Of a stretch of DNA of 64,000 bases, positions 1 through 64,000 are shown in pieces. Location of the stretch: positions 20,730 through 84,729 of the forward strand of contig WRIL01000006.1 in assembly GCA_009782775.1 (NCBI GenBank). The letters run 5' to 3'. A program made the translations under genes and the position numbers. How positions within the stretch are numbered: position 1 is the stretch's first letter; each line of letters starts with the position of its first letter. The stretch comes from Desulfovibrionaceae bacterium. GTDB lineage: Bacteria; Desulfobacterota; Desulfovibrionia; Desulfovibrionales; Desulfovibrionaceae. The notes below the pieces were generated by a model, which saw nothing but the letters and a program-made list of their open reading frames with translations, was not told the origin of the DNA and ran no database searches.

Positions 1-703
1 TGTCGGTCACAAAGGTCAGGCTGACGGTGCCTATACCCAGGCCCATGGGATAGCACCAGGCCCGGGTGACCCCGGACACCTCCCGCGCCCAGGCCTCGTA
101 GTCGCTCTTGGAACCCCCGCGCGGGGGGCGGCGCAGGCGGTCCAGCAGGCGGCGGCGCAAGTCTTCGTCATTTTCCTCGTCCGTGCCCCCGCTGATTCCG
201 TCGGGCATGACCGTGCCGTTAGAGGTCACCCCCTCGCGGGGGGCGATCAGGGTTATCGCCGCGCCCGGCGGCAGGTTGGCGGCGGCGCCGGGGGTGACAG
301 CCCGGATATTTACGGAAATAACGCCGTCCAGGGCAGGAGCGTCCGCCTGGACCGCGTAGGTCTGGTTGGTGGACTGACGTTGGATGAGGGCGCCGGCGGG
401 GATGAGGCTCCCGGCCTGTCCGGCAAATTCCGCCGGACCGGCCGCGCGTTCGGCCTCCTTGCGGAATTTGCCCCAGATGCGCGCCCAGCGCTCCAAGTAA
501 GGTCCTTCGGCGGTGTCCGCAAAGACCTGCAGGAAAATCCAGGCCAGCAGGCCGTGCATCATGTGACAGGCCCCGGCCCAGACCTTGCTGAATACGGCGA
601 TGACCGAGCGCGAAAGCACCCTGCCGCCGTCCAGCAGGCGGCCGGAAAAATCCCGGGAGATACGCTCATAGAGCTGCTGCAACGTGGGGCGGTTCCAGGG
701 CAT
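1..703 (-). CDS. Mu gp47-like baseplate protein (J family), partial at left edge
   Basis: The frame opens at an ATG (703) with an AAGGAG ribosome-binding site five bases upstream and runs off the left window edge, so it is missing from the ORF track. About 234 codons are visible, starting MPWNRPTLQQLYERI. The stretch around residues 80-180, with GSLIPAGALIQRQS and later GGTDEENDEDLRRRLLDRLR, is typical of baseplate J-like proteins, which form the wedge of contractile tails. It follows the gp46-like gene, as in phage Mu. The C-terminal part and any tail-fibre genes lie outside the window. Confidence 0.85.
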   Translation of the reverse strand, partial: MPWNRPTLQQLYERISRDFSGRLLDGGRVLSRSVIAVFSKVWAGACHMMHGLLAWIFLQVFADTAEGPYLERWARIWGKFRKEAERAAGPAEFAGQAGSLIPAGALIQRQSTNQTYAVQADAPALDGVISVNIRAVTPGAAANLPPGAAITLIAPREGVTSNGTVMPDGISGGTDEENDEDLRRRLLDRLRRPPRGGSKSDYEAWAREVSGVTRAWCYPMGLGIGTVSLTFVTD

Positions 704-712
704 ATAAGCTCC

Positions 713-1237
713 TTACGCGGCCAGGCCGAAGCCGGACCTGACGCTCACCGGCGCGGCGTTTACATAGTCATAGACGAAGTTCCATTCCCGGGTCTTTTCA
801 TCCACCCCGGGCAGGGGCAGGGCCTGAATATCGATGCCCAGCCAGCCCGGAGCCTCCCGGAAGGCGTTGACGCGCAGCTCCGTCGCCAGCCGGTCGCGGA
901 CGATCCAGGCCAGGGCCTCTTCGGCGTATTGCCTGGCCCGCTCCACCACCGCGTCCATGTCCTTTTCCCGGTTTAGCAGCCAGAGGCGGGAGCCCGTGAG
1001 GTCACGGGCATCTTCCTCCAAGATATGATCGCCCCACCAGCCGCGCCGGTCCGATGACACGCCCACGCGCTCGTCGGGCAGAGGATCGTCCGGAGCCGCC
1101 CGGCGGTCGGTAAAGAGGCTGACGATCACGGCGGCGAGCAGGCCGGCGTCGCCCTGCAGATCACGATTCCCGCCGTCCTCGGCCAGGACCAGGTCAAAAG
1201 CCATGAGCTCGTGATCAAAGGCCAGAGAGATATCCAT
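713..1237 (-). CDS. Mu gp46-like baseplate protein
   Basis: Predicted protein of about 174 residues resembling the GP46 family of Mu-like phages, a gp25-type baseplate wedge component. Features that fit are the acidic and hydrophobic start, the central RRGWWGD motif followed by GSRLWLLNRE, and a long helix with AEEALAWIVRDRLA. The ORF track opens at a GTG (1240), but the ATG three bases later has better spacing from GGGAG, so 1237 is preferred. It lies between the gp45 spike and gp47 J-like genes in the standard Mu order. Assignment is by family pattern plus position. Confidence 0.85.
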   Translation of the reverse strand: MDISLAFDHELMAFDLVLAEDGGNRDLQGDAGLLAAVIVSLFTDRRAAPDDPLPDERVGVSSDRRGWWGDHILEEDARDLTGSRLWLLNREKDMDAVVERARQYAEEALAWIVRDRLATELRVNAFREAPGWLGIDIQALPLPGVDEKTREWNFVYDYVNAAPVSVRSGFGLAA

Positions 1238-1250
1238 CACAGCTCTCCCT

Positions 1251-1925
1251 TCACCCGTTCGGCGGATTGGTGACGCCGCCCTCGGAGCTGTAATTGTGCG
1301 TGTGCCTTACGAGGGATACGCCGGAGGCGCTCACGTCTCCGCTAACCACCAGGTCGCCTTCCAGGATGGCGGTCCCGGCCCCGCCGCCGGCCCCGCTCAC
1401 GCTGAGAGCGCCGGCGAGCTTGATCACCGGCGCGGCGATGCTGGCGGATACTTTTGCGCTTACCTCGCAGGTATCGCACCGCACCGAACAGTTTTTGGAG
1501 ACAACCGCGCAACTGTCTTCGGCCTCCACCACGGCGTGTCCGGTCTTGACCTCGATCCGCTTGCCGCGCTTCAGAGTTATACTGTCGCCCTCGTCGGTAT
1601 AGATGCATACTTCTCCCGGTTGCAGGCTTCGGACGCGGAAACGCCGGTCATCCACGGCCAGGATGACGGGGTGCTCGCGCCCGGCCCCGACGAAGGCCGC
1701 GAAACACTCGGCCCCCGGCTGAGGGTTGGAACTGAAACCATAGGGCTGGGGGCGCTCGGCCCCATCGATCAGCTCGCCGTCCAGGAGACGGACCTGCTGC
1801 TCCTGCATCTTGCGCGCGTCGTCCACCATGACCACCACCCCACGGGCCACGATATTGCGCAGCCTACGGGCCTGGCGCTCAAAGAGGCGGTCTATGTAGC
1901 GCCTGGCTTCGGCGTTCATGGTCAT
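1251..1925 (-). CDS. Mu gp45-like baseplate spike protein
   Basis: Protein of 224 residues matching the Mu gp45 (gpV-like) tail spike, which pierces the outer membrane when the sheath contracts. An N-terminal OB-like part carries the KMQEQQVRLLDGE segment. The C-terminal half is a beta-helix-like run of Ser, Val and Ala repeats. It ends with an H-x-H motif (RHTHNY), the type of motif that binds iron at the spike tip in this family. The start overlaps the gp44 stop as ATGA, indicating translational coupling. The family call is firm; iron binding is inferred from the motif. Confidence 0.88.
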   Translation of the reverse strand: MTMNAEARRYIDRLFERQARRLRNIVARGVVVMVDDARKMQEQQVRLLDGELIDGAERPQPYGFSSNPQPGAECFAAFVGAGREHPVILAVDDRRFRVRSLQPGEVCIYTDEGDSITLKRGKRIEVKTGHAVVEAEDSCAVVSKNCSVRCDTCEVSAKVSASIAAPVIKLAGALSVSGAGGGAGTAILEGDLVVSGDVSASGVSLVRHTHNYSSEGGVTNPPNG

Positions 1926-3082
1926 GGACGCCCCTCCAGGATCTGCCCGTTCTGCCTCTCGGCATGCTCCAGCTGCCGGGCCAGCAAGTCCTTTTCAGCC
2001 TCAACCCGGTAATCCCACAAAGGCGCGGGCTCCTGGATTTTCGGCTCCGGCCTGAAGGAAGCGGGATCTTTCAGCTCCAAAACCGTAACGCTGCCGGAGG
2101 AATCGTCGCGCCGGCAGGTGATCCTGGTGACCAGCAACTCCTGGCGCAGGCGCAAATAGGGGATATCCACGCTGGTCAGGGCATTGAGCCGCCAGAGCGG
2201 GCCTTCCAGGCTGCCGACCGCGCCCTGGCGGAAGCCCGGCACGGTTACGGTCACAGTCACCGAGCGGGCCGCGCGCACGGCTCTCTCCCAGGCGGCCCGC
2301 TGTTGGGCGGCTCCGGAGTCCACCGCGTTCTCGGCCCGGATAATCAGGGGGCGATAGCGCCGGACCGCGGCGTCCCTGGCCGAGGCATGGACGGCGCTGG
2401 CCTCCAGGCCGAAAAGATCGTCGCTGCCGGGCTGCTGCCCCAGCACCAGGTAGTCGGAAAAACGGTCGGTCAAGTCATAGTCCACCGAGGCGGCCAGGAT
2501 ATTTTCACCCTGTTTCAAAACGGTCCGGTTGCGCCTTCCCCCTACCTTGAGCAGCGCGAGGCCACCGGCGCCGTCCGGACAGGCGAGCAGCTCGCGCAGC
2601 TTGAGGGCGCGGTTCAGGGCCTCAAAGGCGGTCTCTCCCTGTTCCAGCTTAAAGCTGGGGATGGGCGCGCCGATATCGCCCTCGGCATATACCGGCACGC
2701 CGAAAGGCCCGGCCAGCTCGCGGGCCAGCCGCAAAACGTCAATATTCATCCAGTGGCCGGGGCTGTGCACGGCCGAGCAGTCCACCAGATCCGCGCTGCG
2801 ATCCCGGCCGCTGACGCCGATGCCGTGGTCGGAGGCGGAAAGGGCCGGAGCGGCCTTGTCAATATAGCCCAGGATGACCGGGTCTTTGCCGATAAGCAGC
2901 GCGCACTTCATGCCGGCGGCCAGGGGCATGGCCTCGCCGCCTTCGGCGGCCCACCTGTCGGCCAGGGAAATGGAAAAAGCCCCGGAGATGGCGTCAATCT
3001 GCCGGGTGATCTCCGCGCTTTTCCAGTATGACCAGTCCACCCACCCCGCCGGGGCATGAACGCGCAGGGTAATCTTATCCAT
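1922..3082 (-). CDS. Mu gp44 (gpP)-like baseplate hub protein
   Basis: Protein of 386 residues resembling Mu gpP/gp44, the baseplate hub related to T4 gp27 and P2 gpD. The N-terminus MDKITLRVHAPAGWVDW and the segment GIGVSGRDRSADLVDCSA are characteristic of this family. It sits between gp43-like and gp45-like genes and overlaps the gp45 start by four bases. It should form the trimeric hub that connects tube and spike. No truncation is seen. Confidence 0.88.
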   Translation of the reverse strand: MDKITLRVHAPAGWVDWSYWKSAEITRQIDAISGAFSISLADRWAAEGGEAMPLAAGMKCALLIGKDPVILGYIDKAAPALSASDHGIGVSGRDRSADLVDCSAVHSPGHWMNIDVLRLARELAGPFGVPVYAEGDIGAPIPSFKLEQGETAFEALNRALKLRELLACPDGAGGLALLKVGGRRNRTVLKQGENILAASVDYDLTDRFSDYLVLGQQPGSDDLFGLEASAVHASARDAAVRRYRPLIIRAENAVDSGAAQQRAAWERAVRAARSVTVTVTVPGFRQGAVGSLEGPLWRLNALTSVDIPYLRLRQELLVTRITCRRDDSSGSVTVLELKDPASFRPEPKIQEPAPLWDYRVEAEKDLLARQLEHAERQNGQILEGRP

Positions 3083-4274
3083 AGGCCAGCGCCTCCAGGG
3101 GCTCCGCCGGCACGAACCCGGGGTGGATTATGCGATTCCTGGCCAGGAGGTCGGCCTCCGGGGCGATATCTCCGGAAATACGATAACAGAGCGCCAGGGA
3201 GGGCAATACCGCGACTGGGACATAGGTGACGATGTCGGGGGCGGAACGGGCGGCCTCGGCCAGGGCGGCCAGGGTGGCGGCCCGCATGTCCGCCAGGGCT
3301 GCAAAAAAATCCTCCTGCGTGCCGCTCCTGTCCTCCAGCGCGGCCTGCACGGCGTCCATGACGTCCACAAAGCTCTCGCGCAGGACGCGGGCCTCGGCGC
3401 GGGAGGCAGGTTCGGCCAGGGCCAGGCCGGCGGCCGCTTCCACGGTGGCGATTTGCCTAATAAAGAGCCGCACGGCCAAATCATTTTCGGCGACGCGCTC
3501 CCGGAGCGAGCCAGGAGCCTCTATTAACGGCCGGGGAACTCCCTGCCCGGCCAAATTCAGCCAGCCGGCCGCCCGATTTGCCGGCGATCCCCCGGCGGCA
3601 TCGCCCAAACCCTGGAAGCCGGCCCATAAACGCCGCCCCACGGACAGCCAGGGGAGAAAATCATGGCCGGTCGCGGCCCCCAGCATACCGGCAATCACCC
3701 CGGCATTGCCGCCCAGAGCGGCCTGCGCCCGCGACATAGCGGAAGTGACGGCCAGGTAGGCCTGGTCAAGCACAAAAACTCCCTGATTGGCCAGGGCAAA
3801 AGCGGAGTCAAAGGCGTCGCAGGCGAGAATACCGGCTTCCCCGCTCCTGGAGAGGGCGCGATCCCGGGCGTTGACGCCGGAATCCGGGCTGGAGGGCGCG
3901 CCGTCCCGGACAAAGGACAGGGTAAATACGGCCATGCCGCCGTCATCGGCGCTATGGCGCACCCGGTAAGGGGCGAATTGCGAAACGGTTATCTCGCCGT
4001 ACCAGGGGTGGACCAGGGTCCCGGAACCGGGCTCGTCCAGGGCGCGTTCCAGGGCATCGCGCCTGTCCATGTAATCCTGGCCGAGCACAAAGGCCTGCAC
4101 GGTAAAACGCTGGCTGGCGGCCCCCAAATCTTCAACATAGACCTCGTCGCGCTGCGGGAATTCGTGGACCACGGTACGGCGTCCGCCGGCCTTGTCGTCG
4201 CCGCGGACCCCGAAGGGCGCCCCCCTGAAGGAAGCCGGCCGGATGCGCTCTTTCCAGGACATCTCAGTACCCAT
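3075..4274 (-). CDS. Mu gp43-like tail protein (DNA circularisation N-terminal domain)
   Basis: Protein of 399 residues whose first 100 or so residues match the DNA_circ_N domain of Mu gp43 (gpN): SWKERIRPASFRGAPFGV, then VVHEFPQRDEVYVEDLG. Despite the family name, the role in contractile phages is tail/baseplate assembly. The rest is Ala-rich and helical. Two starts are possible, 4274 (overlapping the tape-measure stop) and 4262. The 3' end overlaps the gp44 start by eight bases. Confidence 0.85.
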   Translation of the reverse strand: MGTEMSWKERIRPASFRGAPFGVRGDDKAGGRRTVVHEFPQRDEVYVEDLGAASQRFTVQAFVLGQDYMDRRDALERALDEPGSGTLVHPWYGEITVSQFAPYRVRHSADDGGMAVFTLSFVRDGAPSSPDSGVNARDRALSRSGEAGILACDAFDSAFALANQGVFVLDQAYLAVTSAMSRAQAALGGNAGVIAGMLGAATGHDFLPWLSVGRRLWAGFQGLGDAAGGSPANRAAGWLNLAGQGVPRPLIEAPGSLRERVAENDLAVRLFIRQIATVEAAAGLALAEPASRAEARVLRESFVDVMDAVQAALEDRSGTQEDFFAALADMRAATLAALAEAARSAPDIVTYVPVAVLPSLALCYRISGDIAPEADLLARNRIIHPGFVPAEPLEALAYG

Positions 4275-5940
4275 ACCCCAGGTAGCCGATCTGCATGGAC
4301 GCCCCGTCCTGGCGCACGCCGCCGGCCGGCCCGCTTACCTGCATGCCCCAGTCATCCGGAGGCACCAGAATGACACGATTCTCTTGCCTTTCCACATGCT
4401 CGCTCCGCGTCGCCGCCAGTTCCCTGGAGGCCAGCGCCCCCGAGCCAACCCCTTCGCCCGACTGGGCAAGGGCTGGCTCTTTGCTGCCGATGCCCAGGAA
4501 AGATTTGACCCTGTCCGGTATCCAGGCGGTCAACTGCTCCCCCCAGCGCTTGCCGAGGCTTTCAAAGAAATTGAAACCCGTGAAATAGGCGATCAGCTCG
4601 TTCATGCCCTTCAGGATGAGGCGCAGGGGGTTGAAGTCCCATAGCGTCTTAAGAATGCCCAGCAGGAAATTTTCGGAGAAGGCCTCCTGGACGCCCTTCC
4701 AGAGGTTTTTGAAATAGGCCACAAAACCGTCCCAGTTCCGGTAGATGGCATAGGCAATAGTGCTCAGAATGGTCAGGAAGGCCAAGGGACTGCTCGCTTG
4801 GAGCGCCCAAAAGGCCTTGCTCAGGGCCGTGAAGCCGGAGCCGGCGAGAAACGAGGCCTTGAAAATCCCCCCGAGAAGCGGGGCAAAGGGCGAAAGCGCC
4901 TTAAACACACCCAGCAGGGAAAACAAAAACCTCCCGCCCATAAAAAGGGCCAGGCCCTTCATGACATCGCCCCAGCCGCCGAAAAACCGCGCCCCGCGAT
5001 TGACCCCTTGCGCCAACTCTTTCAGGGTGACCAGGAAATTTTCAATGTCCTTCCATAGCTCGTCGATATTCAAGCCCTCGATCCAGGCCGCGAAATCCCC
5101 GGTGCCGATGAGCTGGCGCTGGGTCTCAATCCACTCCCCGAATTTTTCCATGAGTTTGGAAATGGCCGGCAGGGCGATCTGAAACATGGAACGCCCGAAA
5201 CCGCGCAGCATGGAAAGGATGTCCGTAAAAGAGGATAAAAAGGAACCCGAGGTCTCCACGCTCTCTTCGCCGAAGACCAGGTTCAGCTCGTGCGCGCGTA
5301 GGCGCATCTCCTCCAGGTGTCCGCTACCCTTTTCCAGGAGCGGCAGCATGGAAGACAGTCCGAGGTGCTTGGCGAGACCGGCGGCCTTGGCGTCCTCGCC
5401 GGCCTCTTTCAAGGCCTTTATCCGGTCCGCCAGCTTGCTGAGCACAACCGAAGAGGCCTGCACCCTGCCTTCCACGGTCTGGGGATCCAGCCCCAGGCTC
5501 TTCAGAAGCTGGGTGCTATCAGCGTCCCCCCTGGCGGCGCCGAGCGCCCTTTCCTGCAGCGAATTCAGCGCGTTTTCAAGATCCCCGGTGGAGATCCCGG
5601 CGCGCTCGGCGGCGTAGGCATACTCCTGCCAGGTCTTCAGGTGCATGCCTACGCGGGAGGCGGCGTTCGCCGATTCCTTGACCGCCCCCCCAAGGTGCTT
5701 GGTCAGGGTAAAAAGGCCGCCCCCGGTTCCGAAAGTCAGGGCCAGGCCCTTCCCTATGCCGGAAAAAGTAGAGAGCAGCCCGTCGCCGGCCCGTCCCAGG
5801 TTGCGCCAGGCCCGTCCCAGGTTGCGCATGTCCTTTTGCGCCCTGCCCAGCGAGCCGGAAAAGCGGCCGAATACGCCGGAGAAGGCGTCTTTGGCGCCGA
5901 TGGTCAGTCTGAAACCGGCCTGCTTGCCTTTTCCCGCCAC
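4264..5940 (-). CDS. Phage tail tape measure protein (Mu gp42-like)
   Basis: Protein of 558 residues with a GTG start. The N-terminus resembles tape-measure proteins: FRLTIGAKDAFSGVFGRFSGSLGRAQKD, then a Gly-rich hydrophobic stretch and a helical region around SLQERALGAARGD. Hydrophobic segments lie around residues 320-400. Position directly after the frameshifted tail chaperone pair and before gp43 supports the call. The length implies a rather short contractile tail, if tail length scales with this protein as in other phages. Confidence 0.85.
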   Translation of the reverse strand: MAGKGKQAGFRLTIGAKDAFSGVFGRFSGSLGRAQKDMRNLGRAWRNLGRAGDGLLSTFSGIGKGLALTFGTGGGLFTLTKHLGGAVKESANAASRVGMHLKTWQEYAYAAERAGISTGDLENALNSLQERALGAARGDADSTQLLKSLGLDPQTVEGRVQASSVVLSKLADRIKALKEAGEDAKAAGLAKHLGLSSMLPLLEKGSGHLEEMRLRAHELNLVFGEESVETSGSFLSSFTDILSMLRGFGRSMFQIALPAISKLMEKFGEWIETQRQLIGTGDFAAWIEGLNIDELWKDIENFLVTLKELAQGVNRGARFFGGWGDVMKGLALFMGGRFLFSLLGVFKALSPFAPLLGGIFKASFLAGSGFTALSKAFWALQASSPLAFLTILSTIAYAIYRNWDGFVAYFKNLWKGVQEAFSENFLLGILKTLWDFNPLRLILKGMNELIAYFTGFNFFESLGKRWGEQLTAWIPDRVKSFLGIGSKEPALAQSGEGVGSGALASRELAATRSEHVERQENRVILVPPDDWGMQVSGPAGGVRQDGASMQIGYLGYGY

Positions 5941-5959
5941 CTGTTATACCTCTCTTATC

Positions 5960-6112
5960 ATGGAAAACACCCTGGCCCGTCTCTCTTTCGCCGTAGATGT
6001 CTGCCTGGCCGTGCTGGAAGGGCTGTTCAGCCTGGCCTACGGCATCATCATCGGAACTTTCGCCCTGGCGGTCATGGCCGTCTGTCTCAAGAGCTTCTTA
6101 AGAGCCTTTTGA
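5960..6112 (+). CDS. Small membrane protein ORF opposite to phage tail genes
   Basis: This 50-codon ORF, below the ORF-track cut-off on its own, lies on the plus strand in the gap between the tape-measure gene and the chaperone extension. It starts MENTLARLSFAVDVCLAV and continues with a strongly hydrophobic segment (LAYGIIIGTFALAVMAVCL), so one or two membrane helices are likely. Codon choice (CTG, GCC, ATC, GTC) looks like real coding sequence, and no minus-strand gene fills the gap. Against it, no good ribosome-binding site is visible. It overlaps the end of the chaperone frameshift extension by a few bases. Function unknown; it could be a chance ORF. Confidence 0.4.
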   Translation: MENTLARLSFAVDVCLAVLEGLFSLAYGIIIGTFALAVMAVCLKSFLRAF

Positions 6113-6507
6113 CCTGAGAAGCCGGTTCAGATATTCCGCCCTTTCGTCCCAAAACAGCAAATCCTCCGCCGACATGGCCTCCAACGATTCCGGAGACCAG
6201 TGGAAGACATAGGCTAAAAGGGCTATTCGCTCCCGCCAGTCTCCCGGAAAACTGACAAAAAATCCTGAATCTCCCTCCAGACTCTGGAAAAATCAGCAAA
6301 AGACATCTTCTGGATCACCGGCAGCGGCTGGGAAACAAGGCGGGAGACAATCGTCGCCAAATCGTCAAAGGTCAGCAAATCCTCGTTCAGCTTGATCCCG
6401 CGTACATCACCCACCTTGATAGGGCGGCTGATGGTCAGCTCGGCAATCTCTTCCTTGCCGAGCATAACCGGATCTTCCAGGGCAATGGTGACTGGTTCAA
6501 ACGCCAT
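6098..6507 (-). CDS. Tail assembly chaperone, -1 frameshift product (gpE+E'/gp41-type)
   Basis: A second reading frame continues past the zero-frame chaperone stop, down to a TAA at 6098-6100. If ribosomes slip -1 on T TTT TTG (6256-6262) the protein changes frame after residue 84 and gains 52 residues, reading FVSFPGDWRERIALLAYVF and ending RLLRSKGS, 136 in total. The extension contains HWSPESLEAMSAEDLLFW, which looks like the C-terminal domain made by the same mechanism in P2 gpE+E' and lambda gpGT. The extension lacks its own start codon with a ribosome-binding site. The coordinates cover the whole fused product. Confidence 0.78.
6223..6507 (-). CDS. Tail assembly chaperone, zero-frame product (gpE/gp41-like)
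   Basis: Protein of 94 residues beginning MAFEPVTIALEDPV, with a beta-rich N-terminus and KVGDVRGIKL, fitting the phage tail assembly chaperone family (P2 gpE, Mu gp41, phage gp14). It should bind the tape-measure protein during tail assembly. It lies between the tail tube and tape-measure genes, the conserved place for this function. The last ten codons are read only by ribosomes that do not frameshift. Confidence 0.82.
   Translation of the reverse strand: MAFEPVTIALEDPVMLGKEEIAELTISRPIKVGDVRGIKLNEDLLTFDDLATIVSRLVSQPLPVIQKMSFADFSRVWREIQDFLSVFRETGGSE
6256..6262 (-). promoter_or_regulatory. Programmed -1 frameshift slippery heptamer T TTT TTG
   Basis: On the minus strand the zero-frame codons are GAT TTT TTG, giving the canonical X XXY YYZ heptamer TTTTTTG. 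The downstream -1 frame is open for 52 codons and encodes a chaperone-extension-like sequence. The same heptamer is, to my recollection, used for the P2 gpE+E' frameshift. Confidence 0.8.
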
Positions 6508-6519
6508 ACATACTCCTCC

Positions 6520-6897
6520 TTAGTTGCTTTCCACCGCCGGGGTGCGCGATTCCCAGCGCACGGCGATCTCCGCCTCTTCCGTGGTCACCGTGCCCTCGCC
6601 AGCGAACCAGGCGTTGGCCAGGACGATGACCTTGCCGTTGACCAGCTCCAGGGTGACGGTGACATTGTCGCCCTTGACCAGGGCCTCCAAATCCAGATCC
6701 CCCCGGTCGGTGATCGCTCCCTCGATGAAGGGGATCTGCGGGGTATCCCGGTAGCCGTGAATGCCGTCGGCGCCGGGGAGGGCGTCGCGCTTGTCATGCC
6801 CCAGGTTGTAGGAAAAAGAGCCCTTGGCGTCCTGCAGGGCTCCGTCAACTTTCAGATAGATCCGCCCGGCGCGGCGGTTGTTGCTTCCCAATGCCAT
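6520..6897 (-). CDS. Mu gpM-like tail tube protein
   Basis: Protein of 125 residues resembling the phage tail tube family of Mu: ALGSNNRRAGRIYLKVDG at the start, then GYRDTPQIPFIEGAITDRGD and a C-terminal beta-rich part. It forms the inner tube of a contractile tail. It directly follows the sheath gene in the direction of transcription, the usual sheath-tube pair. Confidence 0.88.
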   Translation of the reverse strand: MALGSNNRRAGRIYLKVDGALQDAKGSFSYNLGHDKRDALPGADGIHGYRDTPQIPFIEGAITDRGDLDLEALVKGDNVTVTLELVNGKVIVLANAWFAGEGTVTTEEAEIAVRWESRTPAVESN

Positions 6898-6908
6898 CTC
6901 GACCTCCC

Positions 6909-8384
6909 TTATACGATATGCCGGAAGAGCGTTCCGGCGACTTCAAACTGGTTCATCAAATCCGGCCGCAACAGCCAGTCCAGGCGGTTCTCGTTGACGG
7001 AGCTGCGCTCGCAGACCAGATCCCGCTTGAACTGGCCGGAGCCCTCCACCAGGCCCATGGGCAGCCAGACGTCCATAAAGCGGGCGATGGCTTCGGCCCG
7101 GCCCAGCTTGGGGGTCATGATCGGCTGGGTGGCGTCGTAGCTCTTGGCGTCTTCGTCTCCGGCCAGCTTGTGGCGCGGGTACTTGAGCCGCAGGTAGTTA
7201 TTCCAGTCGTAGCGCAGATAGCTCAAGGTCAGCGGGCTGTTCAGGGATAGAAAAGAACGGTCTTCCGCGCCCAGGGGGTTGATCCGGTAGGTGGTGATGA
7301 GCTTCTGGAAGCGCAGGGTGCCGTCCGGCGCCACATAGCGGGTTGATACCCCCTCGAAAAGCCCCTGGTTTTTCTCCGGAAAGTCCGGCCAGAGGTCGGC
7401 CTTGGCCGGGGCCAGCACCCCCGGGATAAGGAGCGTATTGAAGCCGCGAGCCGGGTCGGACTGGGCGTAATAGGCGATGACGCCCACAGAGGCCGCAGCG
7501 TCCACCCAGGGAGAGGTCGGGCTGTTTTCCGAGGGCAGGACGGTCAGGTGCTTGTCGTTGCGGGCCGAGGCAAAGGTGGTGACCTGACCGAAGCTGCCGC
7601 GCCGGATGACGATAGCCTGGCCGTCGATCTGGCGTAGCGGCCCCCAGCGTTCGTCCAGCTCGTCGCGCAGGGCGTTCAGAGAAAAGGTATCCAGCCAGGG
7701 CCAGGCGATGACGTGATATTGATTGCCGCCCATGGCCGCGATGATCTCCGCTGGGTCCGGATTGCCTGCGCCGCCGGAGAACGGCGTAAAGGCAAACTGC
7801 AGGCCGCCGGGCACCGGCTCGTCCAGATGCGACAGGCGCACGTCGATGTCATTGCCGCACTCGCCCTTGTGTTTGGCGGTCAGGGTAATCTGCCCCAGGG
7901 AGAAAGTCGCATTTACCGGCAGATCCGGATTGGCATTGACGGCGGTGGCGATGTTTTCGGCCACATCGGCCGCGGTCATGCCCAGGGTGGCGGCCGCGCG
8001 CACCAGCGCGCCTCCGACATAAAGGCTTACCGGCGCGGAATTGGTGACCGTGCCGGTGATATTGACGCCGCTCTCGGCCGCGACCCCGATCTCGGCGTCC
8101 AGGGTGGGAATGGCCAGCATGCGGGTCATCGGGTTGGCCTTCAGGTAGGCCGCGGCCATGGCCGCCAGCATGCTGCCCTGCCCGAAGAGCGCGTCCGCCT
8201 GGGCCTTGGACATGGGCCGCTGCACGCTATAGGGCTCGGCCGAGCCCTCCGGCAGCATCTGCCCGGCCAGCAGCACGGTATAGGGCATGAGGGAAGGCCC
8301 CTCGGAGGCCCCGGTGGGGTCAAACTCCGCCCAGGCAAAGGGCAGGCGCGTGGTTGTCGGGAGAGATGGAAAAGATACGGGCAT
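6909..8384 (-). CDS. Mu gpL-like contractile tail sheath protein
   Basis: Protein of 491 residues matching the Mu gpL sheath family, including VLLAGQMLPEGSAEP and QADALFGQGSMLAAM in the first 75 residues and the C-terminal LVCERSSVNENRLDWLLRPD. The sheath contracts to drive the tube through the host envelope. Length is normal and the gene sits between the DUF2635 and tube genes. This gene is the strongest sign that the tail is Mu-like rather than lambda-like. Confidence 0.92.
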   Translation of the reverse strand: MPVSFPSLPTTTRLPFAWAEFDPTGASEGPSLMPYTVLLAGQMLPEGSAEPYSVQRPMSKAQADALFGQGSMLAAMAAAYLKANPMTRMLAIPTLDAEIGVAAESGVNITGTVTNSAPVSLYVGGALVRAAATLGMTAADVAENIATAVNANPDLPVNATFSLGQITLTAKHKGECGNDIDVRLSHLDEPVPGGLQFAFTPFSGGAGNPDPAEIIAAMGGNQYHVIAWPWLDTFSLNALRDELDERWGPLRQIDGQAIVIRRGSFGQVTTFASARNDKHLTVLPSENSPTSPWVDAAASVGVIAYYAQSDPARGFNTLLIPGVLAPAKADLWPDFPEKNQGLFEGVSTRYVAPDGTLRFQKLITTYRINPLGAEDRSFLSLNSPLTLSYLRYDWNNYLRLKYPRHKLAGDEDAKSYDATQPIMTPKLGRAEAIARFMDVWLPMGLVEGSGQFKRDLVCERSSVNENRLDWLLRPDLMNQFEVAGTLFRHIV

Positions 8385-8387
8385 GGT

Positions 8388-8606
8388 CTACTCCTTCTTT
8401 TCGCCCGGCTTGGGGGCGGCTTTTTTTGGCGCGGCGGGCACGGAGGGGGCTTCGGCCAGAACGACGTCGCCGGCCTTCAGGCGGCGCAGCCAGTAGCCGG
8501 ATCTGGGGACCAGCCTGCCCTGCTCCGGCAGGCAGTCGCCGCTTGCCGGGTCGGGGATGCGCAGGCCGGGGGCGGGCTTGACGAAAAAGGCGGCGGGATG
8601 GGACAT
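8388..8606 (-). CDS. DUF2635 family protein (Mu gp38-like)
   Basis: Small protein of 72 residues starting MSHPAAFFVKPAPGLRIPDP and containing VPRSGYWLRRLKAGDV, the pattern of DUF2635 proteins, which sit next to the sheath gene in Mu-like phages. The C-terminus is Lys/Ala/Pro-rich. The family has no firm function. It ends three bases before the sheath start codon, so the two are probably co-translated. Confidence 0.78.
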   Translation of the reverse strand: MSHPAAFFVKPAPGLRIPDPASGDCLPEQGRLVPRSGYWLRRLKAGDVVLAEAPSVPAAPKKAAPKPGEKKE

Positions 8607-8609
8607 GCT

Positions 8610-9263
8610 CTACTCCTTGGTTGACGGGTCAAATTCCACCCGGCTCTCCATATCGGCCTTTCCATCCGCGGGAACGACGTCCCAGGCGGAGGCGGCCAGG
8701 AGAAAATCCGGTAACGCGGGCGGGAAATCCGAAAGCGCGTAATCCAAATCGAAATTCAGGACAGCCACGCCGATCTGCCGGTTGCCGTCCACGGCGATGC
8801 CCAGCTCGGTGCTCTTAAGGGTCAGGGACAGCAGGGTATCCACGGCGCTGCTGCGGGGGATGCCGTTAATGGTCGCCGGCGGCAGAGGATCTTTCCCCGC
8901 GGCGGCAAGCGCCTTGTTGACCAGGGCCGTCATGGCCGCGCCTACGGGTCCAAGCGCCGCGAGGGCCATTTCCACGGCCCAGGCCAGTTCATCCAGCTTG
9001 TCGTCGGCTTTCTCGGCCATGCGGACCAGCGCCTCCACGATCAGCGAGATGCGCCGCTCCCGCGGGTCCGGTGAAATGTCCGTATCCAGCACCTCTTCGG
9101 ACAGGGCATAGACGCCGATGGCCGGGAGTTCGCCGGCCAGCCAATGCTCCTCACGGTTGGGGAAAACCCGGCCGCCGGTCAGAGCCGCGAGTCCGGCGTC
9201 CTCTTTGAGCACACAGACGACAGCGTGGCGGATCAAGGCGCGGCGGGGATTACGCATCTTCAT
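8610..9263 (-). CDS. Tail terminator / Mu gp37-like protein
   Basis: Protein of 217 residues beginning MKMRNPRRALIRHAVVCVLKED. The segment GGRVFPNREEHWLAGELPAIGVY, followed by a conserved acidic DTDISPDPRERRISLIVEAL region, matches the gp37/gpU-like group of phages with Mu-type tails. It probably caps the tail tube and joins tail to head. The start overlaps the preceding head-tail joiner gene by 14 bases. Confidence 0.68.
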   Translation of the reverse strand: MKMRNPRRALIRHAVVCVLKEDAGLAALTGGRVFPNREEHWLAGELPAIGVYALSEEVLDTDISPDPRERRISLIVEALVRMAEKADDKLDELAWAVEMALAALGPVGAAMTALVNKALAAAGKDPLPPATINGIPRSSAVDTLLSLTLKSTELGIAVDGNRQIGVAVLNFDLDYALSDFPPALPDFLLAASAWDVVPADGKADMESRVEFDPSTKE

Positions 9264-9606
9264 CCTCCAGGAGCTTGCAGGCGATCATCCCGAAACCGTC
9301 CGGGAGCGGCTGCTCCACCCGGTAAATCCGGCCGCGCACGATAAAGCGGTCGCGCCTGGAAAGAGGCCTGTCCAGGGCCGCCTGCACCAGGCTGACCTGG
9401 ATGTGCAGCAGCGGAGCCGTGCTCAGTACCGGGGCATGGGAGGTTCCGGGGGTGACGTCCAGGCCGGCTTGCTCGAAAAATCCGCGCAAGGGCCGGGCCG
9501 CGCCTTCTGGGGTCAGCAGAGTCACCGGCAGGCCGGGGCCATGGCTGTCCTGGACCACCCGGGTGGTGTCGGCGTCAAGCGCGGCTTCAAAAGGGGTGAG
9601 GTCCAT
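9250..9606 (-). CDS. Head-tail joining protein (gpFII/Mu gp36-like)
   Basis: The ORF track starts at 9705, but the first 33 residues are out-of-place sequence overlapping the gpZ-like gene. The ATG at 9606 (MDLTPFEAALDAD) is preferred, giving 118 residues. The small beta-rich protein, with FIVRGRIYRVEQPLPDGFGM near its end, resembles gpFII-type head-tail connectors. Neighbours (gpZ-like and gp37-like) support the role. Confidence 0.65.
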   Translation of the reverse strand: MDLTPFEAALDADTTRVVQDSHGPGLPVTLLTPEGAARPLRGFFEQAGLDVTPGTSHAPVLSTAPLLHIQVSLVQAALDRPLSRRDRFIVRGRIYRVEQPLPDGFGMIACKLLEDEDA

Positions 9607-9616
9607 ATGGCATCCT

Positions 9617-10219
9617 CTATTGGAGAACTTGATCCGCGTAATACCGCAGGCGATTCGTAAAACGGTCACGGACCCTGGTCTCCAGACGCCGGCGCACATC
9701 CTCATTGGAGAGCCTAGTCAAAAAGCTGGGACCCCAGAGCCTCTGTATCGGGTTTTCGCTGTCGTCCACCCGCGCAAAAACGTGCCCCTTGGCTATCCAG
9801 GTGGCCGAAACCCGGCGTTTTTTGGTGGCCAGGATACCCTGCTTGCCGCCGGGACGGATGGCGGAGCGTCTGGAGCTTTTCAGCACCTTCACGGTCACGC
9901 CGGATTTGCCCGGCCGCGCGCCGTAGTGGATGAGCTCCACGCTCATGCGGCCCTTCAGGGTCAGCACGGCCTGCAAATGGCGCTGGCGGGCCTTTTTGAG
10001 CGTCATGGCGTTTTTAATTTTGCCGGCGGGCGCGTTGTATTCCTCGCGGATGGCCCGGACGGCTTCGGCCTGGGCCGTCTTCAGGGCGTCATTCTGGGCG
10101 CGGGCGATAATTTTTGGGATATCGCCGCGGGAGGCCAGTTTTAAGGCCAGACTGTCAAGGAAGCGCAGGGCTTCGGCGTCATCCAGGGCGACATGCAGCG
10201 AAGATTCACGGCTGGCCAT
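9617..10219 (-). CDS. Minor tail protein Z-like (gpZ family)
   Basis: Protein of 200 residues resembling prophage minor tail protein Z: an amphipathic N-terminal helix, then ALKTAQAEAVRAIREEYNAP with KIKNAMTLKKARQ, and a basic C-terminal part ending RDRFTNRLRYYADQVL. It is thought to act at the tail-completion or head-joining stage. It sits between the putative lysis genes and the head-tail joiner. Confidence 0.72.
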   Translation of the reverse strand: MASRESSLHVALDDAEALRFLDSLALKLASRGDIPKIIARAQNDALKTAQAEAVRAIREEYNAPAGKIKNAMTLKKARQRHLQAVLTLKGRMSVELIHYGARPGKSGVTVKVLKSSRRSAIRPGGKQGILATKKRRVSATWIAKGHVFARVDDSENPIQRLWGPSFLTRLSNEDVRRRLETRVRDRFTNRLRYYADQVLQ

Positions 10220-10547
10220 GGAACGCCCTCCCGAACAGATACATGATTCCCGCGCCCAACGCGCCGCCGCCGGTCAGCAGGCCGAGCAGAGCGGCCTTGC
10301 CGCCCTTCGCCCTGTGTATTTCCGCCTCAACCGTTCCGATGCGCGCGCCCATGCCGGACTGGCTGGCTTCAAGGCGATCCACGCGCTCCTTCATCACGCC
10401 CCGATACTCGGCATTATGCTCGGCCAGGGTTTCAAGCTGGTTTTCTATGCGCTGCAAACCGCCATTGAGCCGCTCCTCAAAACGCGCCTGGTTCGTTTCA
10501 ATGCGCGCCAGCCGATCTTCCGTCATTGACTTGCCCTCCGGATTCAT
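10206..10547 (-). CDS. Coiled-coil protein with C-terminal membrane helix, possible lysis accessory
   Basis: Protein of 113 residues. Residues 10-80 form a predicted coiled coil (RLARIETNQARFEERLNG and similar heptads). A hydrophobic segment follows near the end (KAALLGLLTGGGALGAGIMYLF). This layout is like XhlA-type haemolysin/holin-associated proteins or a class of spanins, so a lysis role is possible. It overlaps both neighbours by a few bases. No specific motif decides the function. Confidence 0.5.
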   Translation of the reverse strand: MNPEGKSMTEDRLARIETNQARFEERLNGGLQRIENQLETLAEHNAEYRGVMKERVDRLEASQSGMGARIGTVEAEIHRAKGGKAALLGLLTGGGALGAGIMYLFGRAFHGQP

Positions 10548-11155
10548 TTTTGCTTTTTGACCACGTCAATGGCGAAATTGGAAAGTTTGGACGAACCGAA
10601 CCACCAGCTGATCAAGGTGGTGGCCAACACAAAAATAAACTGCAAGGCTGTCTCCCAGGTTTTCAGGGCTGTATTGATGTCCGTGCCGGCCAGCCCGCAT
10701 TGCTCCAGGATGATCCAGGCCTTGTAAGACACCCAGGTGGCCAAGATGGTCATATAAATGGTCAGGGCCGGACGGATGAACGCGGACAGCACGTCACAGC
10801 TGCCAAGAAGGAAGGCCAGGATCTCACCCAGGATTCCGGCCAGGCCGCCGCGCTTGATCATGGTCTCGATCACCCCGTCGCCGAGGTTGCGCCTGCAAGC
10901 CTCTTTCTGAGATTCGGCAAAGGCGCGGGCCGCTTCCAAGTCAGCGGCGCCCGCGGCCTGGATCTCGCTGATCCGGATATTGGCTTCCACTTCAGCCATC
11001 ATGGCCTGGGTGCGGGCCTGAAGCATGGCCAACTCGTGGCCGCGCTCCCGTTCCTTCTCCTGGGCCGCCAGCTGCTGCATTTTATAGTTCTGGAAACTGG
11101 TGATGATCGAGCCGAAGATTCCAGCCACCGGCCCCATGAGCGCCTCAAGCAACAT
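10544..11155 (-). CDS. Holin-like membrane protein
   Basis: Protein of 203 residues with an N-terminal amphipathic helix, a charged coiled-coil part (about residues 28-90), then hydrophobic segments near residues 105-120, 130-150 and 170-187, including RPALTIYMTILATWVSYKAW. The layout recalls three-helix holins of phages and gene-transfer agents. It lies between a DUF5675-like gene and a coiled-coil membrane gene, together suggesting a lysis cassette placed between head and tail genes. The identification is by layout, not by a diagnostic motif. Confidence 0.5.
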   Translation of the reverse strand: MLLEALMGPVAGIFGSIITSFQNYKMQQLAAQEKERERGHELAMLQARTQAMMAEVEANIRISEIQAAGAADLEAARAFAESQKEACRRNLGDGVIETMIKRGGLAGILGEILAFLLGSCDVLSAFIRPALTIYMTILATWVSYKAWIILEQCGLAGTDINTALKTWETALQFIFVLATTLISWWFGSSKLSNFAIDVVKKQK

Positions 11156-11567
11156 CGCGTACCTCCAGGGGGATCTTTTCTTTCTTCAAAGCCTCAAAAA
11201 ATTTGCAAAGTTCGGCCAGAACCAACAGAGAAGCGGCGATGCCCGGCTGGTCAATAATTACGCCGCGGGCCTGTCCCACGAGGACGCAACCGTTGGAATT
11301 GCAGCGCAGGCCAATTAGTTTATCCCCGGCCCAGTTGCCCTGGTGCACCAGGATCCCTTCCCGGCCCGGCACGTTGGTAATGTGCAGAGCCTGGCGATAG
11401 GTCTTGCTGCTCCAGGGCTCCACCATATAATCCCCAGCCGGGATGCAGGAGAGGCCCTGCGCGTTGCCGCGCCAAGGCGGCTCCAGGGAAAAGCACCTGA
11501 AGCCGCCCAGGGCGAGTATACCGAAGGTCCCGTAGTCCGAGGATTCCAGCCGGGTTATCTTCATCAT
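11145..11567 (-). CDS. DUF5675-like phage protein, putative lysis gene
   Basis: Protein of 140 residues beginning MMKITRLESSDYGTFGILAL. Conserved-looking elements are the CIPAGDYMVEPW segment, GREGILVHQGNWAGDKLIGL and SNGCVLVG, with paired His and Cys. This fits the DUF5675 family found in phages and gene clusters of contractile machines. The His and Cys residues suggest a hydrolase-like active site, but no activity can be assigned from sequence alone. It is followed at once by a holin-like gene. Confidence 0.6.
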   Translation of the reverse strand: MMKITRLESSDYGTFGILALGGFRCFSLEPPWRGNAQGLSCIPAGDYMVEPWSSKTYRQALHITNVPGREGILVHQGNWAGDKLIGLRCNSNGCVLVGQARGVIIDQPGIAASLLVLAELCKFFEALKKEKIPLEVRDVA

Positions 11568-11583
11568 GCGGAATCGGGCTCCC

Positions 11584-11970
11584 TTACGCGTTGATCTTCA
11601 CCGCGACGACGTCGGCGGATCCGGCGGCCTCGCTCCAGGCCACCCCGGCCCGGAGCGCGCCTTCTCCGGCGGTGGCGGTTACGGAAGCGCCGTTGGCGGC
11701 GACAAAAACCGCCTGGCCCTGGGCCAGGGCGGTGCTGTCCTTAGGCAGCTCAAACACGCCTTCGGCCTCGCAGGCGCCGAGAGCGCCGGCCGGGATGTCG
11801 GTGGAAGCCACGGCCACCATGGCCGGGAAGACAACCAGGTCGCCTCCCTTGACGTCATCGGTGGGGGTGTAGTCGATGCTGCGGCCTTGTCTTACGCTGT
11901 TTTGCATATCATCCTCGCTGGTTATGGCCTCCGCTACGGCGGGAGCCGGGTTTTTGGATTTGCGGGCCAT
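11584..11970 (-). CDS. DUF2190-like capsid decoration protein
   Basis: Protein of 128 residues with a low-complexity N-terminus and a beta-rich core: GGDLVVFPAMVAVASTDIPAG, then GVFELPKDSTALAQGQAVFV. This pattern matches DUF2190 proteins, which lie next to capsid genes and act as head decoration or fibre proteins. It directly follows the protease-capsid gene, sharing an overlap at the junction, in the position of lambda gpD. Confidence 0.75.
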   Translation of the reverse strand: MARKSKNPAPAVAEAITSEDDMQNSVRQGRSIDYTPTDDVKGGDLVVFPAMVAVASTDIPAGALGACEAEGVFELPKDSTALAQGQAVFVAANGASVTATAGEGALRAGVAWSEAAGSADVVAVKINA

Positions 11971-14273
11971 TACGCTGTCGCCTTGGCCAGGGTCACCCAG
12001 CGCATGGCCTTGGCGCCCACGTCCATGCGCACCTTGGACTCGAAGCCGTCGGTGTCGAAGTTGGTCTGTTCCTCGATGTAGGGGGACTGCACGCCGCCCA
12101 GGAAGTAAACCACCACCGTTCCGCGCTGCGCGGCCAGGATCCAGGCGCTGGGGCTGGCCGCGTCCATACGGCGGTCGTAAACCCGGCGGAAATAGTTGCC
12201 GCCATAGGGGTTATTGGTCAGGGGGTTGGCCTGGTTTCCGAGGATCGGCCCGGCGCCCTGGAGCTGGGTGTTGAAGAACTGCTCGCTGGCCACTTCCAGG
12301 GCCACCGGCGCCAGGTAGATCTTCGGCTGGACGGTGATGACGTTGCCGAAAGAGTCCTTTTGCAGCTTCATGGCCGTGACCACCGCCCCCAGGTTTTCCA
12401 CCGTGGGCGCGCCGCCCTTGCCGGCGAAGAGGTTGCGGTGGACCGAATTAAAGAGGGGCTTGCCGTCGCCCATGAGGTTGGGCGTATCCAGCAGGGCCGC
12501 GTAGGCCACATCTCCGACCATCACGGCCGTCTGCTCGCCGTACATGCGCGGCAGGGCGGTCAGGGCGTTCAGGTCGTCATTGATGATCGCCTGGCGGGAA
12601 ATGACCATCTTGCGCCCGAAAGTGTTGATCTTGTATTCCTCGGCGTTCTCGGCCAGGCGGCCTTCGGTGTATTCGCCATATTCCGGTATGAGCCTGGGCT
12701 TGACCTCGCCCTCCAGACCCACGGCCGTGGACTTTTTGAAGTCCGTGGCGATGCCGGTCCCCGCCCAGTCCGGCCAGGTCTCCGGCGCCATTTCAAAAGC
12801 TTCCATCAGGGCGCGGCGGCTGGTCTCCACCAGCAGCACCGGCAGATCCGTGGTGGTCAAAGCCCGGCCGACAATGCCCCGAATATCGTCCGGCACGCGC
12901 TGGCCGGAGCGCAGCAGGGCCTCCCTGGCCAGCATGGACATGGGCATGGCAAGTAGCTCCTGCGCTCCGGGCACGGCTTCGCGCAGTTCGCGCTTGCCGG
13001 GGGCTTCGGCGCGGAATTCCCGGCTGTCCGGGGCGTGTTTCAGGATGGGCAGGCCGCAGCGCAGCAGCAGGGTATCCTGCAGGGCGCCGCGGAATTTTTC
13101 CCGCTCGGTCTCGCCCTGGCTTACATGGAAGCCGGGGCCGGCATTGGCGGCATTGCGCTGCTGGGTCATGTCGAGCACCTGGGCCTTGGCCGCGGTCAGC
13201 CCCACGCCGCTGCCGATAAGTTTCTCTTCTATCTCCGGGGCGAGATTATGGGCCTGGGCCAGGTTGCGGATGCCGGCGATGCGGGCGCGTTCCGCCAGCG
13301 CGGCCTGGGACGGCGAGATCTTGCGGCCGGAAGGCAGGACGAGGCCGCGGCTGCCCGGCTTTTTTGAGGCCGCGCGCTGGAGGTCATCTTCTCCCTCGCC
13401 TCCCTGGGCGTCCAGTTCGGCCTCGGCCTCGGCCAGAACGCTGTCCAGTTCCTCGACCACGCTGACCAGCTCCTCCTCGGTGAGGTCGGCGGGGACGATG
13501 GGGTTGCCTTCGGCATCCGTCAGGAACACGTCCTGGCGCCCGTCTTCGGTTTCGTCGTCCTGGGCGCGCAAGCCGAGAGCGACCAAAATGGAGCGCAGGC
13601 GGGCCAGGAGTCCGGCCCTTTTTTCTTTTTTGGGTTGAGTAGCGGGCATAGCTTTTTTCTCCTTTTTTCTCCGCCCGGCGAGAGGCGCGGACGGCGCGTT
13701 TTTTGTGGATCGTATTTTCGCATTGGCGTCAGCGCCAATGGGACACAAGGAAAGTTCGGCCAGGGACCAGTCGGTGACAATGCGCAAGGGGCCGGTGAAG
13801 GACTTGCCCTCCACAACAGTGGACTCGCCCTCCTTCAGCCAGATATGGGCCTTCACTTCATAACCCACGGAGACATCGGTGGCGTGCCCCTCCCTGACCA
13901 GAATGAAGGCTTCGTCCGCCTCCTTGACCGTGGAAAAATGGCAGCGCCCGACAAGGGCGGGGCCGAGTTCCGTGGCGGACACATGCACGCCCCGGAAAGA
14001 TCCGAGAACATTTGAAAAACTTTCCCGGCTATGGGCGTCCAGCAGGGGGACCTGCCCGGATGCCGGGATGCGCACGCCGGACATGAGCAAAACTTCCGGC
14101 ACCACTTCCCAGCGATCCCAGTCCATGACCATGGCCGGGGCCTCGGTGGAGGCGATGACCTCCACGCTGCGGGACGCTTCATCCAGGCTCAGAGGGAGGC
14201 CCGCGGCATCCAGATTCAGGGCCAGGGCGCGGGAGGCCTTGTACGATTCGCGGATGGTGATGGGCTTAGGCAT
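11970..14273 (-). CDS. Prohead protease-major capsid protein fusion
   Basis: The ORF track begins at 14330, but the ATG at 14273 (MPKPITIRESYKASR) is preferred, overlapping the portal stop by eight bases. The product has about 767 residues. Residues 60-200 resemble a prohead protease (LLDAHSRESFSNVLGSFRG, then HATDVSVGYEV and SLAELSLCPIGADA, with His and Ser as likely catalytic residues). A charged, Glu-rich linker (about 220-310) could serve as scaffold. The rest is an HK97-type capsid protein ending IEEQTNFDTDGFESKVRMDV. Such fusions are known in Mu-like phages. The region near 13,649 carries an internal start signal listed separately. Confidence 0.85.
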   Translation of the reverse strand: MPKPITIRESYKASRALALNLDAAGLPLSLDEASRSVEVIASTEAPAMVMDWDRWEVVPEVLLMSGVRIPASGQVPLLDAHSRESFSNVLGSFRGVHVSATELGPALVGRCHFSTVKEADEAFILVREGHATDVSVGYEVKAHIWLKEGESTVVEGKSFTGPLRIVTDWSLAELSLCPIGADANAKIRSTKNAPSAPLAGRRKKEKKAMPATQPKKEKRAGLLARLRSILVALGLRAQDDETEDGRQDVFLTDAEGNPIVPADLTEEELVSVVEELDSVLAEAEAELDAQGGEGEDDLQRAASKKPGSRGLVLPSGRKISPSQAALAERARIAGIRNLAQAHNLAPEIEEKLIGSGVGLTAAKAQVLDMTQQRNAANAGPGFHVSQGETEREKFRGALQDTLLLRCGLPILKHAPDSREFRAEAPGKRELREAVPGAQELLAMPMSMLAREALLRSGQRVPDDIRGIVGRALTTTDLPVLLVETSRRALMEAFEMAPETWPDWAGTGIATDFKKSTAVGLEGEVKPRLIPEYGEYTEGRLAENAEEYKINTFGRKMVISRQAIINDDLNALTALPRMYGEQTAVMVGDVAYAALLDTPNLMGDGKPLFNSVHRNLFAGKGGAPTVENLGAVVTAMKLQKDSFGNVITVQPKIYLAPVALEVASEQFFNTQLQGAGPILGNQANPLTNNPYGGNYFRRVYDRRMDAASPSAWILAAQRGTVVVYFLGGVQSPYIEEQTNFDTDGFESKVRMDVGAKAMRWVTLAKATA
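13647..13664 (-). promoter_or_regulatory. Internal ribosome-binding site and in-frame ATG in the protease-capsid gene
   Basis: On the minus strand AAGGAG (13659-13664) precedes an in-frame ATG (13647-13649, Met of MPATQPKKEK) by nine bases. Initiation here would make a separate scaffold-capsid protein without the protease domain, parallel to the lambda C/Nu3 arrangement. The site lies in an A-rich stretch with two A6 runs. Confidence 0.5.
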
Positions 14274-15852
14274 ATTCGGGTTCCTCTCCGTCGGTGTCTT
14301 GGTCCGGATTATTGGTGACCGGCGGCTCAAACGGCTCCACAGCCCCGAGCTTGGCCGGGTTGGAGGCTAGGGAGGTGGAGACGCCGCCGGTGGTGGCGTC
14401 CACCCCGTAGGCCTCGCACAGACGCTTCCACTCGGCGCGCTGGATGACCACCTGTTCGGGATCGTTCCCTTGGCCGAGAATGACCATTTGCGGCGACCTG
14501 ATGCCGCCGGTGATGGCGTCCAGATCCGCCTTGCCGTCGCGCAGGGGATCCACGCTGGGCATGCCGGCCGGAATCCACATGGCTTTGCGGAAACGGTCCG
14601 GGTTCAGGAAGTAACCTTTCAGGTAATCCTGGGTCAGGGCCTCGGTATCCAGCCAGCGGTGAAAAACCGGGCGGATGAAATGGGCTTCCAGGCGGAAATG
14701 GTGCGGCACCAGAAACATGGAGAAATCATTGCGGCTGGCCTTGCTGGTGGAATAGTTGATGCCCTTGTAGTCGCCGGAAAGGATTTCGTAGGGCAGGTTC
14801 ATGGTGATGGCCACCATGCGCAGGATGAAGCCGGTGGTGCGGTCAAAGGCGTCGCCGGGACGCTGGGAGCCGGGGGCGATCTTGATATCCTCGCCAACGC
14901 GCAGGTATTCGATGGCGGCATTTTCCAGCCAGTCTATATCCTGGCGCTCCGGCCGCGCGCCGCCCTGCCCGACCAGGCCGGGGGGGCGGGCGCCCTGATA
15001 CATCTCCGGATTGGGCGAGGTCACAAAGGCCAGCCACTTGGCGGCCATCTTGGCGGCGTCGATCTCCGCGCCCATGTAATCGCCCATGTCCCTGGCCAGC
15101 ATGACGGCCGGGGCAAAGGGGGTGACCCCGCGGAGTTGCCCGGGCCTGTGCATGTCGAAGCCGTGCAGCACGTTCGCGGCCGGCTCCCGCCAGTTGGCCA
15201 GATTCTGCCAGGAGTAGGAGGTCTGGAAATGGTAGGCCGCCGGCTCGCCGGTATAGATGTCGTATTCCACGCCCTGGAATATATCGGTGTCTTTGGCCCG
15301 CTCCCCGGCCAGCCAGGCGGAGAGGCTCTCGGATTCGAGCATCTGGATGGCCAAGGGCTGCCGACGGCGGCGCGGGGCGGTGAAACGGGCGATGTATTCG
15401 CCGCTCTCGCATTCCTGGCGCTTGGCCAGCTGCTGCAGCTCGTAAAAGTGCAGCTTGCCGGCGACATCCGCGGTATCCATCCAGGCGCGGAAACGATCTT
15501 CAATCTTGCGGCGCGCCTGGAGATCCGGCTCGCCGTTGGGCAATACCGCCAGGGACTGGAAGCGCGAGCCCTTGCCCACGGTAAAGGCGACAACGCCGTT
15601 GACCGCCCGGATAAAAGGCGGGAAGTTGCGCACCAGATCGCGCACCCGGGCGCGCAGGCTGGGGGAAGCCGTGGCGATGAGGGCGTTGACGTCCAGGCCG
15701 CCCGGCCACCAGTCGCCGGTGAGCCGGGAAGAGCCCGCGCCGTCGTAGCCTTGGCGGGCGGCGGAAATGGCGGCTGCCCGCAAAAATTTGCGGCGCATGC
15801 CGGACATCGGGATGCGACGCGCGGGGGCCAGCCGGGAGGTGTTCGGCGTCAT
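14266..15852 (-). CDS. Lambda-type phage portal protein
   Basis: The portal forms the dodecameric ring at the capsid vertex. The ATG at 15852 (MTPNTSRLAPARRIPM) is chosen over the ORF-track start because it overlaps the upstream stop as ATGA; the product is 528 residues. Family signs are ALIATASPSLRARVRDLVRNFP, NGVVAFTVGKGSRFQS and NYSTSKASRNDFSMFLVPHH, typical of the lambda gpB family. It lies between the gpW-sized gene and the protease-capsid fusion, as in lambda-like heads. Confidence 0.9.
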   Translation of the reverse strand: MTPNTSRLAPARRIPMSGMRRKFLRAAAISAARQGYDGAGSSRLTGDWWPGGLDVNALIATASPSLRARVRDLVRNFPPFIRAVNGVVAFTVGKGSRFQSLAVLPNGEPDLQARRKIEDRFRAWMDTADVAGKLHFYELQQLAKRQECESGEYIARFTAPRRRRQPLAIQMLESESLSAWLAGERAKDTDIFQGVEYDIYTGEPAAYHFQTSYSWQNLANWREPAANVLHGFDMHRPGQLRGVTPFAPAVMLARDMGDYMGAEIDAAKMAAKWLAFVTSPNPEMYQGARPPGLVGQGGARPERQDIDWLENAAIEYLRVGEDIKIAPGSQRPGDAFDRTTGFILRMVAITMNLPYEILSGDYKGINYSTSKASRNDFSMFLVPHHFRLEAHFIRPVFHRWLDTEALTQDYLKGYFLNPDRFRKAMWIPAGMPSVDPLRDGKADLDAITGGIRSPQMVILGQGNDPEQVVIQRAEWKRLCEAYGVDATTGGVSTSLASNPAKLGAVEPFEPPVTNNPDQDTDGEEPEYA

Positions 15853-16118
15853 CCCCGCCCCCTTTGCCCGGCATAAGTGCGGCCGCGATACGACGGAACG
15901 CCGTCTTCCAGGTCCGCCTGGCCCTTGACCCATTCCAGAATCTTGATGAAATCGCCCAGGCTACGGTAATTGAAGGTGCGCCCCGACACGATATAGCCGT
16001 CAAAGCGCATGAAGGTGCCGTCATCCAAGGCGGCGAGCATGCTGTTGTGGAGCTGGCGCCAGAAACCTTTCTGGCCGGGAAGGAAGATGATACCGTTGCC
16101 GTTTGGAGCCTGGGACAT
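15849..16118 (-). CDS. Small head protein in the gpW position
   Basis: Protein of 89 residues (MSQAPNGNGIIFLPGQKGFW) with a central FDGYIVSGRTFNYRSLGDFI segment and a basic C-terminus. Size and position between terminase and portal match lambda gpW, a head-tail joining protein, but the sequence does not show a clear gpW signature. The stop overlaps the portal ATG. Its ribosome-binding site lies inside a 15-bp perfect inverted repeat, so translation may be controlled. Confidence 0.6.
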   Translation of the reverse strand: MSQAPNGNGIIFLPGQKGFWRQLHNSMLAALDDGTFMRFDGYIVSGRTFNYRSLGDFIKILEWVKGQADLEDGVPSYRGRTYAGQRGRG

Positions 16119-16122
16119 GCAA

Positions 16123-16164
16123 AATCCTCACGCGAAAATTTCAGAGGGCTTTCGCGTGAGGATT
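16123..16164 (-). repeat. 15-bp perfect inverted repeat covering a ribosome-binding site
   Basis: Arms 16123-16137 and 16150-16164 are perfectly complementary (AATCCTCACGCGAAA on the plus strand) with a 12-base loop. On the minus-strand transcript the second arm contains GAGGA, the only ribosome-binding site candidate for the ATG at 16118, about six bases away. The hairpin would hide that site. It lacks a T tract, so a simple terminator is less likely. Confidence 0.75.
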
Positions 16165-16232
16165 ACACGGGGTTTTTTTGGATGGGAACCCCACTTGGGA
16201 TTTTTGTGGCTTTTTGCGTCTTTTTGCGTGTT

Positions 16233-16254
16233 TATATCAAGATACCTTGATATA
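16233..16254. repeat. 9-bp inverted repeat at the end of the HTH gene
   Basis: TATATCAAG and CTTGATATA flank a four-base centre. The repeat overlaps the last codons and stop of the small HTH gene. It could be an operator or weak hairpin. Next to it on the plus strand is a T-rich stretch with TTTTTGCGT repeated twice. Confidence 0.5.
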
Positions 16255-16497
16255 GTTTCCCAAAATCCGCGCTCCCACGCGCCACCCAGCCAAGCTTTCC
16301 ACATCCGCCTCCCAGCCGCCGCCGACCTTGGCGGCCGGCAGGGCATTTTCGCGGATATACTTGGCGACCGTATTCTCCGAGACCCCCAAATAATCGCCGA
16401 TGGCTTTGAGCCCGCGCAGGTAACGCCGGCCCGCCTCCGGACCGGACCGGCCCGCCGCCATGCCGGAGGCGTGTTGATCCGTGGTCGCAAACACCAT
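16237..16497 (-). CDS. Small helix-turn-helix DNA-binding protein
   Basis: Protein of 86 residues with a helix-turn-helix in its middle: LKAIGDYLGVSENTVAKYIREN, followed by LPAAKVGGGWEADVESLAGW. This is the excisionase/MerR-like wing pattern also seen in small terminase subunits. It has a good AAGGAGG ribosome-binding site and starts ten bases after the terminase large-subunit stop. It may be a regulator or a DNA-recognition subunit for packaging. The nearby inverted repeats could be its targets (inference). Confidence 0.65.
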   Translation of the reverse strand: MVFATTDQHASGMAAGRSGPEAGRRYLRGLKAIGDYLGVSENTVAKYIRENALPAAKVGGGWEADVESLAGWRVGARILGNYIKVS

Positions 16498-16507
16498 AAA
16501 AACCTCC

Positions 16508-18445
16508 TTATCCCCAGCGCCGCCGCGATTCCGGGCGTTCCTTCCTCTTGACGGTCCGGGCCTGGACCGCGCCCTCCTTGGCCGCCTGCTGAAGCTGCAA
16601 AACGTACAAAGGCAGGGAGGGCGTCCAGGAGGCGTCGGCGCAGGCCGCCGAGAGCATCAGGCAGTCCAGCAAGTGGTTCTGTCCGCCCTTGCGCTCCCAG
16701 ACCAGCCTGCCGCCCTTGCGCACCTGGCGCTCGGAGGAAAGCTGCGCCGCCAGATCCGGCCCGCAGCCGGCGGACAGGCGCAGGGGCTGGCTGCTCTCCG
16801 GGTTGAGCAGACGGGAAAAATCAATGGTCTTCAGGCTCCCGGTATCCAGCATATACAACGGGAGATGCCCGGGGATGGGCCGCCCGGTATGCGGATAACG
16901 CTCGCGGATGACCCGGCGCACATAGGCGGTCTGGGCGTGGCTCGCGCCCTTGCAGGCATGGACCACCCCGCTGCCGTGCCCCCGCACCCACATGTAAACC
17001 TCCTCGGTGCGGGTGAAGACTCCCTCGGTCTCCGTGCCGCCGGAATCCATGGCCGCCCGCCAGATAGGCATGACCTCGCCGGTAATCCTCTCCAGGGGGA
17101 TAGCCGCCCGCTCCGGGGTCCAGTCCGGAACCCCGCCTTCGGCCAACACCGGGTAGACGGTGGTAAAAAGCAAATCCTCTATCTGCCGCCATTCCTCCAG
17201 GCTCCCGTAGTCGATGACATAGGAGGCCAGGCTGGGCATCCAGGCGCGCACCAGATACCAAAAGCCGCGCTTCTGCACGTCGATGCCGCAGGTCAAGGCC
17301 ACGGCCCCGAAGGGCACGCTCCGTGGGGGGAGCCAGGCCTCGCGCAGGGCCAGCAGGCGCTCTTCGTCCGTGGCCAGCTCCACCGGGGTGTAGGGCAGGC
17401 CCAGCTCGTCGTTGGCGAACTGCATTTTTACGCGGGCGTCGTCGGAGGCCTCGGCGAGGATGCGCCTGGAAAGCAGCGCGGAAAGGGAAACGGAACGGGC
17501 CAGGATGGCCGGAAGATGGAAACCGGCGATCTCCGGGTCTTCCACCGCCTCCGCCGCCGGGGAAAAGCCGCGCTCCTCGCTGTGCTGGTACGGCGCCCAA
17601 CCTCCGCCGTTCACGGCCAGATCCCGGAAGTGATCCGTCCACAGGTGGCCGCAGAGCGGGCAACGGTAGCGCCCGAGCTTTTTCCGGCGCACCGCCAGGG
17701 GATCCTTTTCGCCGTCCAGGGCCACGAGGTTCTCCAGGTCCGGCAGGTGCCGCCGTCCGCAGGCCGGGCAACGCGCTTCATAGCAGTAAAGCTGGTCCAC
17801 CTGGGAGACCAGGGCCACCCAGATGCTGGAGGATATATCACCCTTGACCTGCGAGACGCGCAGGATCTTGGACATATCGCCCATGGAGCGGGTGCGGGCC
17901 TCAAAATCCTCCACCGGGTTGCCGGAACCGGAGGCGGCGTAAAGACTCTCTTCGTCCAGAAAAAGCTCGTGCACGGTGATAGAGGCGCGCTGCGAAGGGC
18001 TTTCGGCGGTGGAGAGCCAGATGCGCGTGCCGTTTTTCAGGGTGATGTTATCGGTGCGCTCCCTGGCGATCTGGCGGCGCAGCAGGGGGCTGCCCTTGAG
18101 CAGGGGGAGCAGCTTATCTTTTTTCACGCGGTCCCGCGTCTCCTTGGTGGGCATGGCCAGCATCTTGGTGCCGGGCCGGTAGTCCATGCACCAGCCCAGG
18201 CAGATGTAAAGAATCAGCGTTTTGCCGGTCTGCGGTGAACCGCCGACCACCACCTTGCGCACGCGCTTTTTGGCGTACATATCCAGGATGCCGGGCATGT
18301 AAGGGGAGACGTCCATGCGCGCCGGCGACCCGGCATAGGGGCCATCCTGCACGATGACGTGCCGGGCGGCCCAACGGGAGGGAGGCAGGATTTCGCGTCT
18401 GGCGAAAATCTCCCGCTCGCCGGAGGTGAAACGGAAAGCGCTCAT
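16508..18445 (-). CDS. Terminase large subunit, lambda GpA family
   Basis: Protein of 645 residues. The ATPase part holds a Walker A-like VVGGSPQTGKTLILY (about residues 75-90) and a Walker B-like HELFLDEES. A CPACGRRH...CPLCGHLW pair (about residues 225-265) is a zinc ribbon common in GpA-type terminases. The C-terminal half carries the nuclease, with TCGIDVQKRGFWYLV. It cuts and packages phage DNA at the portal. The start overlaps the preceding gene as ATGA. Confidence 0.92.
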   Translation of the reverse strand: MSAFRFTSGEREIFARREILPPSRWAARHVIVQDGPYAGSPARMDVSPYMPGILDMYAKKRVRKVVVGGSPQTGKTLILYICLGWCMDYRPGTKMLAMPTKETRDRVKKDKLLPLLKGSPLLRRQIARERTDNITLKNGTRIWLSTAESPSQRASITVHELFLDEESLYAASGSGNPVEDFEARTRSMGDMSKILRVSQVKGDISSSIWVALVSQVDQLYCYEARCPACGRRHLPDLENLVALDGEKDPLAVRRKKLGRYRCPLCGHLWTDHFRDLAVNGGGWAPYQHSEERGFSPAAEAVEDPEIAGFHLPAILARSVSLSALLSRRILAEASDDARVKMQFANDELGLPYTPVELATDEERLLALREAWLPPRSVPFGAVALTCGIDVQKRGFWYLVRAWMPSLASYVIDYGSLEEWRQIEDLLFTTVYPVLAEGGVPDWTPERAAIPLERITGEVMPIWRAAMDSGGTETEGVFTRTEEVYMWVRGHGSGVVHACKGASHAQTAYVRRVIRERYPHTGRPIPGHLPLYMLDTGSLKTIDFSRLLNPESSQPLRLSAGCGPDLAAQLSSERQVRKGGRLVWERKGGQNHLLDCLMLSAACADASWTPSLPLYVLQLQQAAKEGAVQARTVKRKERPESRRRWG

Positions 18446-19206
18446 TCCGCGCTCTCCTCCGCCGCTTCGGACCCGGCGTCCGTGGCTTCCTCATCCTCGT
18501 TTTCCTCCGGGGTAAAGAACTCCCGATCCATAGCCCAGGCGTTCATCCAGTCGGCGGTGGCCTCTTCCCAAAAGGCGACCAGATCCGGCAGGCGTTTTTC
18601 GTCGCCGCCGACCAGGTGGATAGTACCCGGCCCGTGCAGACGGATGAAGTTTTCCACCTCGCGCCGGAAAAAAAGCGCCCGGGCCGCGAGATCGCTTTCA
18701 TGGTCCGCCCTGGCCATGAGGCGGCCCTGCTCTTTTTCCAGGCGCAGCTTCTGCCGGGCCGCCTGGATGCTCTTGAGCTCCGCGTCCGCCGAAAGGCGAT
18801 CCATGCTGGCCGTGGCCAGGGCCTTGTTCTCCACTTTGGCCGTGGCTTCCTTCAGGCCCACGGCGTAGGCCAGCAGAGCGTTTTCCTCAAAATGCCCGTT
18901 GGCGTCGGTGGAAAGCTTGCCGGCCTTCAAGTCCCGGCAGAAGGCGGACTTGGAGACCTTGAAGCCGCGATCCGCCAGAAAGGCCACGGCCTCCCGCTGG
19001 GTTTTGCACACGCGCAGGGGGGAAGGGGCGGCGACCCTGGAGGTCTCCGCACTCACCGCATCCCGCGCCCGCTTGAAAGCGGAGATGTTTTCAGGACTGG
19101 GGTTTTCTTTCATTCTTTTTTTGGCTTGTTCCTTGGCCTGCAGCAGAAAAACGAAATCGGTCTCCGCACTCTTTTCAGCCAGGGCCAGCAAATCAGATCC
19201 GCTCAT
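18442..19206 (-). CDS. Putative terminase small subunit
   Basis: Protein of 254 residues beginning MSGSDLLALAEKSAETDFVF. Residues 65-105 look like a winged-helix unit (CKTQREAVAFLADRGFKVSK, then FCRDLKAGKL), followed by a long charged helix with ELKSIQAARQKLRLEKEQGR. The C-terminus is very acidic. This layout, DNA-binding domain plus coiled coil, and the four-base overlap with the terminase large-subunit gene, fit a Nu1-like DNA-recognition subunit. Confidence 0.68.
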   Translation of the reverse strand: MSGSDLLALAEKSAETDFVFLLQAKEQAKKRMKENPSPENISAFKRARDAVSAETSRVAAPSPLRVCKTQREAVAFLADRGFKVSKSAFCRDLKAGKLSTDANGHFEENALLAYAVGLKEATAKVENKALATASMDRLSADAELKSIQAARQKLRLEKEQGRLMARADHESDLAARALFFRREVENFIRLHGPGTIHLVGGDEKRLPDLVAFWEEATADWMNAWAMDREFFTPEENEDEEATDAGSEAAEESAE

Positions 19207-19225
19207 ACATCGCCTCCGGCTGTTT

Positions 19226-20590
19226 TTATGCGTCCAGCCCCCCCCCGCGCTCCGCCATGACCTTGCTGAAGGGTTTGCCGTCCGCCTGCAAGACGGCTTC
19301 GGCTCCTGACATTTCCTGCCAGCGCAGGATGATCACATCGCAAAACTTAGGGTCCAGTTCCAAGATACGGCAGACCCTTCCCAGGCGCTCGCAGGCTATG
19401 AGGGTGGAGCCGGATCCGCCGAAGGGATCCAGTACGATATCTCCCCGGCTGCTGGAATTCACAAGCATGCCCTCAATGAGGGCCACCGGCTTCATGGTGG
19501 GATGCTGCGCCGACACCTGGGGCTTGGGGGCATGAATGACGGAGGAGGCCAGCTCTTCCACCAACGCATCCTTTCCGGTGATACGCAGCAGGCGGTCGCC
19601 GGCGGATACCTGCCAGCCGTTTCCATCCGGCAGAGGCACGGCTGTGGGAAAGGCGTCCATGACCGTGGTCTGCCGCCTGTCGCCGCGCCAGCGGTGCGCC
19701 GCCCCCGGCAGCCAGCCATAGAGAATGGGTTCGTGCTGCCAATGGTAATCAGCCCTGGAAAGCACGGCCTGGTTCTTATGCCAGACCAGGCAGGAAGCCA
19801 GCTTAAAACCGGCCCCCAGGAAAGCCTTGCGGAAGGTTAGGCCACAGGAGCCGCCATCGGCATGGGCGACGTAGACCGCGCCGCCCGGACTGAGACAGCC
19901 GGCCATCTGCCCGAAGGCGAGAGTCAGGAAATAGATAAAATTGTCATCGGGCATGTCGTCGTTTTTGATGCCGCCGGCCTTGCCTTCATAGGCCACGTTA
20001 TAAGGCGGATCCGTCCAGACCATCTCCGCCCTTTCATCTCCCATGAGTTGCTGATAGGGCGGCCAGGCGGTCGCATCGCCACAGACCAGTCGATGGGGGC
20101 CGAGCAGCCAGAGATCTGCCTCCCTGCTTACCGGAACGTCAGGGGCATCTGGCGCCGCATCGGGGTCGGCCTCTTCGCGCTGCAACAAAGCGCGCAAGAG
20201 GCGGTCAATCTCCCCGGAACCAAACCCCGTGACCGCGAGATCAACGTCTAAATCGCGCAGGGCGGCCAGTTCAACAGCCACGGCCCCTTCATTCCATTCC
20301 GCCCAGGTGGCCGAACGGTTCACCAGCAAACGGAAGGCGCGGATCTGTTCATCACTCATGCCTTCGGCGGGCAATACCGGAACCTCGGCTAGGCCTAGAC
20401 GTCGGGCCGCCTTCAGGCGCAAGTGCCCATCCACCACTTCACCATCGCGCCCGGCCAGGATCGGAACACGAAAACCGTAATGACGTATGGCCTCCGTCAT
20501 GCGTTCCACGCAATCATCGTTGCGCCGTAGCGCCTTTTCACAGGGCCGTAGCTTCTCCACCGGCCAGTATTCAAGGTTCAGCTTTTCCAT
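19226..20590 (-). CDS. ParB-domain DNA adenine/cytosine-N4 methyltransferase
   Basis: The ORF track starts at 21145, but the first 185 residues are a shadow of the primase gene. The ATG at 20590 (MEKLNLEYWPVEKL) with AGGAAA upstream gives 454 residues. The first 120 form a ParB/sulfiredoxin-like domain (VVDGHLRLKAARRLGL). Then comes a methyltransferase with catalytic DPPY (TDPPYNVAYEGK, about residue 190) ahead of the SAM-binding motif LDPFGGSGST near the C-terminus, the beta-class order. It could protect phage DNA or regulate replication and packaging. Gap to the primase stop is 14 bases. Confidence 0.88.
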   Translation of the reverse strand: MEKLNLEYWPVEKLRPCEKALRRNDDCVERMTEAIRHYGFRVPILAGRDGEVVDGHLRLKAARRLGLAEVPVLPAEGMSDEQIRAFRLLVNRSATWAEWNEGAVAVELAALRDLDVDLAVTGFGSGEIDRLLRALLQREEADPDAAPDAPDVPVSREADLWLLGPHRLVCGDATAWPPYQQLMGDERAEMVWTDPPYNVAYEGKAGGIKNDDMPDDNFIYFLTLAFGQMAGCLSPGGAVYVAHADGGSCGLTFRKAFLGAGFKLASCLVWHKNQAVLSRADYHWQHEPILYGWLPGAAHRWRGDRRQTTVMDAFPTAVPLPDGNGWQVSAGDRLLRITGKDALVEELASSVIHAPKPQVSAQHPTMKPVALIEGMLVNSSSRGDIVLDPFGGSGSTLIACERLGRVCRILELDPKFCDVIILRWQEMSGAEAVLQADGKPFSKVMAERGGGLDA

Positions 20591-20604
20591 CCGCAGGTTT
20601 CCTG

Positions 20605-22116
20605 TTATGCCTCTACTGCTGCCATGCAGTATGAGGGTTGGGAATGCTCCTGGTCGGATGACTCCGCATCCGGTCTCCCCGCGGAGTTGTCGCTCCGTGG
20701 GGAAACCCTCGCCCTTTCCATCAAGGCCAACACAAGCAAATCCTGATATTCCGCGCTCCAAAGCTCCATGGCCACGCGCTCGTCCTCGGAGAGCAAATCC
20801 GTCCCCTGGAGGATGAAGCCGCCCTGGAACGGTTCCAGCGCGCCCCCCCAGCGGCCCAGCATGTCCCAAGCCTCTTGCGGGCTCAGCGGCGCGTAAAGCC
20901 CCAGGGATGTCAAAGCCGCGGCCAACCGCGCTTCGTGCCCCGAGACATTCGGCAAACCAGAAAGCCAACGTCCCACGGGCATGGATTGCCGGGAATGGAC
21001 GGCCCTGGGAGCGGGCAAGGTCAGGACCGGCGGCAGCCCGGCCTTGATCCAGACGGCCAAATCCACGCCCAGGGAGGCGGCCTCGCCTGGATCCTTGCCC
21101 TGGGGGACCGGCCAGCGGACGGCCTGCCGGTAGGTTTTTCGCCACCAGGGGAAGCCCTCGGCCCCCGGACGGCGGCCGTCTTTATCCGGAGTATCATAGT
21201 CCAGGGCCACCAGGACGGCCGCGCTTTCAGACAAAACCGCATGGGCGGCCGCGTCCGGCTTGCCCCGGTTGGTGCCCACGGCCAGCGCGCCTACGGGCAG
21301 CCCGGCCCTTTCCGCGGCCCAGACGCAGGCCATGGCGTCCAGCTCGCCCTCCACCACCACCCAGGCGCGGGTTTCACCGGCAGGGGCTGCCGGAGACAGG
21401 CGCAACGTCCCCATGAAACTGCCCGGAAGCACATAAAACTTCATGTCCCGCAAAAACCGCTCCCGGTCCGCGTCCGGCCGGCGGACGCGCAGACGCAACG
21501 CTTCGCCGCTCTCGCCCAGGAAAGGGACCAGCAGCCCGCGCGGAATCCAGAGCTTTTTGGGCTGGCCCTTGTCGTCCTTTTCCTCGGGCAACCCCCAGGC
21601 CACCCGGCCCCGATGGTAGCAGTTATTTTTCCCCTCCCCTGGAAGCCATCCAAGCCGGAAACGCGCAACCGTCTCACGGGGCAAGCCCCGGGCCTCCAGC
21701 CGGGCCAGTTCGCCGGGGTTGCCGAGGAGTTGTTCCTGGGCAAAGGTCAGGAGCGCCTCGGCCTTGCTCCGCCAGACCCGCGCCGGATCGGCGTGCTCCT
21801 TGGGGATGAATGCCTCCGGGCGCTTGGCCCTGGGCAGGATCAGAGGACGGCGGCTGCGCTCCCTGGCGGCAACCCCCAGCTGGGCGCAGGCCTCGGCATA
21901 GGACAGACCGCTAAAAACACGCAGGAACTCAATGGCGTCGCCGCCCTTGTTACAGCTCCTGCACCACCAGGTGCCGCGCTCGCCCTGCTCCGGCCAGCAC
22001 TTGAAGCGGTCTTTCCCGCCGCAGGCAGGGCAGGGGCAGGCGTATTCCCCTCCTTTGCTTCCGGCGATTTTCCTGGGTTCCAGACCGCGGCGATAGAGCA
22101 AATCCAGCAGGACCAT
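20605..22116 (-). CDS. Phage DNA primase (CHC2 zinc finger plus Toprim)
   Basis: Protein of 503 residues. The N-terminal zinc-binding domain reads YACPCPACGGKDRFKCW then TWWCRSCNKGGDAIEFL. A Toprim fold follows, with VVVEGELDAMACVW and LVALDYDTPDKDG supplying the acidic metal ligands. It should make primers for phage replication together with the adjacent D5-type helicase. The ATG (22116) lies inside an inverted repeat of CAGGACCAT, so its expression may be controlled by whatever binds that element. Confidence 0.88.
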   Translation of the reverse strand: MVLLDLLYRRGLEPRKIAGSKGGEYACPCPACGGKDRFKCWPEQGERGTWWCRSCNKGGDAIEFLRVFSGLSYAEACAQLGVAARERSRRPLILPRAKRPEAFIPKEHADPARVWRSKAEALLTFAQEQLLGNPGELARLEARGLPRETVARFRLGWLPGEGKNNCYHRGRVAWGLPEEKDDKGQPKKLWIPRGLLVPFLGESGEALRLRVRRPDADRERFLRDMKFYVLPGSFMGTLRLSPAAPAGETRAWVVVEGELDAMACVWAAERAGLPVGALAVGTNRGKPDAAAHAVLSESAAVLVALDYDTPDKDGRRPGAEGFPWWRKTYRQAVRWPVPQGKDPGEAASLGVDLAVWIKAGLPPVLTLPAPRAVHSRQSMPVGRWLSGLPNVSGHEARLAAALTSLGLYAPLSPQEAWDMLGRWGGALEPFQGGFILQGTDLLSEDERVAMELWSAEYQDLLVLALMERARVSPRSDNSAGRPDAESSDQEHSQPSYCMAAVEA

Positions 22117-22368
22117 TATTTATGGTCCTGGCATGGTCTTGGCATGGTCTTGGGTAATAAATACATATAATTATTAATCTTTTTCTTGTTTTAGGACCAT
22201 AGGACCTTTGACACACAAACACATGTATAAACCCCCCCCCGCGCACACGTTTTAAATAGATCCGAAAATGGTCCCATGGGCATGGCTCCCCGTAAAACCC
22301 ACGCCGACCAAGGGATAAAAGGCAGGACAAAAGACAAAAAAGCCCGGGACTGTCCTGCAATGGTCCTG
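22108..22368. repeat. Cluster of AGGACCAT repeats with AT-rich centre, candidate phage origin or operator
   Basis: Copies of CAGGACCAT or its complement lie at 22108-22116, 22122-22130, 22193-22200 (8 bases) and 22360-22368. One-mismatch copies are at 22133-22141, 22144-22152, 22201-22208 and 22268-22275. The copies at 22122-22154 form three tandem 11-bp units. The first pair makes a 9-bp inverted repeat around TATTT that includes the primase start codon. Between copies is an AT-rich stretch (about 22155-22192). The gap of about 250 bases has no gene. Confidence 0.65.
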
Positions 22369-22369
22369 C

Positions 22370-24028
22370 CTAGAAGTCGTCCTGATCCTCCTTGTCCTGA
22401 TCCTTCAGCTTTGACCGCACCGACTGCAAAACGCGCAGGCCGTAGTAATAGTAATGCCCCCCGACCCGCTCCCTTCGGAAGCGTTCTTTCATCAGCTTAC
22501 CGAAGGCCTTCTGGGAAAAGTCTTTTTTGGCGCTGATATTGGCGCGGAACCAGAGCATGAACGTGTCATAAAGCTCGCTGGCCAAGGTGCGCATAGAATC
22601 CGGGTTGTCCTTGATCAGCTCGCAGCAGTCCTCCAGGAATTCACCCAGGAGATCCTCGGACTTGCGATATTCGGCCACCGCCTCCAATACCTTCAACGGG
22701 GGCGCCAGGCCGACCTTCTGCCACTCCAGGCAGCCGCGGACCAGCCAGGCCAGGATGCCGGGCAGCTCCTGGCGTAGCCGTTCGGACAGGGCTTTATCCA
22801 CCGCCCGCTCTTTCGCTCCCTGGGGCTTTCGGTCCACGAAGGATATGGGGAAGTCCACCAGGAGCAAACGCTCCCAGAAGGCGAAATCTGTGGCCGGCGC
22901 ATGCGGTTTATTGTTGGTCAGCAGACAGAGCAGGTGCGTCGGGTCAAATGTGATATCACGCTTGTCATGCGGGTAGCGGCCGGTAAGCTTGTCCCCCCCG
23001 GAAAGCCATTTCACCCGTGCAGCCGAGAAGCGCTGCCCTTCGTCCGTTTCCGAGGCGAAGGCCAGGCGCATGCCGCGCAGGGACATTATATCAGGCGATG
23101 GCCCGGCCGAGCTGCGAACTTTCCCCTGATCCAGCAACATCTCCGACTGGATGACCCTGGCCAGGGCGCTGAAGGGATTGGTGCCCCCCAGCACGTCCAT
23201 GATGATATCCGTGATAATGCTTTTGCCGTTGCGCCCCTTGCCGTACAGTACCAAAAATTTATGCTCGGATACCAGCCCGGTTAGACCGTAACCGAAGATC
23301 CGGCGCAGGAACTCGACCATTTCCCGATCTTCGTCCATGATCTCCAGGAGGGCTTTTTCCCAGGCTGGGCATGGCTCGTCAATGCTCCGCCATTCCACCG
23401 GCGAGGCCCTCATCAAATACTCTTCCGGCCGGCCGGGCCGTAAGAGGCCGGTTTTGAGATCCAGCACCCCGTTGGCCACCGGCAAAGCCCAGGGGTCACG
23501 ATCAAACTCATCCCCGCGGATGGCCAGAGGGGCATCGCGGTTGGTCTTGGCGAAATTCAGACAGTTTAGACGGCCGGTCTTGGAACGGAGCTTGTTGATC
23601 CTGCCCTTCAAGGCCTCGCACTTGGCCTTTAGGCGCTTGGCTGTTTCTCCGTCTCCGCTCTCTTCCGCCTCCTTGCTCGCCTGGAAGTAATGATCACGGG
23701 TGCGCTGATAGGCCTCGACCACACCTTCGACGTCGGCCTGGGCCAGGTGAGCGTTATCGATATCGTCTATCCTCCAGTGATGGCCGCGCCAAGTCATCCA
23801 CTCGCCGGCCTGGCCAACATAGGCATGCCTAAGGCGAAAGAGCGCGGCAAAGAGCATGCCGTCGCCCAGCTCGTTGGCGTACAGGCACTGCATCACGAAA
23901 TCATGAGTCAGCTCGGGAGCCGCCACACCGGAGGATTCACCCCGAGCGGCGGCCTCTTCTTCCTCCTGGCGCGCTCTGGCCATAACCTGCTCGCGTATGA
24001 CATTTTCATCCTTTTTTTCATCTGCCAT
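22370..24028 (-). CDS. D5/P4-type phage replicative helicase
   Basis: Protein of 552 residues. The N-terminal third is charged and helical (FHA-like order not seen). The D5_N-type region includes RGDEFDRDPWALPVANGVLD. The SF3 helicase domain has Walker A LYGKGRNGKSIITD (about residue 260), a following FASETDEGQRF segment and sensor LLCLLTNNKPHAP. It unwinds DNA at the phage origin. The stop codon abuts the AGGACCAT repeat cluster, and the primase gene lies downstream on the same strand. Confidence 0.9.
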   Translation of the reverse strand: MADEKKDENVIREQVMARARQEEEEAAARGESSGVAAPELTHDFVMQCLYANELGDGMLFAALFRLRHAYVGQAGEWMTWRGHHWRIDDIDNAHLAQADVEGVVEAYQRTRDHYFQASKEAEESGDGETAKRLKAKCEALKGRINKLRSKTGRLNCLNFAKTNRDAPLAIRGDEFDRDPWALPVANGVLDLKTGLLRPGRPEEYLMRASPVEWRSIDEPCPAWEKALLEIMDEDREMVEFLRRIFGYGLTGLVSEHKFLVLYGKGRNGKSIITDIIMDVLGGTNPFSALARVIQSEMLLDQGKVRSSAGPSPDIMSLRGMRLAFASETDEGQRFSAARVKWLSGGDKLTGRYPHDKRDITFDPTHLLCLLTNNKPHAPATDFAFWERLLLVDFPISFVDRKPQGAKERAVDKALSERLRQELPGILAWLVRGCLEWQKVGLAPPLKVLEAVAEYRKSEDLLGEFLEDCCELIKDNPDSMRTLASELYDTFMLWFRANISAKKDFSQKAFGKLMKERFRRERVGGHYYYYGLRVLQSVRSKLKDQDKEDQDDF

Positions 24029-24387
24029 ATCAGCTCCCTATGTTTACAGGTCCGGAACCGACGCGTCCGCCGGCGTTCCAAAATTCCACGGATTTATCCC
24101 AAAAAATTCCACACCTTTTGGGGTCGGAAACCCCCGCATTAGATTGGAGGCCAGAGAGGACCCAGAATTTATTCCGAGCGCAAAACCGCCATAGGACCAT
24201 TCTGGATAGATTTTGAAAAAGAGGGGGTAAGGAGGGTGTGGACGGTTCCCCGAAGAGCGGGCTACACCCGCTGTAGGAGGCGGCCGCAATCACTATCTGG
24301 AGGCTGTGACGGACGCCTCGCTTTTCCCATTGTTGAGGAGATTGCGACCGCTCTCCCCTAGATGCAGTCCAGGGTGGAAAATGCGAT

Positions 24388-24409
24388 GATGATAGCGGGA
24401 TGATAGCGG
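24388..24409. repeat. Tandem 11-bp direct repeat near the tRNA
   Basis: GATGATAGCGG occurs twice without spacing. It lies about 50 bases downstream of the tRNA-Arg 3' end. It could be a relic of integrase arm sites, but two copies are too few to show this. Confidence 0.4.
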
Positions 24410-24419
24410 CAAAGAAAAT

Positions 24420-24448
24420 GGCATTATCTCCAAACTGAAGATAATGCC
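24420..24448 (-). terminator. Terminator of tRNA-Arg
   Basis: Perfect 10-bp stem (GGCATTATCT with AGATAATGCC) and a nine-base loop lie just downstream of the tRNA on the minus strand. The hairpin is followed there by ATTTTCTTT. On the plus strand it is also followed by a T run, so it may work in both directions. Confidence 0.75.
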
Positions 24449-24458
24449 CTGATTTTTG

Positions 24459-24535
24459 TGGTGTCCCCGGCGTGAGTCGAACACGCGGCCTACAGCTTAG
24501 GAGGCTGTCGCTCTATCCTGCTGAGCTACGAGGAC
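24459..24535 (-). tRNA. tRNA-Arg (anticodon CCT)
   Basis: The minus strand folds as a complete cloverleaf: a seven-pair acceptor (GTCCTCG with CGGGGAC, one U-G pair), a D arm, anticodon stem ACAGC/GCTGT with loop CTCCTAA, a T arm with loop TTCGACT, discriminator A and an encoded CCA (24459-24461). The anticodon CCT reads the rare Arg codon AGG. tRNA-Arg genes are common integration sites. The 3' end of an integrase reading frame runs into the 5' half of this tRNA. Confidence 0.95.
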
Positions 24536-24787
24536 ACTTGGTTTCTGCGACACCAGGTTTTTTGCCGTAATTTCTGCCGAAAACTTAATATTTCCTGGCA
24601 ACTCCGGTATTGCCTCTACCACGGCTCTTTTCCTCGCGTCAACAACGTGCTGGTGATGCTCCAATATCGTCTTGGGATCATTACCCATAATCTGGGCTAC
24701 CGTGCCAACATCCGCGCCCGCCGCAATGGCCTTATCCGTGTCGTGCTCGTGGAATTTTTGCCATATGCCCTCCATGTTCGGTATGAC
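24497..24787 (-). pseudogene. 3' remnant of a tyrosine recombinase (integrase)
   Basis: About 95 codons resemble the C-terminal part of a phage integrase: [18 protein letters not shown], then [18 protein letters not shown]. In intact relatives this stretch has the catalytic Tyr in HYQHV; here the codon is a His (HHQHV). The upstream H-x-x-R box is also unrecognisable (HEHDTD). A stop lies just upstream of the fragment, and the 5' part is absent. The frame ends inside tRNA-Arg ([10 protein letters not shown]), as is usual for integrases that use a tRNA as att site. It therefore records an older element on the right side of the tRNA. Confidence 0.72.
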
Positions 24788-24814
24788 CTATGGCGTCCGT
24801 TTTTTCCAGCCTAC

Positions 24815-25234
24815 CTCACGGATCTGTCATCCAAGCCCAACCGCAAAACATTGACGGCCTCTGTGGAAGACGCTATCAAAGTCGGGGCGGACGACGTTGC
24901 CATCCATATCAACCTTGGAGATCCGGATGAGGCCGAAATGCTCAGAGATTTCGGCAAGGTCGCCCGCGACGCCGAGGAATGGGACATACCCCTTCTGGCC
25001 ATGGTCTATGGACGCGGGCCCCAAATCACCAACAGCCTGGATCCGTGGATCGTCGCCCACTGCGCCAGGGTAGAGGTGGAACTTGGCGCGGATATGGCCG
25101 GTTCCGCCGGACTGTCAGTGGGACGTAATATTTTTCAACATCCCTCCCCCAGCCTGATGTCTATAGCCCTTGCCGGCCTTGTGCACGAAAACTGGAGCGT
25201 GGAAGAGGTCATGAACAAAATGGGGGAAAAATAA
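24815..25234 (+). pseudogene. Broken ADTH synthase-type aldolase (DhnA/aroA' family)
   Basis: In Desulfovibrio relatives the aromatic operon begins with a class I aldolase of about 265 residues that makes the DHQS II substrate. Here homology starts only near [18 protein letters not shown] (about 24,827), so roughly the first third is missing. A second in-frame deletion joins VEVELGADM directly to [15 protein letters not shown], removing about 40-50 residues that normally include the Schiff-base Lys region (DIVKVPY-like). The frame remains open from an ATG at 24647, whose sequence is antisense to the integrase remnant. The product cannot form a normal aldolase barrel. It ends three bases before the DHQS gene. 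Confidence 0.75.
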
Positions 25235-25237
25235 GCC

Positions 25238-26227
25238 ATGCCGGTGATCTTTTTTCTGGCGGATCCTTATACCCTGGGAAACATGACCGCAGCCCTTGAG
25301 GCCGGGGCGGACAATTTCATTGTGCCGCCGGAGCATTTGCCCCAAGCTGAAAACTTGGCCCGCTGCCATTTCACCGCTTCTTCCTCCTTCACCTTCATTT
25401 CTCTGGCCTCCAAGGAGGACGAACGCCGTACCGCGGATCTTCTGCGCAACGGTGTTTCAGTGCTCCTGCGGCATGGTTGGGAGGTTATTCCGGTAGAAAA
25501 CCTCCTGGCGCATTTGCAGGGAACCCCCCAGGGGGGAGAATTGCTTCTGGAGGTTGTTTCGCCTGAAGAGACGCAACTGGCCTTCGGTATCCTGGAAAAA
25601 GGCGTGCACGGTGTAGCCGTGCCGCCTGCGGCCTTGGATAAACTTAAACAGATTTTAAATACCTCGCATAGCAATCAAGCCATCATTCCCCTAAGTGAGG
25701 CGCGGATCCTTGAAATTTCTCCAACAGGCATGGGGCACCGGGTTTGCGTGGATACCCTTTCCAACCTTGGCAAGGGGCAGGGGCTCCTGGTGGGCAATTC
25801 CGCAACCTTTACTTTTTTGGTGAACGCCGAGACCGAACGGAATGAATATGCGCCCCCGCGCCCATTTCGCATAAATGCAGGAGCCGTGCACGCCTATACC
25901 TTCCTGCCAGGCGATTCCACGGCCTATCTGGAAGAATTGCGCGCCGGTTCGGGGGTACTGATTGTCGATTCCCATGGCCGCACAGAGACAGCCGTGGCCG
26001 GACGGATCAAGGTGGAAAGGCGGCCCATGCTGCTTATCCGGGCGGAGGCTGAAGGACGGGAAGGCACAATTTTTTTGCAGAACGCCGAAACCATACACCT
26101 GGTGACCCCGGAAGGAGAAGCCAAGAGCGTGGTGGCGCTTGCCCCCGGAGACAGGGTGCTTTGCCGTCTAGATCAGGCCGGCCGGCATTTTGGCGTACGT
26201 ATAAATGAAAATATCGACGAAAAATGA
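25238..26227 (+). CDS. 3-dehydroquinate synthase II (archaeal type)
   Basis: Protein of 329 residues of the family that converts 2-amino-3,7-dideoxy-D-threo-hept-6-ulosonate to 3-dehydroquinate with NAD, in place of AroB. Conserved blocks include TGMGHRVCVDTLSNLGKGQGLLVGN, FTFLVNAETERNEYAPPRPF and RINAGAVHAYTFLPGD in the second half. Length and blocks are normal, so this gene looks functional although the gene supplying its substrate is broken next door. It overlaps pheA by four bases. This gene is a marker of archaea and of some anaerobic bacteria, including Desulfovibrio. Confidence 0.92.
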   Translation: MPVIFFLADPYTLGNMTAALEAGADNFIVPPEHLPQAENLARCHFTASSSFTFISLASKEDERRTADLLRNGVSVLLRHGWEVIPVENLLAHLQGTPQGGELLLEVVSPEETQLAFGILEKGVHGVAVPPAALDKLKQILNTSHSNQAIIPLSEARILEISPTGMGHRVCVDTLSNLGKGQGLLVGNSATFTFLVNAETERNEYAPPRPFRINAGAVHAYTFLPGDSTAYLEELRAGSGVLIVDSHGRTETAVAGRIKVERRPMLLIRAEAEGREGTIFLQNAETIHLVTPEGEAKSVVALAPGDRVLCRLDQAGRHFGVRINENIDEK

Positions 26228-27348
26228 GGCCGGCCATGACTATTCCCCAAGCTGAGGCAGATGAAGAAAAACTTCTCGAACCGATTCGCGCGGAAATTAA
26301 TCGCCTGGATGCGGAACTCCTCGTATTGCTCAACCAGCGCGCCGCTTGTAGCCTTAAAGTCGGCGCCATCAAAAAAAAATTCCAAACTCCGGTATTCAAG
26401 CCTGGACGCGAGCAGAGCCTTCTTCGCAAACTAAGCGCGGCCAACCGGGGGCCGCTTGGCGAACGGCAACTGCTGACCATCTACCGGGAAATTTTCTCCG
26501 TCTCCAGGGATTTGCAGCGCCAACCCAGCATTGCCTACCTGGGACCGGAAGGCGCTTTTTCCCATATCGCCTGCCTGGAATATTTCGGTAAGTTGAGTTG
26601 CCTTCTCCCCAAGGATTCTTTCGGAGATATTTTTGAGGCGGTGGAGAGGCGCATCTGTGATTTGGGGGTTATCCCCATGGAAAACTCGTTGCACGGCGCC
26701 ATGTGGCAATGCCTAGATCTTTTCACCACCCATGAGGTTTATGTGCAGGCCGAATGGATCAATCGCATACACCTGAGTCTTATCTCCAGGGAAAACTCCC
26801 TGTCTCCCATCAGAGTGGTCTATTCCCATGCCCAGCCCCTGGGGCAATGCGCGCGCTGGTTGCGCAAAAATCTCCCCGGCGCGGAGCAGGTTTTGGTGGA
26901 GAGTAGCGCCGCCGCCGTACGGCGGGTGACGGACGAAGCCAACAGCGCGGCCATAGGACATGCCGGTCTGGCTGAACGCCTGGATCTGCACGTGCTGGCC
27001 GTGAACCTGGAAGATTCTTCCGACAACTGGACGCGCTTTTTCGCCATTGGCCCGGAACCGGGCGACTGGGCGGAGGCCGACAGATCTTCCATTATTTTCG
27101 CCCTGGGCAAACGTCCCGGCGCCTTGTCGGCGGTGCTGGACGTTTTCGCCGGGGCCGGGATAAACATGAGCAAGCTGGAATCCAGACCTTTGCGCGGCGA
27201 ACGCTGGCATTACATCTTTTTTACGGACCTGGATTGCAATATCCTCGCCCCGGAGCATCAAGCCATTCTGGAACAGGTTCGGGAGCACTGCGACAACCTG
27301 AAGGTCATCGGCGCTTATATGGAGGACAAACATGTCCGCGCCGTATGA
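26224..27348 (+). CDS. pheA: Chorismate mutase/prephenate dehydratase with ACT domain
   Basis: Protein of 374 residues. Residues 15-95 are an AroQ-type chorismate mutase (IRAEINRLDAELLVLLNQRA, KVGAIKK). Residues 100-275 are the dehydratase, with AYLGPEGAFSH, PMENSLHGA and the catalytic NWTRFFAIG. An ACT domain for Phe feedback follows (KRPGALSAVLDVFAGAGIN with ESRP). It makes phenylpyruvate from chorismate. Start at 26224 overlaps the DHQS stop; a second ATG follows at codon 5. Its end overlaps the TyrA remnant. Confidence 0.93.
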   Translation: MRPAMTIPQAEADEEKLLEPIRAEINRLDAELLVLLNQRAACSLKVGAIKKKFQTPVFKPGREQSLLRKLSAANRGPLGERQLLTIYREIFSVSRDLQRQPSIAYLGPEGAFSHIACLEYFGKLSCLLPKDSFGDIFEAVERRICDLGVIPMENSLHGAMWQCLDLFTTHEVYVQAEWINRIHLSLISRENSLSPIRVVYSHAQPLGQCARWLRKNLPGAEQVLVESSAAAVRRVTDEANSAAIGHAGLAERLDLHVLAVNLEDSSDNWTRFFAIGPEPGDWAEADRSSIIFALGKRPGALSAVLDVFAGAGINMSKLESRPLRGERWHYIFFTDLDCNILAPEHQAILEQVREHCDNLKVIGAYMEDKHVRAV

Positions 27349-27721
27349 ATTTCAGCATTTGGCAGTGGTCGGAAACCCTTGGGTGGTCGTTCCTCTACTT
27401 GCCATGGAACAAGTCCTGATGGACATCGCCTCGGTCAAAACCGAACCCATGTGGTTCACGGAAGAGAGCTTTTCCGGCGCGGTCATCGGTAGCCACCACC
27501 TTTTCAGGCCTTGCCCGGAACCACTGGAGGCCGCACAAAGAAGCCGGACGGAAAACGCGGGCATGTTTTGCGAATTTACGGCCATGAATCCATATTTCCA
27601 AAATATTCTCGGGCATTATGAAAAAATCCTGCATGAAGCCACGCCTTTCTCCCAGGCAGGCGAGCCGGACGGACTGAACCTGCTGGCCCGCGAGACCGCG
27701 ACCTGGTATGCCGGATGGTGA
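27332..27721 (+). pseudogene. tyrA: In-frame deletion remnant of prephenate dehydrogenase (TyrA)
   Basis: The 129-codon ORF keeps recognisable TyrA pieces in order: a start FQHLAVVG of the NAD-binding fold, then MDIASVKTEPM, AVIGSHHLFRP (like GSHPLFGP), and a C-terminal NPYFQNILGHYEKIL. The material between is missing, so most of the Rossmann fold and the catalytic region are absent; a normal protein has about 260 residues. No stop or frameshift is present. It overlaps pheA by 17 bases and aroA by seven, in the usual place for tyrA. Dehydrogenase activity is not expected. A short protein with a new role cannot be excluded. Confidence 0.65.
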
Positions 27722-29013
27722 AATCCATGCAATATACCGTGCACTCCTCCAGCATAAACGGCAGTCTGAGCGTGCCCGCCTCCAAATCACACAGCCTGCG
27801 AGCCATTCTTATGGCCTCCCTGGCCGATGGCATAAGCCGCATCCGCGCCTCGCTGCCATCCCCGGATACCCTGGCCATGATCCAGGCTTGCCGCGCCCTG
27901 GGAGCAGAAATCCTTGAAAAAGGCCCGAATTTGGAAGTGCGCGGACTTGGTGGCCGGCCAAAGATTCCGGATCAGGTGATTGACGTGGGCAATTCCGGCC
28001 AGGTCCTGCGTTTTGTGGCGGCTCTGGCCGCGCTTCTGCCACAATACACAATTTTTACCGGCGATGCCTCCATCCGCTCCATCCGGCCGGTACAACCCCT
28101 GCTGGATGCCCTTTCCGGCCTAGGCGCCTTTGCCGTGTCCAGCAAAGGAGACGGGCACGCCCCCATCATCGTGCGCGGCCCCGCCAAGGCCGGGAATACG
28201 CGCCTGGACGGGGCGGATTCACAACCGGTATCAGCCATGCTTTTCCTGGCCTCCTTTCTGGAAGGCAAGACTACCATCCTGGTGGACAACCCCGGAGAAC
28301 AACCCTGGATCGATCTCACTCTGCACTGGTTGGAACGCCTTGGGATACCCTGCCGACATGATAATTATCGCGAATATACGGTGCGCGGTCCGGCTGGCTA
28401 TTCCGGATTTGATTATACCGTTCCCGGGGACTGGAGTTCCGCCACCTTTCCCCTGGTCGCTGCTCTGATCCAAAATCAGCCTCTGGAACTGCAAAACCTT
28501 GATTTCCATGACCCTCAGGGCGATAAAGCCATTCTGGATGTCCTACGGGCTATGGGCGCGAATTTTATAGCACATGAAGAGGAAAAACGTCTGGAAGTGC
28601 GTTCCCATAACGGTTTGCGTGGTCTGGAGGCCGATCTGAACCACATTATTGACGCCGTGCCCGCGCTGGCCGCCCTAGCCTGTTTCGCCCAAAGCCCAAG
28701 CCTGTTCCGTGGGGTGGAGATCGCCAGGCATAAAGAATGTGACCGCCTGCGGGCCATTGCCTGCGAATTGGGCAAAATGGGCGGCCTGGTGGAAGAATTG
28801 CCCGACGGTCTACGGATCACCCCGGCCAGGTTGCATGGCGCTCTTACAGAAAGCTGGCGGGATCATCGCATCGCCATGTCCATCGCGGTGGCGGCTTTAA
28901 GTTGCGGTGAAACCGTAATTCGGGATAGCGCATGCGTGGCCAAAAGCTTTCCGAGTTTTGTCCGAGCCATGTCCGCTTTGGGCGCGCGCATTGAAGAAAG
29001 CGGCTCTTCATGA
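27715..29013 (+). CDS. aroA: 3-phosphoshikimate 1-carboxyvinyltransferase (EPSP synthase)
   Basis: Protein of 432 residues. The substrate-binding start reads SLSVPASKSHSLRAILMASL, followed by DVGNSGQVLRFVAALAAL and, near the end, VEIARHKECDRLRAIACEL and SWRDHRIAMSIAVAAL. All are standard EPSP synthase motifs. It condenses shikimate-3-phosphate with PEP. A second in-frame ATG at codon 5 (MQYTVHSSS) is also a possible start. It overlaps the TyrA remnant by seven bases and the aroK start by four, so translation is probably coupled. Confidence 0.93.
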   Translation: MVKSMQYTVHSSSINGSLSVPASKSHSLRAILMASLADGISRIRASLPSPDTLAMIQACRALGAEILEKGPNLEVRGLGGRPKIPDQVIDVGNSGQVLRFVAALAALLPQYTIFTGDASIRSIRPVQPLLDALSGLGAFAVSSKGDGHAPIIVRGPAKAGNTRLDGADSQPVSAMLFLASFLEGKTTILVDNPGEQPWIDLTLHWLERLGIPCRHDNYREYTVRGPAGYSGFDYTVPGDWSSATFPLVAALIQNQPLELQNLDFHDPQGDKAILDVLRAMGANFIAHEEEKRLEVRSHNGLRGLEADLNHIIDAVPALAALACFAQSPSLFRGVEIARHKECDRLRAIACELGKMGGLVEELPDGLRITPARLHGALTESWRDHRIAMSIAVAALSCGETVIRDSACVAKSFPSFVRAMSALGARIEESGSS

Positions 29014-29546
29014 ATATAATTTTGCTGGGATTCAAGGCCAGCGGTAAAAGCACCCTGGGCCGGACATTGGCTCAAATTTTAGGCCGGAAATTCCTGGATA
29101 CGGATATCCTTGCCGAAGACTTGTACGCAACGGAACACCCTGGAAAACACCCCGATTTCCGGAGCATCAGCCGCGCCCACGGAATGAAAGCTCTACGCGA
29201 TCTTGAGGCCAGGGTCATTCAGGGGTTGCGTTCCGCCGCCTTCAGAGGCGACGAGATCATCGCTACTGGCGGCGGCATTATCCTACGGGAAAAAAATATG
29301 GAAATTTTGGGTTCTCTGGGACCACGCGTTTTTTTGGACACATCCATGCCCCTGCTGGAAGAGCGGCTACGCGGCCAGGATTCTCCGCTCTTTGCCGACA
29401 AAAGCGTGGCGGAACTACACTGGGAACGCTACCCTCTTTACCTGCGTTTTTCAGATTTGCGTTTGCCCATTGCCAGGAATCTGCCGCCTGAAGAATTATC
29501 CTGGCAGCTACTTGATCTGTTACAGGAGGCGGGTTATGGCCAGTAA
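29010..29546 (+). CDS. aroK: Shikimate kinase
   Basis: Protein of 178 residues with Walker A (LLGFKASGKSTLGRT), the shikimate-binding Asp region (FLDTDILAED) and the GGGIILRE motif. It phosphorylates shikimate. Canonical motifs and the position between aroA and aroC make this the operon's true shikimate kinase, in contrast to the divergent homologue at 44.3 kb. The 3' end overlaps aroC by 11 bases. Confidence 0.9.
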   Translation: MNIILLGFKASGKSTLGRTLAQILGRKFLDTDILAEDLYATEHPGKHPDFRSISRAHGMKALRDLEARVIQGLRSAAFRGDEIIATGGGIILREKNMEILGSLGPRVFLDTSMPLLEERLRGQDSPLFADKSVAELHWERYPLYLRFSDLRLPIARNLPPEELSWQLLDLLQEAGYGQ

Positions 29547-30672
29547 CGCTTTTGGTCTCTTTTTCCGTTATACCAGTTGGGGAGAATCCCACGGACAGGC
29601 TGTCGGGGTGGTGGTAGACGGCTGCCCGGCCGGAATTCCCCTGGACGAGAAAATGCTGAACGAGGCCTTGGCCCGGCGTGCGCCGGGACGAAATTACTTT
29701 ACCTCCCCCAGGCGGGAAGAGGATCAGGGACGGCTCCTTTCCGGCGTATTTGAAGGGCGCACTACCGGCACCCCCATCAGCATCCTGATCACCAACCGTG
29801 ATGCCCGATCTTCGGCCTATGAACTAATTGCCCCCCTGCTGCGCCCTGGTCATGCCAACTTTACCTATCTCGCCAAATACGGCTATTTCGACCACCAGGG
29901 CGGCGGCCGAGCATCGGCCAGGGAAACAACGGCCAGAGTAGCCGCAGGAGTGGTGGCTCGACAGTTTGCCTCAGAAACCGGAAGTCGGGTTCTTGCTTAC
30001 CTGGGAGAATTGGGAACCAGTCAGGCCACACCGGTAGAGGACCCGGAAACAGCGGCGGCCTATGCCCTCCAAAGTCCGGTGCATGCCCCAGACGTATCTT
30101 CCGAAGCCGCATTCATGGAAGAATTACGCCTAGTCATGGAGGAAAAGGATTCCACGGGTGGGGTAGCGCATTTTCACATCCTGAACACGCCTGTTGGCTT
30201 GGGCGACCCGGTGTATGAAAAATTTCACGCCCGGCTGGCCTATGCCCTTATGAGCATTCCGGCCAGCAAGGGTTTTGAGATCGGCGCGGGCTTCGCAGCC
30301 GCCGCCGGGCGCGGCTCCCGTCTCAATGATTCCTTCGGACTCCGTGAAGGCGTGGTTGTGCCGGCGGGCAACAACGCCGGCGGCGTTCTAGGCGGCATCA
30401 CCACCGGCGAAACGGTTTACGGGCGGGTAGCATTCAAACCGACCTCCAGTATCGGCTTACCGCAAAACACTTTGGATTTGCAAGGGAAACCGGCCACCTT
30501 CCAGTTGCCCGAAGGCTCCCGCCACGATCCCTGTGTGGCCGTCAGAGCCGTGCCGGTGGTGGAGGCCATGTGCTGGCTGGTTCTGGCAGATGCCTTGCTC
30601 ATGCAAAAGGCTGTTGCCTCGCAAAACTCCCGGCCGGTCGCCGCTTTGCCTTTTGCCGGCGATGGGTTATAG
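29536..30672 (+). CDS. aroC: Chorismate synthase
   Basis: The ORF track starts at 29203, but the ATG at 29536 (MASNAFGLFFRYTSWGESHG) has a strong AGGAGG site and matches the family start. The product has 378 residues. Motifs include GESHGQAVGVVVDGCPAGI, RPGHANFTYLAKYG with GGGRASARETTARVAAG, and the C-terminal RHDPCVAVRAVPVVEAM. It converts EPSP to chorismate using reduced FMN. It is the last aromatic gene of the operon. Confidence 0.95.
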   Translation: MASNAFGLFFRYTSWGESHGQAVGVVVDGCPAGIPLDEKMLNEALARRAPGRNYFTSPRREEDQGRLLSGVFEGRTTGTPISILITNRDARSSAYELIAPLLRPGHANFTYLAKYGYFDHQGGGRASARETTARVAAGVVARQFASETGSRVLAYLGELGTSQATPVEDPETAAAYALQSPVHAPDVSSEAAFMEELRLVMEEKDSTGGVAHFHILNTPVGLGDPVYEKFHARLAYALMSIPASKGFEIGAGFAAAAGRGSRLNDSFGLREGVVVPAGNNAGGVLGGITTGETVYGRVAFKPTSSIGLPQNTLDLQGKPATFQLPEGSRHDPCVAVRAVPVVEAMCWLVLADALLMQKAVASQNSRPVAALPFAGDGL

Positions 30673-30701
30673 AAAAACAGAAAGCAACCAAGGAGCAGGC
30701 A

Positions 30702-31124
30702 ATGGCTTATACATGGGATTCAAGTCTGGAAACAGGAAATACAGCTATTGACAACCAGCATAAGCAACTTTTCGCCGCGGTGAATGCCTTGTACGACGCG
30801 CACAAGGAAGGCAAAGGCCAGGCGGAGGTGGAAAAAACCATGGATTTTTTGCTGGCCTATACCATCAAACACTTCGCGGACGAGGAAAAACTTCAGGAAA
30901 AATACCTGTATCCGGGGTTTTTGGCCCATAGGCAGACCCATGTAGATTTCAAAACCACGGCCAGCCGGCTGGCGCGGGAATTGTCCGAAACCGGGCCGAC
31001 GGATGAATATATCAGCCGAGTTTATGCGCTTATCGGCGATTGGCTGGTCAACCATATCAAGGGTGATGACTTCGGAATGGCTGCCTTTGTGCGGAACAAG
31101 GAAAAAGAAGCCATCGGCAAGTAA
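30702..31124 (+). CDS. Bacteriohemerythrin
   Basis: The track start (30570) is inside aroC. The ATG at 30702 with AAGGAG upstream gives 140 residues. The di-iron ligands are visible: DNQHKQLF, IKHFADEEKL with Glu, HRQTHVDF and the late NHIKGDD. Such proteins bind O2 and serve as oxygen carriers or sensors in microaerophiles and anaerobes such as Desulfovibrio. It follows aroC by 29 bases and may share its transcript, although the function is unrelated. Confidence 0.9.
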   Translation: MAYTWDSSLETGNTAIDNQHKQLFAAVNALYDAHKEGKGQAEVEKTMDFLLAYTIKHFADEEKLQEKYLYPGFLAHRQTHVDFKTTASRLARELSETGPTDEYISRVYALIGDWLVNHIKGDDFGMAAFVRNKEKEAIGK

Positions 31125-31144
31125 ACGCGTTTTTATTTGCAAGC

Positions 31145-32161
31145 ATGCTGGCTCTGTCTGATACGGATCCGCCTCTCCGGGCCTGCCGCCTTTGCGGGCG
31201 TTCCTGCCGGGCCTGCCGTCATGGTTCCGGCGCTGGACACTGTGGGGCGGGAACAGGCATAACTTTGTCTTCGTCCTTGATCCATCACGGCGAAGAACCG
31301 CCCATTTCCGGCCAAAACCTTTCCGGCTCCGAGCGCGGTTCGGGAACTATTTTTTTTGCCCGTTGCCCCCTGCACTGCGTGTTTTGCCAGAACTGGCAGA
31401 TCTCCCAAGCTATTACCGGGACGAAAAACCCCACCAGAGCCTCCGTCTCCCATCGGGAGAGCCATCCGGAGGAACTGGCCGGGATTATGTTGGATCTCGA
31501 GGCGCGAGGAGCGCTGAATATCAACCTGATTTCCCCCACGCCCTATGTACCACAGATCGTCATGGCCTTGCGCCAAGCCAAGACTGCCGGCCTGAACCTG
31601 CCCATCGTATATAACAGCGGAGGGTATGATTCGCTGGAGGCCCTGCGTCTGCTGGACGGCCTCATTGATATTTACCTGCCGGACGCCAAACTGGCCCCGG
31701 AAAGCAAGGCCTCGTCCACGGAAGATGACCTCTTGGCGGCGCGTCTCTTGGGCGTCTCCAATTATGTGCGGGTCAACCGCACGGCCCTTTGGGAAATGTT
31801 CCGGCAATGCGGACATCTGCGCTTGGATGAGCGGGGGGTGGCCTGTCGGGGAGTGCTTATCCGTCACTTGGTGTTGCCGGGCAACCTGGCCCGCACCAGA
31901 CAGTTGATCCCCTGGCTGGCTGAAAATTTTGGCCCGGATTTATGCCTCAGCCTTATGGCCCAATACCAGCCCCTGTACCTGGTACACAACCGCCCGAAGG
32001 ACTTCAGGGATTTGCCGGATCTGAGCCGGACCCTGCGGGAAGAAGAATACGATGAGGCCGTGGACTTGGCCATGGAATACGGACTTACCCGGACCTTTAT
32101 CCAAGAATTGGCCTCAGCCGGGGAATACCTGCCGAATTTCACCCGCCGTAAAGTTTTCTGA
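31145..32161 (+). CDS. Radical SAM protein, PflX-like
   Basis: Protein of 338 residues with the radical SAM cluster motif CPLHCVFCQNW (about residues 76-86) and an extra N-terminal Cys-rich region (RACRLCGRSCRACRHG). Further conserved parts are RGALNINLISPTPYVPQI, PIVYNSGGYDSLEALRLL and DIYLPDAKLA. This fits the PflX group related to pyruvate formate-lyase activating enzymes and AmmeMemoRadiSam proteins. The target is unknown. Confidence 0.82.
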   Translation: MLALSDTDPPLRACRLCGRSCRACRHGSGAGHCGAGTGITLSSSLIHHGEEPPISGQNLSGSERGSGTIFFARCPLHCVFCQNWQISQAITGTKNPTRASVSHRESHPEELAGIMLDLEARGALNINLISPTPYVPQIVMALRQAKTAGLNLPIVYNSGGYDSLEALRLLDGLIDIYLPDAKLAPESKASSTEDDLLAARLLGVSNYVRVNRTALWEMFRQCGHLRLDERGVACRGVLIRHLVLPGNLARTRQLIPWLAENFGPDLCLSLMAQYQPLYLVHNRPKDFRDLPDLSRTLREEEYDEAVDLAMEYGLTRTFIQELASAGEYLPNFTRRKVF

Positions 32162-32192
32162 CCCGTCCTCTTAAGACTGATCCCAGGCCAAA

Positions 32193-32221
32193 TTGTCAAC
32201 GATTTAATCTTGGATTATAGG
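32193..32221 (+). promoter_or_regulatory. Possible promoter of the sugar/YcaO cluster
   Basis: TTGTCA and TATAGG are spaced by 17 bases. Transcription from it would begin at about the ATG of the aminotransferase gene (32229), so the leader would be almost absent. Sequence match is moderate. Confidence 0.35.
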
Positions 32222-32228
32222 TTAGCCT

Positions 32229-33317
32229 ATGCGTCCGAAAAGAGAAATCCACGTCACCCGCCCCTGGTTGCCCCCCAAGGAAAATTTTTTGCGTTACGTG
32301 GATGAAATTTACGCCAGCCGCCAGTTGACCAACCGGGGACCGTTGCACGACGAACTGGAACGCAAGCTGGGGGAGCGGCTGGAAACCGAAAAGCCCCTGC
32401 TCACGGCCAACGCCACCCTGGGGCTTATCCTGGCCCTGCATGCCCTGGACATCAGCGAAGGCGAAGTCATCACCACCCCTTTTTCTTACGCGGCCACGGT
32501 GAATGCGGTTTTGTGGGAACGCTGCCTTCCGGTTTTCGCGGATATCCGGGCCGACAACCTGACCCTGGACCCGGACAAAGTGGAACAGGCCATCACCAGG
32601 CGCACCAGAGCCATTTTGCCAGTGCATGTCTATGGCATCCCCTGCGCCATGGAGCCCATCCAATACCTTGCCGACAAACATGGCCTTAAGGTCATCTATG
32701 ACGCGGCACACGCCTTTGGAGTAAAGTTAGGGGGCAAATCCCTGCTGGCCAACGGAGATGTGAGCGTCTGTTCCCTGCATGCCACCAAGCTTTTTAATAC
32801 GGCTGAAGGCGGCTTGATCCTAGTCCGGGATCCACAGACGCGCCATAGGCTGGAACTGCTGCGCCGCTTCGGTCATCATTATGACGATTACCAGGAGCCG
32901 GGAATCAATGCCAAATTCTCCGAACCGCACGCCGCCCTGGGACTGGCGTGCCTGGATCATCTGGGAGAAATCATTGCGTCTAGGCGGGAGTTAACCGCTT
33001 GGTACGATCAGCGTCTGATCGGGCTGCTCCAACGTCCTTCCTGGCCCGCGGACTTGGAATATAACTACGCTTACTACCCGGTGCTGTTCAAAGATGAAGA
33101 ACAGCTTCTGCGCGTTTTCCAGGCCCTGGCCGACATCGGGGTTTACCCCAGGCGCTACTTTTTCCCTTCGCTGAACACCTTGCCCTATCTTAACGGTGCG
33201 GCCGCCTGCCCGGTGTCGGAACGGTCCGCCCGCCTGGCGGCTTGCCTACCTCTTTTCCCAGGTTTACTGGAAGAAGAAATAGAGGAAATCTGCCGGGTGA
33301 TTAAAGAGCGGCTCTGA
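32229..33317 (+). CDS. DegT/DnrJ/EryC1/StrS-family aminotransferase
   Basis: Protein of 362 residues of the PLP-dependent sugar aminotransferase family. The PLP Lys lies in SLHATKLFNTAEGG (about residue 185). Other family parts are TNRGPLHDELERKL, NATLGLILALHALD, HVYGIPCAMEPIQ and YDAAHAFGV. It probably adds an amino group to a nucleotide-linked keto-sugar for surface glycan or modified glycoconjugate synthesis. It opens a same-strand run with GT2, YcaO-TPR and NeuD-like genes. Confidence 0.88.
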   Translation: MRPKREIHVTRPWLPPKENFLRYVDEIYASRQLTNRGPLHDELERKLGERLETEKPLLTANATLGLILALHALDISEGEVITTPFSYAATVNAVLWERCLPVFADIRADNLTLDPDKVEQAITRRTRAILPVHVYGIPCAMEPIQYLADKHGLKVIYDAAHAFGVKLGGKSLLANGDVSVCSLHATKLFNTAEGGLILVRDPQTRHRLELLRRFGHHYDDYQEPGINAKFSEPHAALGLACLDHLGEIIASRRELTAWYDQRLIGLLQRPSWPADLEYNYAYYPVLFKDEEQLLRVFQALADIGVYPRRYFFPSLNTLPYLNGAAACPVSERSARLAACLPLFPGLLEEEIEEICRVIKERL

Positions 33318-33337
33318 AGCAAGCCCCGGAGAAACAC

Positions 33338-34471
33338 GTGCCCCCGAAACTGACCATACTCTGCCTTGCTTTCAACCAAGCCGCCTTCTTGTCGCAGACC
33401 CTGGAAGGCTTTGTCAGCCAGAAGACCAACTTCCCCTACGAGGCGATCGTCGCCGATGACTGCTCCACTGACGGCAGCGCGGCAATTATCCTTGAGTACG
33501 CCCGCATATATCCGCGAATCATCAGGCCGGTGTTGCGCGAGCGCAACTTGGGCATCCAAAAAAATCTTACTGAAACCTTCAGCCTTGCCCAATCGGAATA
33601 TGTGGCCCTGTGCGAAGGGGATGATTACTGGACAGATCCGGAAAAATTACAGTCACAGGTGAATCACCTGGAGACCCACCCTGGAGACGCTCTTTGCTTT
33701 CACTACACCACTTTGCAATACGAGGACGGTGGACGTACAGGAGAGAGCTCCATATATCCGGCGGGCCTCCCGCATCAGCCGCCCTTGTTTCTGGAAGATC
33801 TCCTGCTGGGCAATTTCATGCACACGGCCTCGGTGGTCTACCGCTGGCGCTTTCGAAGTGAGAAACTGCGAGAGGCGCTCCCTCCGGACATCCTGCCCCT
33901 GGACTGGTTTTTGCACTTGCTGCATGCCGAACGTGGGAGCATCGGATTTATTCCCAGGAACATGGCGGTTTACCGCCGCCACGCCGGCGGCTGTTGGTGG
34001 GATGAAAACCAGGGCGAATTCCTGCGTAAAAACGGCCCGGCCCAAATCCGCTGTTACCAGGCGGTCAGACGGCATTTCGGCTTTCACGGCGAAACCCTGG
34101 ACATTTTGCTCTACTGCTGCCTGCTGAGTTTTACGTTGGCCGGGGATCGTGAACGCCTACGGGAAACCTGCGCTTTGTACACGGAAATTTACCAGAAGAC
34201 GCTCCAAAGGGAAGACGCGGAGAGACGCTCCCCGGCCTTCAACGCGGCGGTGCGCAAGCTTCTCGAAAAAATTCTGGACGGCTTGGCCGCCAGGAATAAA
34301 GAGGAACAGATGCTTTCTATTCTGGAGCTTTACGCCCGCGCATACAGCGGCCTTAATGGCCTGGTAGAGGAAGACGAGGCCGGACGCCGGCATTTTTTTC
34401 TTCTGCACCGGGATCTGCGCCGCAAGATCAAAACCCAAAGACAGGACAGAACTAATGGCCGGACATGCTGA
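33338..34471 (+). CDS. Family 2 glycosyltransferase
   Basis: Protein of 377 residues with a GTG start and GGAG upstream. The GT-A fold start LTILCLAFNQAAFLSQTLEG, the EAIVADDCSTDGSAAI segment and the metal-binding-type LCEGDDYWTDPEKLQ are diagnostic. The C-terminal part (about residue 200 on) is helical and lacks a known domain. The acceptor is unknown. It overlaps the YcaO gene by 17 bases, which implies co-translation. Confidence 0.88.
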   Translation: MPPKLTILCLAFNQAAFLSQTLEGFVSQKTNFPYEAIVADDCSTDGSAAIILEYARIYPRIIRPVLRERNLGIQKNLTETFSLAQSEYVALCEGDDYWTDPEKLQSQVNHLETHPGDALCFHYTTLQYEDGGRTGESSIYPAGLPHQPPLFLEDLLLGNFMHTASVVYRWRFRSEKLREALPPDILPLDWFLHLLHAERGSIGFIPRNMAVYRRHAGGCWWDENQGEFLRKNGPAQIRCYQAVRRHFGFHGETLDILLYCCLLSFTLAGDRERLRETCALYTEIYQKTLQREDAERRSPAFNAAVRKLLEKILDGLAARNKEEQMLSILELYARAYSGLNGLVEEDEAGRRHFFLLHRDLRRKIKTQRQDRTNGRTC

Positions 34472-36206
34472 GGCGGCCGTCCAGGCGCGCATCCACCTAA
34501 CGCCCTGCCCCAAAACCTATACGCGAGATTTGGATAAGGCCGCGCCCCCGGCGGAGACCATCACCCGCGTCCGGAAACGCTTGGCCGCCCTGGATTTGGA
34601 CATTCTTACGGAAACACGGCGGGTGGATAGGGGCCGCCTGGGCATTCCCGTATATATGAGCGTTTGCGGCACGGACGCGCGCCGGGTAATCCCAGCCCGC
34701 AAACAAATGGGCAAAGGTTCCTCGCCAGAGCAGGCCGAAGCCTCGGCCCTCATGGAACTCATTGAACGTTACTCCTTTTTTTCTTTCTGGCGGCGTAGGC
34801 CGCATATGTTGCGCTTCACTTGGTCCGAGGCCGAAGCTAGTTTCGGTGAGGAATTGCTGCCCCTTGCCGTCATGTTGCAATCGGTGCAAGAAAACGATCT
34901 GGAGCCGGATCTGGCCCGCCGCGTACTGGATCTTGTGTCCTGGAGCTTTTACCCTGCCACCGGTCTGCCGGATGAGCAAACCTTCTGGCTGCCTCTGGAC
35001 TGGTTCAAACTCCTGGGTGAATTCAACGGCGCTTCCGCCGGAAACACGCCGGAAGAGTCCTTGCTCCATGGCTTGGGCGAATTGGTGGAACGCCATGTCT
35101 GCTGCCTGGCGGATCGGCGCCATAAGCCTTTACCGACCATTGTGGGGAACGGCGGCGATGAGGTTCTGGCCGAACTTGGAAAATCCTTTGAACGAAATGG
35201 CGTACGCCTCATCCTCAAAGATTTTTCCCTGGGCCTGCCCTTGCCCACTGTGGCCGCCCTGGCCTGGGATCCGGCCACCTTTCCGGAAAGCTCGGAAATA
35301 GTCTTCACCGCCGGCACAGCCTCCACTCCGGCCAAGGCGGCCATCCGGGCCGTAACCGAGGTGGCGCAACTGGCCGGAGATTTTTGCGGAGGCTCCTGTT
35401 ATGAAGCCTCCGGTCTGCCCAAATTCGGCAACCTGGAAGAAGCCGCCTGGCTCATGCCGGGACCGACTGTTTCACTGGCCCAACTGCCGGACATCGGCAG
35501 GAACGATTTTTACGAAGAACTCCTGGTGACGGCCAAGGGCCTTGCTCCTCTGAAAGTCTACGCAGTTGATACAACCCATCCGCAAATCGGCATCCCGGCG
35601 CATTATAGCCTAATTCCAGGCCTGCATTTCCGGGAGCGTGACCGCAACCAGAGCCTGGGACTATTCGTGGGGCGCAAACTCACCGAAGATGGCACGGATG
35701 ATGAAATAGCCGCCGGACTGAACGTGCTGGCTGGGTGTTACCCCAAGGCGCATTTTCTCCCTTTTTTCCAAGGTATGCTGGATGTGCGCGGGCGGCGTTT
35801 TGTTTTGGCCAGGGAAAATTTTCTCCAGGCCCTGTCCATGCAACCAGAGGCGGAGAGCGCGGCCATGTCCGCCTTTTACGCCGGTTATGCCGCCACCCTC
35901 ATGGAAGACTGGTCAGGCGCCCTGCCTCAACTCGCGCAGGCCCTGGAACTTTGCCCGGAAATGAAAGAATACGCCAGTTTTCTGGGTGTAGCCCATTTCA
36001 AGACCGGCGACTATGCGGAAGCGGCCCACGCCTTTACGACCGCGCTCAAAATCGACAAAGGTTCGGCCGTGGATCTGGCCAACCTGGGCCTGTGCCGGAA
36101 ATTCATGGGGGAAAAAAACGAAGCGGTCAGCTTGCTCAGGGCCGCCCTGGAACTGGATCCTGGCCTGGGTTTTGCCCATGAACAACTGCTGGAATTGGAG
36201 AATTAA
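34455..36206 (+). CDS. YcaO-domain protein with C-terminal TPR repeats
   Basis: Protein of 583 residues. Residues 60-400 are a YcaO domain with the ATP-binding helices GKGSSPEQAEASALMELIER and ESLLHGLGELVERHV. YcaO enzymes activate amide carbonyls with ATP to form azolines or thioamides, or help modify ribosomal protein S12. The last 150 residues form TPR-like repeats (FYAGYAATLMEDWSGALPQL, VAHFKTGDYAEAAHAF, LGLCRKFMGEKNEAV), probably for protein binding. No precursor peptide or TfuA gene is visible. The setting among sugar genes is unusual. Substrate unknown. Confidence 0.85.
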   Translation: MAGHAEAAVQARIHLTPCPKTYTRDLDKAAPPAETITRVRKRLAALDLDILTETRRVDRGRLGIPVYMSVCGTDARRVIPARKQMGKGSSPEQAEASALMELIERYSFFSFWRRRPHMLRFTWSEAEASFGEELLPLAVMLQSVQENDLEPDLARRVLDLVSWSFYPATGLPDEQTFWLPLDWFKLLGEFNGASAGNTPEESLLHGLGELVERHVCCLADRRHKPLPTIVGNGGDEVLAELGKSFERNGVRLILKDFSLGLPLPTVAALAWDPATFPESSEIVFTAGTASTPAKAAIRAVTEVAQLAGDFCGGSCYEASGLPKFGNLEEAAWLMPGPTVSLAQLPDIGRNDFYEELLVTAKGLAPLKVYAVDTTHPQIGIPAHYSLIPGLHFRERDRNQSLGLFVGRKLTEDGTDDEIAAGLNVLAGCYPKAHFLPFFQGMLDVRGRRFVLARENFLQALSMQPEAESAAMSAFYAGYAATLMEDWSGALPQLAQALELCPEMKEYASFLGVAHFKTGDYAEAAHAFTTALKIDKGSAVDLANLGLCRKFMGEKNEAVSLLRAALELDPGLGFAHEQLLELEN

Positions 36207-36208
36207 CC

Positions 36209-36877
36209 ATGGAAATTCCTTTGGCGGTTTATGGAGCGGGCGGCGCGGGCCGAGAGCTGCGCGATTTGGCCATGCAAATGGATGTCTTCGCCGGACGGGA
36301 GCGGGAAATTATCTTTGTGGACGATCTGCTTAACGGGCCTCTGTTTGAGGAAAGCCGGCTATACTCTTTCACCAAAGCGCAAGAACTCTTTTCGCCGCCG
36401 GACTTGCGCTTTGTCATCGGTCTAGGCGAACCGGAGGAACGAGCTTCCCTGGCCGAAAAGGTCCTGGCCGCCGGCTACGGCCTGGAGAACCTGATCCACC
36501 CCTCGGCGCGCCCGCCGGATTCCGCCCGCCTTGGACGAGGAGTGGCGCTTTATCCAGGCGTGTTCCTGGCCTGCGATGTCTGCCTGGAAGATAATGTCCT
36601 GCTCATGGCCTCAGTGGCGGTGAGCCATGATGCGTATGTTGGCGCTCACAGCGTATGCGCCGCAGGGGCTAAAATAGCCGGGCATTGCCTGGTGGGTCGG
36701 CGTTGTTTTTTGGGCATGAACTGCGCTGTCCGTGAAAATACCAGCATCGGCGACGGCGGCGTCATCGGCATGGGGGCGGTGGTTTTGGAAAACGTGGGGG
36801 AAAATATGCTGGTTACAGGCAACCCGGGCCGAGCCAAGCCGAAACCGGCGGGTTTCCGGGTATTCGGGAGAGAATAG
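36209..36877 (+). CDS. NeuD/PglD-type sugar O- or N-acyltransferase
   Basis: Protein of 222 residues. The N-terminal Rossmann-like part starts PLAVYGAGGAGRELRDLA, typical of NeuD/PglD nucleotide-sugar acyltransferases. The C-terminal left-handed beta-helix shows hexapeptide repeats around LIHPSARPPDSARLGRGVAL to SIGDGGVIGMGAVV, with the catalytic-type His in VSHDAYVG. It would acylate an amino sugar, in keeping with the DegT aminotransferase upstream. It starts two bases after the YcaO stop. Confidence 0.82.
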   Translation: MEIPLAVYGAGGAGRELRDLAMQMDVFAGREREIIFVDDLLNGPLFEESRLYSFTKAQELFSPPDLRFVIGLGEPEERASLAEKVLAAGYGLENLIHPSARPPDSARLGRGVALYPGVFLACDVCLEDNVLLMASVAVSHDAYVGAHSVCAAGAKIAGHCLVGRRCFLGMNCAVRENTSIGDGGVIGMGAVVLENVGENMLVTGNPGRAKPKPAGFRVFGRE

Positions 36878-36879
36878 AT

Positions 36880-37872
36880 TTGATCCCACGCGGCCGCTTC
36901 GCCCCCAGTCCCACCGGTTTCGTGCACCTGGGCAATGCCTGGTCCTTTCTTTGCGCCTGGCTGGGAATCCGCTCCACCCGCGGCGATCTTATCCTGCGTA
37001 TTGAAGATGTGGATGTGATCCGCTCGCGGTCGGAATACACTCTTTCCCTGCAAGAAGACATGCGCTGGCTGGGTCTTGATTGGGATTACGGACCGGATAG
37101 CCCTTTGCGTTCAGACTTGGGTTCCTGTGTGCAAAGCCGGCGTCTGGAATACTACGCCTCCTGCGTCCGGCGTCTGGAGGCACTGGGGTTAGTCTATCCC
37201 TGTTTTTGCTCCCGCCGCGAATTGCGTTCCATAGCTGCCGCTCCCCAGCTTGGAGACATGGCCGGAGACTGGAATTATCCGGGGACCTGCCGATCCATGT
37301 CCGTAGAGGAAAGAAAAAAACGCCTGGACAGAGGCGACCGCCATTCCTTGCGTCTGCGTTTCCAGGAAGAACGGAAAAAATACCTGGAATTTGAGGACCT
37401 CTGCCAGGGACGGCACATCCTGACCATGGGCGAGGCCGGTGGAGATTTCGCCCTGCGCCGCTCCGACGGGGTTTATGCCTACCAGTTGGCCGTGGTCATG
37501 GATGACATCGCCATGGGCGTCAACCAGGTGGTCCGTGGTCTGGACATTGTGGAAAGCGTACCACGCCAGGGTTTTCTCTATGATTGTTTCGGGGCTGAGC
37601 CGCCGCGCTATGCCCATGTGCCACTGATGCTGGATCACGAAGGTTGCCGTCTGGCCAAACGCCACGGTTCCATTTCTTTGCGCGCCTTACGGGAAGATGG
37701 CGTACGGCCGGAGCGGATTGTGGGTTTTTTGGCCTGGTGGAGCGGTCTGCGTGAACGTTGCGAACCCTGCTCCCCCTGGGATTTGCTGGAGGGGTTTTCC
37801 TTCGGCCGCATCCGCCGGGACGCGCCCTGGCTGCCAGCCAACATCGGCGATATTTTACGGAGCGGAACATGA
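36880..37872 (+). CDS. gluQ: Glutamyl-Q tRNA(Asp) synthetase
   Basis: Protein of 330 residues with a TTG start preceded by GGGAG. It is a truncated GluRS paralogue: RFAPSPTGFVHLGNAW gives the HIGH-type motif, ILRIEDVDVIRSR follows, CFCSRREL plus YPGTC is the zinc site, and RLAKRHGS is the KMSKS-type loop. The anticodon-binding domain is absent, as expected for GluQ, which attaches Glu to queuosine in tRNA-Asp. The stop overlaps the uppP start as ATGA. Confidence 0.9.
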   Translation: MIPRGRFAPSPTGFVHLGNAWSFLCAWLGIRSTRGDLILRIEDVDVIRSRSEYTLSLQEDMRWLGLDWDYGPDSPLRSDLGSCVQSRRLEYYASCVRRLEALGLVYPCFCSRRELRSIAAAPQLGDMAGDWNYPGTCRSMSVEERKKRLDRGDRHSLRLRFQEERKKYLEFEDLCQGRHILTMGEAGGDFALRRSDGVYAYQLAVVMDDIAMGVNQVVRGLDIVESVPRQGFLYDCFGAEPPRYAHVPLMLDHEGCRLAKRHGSISLRALREDGVRPERIVGFLAWWSGLRERCEPCSPWDLLEGFSFGRIRRDAPWLPANIGDILRSGT

Positions 37873-38666
37873 ACGAATATCTTTTGGCTTCCATTCTCGG
37901 CGTGGTGCAAGGGTTTACGGAATTTCTGCCGGTCTCCTCCTCCGGACATCTCATCCTGGTCAGCGCCTTGTTGGGCGAAGGAGATGAGCGCATAAAAACC
38001 TTTGAGGTGGTCATCCAGTTCGGCTCCATCCTGGCGGTGGTCTGGCTGTATTGGCCGCGCTTTTGGGGCTTGCTGAAACCCTTGGCTGGCAGGGCCTTTT
38101 CCGGACCACGCGGCCTTTTTCTGCTTTTTCTCACCTGTCTGCCCGCCAGTCTGCTGGGGCTTTTTGCCCGTGGTTTTATTAAAACTTATCTGTTCGACCC
38201 CCTGAGTGTGGCTCTGGCCCTGGCCGTGGGCGGACTGTGCATGTTGGCGGTAGAAGCCGTGAAGCCGCGTCCGCGTTATGCCTCTCTGGATGATCTCACT
38301 CCGGCGGCAGCCCTGGGCATAGGGTTTTGCCAATGCCTGTCCCTCTGGCCGGGCTTTTCCCGATCCGCTTCCACCATCATGGGAGGAATGATCCTGGGCG
38401 CTCCCAGAGCCTTGGCCGCGGAATATTCCTTCATCGCCGCCGTACCCATAATGACCGCGGCCACTTCTTACGACCTATTCAAATCTCTGCCTCTGCTGGG
38501 AACGGCGGACATCCCCTTCTTTCTTGTGGGCACTGTTATTTCTTTCCTGGCCGCCCTGGCGGCGATAAAAGTTTTCATCGGGCTGGTCAGCCGGATAACC
38601 CTGCGGCCTTTCGCCTTTTACCGCTTGCTTCTGGCCCCGCTGGTCTTCTGGTTTTTTCAGGGGTAA
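37869..38666 (+). CDS. uppP: Undecaprenyl-diphosphatase
   Basis: The ATG at 37869, overlapping the gluQ stop, gives 265 residues; the longer track start is a shadow. The membrane protein has several helices and the BacA/UppP motifs GVVQGFTEFLPVSSSGHL at the N-terminus and PGFSRSAST in the middle. It recycles undecaprenyl phosphate for peptidoglycan and glycan synthesis, in keeping with the sugar genes around it. Confidence 0.93.
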   Translation: MNEYLLASILGVVQGFTEFLPVSSSGHLILVSALLGEGDERIKTFEVVIQFGSILAVVWLYWPRFWGLLKPLAGRAFSGPRGLFLLFLTCLPASLLGLFARGFIKTYLFDPLSVALALAVGGLCMLAVEAVKPRPRYASLDDLTPAAALGIGFCQCLSLWPGFSRSASTIMGGMILGAPRALAAEYSFIAAVPIMTAATSYDLFKSLPLLGTADIPFFLVGTVISFLAALAAIKVFIGLVSRITLRPFAFYRLLLAPLVFWFFQG

Positions 38667-38693
38667 GGGTTGCGCTTTTCCAAGGAGTGAATG

Positions 38694-39062
38694 ATGAACA
38701 AGCAGGACCAAGAACAAATCGAACGGATAATCCGCACCAGGAAGTCGGCACATGCCTATTACCTGAAAAAATCCAAAGTGTACCGGGCCTTTGTGGAAAT
38801 GGAAGGGAAAACCTACACGGACGGCGCCCTGAGCAAGACCCAGAAAGAACTTGTCGCCGTCGGTGTTTCCGTGGCGATCAACTGTGAATCCTGCATGGAA
38901 TGGCATATCCAGCAGGCTCTGGAAGGCGGGGCCGCGTATGAAGAGGTGCTGGAAGCCGTGGAGGTGGGCATGGAGATGGCTGGCGGCCCGGGGACGGTCG
39001 CGGCCCGTTTTGCCATGAATGTGCTGGAATACTACAGCGCCTCCTCCATTGATTCCCGGTAA
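38694..39062 (+). CDS. Carboxymuconolactone decarboxylase-family protein
   Basis: Protein of about 122 residues. AAGGAG is three bases before an ATG at 38691 and six before a second ATG, so 38694 is preferred. The AhpD-like motif CESCMEWHIQQALEGGA provides the CxxC and His of a peroxidase-like or thiol-reductase site. It may act in oxidative stress or redox metabolism. Partners are not evident. Confidence 0.82.
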   Translation: MNKQDQEQIERIIRTRKSAHAYYLKKSKVYRAFVEMEGKTYTDGALSKTQKELVAVGVSVAINCESCMEWHIQQALEGGAAYEEVLEAVEVGMEMAGGPGTVAARFAMNVLEYYSASSIDSR

Positions 39063-39110
39063 AAAACGCGAGATGAGGCGCTCCGGATTGTCTTTTATGC
39101 CGCCTGGCTG

Positions 39111-39130
39111 TATAATCACGAGATTATACT
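39111..39130. promoter_or_regulatory. Inverted repeat upstream of the aldo/keto reductase gene
   Basis: GTATAATC and GATTATAC form a perfect 8-bp dyad around ACGA, and flanking GC pairs extend it. It contains a TATAAT-like box and lies 50-70 bases upstream of the AKR start, so it may be an operator overlapping a promoter. A short CGGTATAT direct repeat follows (39,132-39,150). Confidence 0.45.
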
Positions 39131-39179
39131 GCTTAGCCGCCGGTATATCCGGTATATTCAAAAGATAAGGAATCCGATA

Positions 39180-40214
39180 ATGGATAAAATTCGTCTGGGC
39201 CGCACCGGTCTTGAGGTCAGTTCAGTCAGCTTCGGCGTTTTGCCGCTGCAGCGCACGCCCATGCCCGAGGCAACAAAAATTCTGCGCCGCGCCTATGAGG
39301 GCGGAATAAATTATTACGATACGGCCAGGATGTACAGCGATAGCGAGGAAAAGCTAGGCGCCGCCTTTGCGGGTATGCGCGGAAAGGTCATCATCTCCAC
39401 AAAGAGCATGGGCAAATCCGGCCAGGAAATGACCAAAGAGCTGGAAAACAGCCTGAAAAACCTGAAAACCGACTACATCGACATCTGGCAAACACATAAC
39501 CCGGCCAAGGTTCCTGTGCCCGATGACGGTAGCGGCATTTACGAGGCCATGCTGACGGCCCAAAAATCAGGCAAGACGCGCTTCATCGGCCTGACCAATC
39601 ATCTTGCCGGAAACGCCGTACAGGCGGTGGAAAGCGGCCTTTACGACACCCTGCAGTTTCCCTTCAGCCTGCTTGCCTACGGCGAAGACCTGCGTATGCC
39701 GGCCTTGTGCCGGGAGGCGGACATGGGCTTCATCGCCATGAAAGCCCTGGCCGGAGGACTCATCCGCAATGTGCCGGCGGCCTTTGCTTTTATCCGCCTC
39801 CACCCCAATGCCGTGCCCATCTGGGGGATACAGCGCCTGGAAGAACTGGAAGAATTCCTGGCCCTGGAAGCCAATCCCCCGCCTTGGGATACAGCCATGG
39901 CCACGACGGCGGAAAAAGAACGCGCGGAACTGGGTGGCGAATTTTGCCGGGGTTGCGGTTACTGCCTGCCCTGTCCGGCGGAAATTCCCATCCACTGGCT
40001 GGCCCGCATGATCCCGCTCCTTAGCCGCAGCCCTTGGAAGGCGCAATATACCCCAAAAGCCATGGAGGAATATAACCGGGCGGCTAATTGCACCCATTGC
40101 GGAAACTGCGCTTCCCGTTGCCCTTATCACCTGGACACCCCCAGGCTGGTGGAAACCAATTATAAATTCTACCTGAGTTTCCTAAAGGAAAAACAGGCCA
40201 AGGGCGAAATTTAG
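39180..40214 (+). CDS. Aldo/keto reductase with C-terminal ferredoxin-like clusters
   Basis: Protein of 344 residues. Residues 1-230 are an aldo/keto reductase barrel with the catalytic-type residues in NYYDTARMYSDSEEKLG, VIISTKSM and DIWQTHNP. Residues 255-325 hold two Cys clusters, CRGCGYCLPCPAEIP and CTHCGNCASRCPYHLDTP, giving one or two 4Fe-4S centres. Such fusions are common in strict anaerobes; the substrate is unknown. AAGGA lies about nine bases before the ATG. Confidence 0.9.
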   Translation: MDKIRLGRTGLEVSSVSFGVLPLQRTPMPEATKILRRAYEGGINYYDTARMYSDSEEKLGAAFAGMRGKVIISTKSMGKSGQEMTKELENSLKNLKTDYIDIWQTHNPAKVPVPDDGSGIYEAMLTAQKSGKTRFIGLTNHLAGNAVQAVESGLYDTLQFPFSLLAYGEDLRMPALCREADMGFIAMKALAGGLIRNVPAAFAFIRLHPNAVPIWGIQRLEELEEFLALEANPPPWDTAMATTAEKERAELGGEFCRGCGYCLPCPAEIPIHWLARMIPLLSRSPWKAQYTPKAMEEYNRAANCTHCGNCASRCPYHLDTPRLVETNYKFYLSFLKEKQAKGEI

Positions 40215-40230
40215 AGGACGCTAATCAGCC

Positions 40231-41544
40231 ATGATTACCTTTGCTTCTCTGGAAAACAAAAAAACCTTCGTGGCGGTGGTCGGCCTTGGTTATGTGGGAC
40301 TGCCTCTAGCCGTGGCCCTGGCGGAAAAATTCGGAGTCATAGGGTTTGATATAAATAAGGAACGAGTGGCCGGGCTAAATTCCGGGCGCGATCATACGGG
40401 CGAAGTTTCCTTTAAGGATTTATCCTGTAGCGCGATCCGCTTTACCAGTGACCCGTCTTCCCTGTCGGAGGCCGGCCTGTTCATTATTGCCGTGCCTACC
40501 CCCATTGACACGCATCGAAATCCGGATCTACGCGCGCTCCTCTCTGCCTCCAACCTGGTGGGAGCAAACATGAGCCGGGGATGCGTGGTGGTATATGAAT
40601 CCACAGTATATCCCGGCGTGACGGAAGATATCTGCCTGCCAATTTTGGAACAGGCCTCCGGGCTACGTTGCGGCCAGGATTTCCATCTGGGTTATTCGCC
40701 TGAACGCATCAATCCCGGTGACAAGGAACATACCTTGAGCAACGTAATCAAGGTGGTCTCCGCTTCCGACGGGGCATCCTTGGAATTGCTGGCGAAAGTT
40801 TACGGATGTCTGACCAGGGCCGGGGTGCATAAGGCCGCGTCCATAAAAGTGGCTGAGGCGGCCAAGGTCATCGAAAACACGCAGCGTGACATAAATATCG
40901 CCCTGATGAACGAATTGGCCCTGATCTTCGGTAAAATGGGCATTGCCACGAGGGAAGTGCTGGAAGCCGCCGGCACCAAGTGGAACTTTCTCCCCTTCAA
41001 GCCGGGATTGGTGGGCGGGCATTGCATCGGCGTGGATCCTTATTACCTCACTTATAAGGCGGAAGAACTGGGCTATCATCCGGAAGTGATTCTGGCCGGA
41101 CGGCGGATTAATGATTCCATGGGTAGCCTGGTGGCCGGACAATGCGTCAAGCTGATCAACAGGCAGGGAGTCTCAATGGCCTCGGCTGATATCGGCGTTT
41201 TGGGATTCACTTTCAAAGAAAACGTGCCTGATATAAGGAATACCCGGGTAGTGGATATTGTGCGGGAACTCGAGGGTCACGGCGCTTGTGTCTGGGTGCA
41301 TGATCCTTTGGCCGATCCCTCTGAGTCACTGACCGAATATGGTTTAAAGCTCTTTCCCTTGAATGCCCTACAAAACCTGGACGCACTGGTGATGGCCGTA
41401 CCCCATGCCGCTTTCAGGGATTTAGCCCTGGAAAGTTTGGTCAGTCGCTTCAAACCTGGTTCTCCTATGCTGCTGTTTGACATAAAGAATTTTTGGAACA
41501 GGGATGAAGCCCGACATTTGGGATATACATATTGGAGCCTGTAA
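40231..41544 (+). CDS. UDP-N-acetyl-hexosamine 6-dehydrogenase (WbpO/TviB-like)
   Basis: Protein of 437 residues. NAD-binding AVVGLGYVGLPLAVALAEKF, the central helix with LLAKVYG and the catalytic Cys in PGLVGGHCIGVDPYYL identify a nucleotide-sugar dehydrogenase, closer to the UDP-GlcNAc/GalNAc group than to UDP-Glc dehydrogenase. It oxidises C6 to a uronic acid. It ends directly at the start of the epimerase gene, and the pair matches the TviB-TviC/WbpO-WbpP pathway to UDP-GalNAcA. Confidence 0.88.
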   Translation: MITFASLENKKTFVAVVGLGYVGLPLAVALAEKFGVIGFDINKERVAGLNSGRDHTGEVSFKDLSCSAIRFTSDPSSLSEAGLFIIAVPTPIDTHRNPDLRALLSASNLVGANMSRGCVVVYESTVYPGVTEDICLPILEQASGLRCGQDFHLGYSPERINPGDKEHTLSNVIKVVSASDGASLELLAKVYGCLTRAGVHKAASIKVAEAAKVIENTQRDINIALMNELALIFGKMGIATREVLEAAGTKWNFLPFKPGLVGGHCIGVDPYYLTYKAEELGYHPEVILAGRRINDSMGSLVAGQCVKLINRQGVSMASADIGVLGFTFKENVPDIRNTRVVDIVRELEGHGACVWVHDPLADPSESLTEYGLKLFPLNALQNLDALVMAVPHAAFRDLALESLVSRFKPGSPMLLFDIKNFWNRDEARHLGYTYWSL

Positions 41545-42600
41545 ATGACCGCTTATGCCGAATTGTTAAAAACTTTCACCGAAAAAAAGGAAACTTGGCT
41601 GGTGACCGGGGCGGCCGGCTTTATCGGCTCCCACCTGGTGGAAACCCTGTTGCGCCATGGGCAAAAGGTTCGCGGCCTGGATAATTTTTCCACCGGACAT
41701 AAGAAAAACCTGGATGAGGTAAAAGAAAAAATAGGCGCGGCCGCCTGGGCCGGTTTTGCATTTACAGAAGGAGATATCCGCGATGCGCGAACCTGTCTGG
41801 AGACTTGCCGGGGGGTAGATTTCGTCCTGCACCAGGCCGCCCTGGGTTCCGTGCCGCGTTCGCTGGAAGACCCACTTACGACAAATCAGGCCAATGTAAA
41901 CGGTTTTCTGAACATGCTGGAAGCGGCCCGCCGGACTGAAATCAGCGGTTTTGTCTATGCCTCTTCAAGCGCAGTATATGGCGATTCGCCGGAACTGCCC
42001 AAACTGGAAGGAAAGATCGGAAGCCCCCTCTCGCCTTATGCCGTGACCAAGGCGGTCAATGAATTATATGCCCGGGTCTTTGCCCTGAACTACAAATTTC
42101 GCAGTATCGGCTTGCGCTACTTCAACGTGTTCGGCGCAAGACAAGACCCGGAAGGAGCGTATGCGGCGGTTATTCCCAAATGGTTCGCCGCCGCCATACA
42201 GGGTAAGGACATCCATATATATGGCGATGGGAAAACTTCCCGTGATTTCTGCTTTATAGAAAACTGCGTACAGGCCAACTTGCTCGCCGCCAAAGCGGCT
42301 CATCCGGAATCCTGGAACAAGGTTTACAATGTGGCCGTGGGGCAGACCACGGATTTGAATGAACTTTGCGCCCTGATCCGCCGCGAGGCGGCCGCCTTTT
42401 CTCCTTCGGCCGCGAAGTCCGCCGCCGTATACGGCGATTTCCGTCCCGGCGACGTGCGCCATTCCCTAGCGGATATAAGCCTGGCGCGACGGCTGTTGGG
42501 CTATACGCCGGAATATGACCTCGCCGGGGGCCTAGCTGTTTGTTCCGGCTGGTATGCCCAAGCTCTGCTAAAGGTGCGGCATACGCGCCGCAAAACCTGA
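41545..42600 (+). CDS. UDP-N-acetylglucosamine 4-epimerase (WbpP/TviC-like)
   Basis: Protein of 351 residues of the extended SDR family. Motifs are [18 protein letters not shown], the catalytic Ser in [16 protein letters not shown] and [14 protein letters not shown] with Tyr and Lys. The N-terminal extension before the Rossmann fold is typical of WbpP/TviC. With the preceding dehydrogenase it supplies UDP-GalNAc or GalNAcA for polysaccharide. It converges with malQ, with only eight bases between stops. Confidence 0.88.
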
Positions 42601-42608
42601 TGACGCGC

Positions 42609-44180
42609 TTATAACGGAAGCCTCCCGTAAACCGCGCACAGGTCATGCAACCGCTGAAACCCCGGCGGCACGGATTTTTTCACCTCTTCCTCCAATGTTT
42701 CTTCATCCTCCACAGGTCTGAAAAGATTCCAATCCGCCTCGCTCAAACGCCATTCCCAATTACCCCGCCCCACTGACGGCGTATTCATGCGCCCTTCACT
42801 TCCCAAACCCAGGATATCCTGCATAGGAATCACGGCCAGATCCGCCGGGCTCCCCAAGGCCAGGCGCAACATGCCTTCCAGGGCCTCTTCCGGGGTCAAG
42901 ATCCGCCCCAGGTACCTTGACAGGTTATCACGCTCCAGGACCGGAGCAGTCCTGAACCAGTCCAGGGTGGTGGTGTTGTCATGGGTTCCGGTATAGGCCA
43001 CGCTGTTCCGCTGGTGACGGAAAGGCGCGTCCGGGTTCAGGGCTGGAGTATCCCCGCCAAAGGCGAACTGCAAGACCTTCATCCCCGGCAGATCAAAAGA
43101 ACGCATCACGGCGCGCACATCATCGGTGATTACCCCCAGATCCTCGGCGATGAGCGGCAGATTTTCTCCAAAATGGGCTTGCATGGCCTTGAAAAAAGTT
43201 TCTCCCGGCCCCTTTACCCACTCGCCGTTCACCGCAGTGCTTTCCTCAGCCGGAATGGCCCAGTAACCGCAAAAACCCCGAAAATGATCCAGACGGACCA
43301 GATCGGCCAGATGCAAATTATGCTCCAGACGCTTAATCCACCAGGAAAAACCATCCCGGCTCATGGCCTCCCAGTCATATACCGGATTCCCCCAACGCTG
43401 TCCGGTGGCGCTGAAATAATCCGGAGGAACACCGGCAACTTTCAGAGGGCACCCTTTTTCATCCAATTGAAACAGGTTTTGGTTGGCCCAGACATCGGAA
43501 CTGTCATGGGTTACATAAATGGGCAGATCTCCGATAAGGTCCAGGCCGGCAAGGCGGCAGTGCCGGCGCAAGGACCGCCATTGACGGAAAAAGATATACT
43601 GAATGAACTTATGCCTGAGCACGCTACGCCGGTGCTCCAGCTCCCAAATTCTCAGGGCGTCCGGATCCCGGTTCTTGAGTTTTTCCGGCCAGTCCACCCA
43701 GCTTTCGCCCGTATGCTCGTCCTTGATGGAGGCAAAAAGGGCATAATCATCCAGCCAACCAGCCTCGGCCCGGCAAAAAAACGCGAAATTCTCCTGTTTT
43801 TCCAGATCCGCGCAACGTTCGTAGGCCGCATGCAAAATCGCCCGCCGCTGGGCGCCAGCCCCGGCGTAATCCGCCAGTCCGCGCTTTACTCCAGCGCGGG
43901 ACAAGGAATCATCCAGATCCGCCGGAGAAATCCACCCTTCTTCTAATAAAAGCTCCGGACTGATGAACAACGGATTTCCAGCAAAGGCCGAAGGACTGGA
44001 ATAAGGCGAATTGCCTAAAAATTCCTCAGTCTGGGTCAACGGCAACATCTGCCAGTAACTTACCCCGGCCGCCGCCAGACCGGAAGCAAAACTCCTGGCC
44101 GCGGGACCGAGGTCGCCGATGCCGAAAGGGGCGGGCAGGGACGAGATATGTAGCAATACGCCGCAACTTCTTTCGCGCAT
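42609..44180 (-). CDS. malQ: 4-alpha-glucanotransferase
   Basis: Protein of 523 residues. GH77 features include SCGVLLHISSLPAPFGIGDLG, LARSFASGL-type helix then YWQMLPLTQT, VRLDHFRGFCGYW with the nucleophile Asp, PLIAEDLGVITDDV with the acid Glu, and TGTHDNTTTLDWF. It transfers maltooligosaccharide units in glycogen metabolism. It is transcribed away from the shikimate-kinase-like gene, sharing an upstream region of about 110 bases. Confidence 0.93.
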   Translation of the reverse strand: MRERSCGVLLHISSLPAPFGIGDLGPAARSFASGLAAAGVSYWQMLPLTQTEEFLGNSPYSSPSAFAGNPLFISPELLLEEGWISPADLDDSLSRAGVKRGLADYAGAGAQRRAILHAAYERCADLEKQENFAFFCRAEAGWLDDYALFASIKDEHTGESWVDWPEKLKNRDPDALRIWELEHRRSVLRHKFIQYIFFRQWRSLRRHCRLAGLDLIGDLPIYVTHDSSDVWANQNLFQLDEKGCPLKVAGVPPDYFSATGQRWGNPVYDWEAMSRDGFSWWIKRLEHNLHLADLVRLDHFRGFCGYWAIPAEESTAVNGEWVKGPGETFFKAMQAHFGENLPLIAEDLGVITDDVRAVMRSFDLPGMKVLQFAFGGDTPALNPDAPFRHQRNSVAYTGTHDNTTTLDWFRTAPVLERDNLSRYLGRILTPEEALEGMLRLALGSPADLAVIPMQDILGLGSEGRMNTPSVGRGNWEWRLSEADWNLFRPVEDEETLEEEVKKSVPPGFQRLHDLCAVYGRLPL

Positions 44181-44291
44181 GAATAGATTCCCCCCATAAG
44201 GTATAACTGCTCTTGCCCCAAGGCTGAAGTTTTAGCAACCATATTTGCAAAAAAGCGCTCCCTGGGGTAGACATTTTCACAGGGAGAACAC

Positions 44292-44852
44292 ATGTCTGAC
44301 GCAAGTCCGATGGCCCCAAATTCCATCCCCGAACGGGCCTGCCTGATCCTCATCGGCATGGCTGGAGCCGGAAAAACCAAAATGGGTCTGGAATTGGCCC
44401 GTCTGCTGAACTGGGCGCATGTGGACGCGGATAGCCTCATTGAGGCGGCCTACGGGACAAACCTGCAACGCCTGGTGGACCGGGTGGACCGGGAAACCTT
44501 TCTGGACATGGAAGCCGCAATCATCCAAAGTATCCGCCTGCAACGCTGCGTTATCTCCACCGGAGGGAGCGTGGTTTACCGGGAAAAATCCATGAAATAC
44601 CTGCACGGCCTGGGGCCGGTCATGAGACTGGATGTGCCCATGAACATCATCCTGGAGCGCATCGCCCGCAGGCCGGATCGCGGTCTGGTCATAGGGCTTG
44701 GGCAGACTGTGGAAGGCCTCTTCCATGAACGCCGCCTGCTCTATAAAAAATACTCTTCCTTGGCTATCGTTGGCGGAAACAGGCCAGCGCAGGATTACGC
44801 CCGGCAGGCCATGCCAGAAGTCCTTGAAGCCCTGCGCCGCTGGGCAGCGTAA
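44292..44852 (+). CDS. Divergent shikimate kinase-like protein
   Basis: Protein of 186 residues with Walker A ILIGMAGAGKTKMGLE and HVDADSLIEAAYG. The GGG motif of shikimate kinase is altered (ISTGGSVVYREK) and the lid region differs (RPDRGLVIG). The operon already has a canonical aroK, so another substrate is likely. I recall a report that a shikimate-kinase-like protein of Desulfovibrio acts as homoserine kinase; this gene could be that type, unproven. AGGGAG lies about six bases before the ATG. Confidence 0.7.
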   Translation: MSDASPMAPNSIPERACLILIGMAGAGKTKMGLELARLLNWAHVDADSLIEAAYGTNLQRLVDRVDRETFLDMEAAIIQSIRLQRCVISTGGSVVYREKSMKYLHGLGPVMRLDVPMNIILERIARRPDRGLVIGLGQTVEGLFHERRLLYKKYSSLAIVGGNRPAQDYARQAMPEVLEALRRWAA

Positions 44853-44859
44853 CTCCACT

Positions 44860-45270
44860 TCAAAATTTCCGTAACGCCTTCCCTAGGTAAGGGGAATCTT
44901 CCATAACCCGGCTCAAGCCTAAATCCAGGGCCAGATCCGCCGCCGCTTCTCCCTTGAAAATTTTTCGCCTGGACAGGGCGAGGGCGAGGCGGAGCAGACG
45001 CGCGCGCGTTCGCCCTTCTTCCATAGCCGGCGGGAGTTCCGGCGACGCCGGAACATCCGTGACGGACGCATCAAGCGCCAGATAGCCGCTGTTCTTGAGA
45101 ATGGTATAAGCCATGCGCTGATCCGGGGGAAGATTAAGACTGTCGTCAGGAAGCATCGGACGACCCGCGCCCGGCAACCCATCAAAAGCCCCCTGGCGCT
45201 GGGCTTCCAGGATTTTTTCTTCCGCCACCAAGGATATGGCTGAAAACACGTCCAAACCAAACAATCTCAC
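44860..45270 (-). CDS. DUF1992 (DnaJC28-like) protein
   Basis: Small protein with the family core SLVAEEKILEAQRQGAFDGL then GAGRPMLPDDSLNLPPDQRM. The track opens at 45336, but the conserved part begins later, so the GTG at 45270 (VRLFGLDVFSAI) or one seven codons on is more likely. The family is widespread and of unknown function. It follows atpC after about 70 bases on the same strand. Confidence 0.7.
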   Translation of the reverse strand: MRLFGLDVFSAISLVAEEKILEAQRQGAFDGLPGAGRPMLPDDSLNLPPDQRMAYTILKNSGYLALDASVTDVPASPELPPAMEEGRTRARLLRLALALSRRKIFKGEAAADLALDLGLSRVMEDSPYLGKALRKF

Positions 45271-45342
45271 TTGCGTCCCGGCAGGACGGAACGAGACACG
45301 CACGGCAACAATGACGCCTTTCGGCCTGAACGGCACAACTCC

Positions 45343-45747
45343 CTAGCGTTCGTCATGCGCCTGGACGCGGGTCATGGCCCGCCGCAAGGCGATTCTGGCC
45401 CTTTCCATATTCACCTTGTCGGCCTGACTGGCTAGGCGTTCCTCCGCCCGGCGCTTGGCCGCCATCGCCCTGGCCAGATCGATGTTATCGGCCAACTCCG
45501 CGGACTCGGCCAGAATAATCACCTTATCGCCGGCGACATCGGCCACCCCGCCGCTGACAAAGGCCTTTTGACGTTTGCCGTTCACGGTGTAAACCAATTT
45601 GCCCACATCCAAGGAAGCCAGCATGGGAACATGGCCGGGCAGGACTCCGAAATACCCCTCTACCCCGCAAACGCTCACATACTCCACCCGTTCACTCAGC
45701 ACCAGTTTATCCGGGGTAACTATGTCGAGCTGGAGAGTTTTGTCCAT
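45343..45747 (-). CDS. atpC: ATP synthase F1 epsilon subunit
   Basis: Protein of 134 residues starting KTLQLDIVTPDKLVLSERVE, with the beta-sandwich segment GYFGVLPGHVPMLASL, then a C-terminal helical hairpin. It couples the rotor and inhibits ATP hydrolysis. It is the last gene of the operon, after atpD. Confidence 0.94.
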   Translation of the reverse strand: MDKTLQLDIVTPDKLVLSERVEYVSVCGVEGYFGVLPGHVPMLASLDVGKLVYTVNGKRQKAFVSGGVADVAGDKVIILAESAELADNIDLARAMAAKRRAEERLASQADKVNMERARIALRRAMTRVQAHDER

Positions 45748-45762
45748 GCGGATCTCCTGCGC

Positions 45763-48107
<2,345 letters not shown>

Positions 48108-48124
48108 GTCACCCTCCGCCCGGC

Positions 48125-49633
<1,509 letters not shown>

Positions 49634-49637
49634 GACT

Positions 49638-50189
49638 TTACACACCCCTCTTGATCTGTTCTTTCAGGATGGAAAGCTGCGCCCGCAGGCTCGCATCCAG
49701 CACCCGGTCCTCCACCTTCAGCACCACTCCGCCCAAAATGGAAGAATCCACCGCATAACCCAGAACCAACTGACGTCCGGTTTGCTGGATCAGTTTTTCC
49801 AGCACCCGCCGGCGTTTGTTTTCATCCAGTTCCACCGCGCTGATCAGTTCACCGCGCAAAATCCCTTTTTTTTCATCCAGCAGGCGGTCAAAATGAGCCG
49901 CAATGGCCGGCAGAACCGCCAGCCGCCCTTTTTCGGACAGCAGACGGCAAAAATTCCGCACCTTCTCCCCAATCCCCAGACGGGATGCAATAGTGGAAAT
50001 AACCCCGGACTTGTCCGCCGGGCTGAACACCGGACTGCGGCACAATTTGACCAGGGCGGGGGAGTCCAGGAGCGCCCGGCTCAATAGCGCAAGCTCCTCC
50101 GAAAAACGCTCCAGTTCCGGCAGGCCGGTTTTTCCGCCCACCGCGAACAAGGCGCCAGCATACCTGCGGGCCGCTATATCACCGCTCAA
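49638..50189 (-). CDS. atpH: ATP synthase F1 delta subunit
   Basis: Protein of 183 residues beginning [18 protein letters not shown], with the end [22 protein letters not shown], typical of delta/OSCP. It joins F1 to the peripheral stalk. It overlaps the atpF gene at its start. Confidence 0.94.
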
Positions 50190-50746
50190 TTCAGCACCAC
50201 CTTGCTTAAACTTTTGTCCATCAGCTTTTCATGGGCCTGTCCGTCAAGTTTTTTGCGCAATAAGGATTCGGCGGTAGAAAAAATCTCTTCGGCTATTTCA
50301 GAACGCATATCCTGCATGGCCTTATCCACCTCGTTCTGGGCGGTCAGCTTGGCCTGGGCGATAATCTGGCGGGCGTTCTTCTCCGCCTTGACAATGATTT
50401 CAGACTTAAGAGCTTCTCCCTGCGCTTTATAAGCGATCAAAAGCGCTTGGCGTTCCTTGTCCAAATTGACGATTTTGGCTTCCACCTCTTTCAGGCGCCT
50501 GGAAGCCTGGACTTTTGCCTTTTCCAAATTTGCCAATTCCGCCGCGATCCTTTCACTGCGCCCGTTCAAAAAGCCTTTTACCCTGTCCCCTGCGGCCAGC
50601 CAGATCAAGGCGATGAAAAGTGTGAACGTCAGCAGACGGAAGCAGAAATCAACCCACCGGCTACCCGTGCCGTATCCAAAATAGAAAGCCGCGAGGCATA
50701 AAATAATCCCACCCGCGGCTAGAAGTCTGGTTCTGGATTTGCCCAT
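50186..50746 (-). CDS. atpF: ATP synthase Fo b subunit
   Basis: Protein of 186 residues with an N-terminal membrane part (TRLLAAGGIILCLAAFYFG and LLTFTLFIALIWLAAG), then a long charged helix typical of the peripheral stalk. With the b' gene it forms a heterodimeric stalk. Genes for the a and c subunits are not in this cluster. Confidence 0.9.
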   Translation of the reverse strand: MGKSRTRLLAAGGIILCLAAFYFGYGTGSRWVDFCFRLLTFTLFIALIWLAAGDRVKGFLNGRSERIAAELANLEKAKVQASRRLKEVEAKIVNLDKERQALLIAYKAQGEALKSEIIVKAEKNARQIIAQAKLTAQNEVDKAMQDMRSEIAEEIFSTAESLLRKKLDGQAHEKLMDKSLSKVVLN

Positions 50747-50757
50747 AACTATGGCCT

Positions 50758-51180
50758 CTACTCTATAATCCTGGATACCGCTCTATCGGCCAGGACGCTT
50801 ATCTTGCCGCGCAGGGCGCGCCTGAGCGTCTCCACTTCCTGTTCCATTTCCTTGCGCGAACGCTGTAAAAAAAGGCCAGCCTCGCTCTGGGCGCCCTCCA
50901 GAATGGAGCGCCCCGCTTCCTGGGCCTGAACCCTGACTGTCTCCCGCTGTCCGGCGGCCTGCGCTCTGGCTGTTTCCAGTTCAGACTCATAACGGGCGAG
51001 CCGCAGGTCCGCTTCATTCGCAAACCTGCCCGCATCTTTAGTCAATTTATCGGACAGGTCCAGACGTTGGCGGATAATCCCCCGCACGGGACGGATAATC
51101 AACAGGTTGATGACCACCAGCCCCACAATAAAATTCACTATCTGAATGACCAGGGTAATATTTAAATCAACACTAACCAT
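50758..51180 (-). CDS. atpF': ATP synthase Fo b' subunit
   Basis: Protein of 140 residues with one N-terminal membrane helix (NITLVIQIVNFIVGLVVINL) and a coiled-coil stalk. It is the second b-type subunit, found where b and b' are separate, as in photosynthetic bacteria and Desulfovibrio. It is the first gene of the atp operon and lies about 90 bases after the bactofilin gene. Confidence 0.88.
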   Translation of the reverse strand: MVSVDLNITLVIQIVNFIVGLVVINLLIIRPVRGIIRQRLDLSDKLTKDAGRFANEADLRLARYESELETARAQAAGQRETVRVQAQEAGRSILEGAQSEAGLFLQRSRKEMEQEVETLRRALRGKISVLADRAVSRIIE

Positions 51181-51273
51181 AAGAACCCCCGTCCGCGTTC
51201 ATCATGATCCTGAAATAACCCTGTAAAAATTCGCGCGGAACAACTTTCAGCAAAAATGAAGCCAAAACGGGAA

Positions 51274-51687
51274 TTATTCTGACAAAACCGATGAATCGGC
51301 CAATTGCGCTCTGGGCACGGTCTGAAACCTGGTCCCTTCCGGCAAGGGATCTTTGGTCATCTGCACCGTGCCTTGCAAGGTGGCGCCTTCTTCCATCACC
51401 AGGATGGGTGTGACGATGTTGCCGGTAAGAAAAGCGGTTTTGTGCATGGTGGTCTGCTTGCTGACAAAAATATCCCCGTCAATCTTGCCGCTCAAAATAA
51501 GCTGAGACACGTTGATACGACCGGAAACACGGGCATCCTTACCCAAAATCAAAGTGCCCTCGGAGGAGATTTCACCGGTGAATTCGCCGTCAATACGCAC
51601 CGAGCCGGCAAAGGAAAGCTGGCCGTTATAGGAGGTATCCGTACCCAAAAAAGCGTTAAACTTGGATTCGTCTTTGTTATTATTCAT
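51274..51687 (-). CDS. Bactofilin
   Basis: Protein of 137 residues with the bactofilin (DUF583) core of short beta-helix repeats: FLGTDTSYNGQLSFAGSVRI, DGEFTGEISSEGTLILG, RINVSQLILSGKIDGDI. The family polymerises without nucleotide and helps place envelope enzymes. It lies between the rod-shape genes and the atp operon, suggesting a morphology role, but a terminator separates it from rodA. Confidence 0.92.
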   Translation of the reverse strand: MNNNKDESKFNAFLGTDTSYNGQLSFAGSVRIDGEFTGEISSEGTLILGKDARVSGRINVSQLILSGKIDGDIFVSKQTTMHKTAFLTGNIVTPILVMEEGATLQGTVQMTKDPLPEGTRFQTVPRAQLADSSVLSE

Positions 51688-51741
51688 AATGAAAACTCCA
51701 GTGCGGACATTGTAATGTAAAGCACGCCATAAACCAAACTA

Positions 51742-51784
51742 TTTTTTTGCCTGACGGCAAAAAAACCATCCCGTTTTCAACGGG
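51742..51784 (-). terminator. Terminator after rodA
   Basis: On the minus strand after the rodA stop come CCCGTT and AACGGG (51770-51784), a short stem. A GGTTTTTTT tract follows. A second inverted repeat, TTTTTTTGCC with GGCAAAAAAA (51742-51765), adds to it. It should end mre-rod transcription and leave bactofilin with its own promoter. Confidence 0.72.
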
Positions 51785-51786
51785 TG

Positions 51787-52914
51787 CTAAACCACCCTGA
51801 AAACATAGCGGTGCATGGAGATATTCAAAAGCAGCCCGACCATGCAAAAATTAACCAGGGTGGCGCTCCCGCCATAGCTGATAAAGGGCAAAGGTATGCC
51901 CACCACGGGCATAATTCCCAGCACCATGCCCATGTTGATCAGCACCTGCCAGAAAAAATAAAAAAATATCCCGGCCCCGAGCATGCCGCCGAACCTGTCT
52001 CCGGCCGAGCTGACCGTGGCGTATATGCTTAGCAAAAATATACAGAACAAGACGACCAGAGTCACACTCCCCACAAAGCCCCATTCCTCGCCGAACACGG
52101 CCATGGCAAAGTCCGTATGCTTGGCCGGAATGAAACGCAATTTACTCTGGGTTCCTTCCAGGTAGCCACGCCCCCGGATCTGCCCCGACCCCACCGCGAT
52201 CTTGGACTGCTCACTTTGGTATACAGATTTTGGCGAGGCCTTGTCTGGAGAAACAAACCCGATAAGGCGATCCCGCTGATAATCCAGAAGGTTCGGAAGC
52301 ACAAGCTTGGCCAACGCCAAAGGACTGAACACCAAAAATACCAAACCGACCTTGACAATTGACACCTTGACCCCCCTGAAGAGGATCATCCCGCCCAAAA
52401 TCAGCATGATAATCATGGCGGTGCCGAGATCCGGCTGTTTCAGCACCAGGATGGCCGGAACAAGGCCGATACAGACGATTATGCCGAATTCTTTCCAGCC
52501 TAGCGGATTTTTTCCCCTGGACAGCATTTTGGCCGCAAGCAGCATTACGCTGATCTTCACCGCTTCGCTGGGTTGAAAATTCACCGCTCCAAGAGGATAC
52601 CAACGCTTGATGGCGTTATCCGGATAGAGCAAAAAGAGCGCCGCCAGCAGCGCCACGGACAGAATCAGAAATAACTCCGCAGAAGAAATCAGGCGGCGAT
52701 AGTCCAAAAACATGCAGCCCAGCATGCAAAGCACCCCCAACCCCACCCACAGGCATTGGCGATGAAAATAAGGCGCGAGGCTGATGCCTTCGCCCAGCCG
52801 GATCACGCTGGCCGAATACAGGTTAAGGAGCCCAATAACCGACAGGACGACCGTAAAAAACAACAACGCCCAGTTGGCCTTCCAGATATGTCTCTCTTCC
52901 ATGCCCTGAGTCAT
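51787..52914 (-). CDS. rodA: Peptidoglycan glycosyltransferase RodA
   Basis: Protein of 375 residues with about ten membrane helices and SEDS family marks: the LGCMFLDYRRL loop, NFQPSEAVKISVMLLAAKML, GSGQIRGRGYLEGTQSKLRF and GIPLPFISYGGSATLVNF. It polymerises glycan strands with PBP2 during elongation. It directly follows mrdA. Confidence 0.95.
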   Translation of the reverse strand: MTQGMEERHIWKANWALLFFTVVLSVIGLLNLYSASVIRLGEGISLAPYFHRQCLWVGLGVLCMLGCMFLDYRRLISSAELFLILSVALLAALFLLYPDNAIKRWYPLGAVNFQPSEAVKISVMLLAAKMLSRGKNPLGWKEFGIIVCIGLVPAILVLKQPDLGTAMIIMLILGGMILFRGVKVSIVKVGLVFLVFSPLALAKLVLPNLLDYQRDRLIGFVSPDKASPKSVYQSEQSKIAVGSGQIRGRGYLEGTQSKLRFIPAKHTDFAMAVFGEEWGFVGSVTLVVLFCIFLLSIYATVSSAGDRFGGMLGAGIFFYFFWQVLINMGMVLGIMPVVGIPLPFISYGGSATLVNFCMVGLLLNISMHRYVFRVV

Positions 52915-52935
52915 GCCCGGCCCGCCTGAGACATT

Positions 52936-54843
52936 TTATTTCGATCCTTCAATAAATTCGACCCATTGGGTGGAAGCCCGAATCGCCTCGTCCAGACCGC
53001 TGTCATCCTGCGGGCGCACCACATAACCGGAGGCCGCGACCTGCCTGGGGACGGAACGCGGTTTTACCGCGCCGAAAAGGTAATCGTACACCGCCACAGC
53101 CACCGGACCGGCCGAGGCGCTTCCCCCTCCGCCATGTTCCACCATCACCACCACCACATAACGCTGCTCGCCTTTAAGCCCCCAAGTGGCTATCCAGGCG
53201 TGATCCCTATGCTCATAAAGCGTATCTTCCACCCGCTGACGGACATCTTTCAGAGCCACCACCTGGGCGGTTCCGGTTTTGGCGCCGATGACCGCGTCCC
53301 TGCGTCCGAGCCTCTGGGCCGTACCCTGGCGGTCTTCCACCACCCGGCGCATGGCCTGGACGATAAAGGCCCGTTCCTCTTCCGTTGAAGGCGTACGCCC
53401 AAAGGCCTCCGGCCGCGCACCATCCAGGAGGAGGGGTTTAAACAGCAGACCGCCGTTAAGCAGCGAACTCACATACACGGCCATCTGCACCGGAGTGACC
53501 AGGGTATAGCCCTGGCCTATGGAGGCATTGACGGTCTCGCCCCGCTGCCAAGGCTCGCCGCGCATGGTTGCCTTCCACTCTCGCCCGGGAACCACTCCGG
53601 GTTTCTCCGAAGGCAGATCAATGCCGGTCAGTCTGCCGAACCCCGAAGACAGGGCAAAAGAGGTGAGCTTGTCGATGCCCACGCGATCCGCCATCTGGTA
53701 ATAATAAACATCGCAGGATTCCACCAGGGAGCGGAGCATGTCCACCCTGCCGTGCCCCCCGCTTCGCCAGCAGCGGAACGAACGGTTGCCAAGCTTGAAT
53801 TCGCCGGTACAGGCCACTGTTTCTCCCGGCTTAATTCCCTCACGCAAAAACATGGCCGCCATCATCAACTTCCAGACCGAACCCGGAGGATAGACACTCT
53901 GGATAGCCCGATTCTGCAAAGGATGACGCTCGTCATCGCGCAACTTGCCCCAATCCTCAGCGGAAAGACGGCCGGTGAACAGGTTGTTGTCGTATGAAGG
54001 GGCGGTGACCAGGGCCAAGAGCTTCCCCGTATCCGGATCCATAACCACAATGCAGCCGGAATGTCCGCCCAGGGCCAGGGCGGCGGCTTCCTGCAAGTCC
54101 GCATCCAGAGAAAGCCGGACATCTTCACCGCTGTGGGGGCGGTTTTTATTTTCACGAACCAACGGACGCCCCAAGGCATCCACCTCCTGCATTTCCAATC
54201 CCTTGGCTCCGCGCAGACGATTCTCTTGGATCAGCTCAACTCCCCGCTTGCCCACGCTGTCGCCCCGGAACAAGTCCTTGTAATCGCGCAATTCGGCGGC
54301 GTTGGCCAAGGCCACATAACCGAGCACATGAGAAAATTTGGCTCCGTGCGTATAAAACCTGCGCTGCTGCGCAACCACCGTCACCCCCGGCCAGTTGAGC
54401 GCCTCGCTCTCCAACCAGGCCACCCGCCCGAACTTTACGTCATGGGCCAGAATCACCGGGTTGAAACCGGGAACGCCTTCCAGCAGGGAATTTTGATAGC
54501 GCCGCTCCAGTTTGCTCAAAGCTTCCCCGGTCCACTGGCTGATCTTGGCCAGAGTGGAAGGGATGTCAGGGCAATCTTCCCTGGTCAGAGCCACCGCGTA
54601 TGAAGGACGGTTTTCCGCAAGAATGACGCCCTGATCGTCCAGCACCAGACCGCGGTTGGCGTAGATCTGCCTCTCCCGCCAGCGGTTGGCCTGGGCCCTC
54701 TGCAAATTCAAATCCCCCTGGACAATCTGCAGATGCCAAAGACGAAAAACCAGCACGCAAAAAAGCAAGGCGAGCAATACCTGGAGCATGATCAAACCGT
54801 GCTTCGGCGGCTGATAACCTTCGGATTCAATACTGATTCGCAT
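52936..54843 (-). CDS. mrdA: Penicillin-binding protein 2
   Basis: Protein of about 635 residues from the ATG at 54843; the track start two codons upstream is a TTG. It has one N-terminal membrane helix (LIMLQVLLALLFCVLVFRLW). The transpeptidase shows the Ser-x-x-Lys motif in VYPPGSVWKLMMAA, SCD in VESCDVYYYQMAD and the KTG motif in IGAKTGTAQV. It cross-links peptidoglycan with RodA. The 5' end overlaps the mreD stop. Confidence 0.95.
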   Translation of the reverse strand: MRISIESEGYQPPKHGLIMLQVLLALLFCVLVFRLWHLQIVQGDLNLQRAQANRWRERQIYANRGLVLDDQGVILAENRPSYAVALTREDCPDIPSTLAKISQWTGEALSKLERRYQNSLLEGVPGFNPVILAHDVKFGRVAWLESEALNWPGVTVVAQQRRFYTHGAKFSHVLGYVALANAAELRDYKDLFRGDSVGKRGVELIQENRLRGAKGLEMQEVDALGRPLVRENKNRPHSGEDVRLSLDADLQEAAALALGGHSGCIVVMDPDTGKLLALVTAPSYDNNLFTGRLSAEDWGKLRDDERHPLQNRAIQSVYPPGSVWKLMMAAMFLREGIKPGETVACTGEFKLGNRSFRCWRSGGHGRVDMLRSLVESCDVYYYQMADRVGIDKLTSFALSSGFGRLTGIDLPSEKPGVVPGREWKATMRGEPWQRGETVNASIGQGYTLVTPVQMAVYVSSLLNGGLLFKPLLLDGARPEAFGRTPSTEEERAFIVQAMRRVVEDRQGTAQRLGRRDAVIGAKTGTAQVVALKDVRQRVEDTLYEHRDHAWIATWGLKGEQRYVVVVMVEHGGGGSASAGPVAVAVYDYLFGAVKPRSVPRQVAASGYVVRPQDDSGLDEAIRASTQWVEFIEGSK

Positions 54844-55294
54844 CGCCAAACCTTACGGATCTGCTTTTTTGGGCGGCCCACCAAAGCAGTGGGGTAAAAA
54901 ACGTCTGCAACAAAAAGATCCACAGCATTCCCTGCGGCGTCATGGATGCGCCCCGCAGAAAATCCATCAGCAGCATAAAACCCAGTCGTCCGAGGCCAAG
55001 GGAGAGAGAAAGAAGCGCGATGAACACCAGGTTTCCGGACATAAACAGCCAGACGCCCATGTAATACAGGAGCAACACAACACCGTGCCAGAGAATGGAG
55101 AGGCCGAAAGGGAGCGTGCCGGCTCCTTCCTGGATAATTACGCTCAACAGCACGATAACGGCGGTCTGTTGCCTATTTTTCTCATGCAGGCATATTATAA
55201 ACCCGGGGATCAGGGCGTCCAGGCCGGGAAAAAACTTCTGCAGCCAGATGCCCGCCACCATATACCCGATCCACCACAAAACATTGCCCAACAT
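54827..55294 (-). CDS. mreD: Rod shape-determining protein MreD
   Basis: Protein of 155 residues with about five membrane helices and the LDALIPGFIICLHEKN segment. It is a weakly conserved family, but size, membrane layout and the place between mreC and mrdA support the call. It should link MreB and MreC to the PBP2/RodA synthase. Confidence 0.86.
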   Translation of the reverse strand: MLGNVLWWIGYMVAGIWLQKFFPGLDALIPGFIICLHEKNRQQTAVIVLLSVIIQEGAGTLPFGLSILWHGVVLLLYYMGVWLFMSGNLVFIALLSLSLGLGRLGFMLLMDFLRGASMTPQGMLWIFLLQTFFTPLLWWAAQKSRSVRFGDANQY

Positions 55295-55298
55295 CGGA

Positions 55299-56228
55299 TC
55301 ATCGCTCCGTTTCCCCGATCTGTTCCTCGGCGGTCAGCGCGTCAAATTCAGGCACATCCGGCAAAAGATCAACATCGCGGAAAGGTTCGTACAGCAGGGC
55401 ATCCGGCCTCATTCCCCTGGGCGGGATGAGCACCAGCACCTCTTCCAGGCGGGACAGTTCCGCCAGAGGCAGAGAGGTAATCTGGGGAAAAAAGGCGTCC
55501 TTGTCATAACGCGCGAAATTCACCCTGGCCGCCGGAACCCCCTTGGGCATAACGCCGTCCAGCCCGGAACAGATCAAAAGCTCACCCGGCTTCATATTGG
55601 TATTGGGGGCCACATATTGCACCAACAAAGGCTTTCCCGCCCCCGCTCCGGCGAGAATGCCCTGGGCGCGGCTCTCCTGCCCCACCACCGCCACACGGAA
55701 AGACGGGTCTGTGAGCAACAGCACCGTGGAACTATGGGGGGCAGTATGATAGACGCGTCCCACCACCCCCTGAACGCTGATCACCGGCGCCCCCGGCAAG
55801 GCTCCGCCAAGAAAACCCTTGTTCAGCATCACGCTGTTCAGCAGCGCCTGCGGGCCGAACTTTCCGGCAATCACTCTGGCCCCGGTCTTGCCCCAAGGAG
55901 AAACCGGCGGCAGAGCCAGCATTTTTTGCAGCCGGGCAAGCTCCCGCTGGTCTTCCTTGGCCTGCTCCAAATCCTGGCTGACCAGGCTCAAGGACTCGGT
56001 CAAACGGGCATTCTCCCCGGCCACCTCAACCAGGGCCAGATAATTGTCCACAAACTGCGCGGCTCGTTCCTTGATCCAGATCCCCGGATAAATAACCTGG
56101 CCGACAATTTCCAGGCCGCTCAGGCTGGAAAAACGGGCCAGGCGGCCAGTTCGGGCGTCCCAAGCGTAAAGCGCCAGGAAGCTGAGCAGGGCCAGGCCGA
56201 AAATGACCAGCATGCGTACAGGATTCAC
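55299..56228 (-). CDS. mreC: Rod shape-determining protein MreC
   Basis: Protein of 309 residues with an N-terminal membrane helix (VRMLVIFGLALLSFLALYAW), a coiled coil, and beta domains carrying VISVQGVVGRVYHTAPHSST and LLTDPSFRVAVVG. It forms periplasmic assemblies that activate PBP2. It lies one base downstream of mreB. Confidence 0.92.
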   Translation of the reverse strand: MNPVRMLVIFGLALLSFLALYAWDARTGRLARFSSLSGLEIVGQVIYPGIWIKERAAQFVDNYLALVEVAGENARLTESLSLVSQDLEQAKEDQRELARLQKMLALPPVSPWGKTGARVIAGKFGPQALLNSVMLNKGFLGGALPGAPVISVQGVVGRVYHTAPHSSTVLLLTDPSFRVAVVGQESRAQGILAGAGAGKPLLVQYVAPNTNMKPGELLICSGLDGVMPKGVPAARVNFARYDKDAFFPQITSLPLAELSRLEEVLVLIPPRGMRPDALLYEPFRDVDLLPDVPEFDALTAEEQIGETER

Positions 56229-56229
56229 G

Positions 56230-57324
<1,095 letters not shown>

Positions 57325-60300
57325 TTACAACCGTAAACCCCGTTCCCAGCCTTCCAGATCCGCGTCCAAATCCAGGCCCGGTTTTAGCCTATAGGCAGGC
57401 AGACGCATCAGGCACTGCCTGTCCTGGCCGCACAAGAGCAACCGTAGTTCAACCCCGTCCCGATCCGTGGCGTGACGCAACAAAATGTCCTTAAGATCAT
57501 CCATGTTTTTTTCTTCTAAATCCTCCAGCCCGCACTCCACCTGCCAGGGAGTGGGATCGCTCCGCACTGCCTCCGCCAGCGGGCGCATGGACAGGGCCTT
57601 AAGCTTGATCTCCCTGGGAAGCGTCTCTTCCTCTTCTTCAAAGGCGGACGCTTCTTCCAGCCTGTCCGCCAGGACCACGGCTGTAAGCTCAAAGGGAACG
57701 CCCGGCCTAAAAACCGGCGCGGCCGCCTTGCTCTGAATCTTGGATGTGGATGGCGCGGACCTCAGCAAAGGCGCCTCCGGAGTGAGCAGGAAAGCGGAGG
57801 GCGATGGCCTGGACAAGGCGGTTTCTACCCCGCGCAGGGCGGGATCCGCCCCGGCCGCGGCCCCTTCCTCAAACAACAGTCTGGCCTCTTCCGCCAAATC
57901 GGCGAAAAACAGGCATTCCCCGCTGGAGGTAAAATCGCTCACCCGGCAATTCGCCATATACTTGCCGCTCTTTTTAGCGCGTTTTCCGGCGAAATCACTC
58001 ATCAAGACCGCGGTCTTGATGACCTCTCCCGGCGCGAATTCGCGCGCTTCCTCCAGGGGCAGAAGCCCGAGCCGGTTCATAATCCTCCGGAAAGGGCTCA
58101 AGGGATGCCCGGAAAGGAAAAAACCCAGGGCTTCCTTCTCATGGTGCAGTTTTTCCTCGTCCGGCCATTCTTCCAGCGCCTGTTCCGGCAAATCCATTCC
58201 CAGCCCTCCGTTGCCGGAAAGGCGGACGGGCGGGGCCAGGGCCAGCATGGACAATTGCCCGGAACCGGCCTCTTTTTGTTTTTTCTGAGCCAGGGTCAGC
58301 GCCTGCCCCAAAGTCTCGTGCATGACCCGGCGCGGACAGCCGAATACATCCATTGCCCCGCTCTTGATCAGATGTTCCAGGGATCGTCTGGTCACCTTGC
58401 GCAGATTCACCCTGGAACATAAATCCAACAACGAGGCGAAAGCGCCGTTCTTCTCCCGTTCCTCAACAATCTCACGGATAGCCTCCCCCCCGACATTCCT
58501 GACTCCTCCGAGGCCAAAGAGGATATTGCCGTTACGCACGGAAAAGGCGTACCCGCTTTCCTGCACCGAAGGCCTTTCCACCCGCAGGCTTAAATCCCGG
58601 CAGGCGTCCATATACTTGAGAAGCCTGTCCTGGTTGCCGATTTCCGAACTCAGCAGGGCGGCCATGAATTCAGGGGCATAATGGGCCTTGAGGTAGGCGG
58701 TTTGGTAAGAAATGAGGGCATAGGCCACAGAATGGGATTTATTGAAGCCGTAACGGGCAAACTTTTCGATCAACCCGAAAATTTCAGCGGCCTTGCCCTC
58801 GGGCACGCCGCCCTTCCTGGCCCCCTCCATGAATTTATTACGCTGGGCCAGCATGATCTCTTTATTCTTACCGCCTATGGCCTTACGCAAATCATCCGCC
58901 TCACCCTGGGTAAAGCCGGCTACCAGCCTGGCGATCTGCATGGCCTGTTCCTGATAGACGATCACCCCGTAAGTGGATTTCAGGCAATCTTCCAGGATGG
59001 GCAAGGGATAGACCACCTCGGTCGTTCCATGCTTGCATTCAATGAAATAATCCACCATGCCGCCTTCCAGTGGACCTGGGCGGTACAAGGCGATCATGGC
59101 GATTATATCCTCAAGGCGGGTAGGTCTTAGTTTACGCAGATAGCGGCGCATTCCGTCGCTTTCCACCTGGAAAATGCCGTCGGTATTTCCTGAAGAATAC
59201 AGGTGGTAAGTCGCCTGGTCATCCAGGGGCAAATCCTCCAAATCCGGCGCCCGCCCATGTCTGGAACGAATGAGATCCAAAGCGTCGTGCAGCACGGTCA
59301 TGGTGCGCAGACCCAGGAAATCGAACTTGACCAGGCCGATCTGCTCCACATTCTTCATATCATACTGGGTGACCAATTCATCGTGCTTGCCGCGGTAAAG
59401 CGGCAGATATTCCACCATGGGACGATCGGAAATCACCACCGCCGAGGCGTGGGTGGAGGCATGGCGGGAGAGACCCTCCAGACGCTTGGAAATATCCAGG
59501 AGTTTACGCAGGGACGAACCTTCCGCGCTCTGGTCGTATAATTCCTTGAGCCTGGGCGAATATTTCATGGCCAGAGTCATATTCAGCTTGATTTCTTCCT
59601 CGCCGGCGGGCAAGGCCTTATTCAGACGCCGGATCTCCCGTTCCGCCTCGCCCACCAGGGCGGCCAGGCGGTTGGTCTCTTCAAAGTCCAGCCCCAGAGC
59701 GCGGCCCACATCTTTGATTACCGCCTTGGTTTTCAAGGTGCCGAAGGTGGTAATCTGGGCCACCGCGTCCGCGCCGTAGCGTTCACCTATGTATTGCAGC
59801 ACCAGGGGACGCTTGCGTTCACAAAAATCCACGTCGATGTCGGGCAGTTTTTTACGATCCGGGTTGAGGAAGCGCTCAAAAAGCAGATTATAGGCTATAG
59901 GGTCAAGATTGGTTATGCCCAAGGCCCAGGCAACCAGCGACCCGGCCGCGCTCCCCCGCCCGGGTCCCACCGGCACGCCGTTGCGCTTGGCCCAGTCTAT
60001 AAAGTCGCGCACAATCAGGAAATAGCTCTGGTAACCCATCCTGCTGATGACCTCCAGCTCCATTTCCAACCTGGCCTGGTATTCTCCAGGATCCGCCCCT
60101 TCCGACAGCTTTTCCAAGCGAATCTCCAAGCCGGCGCTGGCCAGACGGCGAAATTCCTCATCCAGGGAAACTCCCGCCGGCGTCTCAAAACGCGGGAAAT
60201 AATAAACCCCTTTGGGAGTCAGAGCCGCCGTGTAATCTTCGCATAAGTCCGCGATGCGCCCGGCATTGTCCAAGGCCTCCGGCGCCCAGGCGAAGGCTTT

Positions 60301-61050
60301 TTCCATTTCCGCCGGAGATTTGTAATACAATTCATCCGTATCCATGCGCATACGCCGGATTTCATCCACCTTGACCTTATTCTGGATGCACAGCAGAAGA
60401 TCGTGCGCCTCGGCGTCCTCCCGGTTCAGGTAGTGGCAATCATTGGTGGCCACCAGCGGCAGACCGGAAAGGCGGGAAAGGTCAAGCAGTTTTTTATTCA
60501 GTTCATCCTGGACCTTCAGCCCGTTGGCCTGCACCTCCAGGAAAAAACGCCCCGGAAAAATATCCGCGTATTCCCGGCACAGCTCCTGGGCGGCTTCAAG
60601 GCCTTTTTCCTGCAAGGCCATGGGAATTTCCCCTTGCAGACAGGCGGAAAGGGCGATCAGCCCCTCGCTGCGGGCGCGCAAAATTTTCTTGTCCACCCTG
60701 GGTTTATAATAAAAACCTTCCAAGGCCCCCAGAGTGACTATCTCCACCAGGTTGCGGTAACCGCGCAGATTCTGGGCCAATAATACCAGATGCCACCGAA
60801 TCTTGCCGCTTTCCGGGTTTCTGTCGGTATGATCCGGGCAAACATAAACCTCACAGCCGATAATCGGTTTAATTTTATGCTTCGCCGCTTCGTTGCACAG
60901 GTAAAGCGCGCCGTGCAGGGTGCCGTGATCGGTCACGGCCGCGGCCGTCATACCCAGCTCCATCGCCCGCCTGCACAAATCCCGAATCCGTAGCGAACCG
61001 TCCAGCAGGCTGTACTCACTATGGCAATGCAAGTGTACGAAATCGGACAT
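57325..61050 (-). CDS. dnaE: DNA polymerase III alpha subunit
   Basis: Protein of 1,241 residues. The ATG at 61050 (MSDFVHLHCHSEYSLLDGS) matches the family start; the track TTG lies seven codons upstream. A PHP domain occupies the first 270 residues. The catalytic Asp residues are in KKLPDIDVDFCERKRP. Further marks are GPGRGSAAGSLVAW and KFARYGFNKSHSVAYALISY. The OB-like and C-terminal parts are long and divergent. It is the replicative polymerase. Confidence 0.96.
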   Translation of the reverse strand: MSDFVHLHCHSEYSLLDGSLRIRDLCRRAMELGMTAAAVTDHGTLHGALYLCNEAAKHKIKPIIGCEVYVCPDHTDRNPESGKIRWHLVLLAQNLRGYRNLVEIVTLGALEGFYYKPRVDKKILRARSEGLIALSACLQGEIPMALQEKGLEAAQELCREYADIFPGRFFLEVQANGLKVQDELNKKLLDLSRLSGLPLVATNDCHYLNREDAEAHDLLLCIQNKVKVDEIRRMRMDTDELYYKSPAEMEKAFAWAPEALDNAGRIADLCEDYTAALTPKGVYYFPRFETPAGVSLDEEFRRLASAGLEIRLEKLSEGADPGEYQARLEMELEVISRMGYQSYFLIVRDFIDWAKRNGVPVGPGRGSAAGSLVAWALGITNLDPIAYNLLFERFLNPDRKKLPDIDVDFCERKRPLVLQYIGERYGADAVAQITTFGTLKTKAVIKDVGRALGLDFEETNRLAALVGEAEREIRRLNKALPAGEEEIKLNMTLAMKYSPRLKELYDQSAEGSSLRKLLDISKRLEGLSRHASTHASAVVISDRPMVEYLPLYRGKHDELVTQYDMKNVEQIGLVKFDFLGLRTMTVLHDALDLIRSRHGRAPDLEDLPLDDQATYHLYSSGNTDGIFQVESDGMRRYLRKLRPTRLEDIIAMIALYRPGPLEGGMVDYFIECKHGTTEVVYPLPILEDCLKSTYGVIVYQEQAMQIARLVAGFTQGEADDLRKAIGGKNKEIMLAQRNKFMEGARKGGVPEGKAAEIFGLIEKFARYGFNKSHSVAYALISYQTAYLKAHYAPEFMAALLSSEIGNQDRLLKYMDACRDLSLRVERPSVQESGYAFSVRNGNILFGLGGVRNVGGEAIREIVEEREKNGAFASLLDLCSRVNLRKVTRRSLEHLIKSGAMDVFGCPRRVMHETLGQALTLAQKKQKEAGSGQLSMLALAPPVRLSGNGGLGMDLPEQALEEWPDEEKLHHEKEALGFFLSGHPLSPFRRIMNRLGLLPLEEAREFAPGEVIKTAVLMSDFAGKRAKKSGKYMANCRVSDFTSSGECLFFADLAEEARLLFEEGAAAGADPALRGVETALSRPSPSAFLLTPEAPLLRSAPSTSKIQSKAAAPVFRPGVPFELTAVVLADRLEEASAFEEEEETLPREIKLKALSMRPLAEAVRSDPTPWQVECGLEDLEEKNMDDLKDILLRHATDRDGVELRLLLCGQDRQCLMRLPAYRLKPGLDLDADLEGWERGLRL

Positions 61051-61356
61051 AGGCTGAACAACAGTTAGCAAGTTTAGAAAAGCTGTAAAAAAAATCCAAA
61101 AGTGGACATAGCAGTTTTTTCCCCGCCAGGCAAGGCATAATCAACGGAATCACCGGAATATTATAAATCCGTTTTGAGGGTGCGCCCCCTTGAAAGGAAG
61201 TCTCGAAAATTGACAAAAATGCCGGCCGGCAATATAATGACGCTTATTTATCATGCTGAATAGTCCGCCTTTTGGGGAAGACCGTGACCCTGCGGGAAAA
61301 TTCTAAAAAAAATCCAGAAAAGGAAGTCTTTGCCGCTAATTCCGCCATAGGCCAGA
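61051..61356. other. Intergenic region between dnaE and the HD gene
   Basis: About 300 bases separate the divergent dnaE and HD-domain genes. The part near 61,210-61,238 holds a consensus promoter facing the HD gene. The rest has no gene; a 17-codon ORF at 61252 has no ribosome-binding site. Confidence 0.6.
61210..61238 (+). promoter_or_regulatory. Perfect-consensus sigma70 promoter with palindromic operator
   Basis: TTGACA (61210-61215) and TATAAT (61233-61238) are separated by exactly 17 bases. The spacer contains the 12-bp palindrome TGCCGGCCGGCA (61220-61231). It points to the HD-domain gene with a leader of about 110 bases. A perfect consensus needs strong control, so the palindrome is a likely repressor site. 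Confidence 0.72.
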
Positions 61357-62154
61357 ATGCGGCCTGCTGAAATAATGCGAAAATTCCCAGGCAAAGAAAT
61401 CCAGTCGTTCACTGCCTACACGCGAGGTTTCCGAAGCGGAGACCCCGTCCGGGACAAACACCTGAACCTGAAATACGCGCACAGCCTGCGAGTGTTGCGT
61501 AACGCCAGAATCATCGCCAAGCAGGAAGAAGCCTTCCGCCGTTACCCCCAGGCGAAGCGCGCCCTGAACCTCGCCGCCCTTTACCATGATCTTGGACGTT
61601 TTGAACAACTGAAACGCTTCGGCACCTTCCGGGATGCCGATTCCGTCAACCACGGACTCCTTGGCGCGAAGCTCCTGGCGAAACAAGGCTTTTTGGCCGA
61701 TGAAACCCCTGAACTGCGCCGGTTAACGCGTTGCGCGGTCCTCTGGCACAACCGCCTGGCCCTGCCGGACGGTTTGCCTGAAGAATTCGCCCTGGTGAGC
61801 CGGGCTATACGCGATGCGGATAAAATTGACATCATCGGCGTGCTGAACAGGGAGTTCCAGCCCGGCCGACAACCGGACAAAACCATTGTGCTGGAGCTGC
61901 GGAACGAGACAGGAGCTTACAGCCCCAAAGCTTTGGAAGCGGTACTGGCCGGGCGCACCGTGCTCTACGACGACATGCGGGTAATCAACGACTTCCGCCT
62001 GCTCCTGTGCAGCTGGGTCTTCGGTCTGGAATTCACCGCCTCCCGCCGCCTCCTGGCGCAAAGCGGCCTGCTGGAGGAAACGCTGGCCGGCCTGCCCGCC
62101 GGCGCGGACCTGGACAAGGCGCGCGCCCGCGTGCGGGGCAGGCTGAACGAATAA
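61357..62154 (+). CDS. HD-domain phosphohydrolase-like protein
   Basis: Protein of 265 residues. The HD metal-binding residues appear in KYAHSLRVL, AALYHDLGRFEQ, SVNHGLLGAKLL and RAIRDADKIDIIG. Such proteins hydrolyse nucleotides or phosphodiesters; the substrate is unknown. A second Met at codon 7 is an alternative start, and no strong ribosome-binding site is seen for either. The promoter is described separately. It converges with the next gene, 33 bases apart. Confidence 0.82.
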   Translation: MRPAEIMRKFPGKEIQSFTAYTRGFRSGDPVRDKHLNLKYAHSLRVLRNARIIAKQEEAFRRYPQAKRALNLAALYHDLGRFEQLKRFGTFRDADSVNHGLLGAKLLAKQGFLADETPELRRLTRCAVLWHNRLALPDGLPEEFALVSRAIRDADKIDIIGVLNREFQPGRQPDKTIVLELRNETGAYSPKALEAVLAGRTVLYDDMRVINDFRLLLCSWVFGLEFTASRRLLAQSGLLEETLAGLPAGADLDKARARVRGRLNE

Positions 62155-62187
62155 AAAATACGGCTCAATCCGGCTTTGCCAGCAAGC

Positions 62188-63519
62188 TTATTTTTTGATC
62201 TTTTTGATAAAGTCCGCCAAAATATCGTCCAGGTCCGGACGGCCGATTTCCTGCAGGCTGTATTCCACCCGCGTGCTTGGCTTGCTGATCTTTACTACCC
62301 GTTCCAAGTCAATAGGCGTAGCTATGACCACCGCGTCGCAATCCACGCGATCGATAGTGGCGCTCAGATCGCTCATCTGCTGTTCGCCATAGCCCATGGC
62401 CGGGAGTATGCCCTTGGCGTTGGGGTACTTCTTGTAGGTAGCGTCGATGGAGGCCACGGCGTAGGGGGTGGGGTCGACGATTTCGGCCACGCCTACGTTT
62501 TTGGCGGCCACCACCCCGGCGCCAAAGGACATGGAGCCGTGGGTGAGCGTTGGGCCGTCCTCAATCACGAGCACCTTTTTGCCCTTGACCAATTCGGGGT
62601 TTTCGGTGGTGACCGGGCTGTTGGCGCGGATGACCGTAGCCTTGGGGTTATACTTGGCTGCGTTTGCCTCAATCGACTTGATGTCTTCTTCCTTGGCGCT
62701 ATCGCACTTGTTAATCAGGATGATGTCGGCGCGGAGGAAGTTTGTCTGGCCGGGGTAATAGGACAATTCATGCCCAGGGCGCAGAGGGTCGGGGATGACA
62801 ACGTGTACATCGCTAACATAGAACGGCAGGTCATTGTTCCCTCCGTCCCAGAGAATGACTTCGGCTTCCTTTTCTGCCTCGCGGAGTATTTTTTCGTAGT
62901 CGACACCGGAATAGATGATGAAGCCGTGGTCGATGTGGGGCTCGTATTCTTCGCGCTCTTCGATGGTGCACTTATGCTTGTCGAGGTCGGCGTATGTCTC
63001 GAAGCGTTGGCAGGCCTGTTTTGCCAGGTCGCCGTAGGGCATCGGGTGCCTGATTGCCACGACCTTTTTGCCCATGTCTTTGAGTATCTTGCTGATATAG
63101 CGTGTAGTCTGGCTCTTGCCGCAGCCAGTCCGCACGGCGGTGATGGCGATAACGGGCTTGGTGGACTTGATCATGGTGCTGTTGCAGCCCATCAGCCTGA
63201 AATCCGCGCCCGCCGCCATGCACGAGCTCGCGAGGTGCATCACGTAGTCATTGGTAACGTCCGAATAGGCGAACACGCACTCGTCTACTTTTTCCCGCTT
63301 GATGACGTCGACGGCCTCGGATTCCTCATAGATGGGGATGCCGGCCGGGTAAAGTTTCCCTGCAAGCTCCACAGGGTATTTGCGCCCGGCTATGTCCGGT
63401 ATCTGCGTGGCGGTGAAGGCCACGACCGTATACGCCTCGTTGTCGCGGTAGTAGGTGTTGAAGTTGTGGAAGTCCCTCCCGGCGGCTCCGAGGATGAGGA
63501 CGCGTTTTGGTGTCGACAT
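62188..63519 (-). CDS. Cyclic 2,3-diphosphoglycerate synthetase-like GTPase
   Basis: The ATG at 63519 (MSTPKRVLILGAAGRDFHNF) with GGAG upstream gives 443 residues. A Rossmann-like start is followed by AVRTGCGKSQTTRYISK (P loop) and VILWDGGNNDLPFY. The remaining sequence, with LINKCDSAKEED and VEDGPTLTHGSMSFGAGV, is like the family of archaeal cyclic 2,3-diphosphoglycerate synthetase. Bacterial members are known in anaerobes but their role is unclear. It converges with the HD gene. Confidence 0.8.
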   Translation of the reverse strand: MSTPKRVLILGAAGRDFHNFNTYYRDNEAYTVVAFTATQIPDIAGRKYPVELAGKLYPAGIPIYEESEAVDVIKREKVDECVFAYSDVTNDYVMHLASSCMAAGADFRLMGCNSTMIKSTKPVIAITAVRTGCGKSQTTRYISKILKDMGKKVVAIRHPMPYGDLAKQACQRFETYADLDKHKCTIEEREEYEPHIDHGFIIYSGVDYEKILREAEKEAEVILWDGGNNDLPFYVSDVHVVIPDPLRPGHELSYYPGQTNFLRADIILINKCDSAKEEDIKSIEANAAKYNPKATVIRANSPVTTENPELVKGKKVLVIEDGPTLTHGSMSFGAGVVAAKNVGVAEIVDPTPYAVASIDATYKKYPNAKGILPAMGYGEQQMSDLSATIDRVDCDAVVIATPIDLERVVKISKPSTRVEYSLQEIGRPDLDDILADFIKKIKK

Positions 63520-63725
63520 TAAATGCTCCGAAAATTGCGAAGGCCCGCCACTGCGGCCCCGGCACGCCATCGGGCCGGGGTGGGCCAGTCATGTATTCGA
63601 TGATAGCTTGAGACTGGCCTGGTTTCAAGTTTTGCCGTCTGATACCAAATTGCGATCAACGGAGCATCGTTGTGCGAGACCCAACTGGCCCCGGGACAAC
63701 CCGCCTGCTCCCCCCCTGTGGGCAC
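63520..63725. other. Intergenic region upstream of the cPGS-like gene
   Basis: About 200 bases between two minus-strand genes. No ORF with family features is seen. It probably holds the promoter of the cPGS-like gene and the terminator of the pseudouridine synthase gene, but neither can be identified. Confidence 0.5.
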
Positions 63726-64000
63726 CTACAGCTGTTTCAGGGCCTTCACCTCTGGGGGGGTCAGATAACGCCAGGCGCCCGGCTTGAGGCCGGGGTCGCC
63801 CAGTGGGCCGAATTGGACCCGCTTCAGTTTGTGCACCGGGTGCCCTATGGCGGCGAACATCTTCCTGATCTGCTGGTTTTTGCCCTCGACGAGTGTCACT
63901 CTGAACCAGGGGTTGCCCTGCCTTTCGGCCACTTCTATCTGGCAGGGCTTAAGCCGCCTGCCGTCGAGGCGGAAGCCGTCCCTGAGCTCCTGGAGGGCCT
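63726..64000 (-). CDS. RsuA/RluB-type pseudouridine synthase, 3' part at right edge
   Basis: The frame runs in from the right window edge. The visible 90 residues contain LQELRDGFRLDGRRLKPCQI and then FRVTLVEGKNQQIRKMFAAI and GHPVHKLKRVQFGPL. This is the C-terminal part of the RsuA/RluB/RluE/RluF family, which makes pseudouridine in rRNA. The catalytic Asp lies upstream, outside the window. The final LTPPEVKAL is common in the family. Confidence 0.88.
   Translation of the reverse strand, partial: ALQELRDGFRLDGRRLKPCQIEVAERQGNPWFRVTLVEGKNQQIRKMFAAIGHPVHKLKRVQFGPLGDPGLKPGAWRYLTPPEVKALKQL

Follow-up and report, generated by a model that had tools for sequence, protein, structure and literature searches.

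The gap (22117-22369) between the helicase and primase genes of a prophage found in a Desulfovibrionaceae-like MAG is very probably an iteron-type replication origin, whose repeats would be bound by the D5/P4-family helicase and whose AT-rich stretch at 22155-22192 would be melted. All coordinates are those of the window, the whole stretch of 64,000 nucleotides that was analyzed. This reading is supported since the repeat array lies 3′ of a gene for a D5/P4-family helicase, the spot occupied by known origins, and arrays of this kind have been described for P4, A2, Sfi21 and the phage-inducible islands. A probable replication origin is thereby placed, by sequence, in a group of Desulfovibrionaceae prophages that had not been studied. 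Among its relatives there are dozens of helicases that can be matched with their iterons, the repeat word varying while the layout stays, therefore the specificity of initiator-origin recognition in the P4/D5 family becomes testable.

The prophage of approximately 37.15 kb is inserted in a tRNA-Arg gene of the 1.74-Mb MAG, and its right-hand 24.5 kb falls inside the window. One copy of the attachment repeat is listed in Table 1 and the other lies at window coordinate -12649 (contig C6, about 8081). PHROG and Pfam matches identified genes for a GpA terminase, portal, head and tape-measure proteins. The element also has an integrase gene, and beyond the tRNA there are host genes of the shikimate pathway. 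The host cluster adjoining the prophage (25238-29546, plus strand) encodes 3-dehydroquinate synthase II (DHQS), chorismate mutase-prephenate dehydratase, EPSP synthase and shikimate kinase. A small orf overlapping the tRNA-Arg (24497-24775, minus strand) resembles by eye an integrase C-terminus; it had no PHROG or Pfam family match and gave no alignment with the prophage integrase. The helicase, a phage/plasmid primase of the P4 family according to TIGR01613 (primase_Cterm), and the primase are encoded co-directionally on the minus strand, helicase first, and the primase gene starts inside the repeat array.

Table 1 Features of the proposed replication origin and its surroundings (window coordinates)
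Feature	Coordinates	Strand	Basis
Attachment repeat, 45 bp of the tRNA-Arg(CCT) 3′ end	24459..24503		Direct repeat and tRNA call
Single iteron AGGACCAT, 165 bp upstream of helicase ATG	24193..24200	+	Exact
D5/P4-family (SF3-type) replicative helicase, 552 aa	22370..24028	-	PF08706 D5_N 4e-24; TIGR01613 2.8e-60
Helicase-primase gap, proposed replication origin, 253 bp	22117..22369		Gap length and array kept in most relatives
Block A iteron AGGACCAT	22360..22367	-	Exact; conserved in alignment
Block A second iteron, weak, AGGACAGT	22349..22356	-	2 mismatches; aligned with copies of relatives
Inverted weak iteron AGGACAAA	22324..22331	+	2 mismatches; relatives have an inverted site near +38
Block B weak iteron ATGCCCAT	22276..22283	-	2 mismatches; aligned with tandem site of relatives
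Block B iteron GGGACCAT	22268..22275	-	1 mismatch; position conserved
Block B′ iteron AGGACCTT, inverted	22201..22208	+	1 mismatch; conserved in alignment
Block B′ iteron AGGACCAT, inverted, neighbour 8 bp away	22193..22200	+	Exact; conserved
AT-rich stretch, proposed DNA unwinding element	22155..22192		20% GC in 22160-22199
Block C iteron AAGACCAT, 11-bp phased	22144..22151	-	1 mismatch; direct repeat
Block C iteron AAGACCAT, 11-bp phased	22133..22140	-	1 mismatch; direct repeat
Block C iteron AGGACCAT, 11-bp phased	22122..22129	-	Exact
Terminal inverted iteron AGGACCAT overlapping primase ATG	22109..22116	+	Exact
DNA primase with zinc ribbon, 503 aa	20605..22116	-	PF08273 Zn_Ribbon_Prim 9e-12; phrog_849 4e-34

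The whole window contains six exact copies of AGGACCAT, namely the five listed in Table 1 and one at 49443 (plus strand), against 1.84 ± 1.29 in shuffled windows, and six copies were reached by none of 100 shuffles. The copy at 49443, in host DNA, looks like a chance occurrence. Together with the 1-mismatch search this confirmed the four exact and four near copies originally claimed between 22109 and 22367. Three more members carrying two mismatches (22349, 22324 and 22276), absent from the original prediction, were seen once the relatives had been aligned. The AT-rich core proved to be real and the first inverted pair does include the primase start codon (ATG, 22114-22116); the copy at 22360-22367 had been said to touch the helicase stop codon (22370-22372) but ends 2 bp from it, the array thus beginning immediately 3′ of the gene of the proposed initiator. 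The rest of the genome does not have the element at this density: there are 49 copies of AGGACCAT in the 1.74-Mb MAG, which contains no pair of directly repeated copies within 30 bp of each other. At the MAG's own rate the Poisson probability of four copies in 259 bp is 7e-11 per place and ~5e-7 genome-wide. That the repeats arose by chance, or represent a codon or RNA feature, is favored by the shortness of 8-mers and by the corresponding stretch of many distant D5 phages, which contains nothing of the kind. Chance was rejected by the window shuffles, the genome-wide count and the Poisson estimate, and it does not agree with the conserved layout described below; the gap contains no Rfam family. 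The probability left for this explanation is close to negligible.

Read from the helicase stop codon, the putative origin opens with block A, a pair of direct sites, and a weak inverted site. Blocks B and B′ come next, each a pair of sites spaced by 8 bp, direct in B, where the first is weak, and inverted in B′. They are followed by the AT-rich stretch, block C (three direct sites with 11-bp spacing) and the inverted site with the primase ATG. Blocks B′ (22193-22208) and C (22122-22151) therefore form two iteron sets bracketing the AT-rich DNA at 22155-22192. The presence of inverted copies is also what one would look for in a stem-loop origin of the type of the crenarchaeal plasmid pRN1, in which the initiator gene is followed by a DNA hairpin recognized by its shape. 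In pRN1 an essential stem-loop region lies 3′ of the gene for a prim-pol/SF3-helicase/winged-helix protein, and a stem-loop of 100 nt is required at this equivalent place (PMC4234260). In both systems the origin, proposed in the case of the prophage, lies 3′ of an SF3-helicase gene; it contains a stem-loop in pRN1 and iterons in the prophage. A stem-loop origin was rejected as the DNA of the gap folds no better than shuffled sequences (z +1.0, 173 of 200 shuffles being as stable), and we consider it very unlikely here.

The closest parallels to the proposed iteron origin are found in phages of other hosts. The origins of the phages A2 and Sfi21 have reportedly been studied experimentally. The rep_origin of A2 (NC_004112, 32208-32717) is annotated directly 3′ of a D5/P4-family primase gene, the product of which is 31.8% identical to the window helicase, and it likewise consists of iterons (ACGGGAGG) arrayed on either side of an AT-rich stretch. 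Its sites at 8, 20, 84, 160, 168, 224 and 236 past the stop codon match the layout of the window (p 0.009), whereas the repeat word is another one, the primase is fused to the helicase and the host is Lactobacillus. In Streptococcus phage Sfi21 (NC_000872, 34487-34784) the annotated origin also follows immediately after the gene of a D5/P4-family 'putative primase', and tandem inverted repeats (TAGTTACT) flank an AT-rich stretch; this phage differs from the prophage in the repeat word and in having a prim-pol rather than a zinc-ribbon primase, and its sites are offset from the stop by ~15-19 bp relative to those of the window, so that unshifted they do not fit the layout (p 0.80). The AT-rich stretch is located between B and B′ in both A2 and Sfi21 but between B′ and C in the prophage. 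The crr element of satellite phage P4 lies directly 3′ of alpha and contains annotated 8-bp 'ori type 1 repeats', in tandem 9 bp apart and as inverted pairs; crr and ori score z ~11 with the array detector applied to the relatives below. Unlike the prophage, P4 has two elements, crr and ori, ~4.7 kb apart, another repeat (GGTGAACA), and a single alpha protein in place of a separate helicase and primase.

A similar organization has been described for the phage-inducible chromosomal islands, in which two iteron sets flank an AT-rich region immediately 3′ of rep; for the origin of one E. coli PICI (EcCICFT073) a plasmid was maintained only with both rep and ori (PMC6092414). The PICI/SaPI rep-ori and the gap of the prophage have in common the paired iteron sets, the AT-rich middle and the location 3′ of the known or proposed initiator gene. 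The helicase also has a sequence relative in the PDB-listed DNA primase 7ola, probably a SaPI protein. PICIs are satellite islands, whereas the window prophage is full-size with terminase, portal, head and tail genes; the possibility that the element is itself a PICI was rejected on account of its own terminase, portal, head and tape-measure genes. In 2018 this origin organization was stated to be common to PICIs and present in no other known bacterial replicon (PMC6092414). Our comparison suggests that origins of the PICI type occur in ordinary temperate phages too.

The original prediction allowed for a repressor/autoregulator array beside iterons. Under such a reading the repeats would be repressor sites, or sites at which the helicase autoregulates transcription of the helicase and primase genes, and not an origin. 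It would agree with the copy overlapping the primase ATG and with the exact copies recurring upstream of the helicase gene, at about -170 to -196 in several relatives, but a search of the gap found no sigma-70-like promoter, and an AT-rich core combined with some ten sites in a conserved arrangement is far more than an operator normally comprises. The records of A2 and Sfi21 place the origin at this very spot. We regard a purely regulatory array as unlikely, and the gene placement together with the comparisons to known origins supports the iteron origin well. The lone exact copy upstream of the helicase gene, also predicted, was found. The 300-bp segments preceding the helicase start in 43 loci contained nine exact copies of the lineage word, and a fivefold larger amount of coding DNA contained two (Fisher 4e-6). 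Several of the upstream copies lie near -170 to -196 in a shared orientation. The copy at 24193 is thus a member of a recurrent upstream site and not isolated noise; it may plausibly serve autoregulation or act as an auxiliary origin site.

A further gene in the neighbourhood encodes a ParB domain and an N6/N4 DNA methyltransferase fused in one orf (19226-21145, minus strand). Because this gene lies directly 3′ of the primase gene, the repeats could be sites for its product, e.g. a centromere-like or methylation array. No such gene is annotated beside the arrays of A2, Sfi21 and P4, and in all three the array adjoins a D5-type gene, which makes the assignment to the ParB-methyltransferase highly improbable.

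Conservation of the proposed origin was analyzed in relatives collected by helicase and primase searches. The helicase was present in 86 loci, and 73 of these were non-redundant. In loci with the primase gene after the helicase gene the gap mostly measures ~250-300 bp. Each gap was searched for repeated 8-mers and an array was called significant when equalled by no more than 1 of 60 shuffles. Such arrays were present in 52 of the 73 non-redundant relatives, as compared with 5 of 70 coding control segments, none of which had a z above 3.7; the remaining 21 gaps had no significant array under this 8-mer shuffle test. The arrays are thus conserved in related phages, though their sequence varies by lineage, the best words being AGGACCAT, CAGGACAT (found in the gap of locus L037 and differing from AGGACCAT), GGAGGGTT, TAAGGGAC, ACTGTCTA, TTTACTCA, CTCATGGT and GGGTGATT. 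In the loci of the relatives the density of the lineage word in the gap was ~167 times that found outside it, a figure that is inflated because the word had been picked in the gap.

The layout was conserved across an alignment of nine gaps. Loci with different motifs had site positions in common more often than expected (0.188 vs 0.113 ± 0.0085, a value reached in 0 of 500 shifts). In the lineage of the window phage the sites peak at 1, 19, 38, 88, 163, 214, 222 and 240 after the helicase stop codon, and arrays built of independent words, including those of A2 and Lactobacillus phage JNU_P5, fit these peaks with a combined p of ~0.0005, the individual arrays ranging from p 0.009 down to no fit. 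From lineage to lineage the repeat word varies, and the places of the sites relative to the helicase stop are largely kept.

The proposed initiator is the helicase. A profile search with it found viral D5 and C962R primase-helicases and the solved DNA primase 7ola (E 2e-13), which we take to be PriRep1 of SaPI. Its AF2 (AlphaFold) model has a pLDDT of 92, and residues 480-533 form a helix-helix-strand-strand arrangement (pLDDT above 90), a winged-helix-like C-terminal pattern; a winged helix is accordingly predicted from the model at about residues 469-533. The Pfam Pox_D5 winged-helix model had no match in the helicase C-terminus, whereas the A2 and Sfi21 proteins do match it. Among the relatives the pairwise distance between motifs followed the distance between helicases (rank r 0.47) more closely than that between primases (0.25), and the primase added nothing once the helicase was known (partial r -0.04, p 0.73). 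The specificity was not localized to the winged helix (partial Mantel r 0.086, p 0.049), the rest of the helicase being tracked more strongly, and for this reason shared ancestry could explain part of the correlation between motif and helicase. Binding of the iterons by the helicase, probably through its C-terminal winged helix, is therefore an inference, as are the melting site, the hexamer loading and the replication mode of the prophage.

Initiation could then proceed as follows. The helicase produced from the gene just upstream would bind the AGGACCAT-type iterons, most likely via its C-terminal winged helix, and its copies would gather on the direct sites, phased at 8-9 and 11 bp, on both sides of 22155-22192. 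The assembled helicase would melt this AT-rich stretch and load as a hexamer, after which the neighbouring primase would prime synthesis. Through the lone upstream copy the initiator may control its own production.

It is possible, though still a tentative generalization, that D5-helicase origins constitute one broad class with a layout fixed across bacterial phyla and an iteron word drifting with the helicase. If true, the fixed layout and drifting word would lead to many lineage-specific, mutually exclusive origin codes, and the code of a prophage could often be deduced from the DNA just 3′ of its helicase gene. A rule universal for D5 phages was rejected, as a strong array directly 3′ was present in only 4 of 16 widely sampled D5 phages. 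In this small set 4 of the 16 coding controls passed the loose threshold as well.

Several individual arrays were noted in other genomes. In a Chthonomonas MAG, of a different phylum, a very dense GGGTGATT array of 10 sites (locus L022, 7320-7640; z 20) lies directly 3′ of the D5 helicase gene. Lactobacillus phage JNU_P5 carries an unannotated ATGTAGGG array (locus L101, 2842-3090) with sites at 1, 12, 23, 89, 163, 216, 228 and 240 past the D5 primase stop, a layout close to that of the window, and this array is a probable unannotated origin. In Staphylococcus phage vB_SpsX-DSP2 a GGGATAGT array (locus L098, 3310-3590; z 6.7) flanks an AT-rich stretch directly 3′ of the D5 gene, in a record that carries no annotation. 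Mycobacterium phage Findley has a dense ATCTGTCC array (locus L097, ~3440-3680; 11 sites with no more than one mismatch, z 15) that starts ~130 bp past the stop of the D5 primase/helicase gene and falls within annotated gene 73, which may be an annotation laid over an origin.
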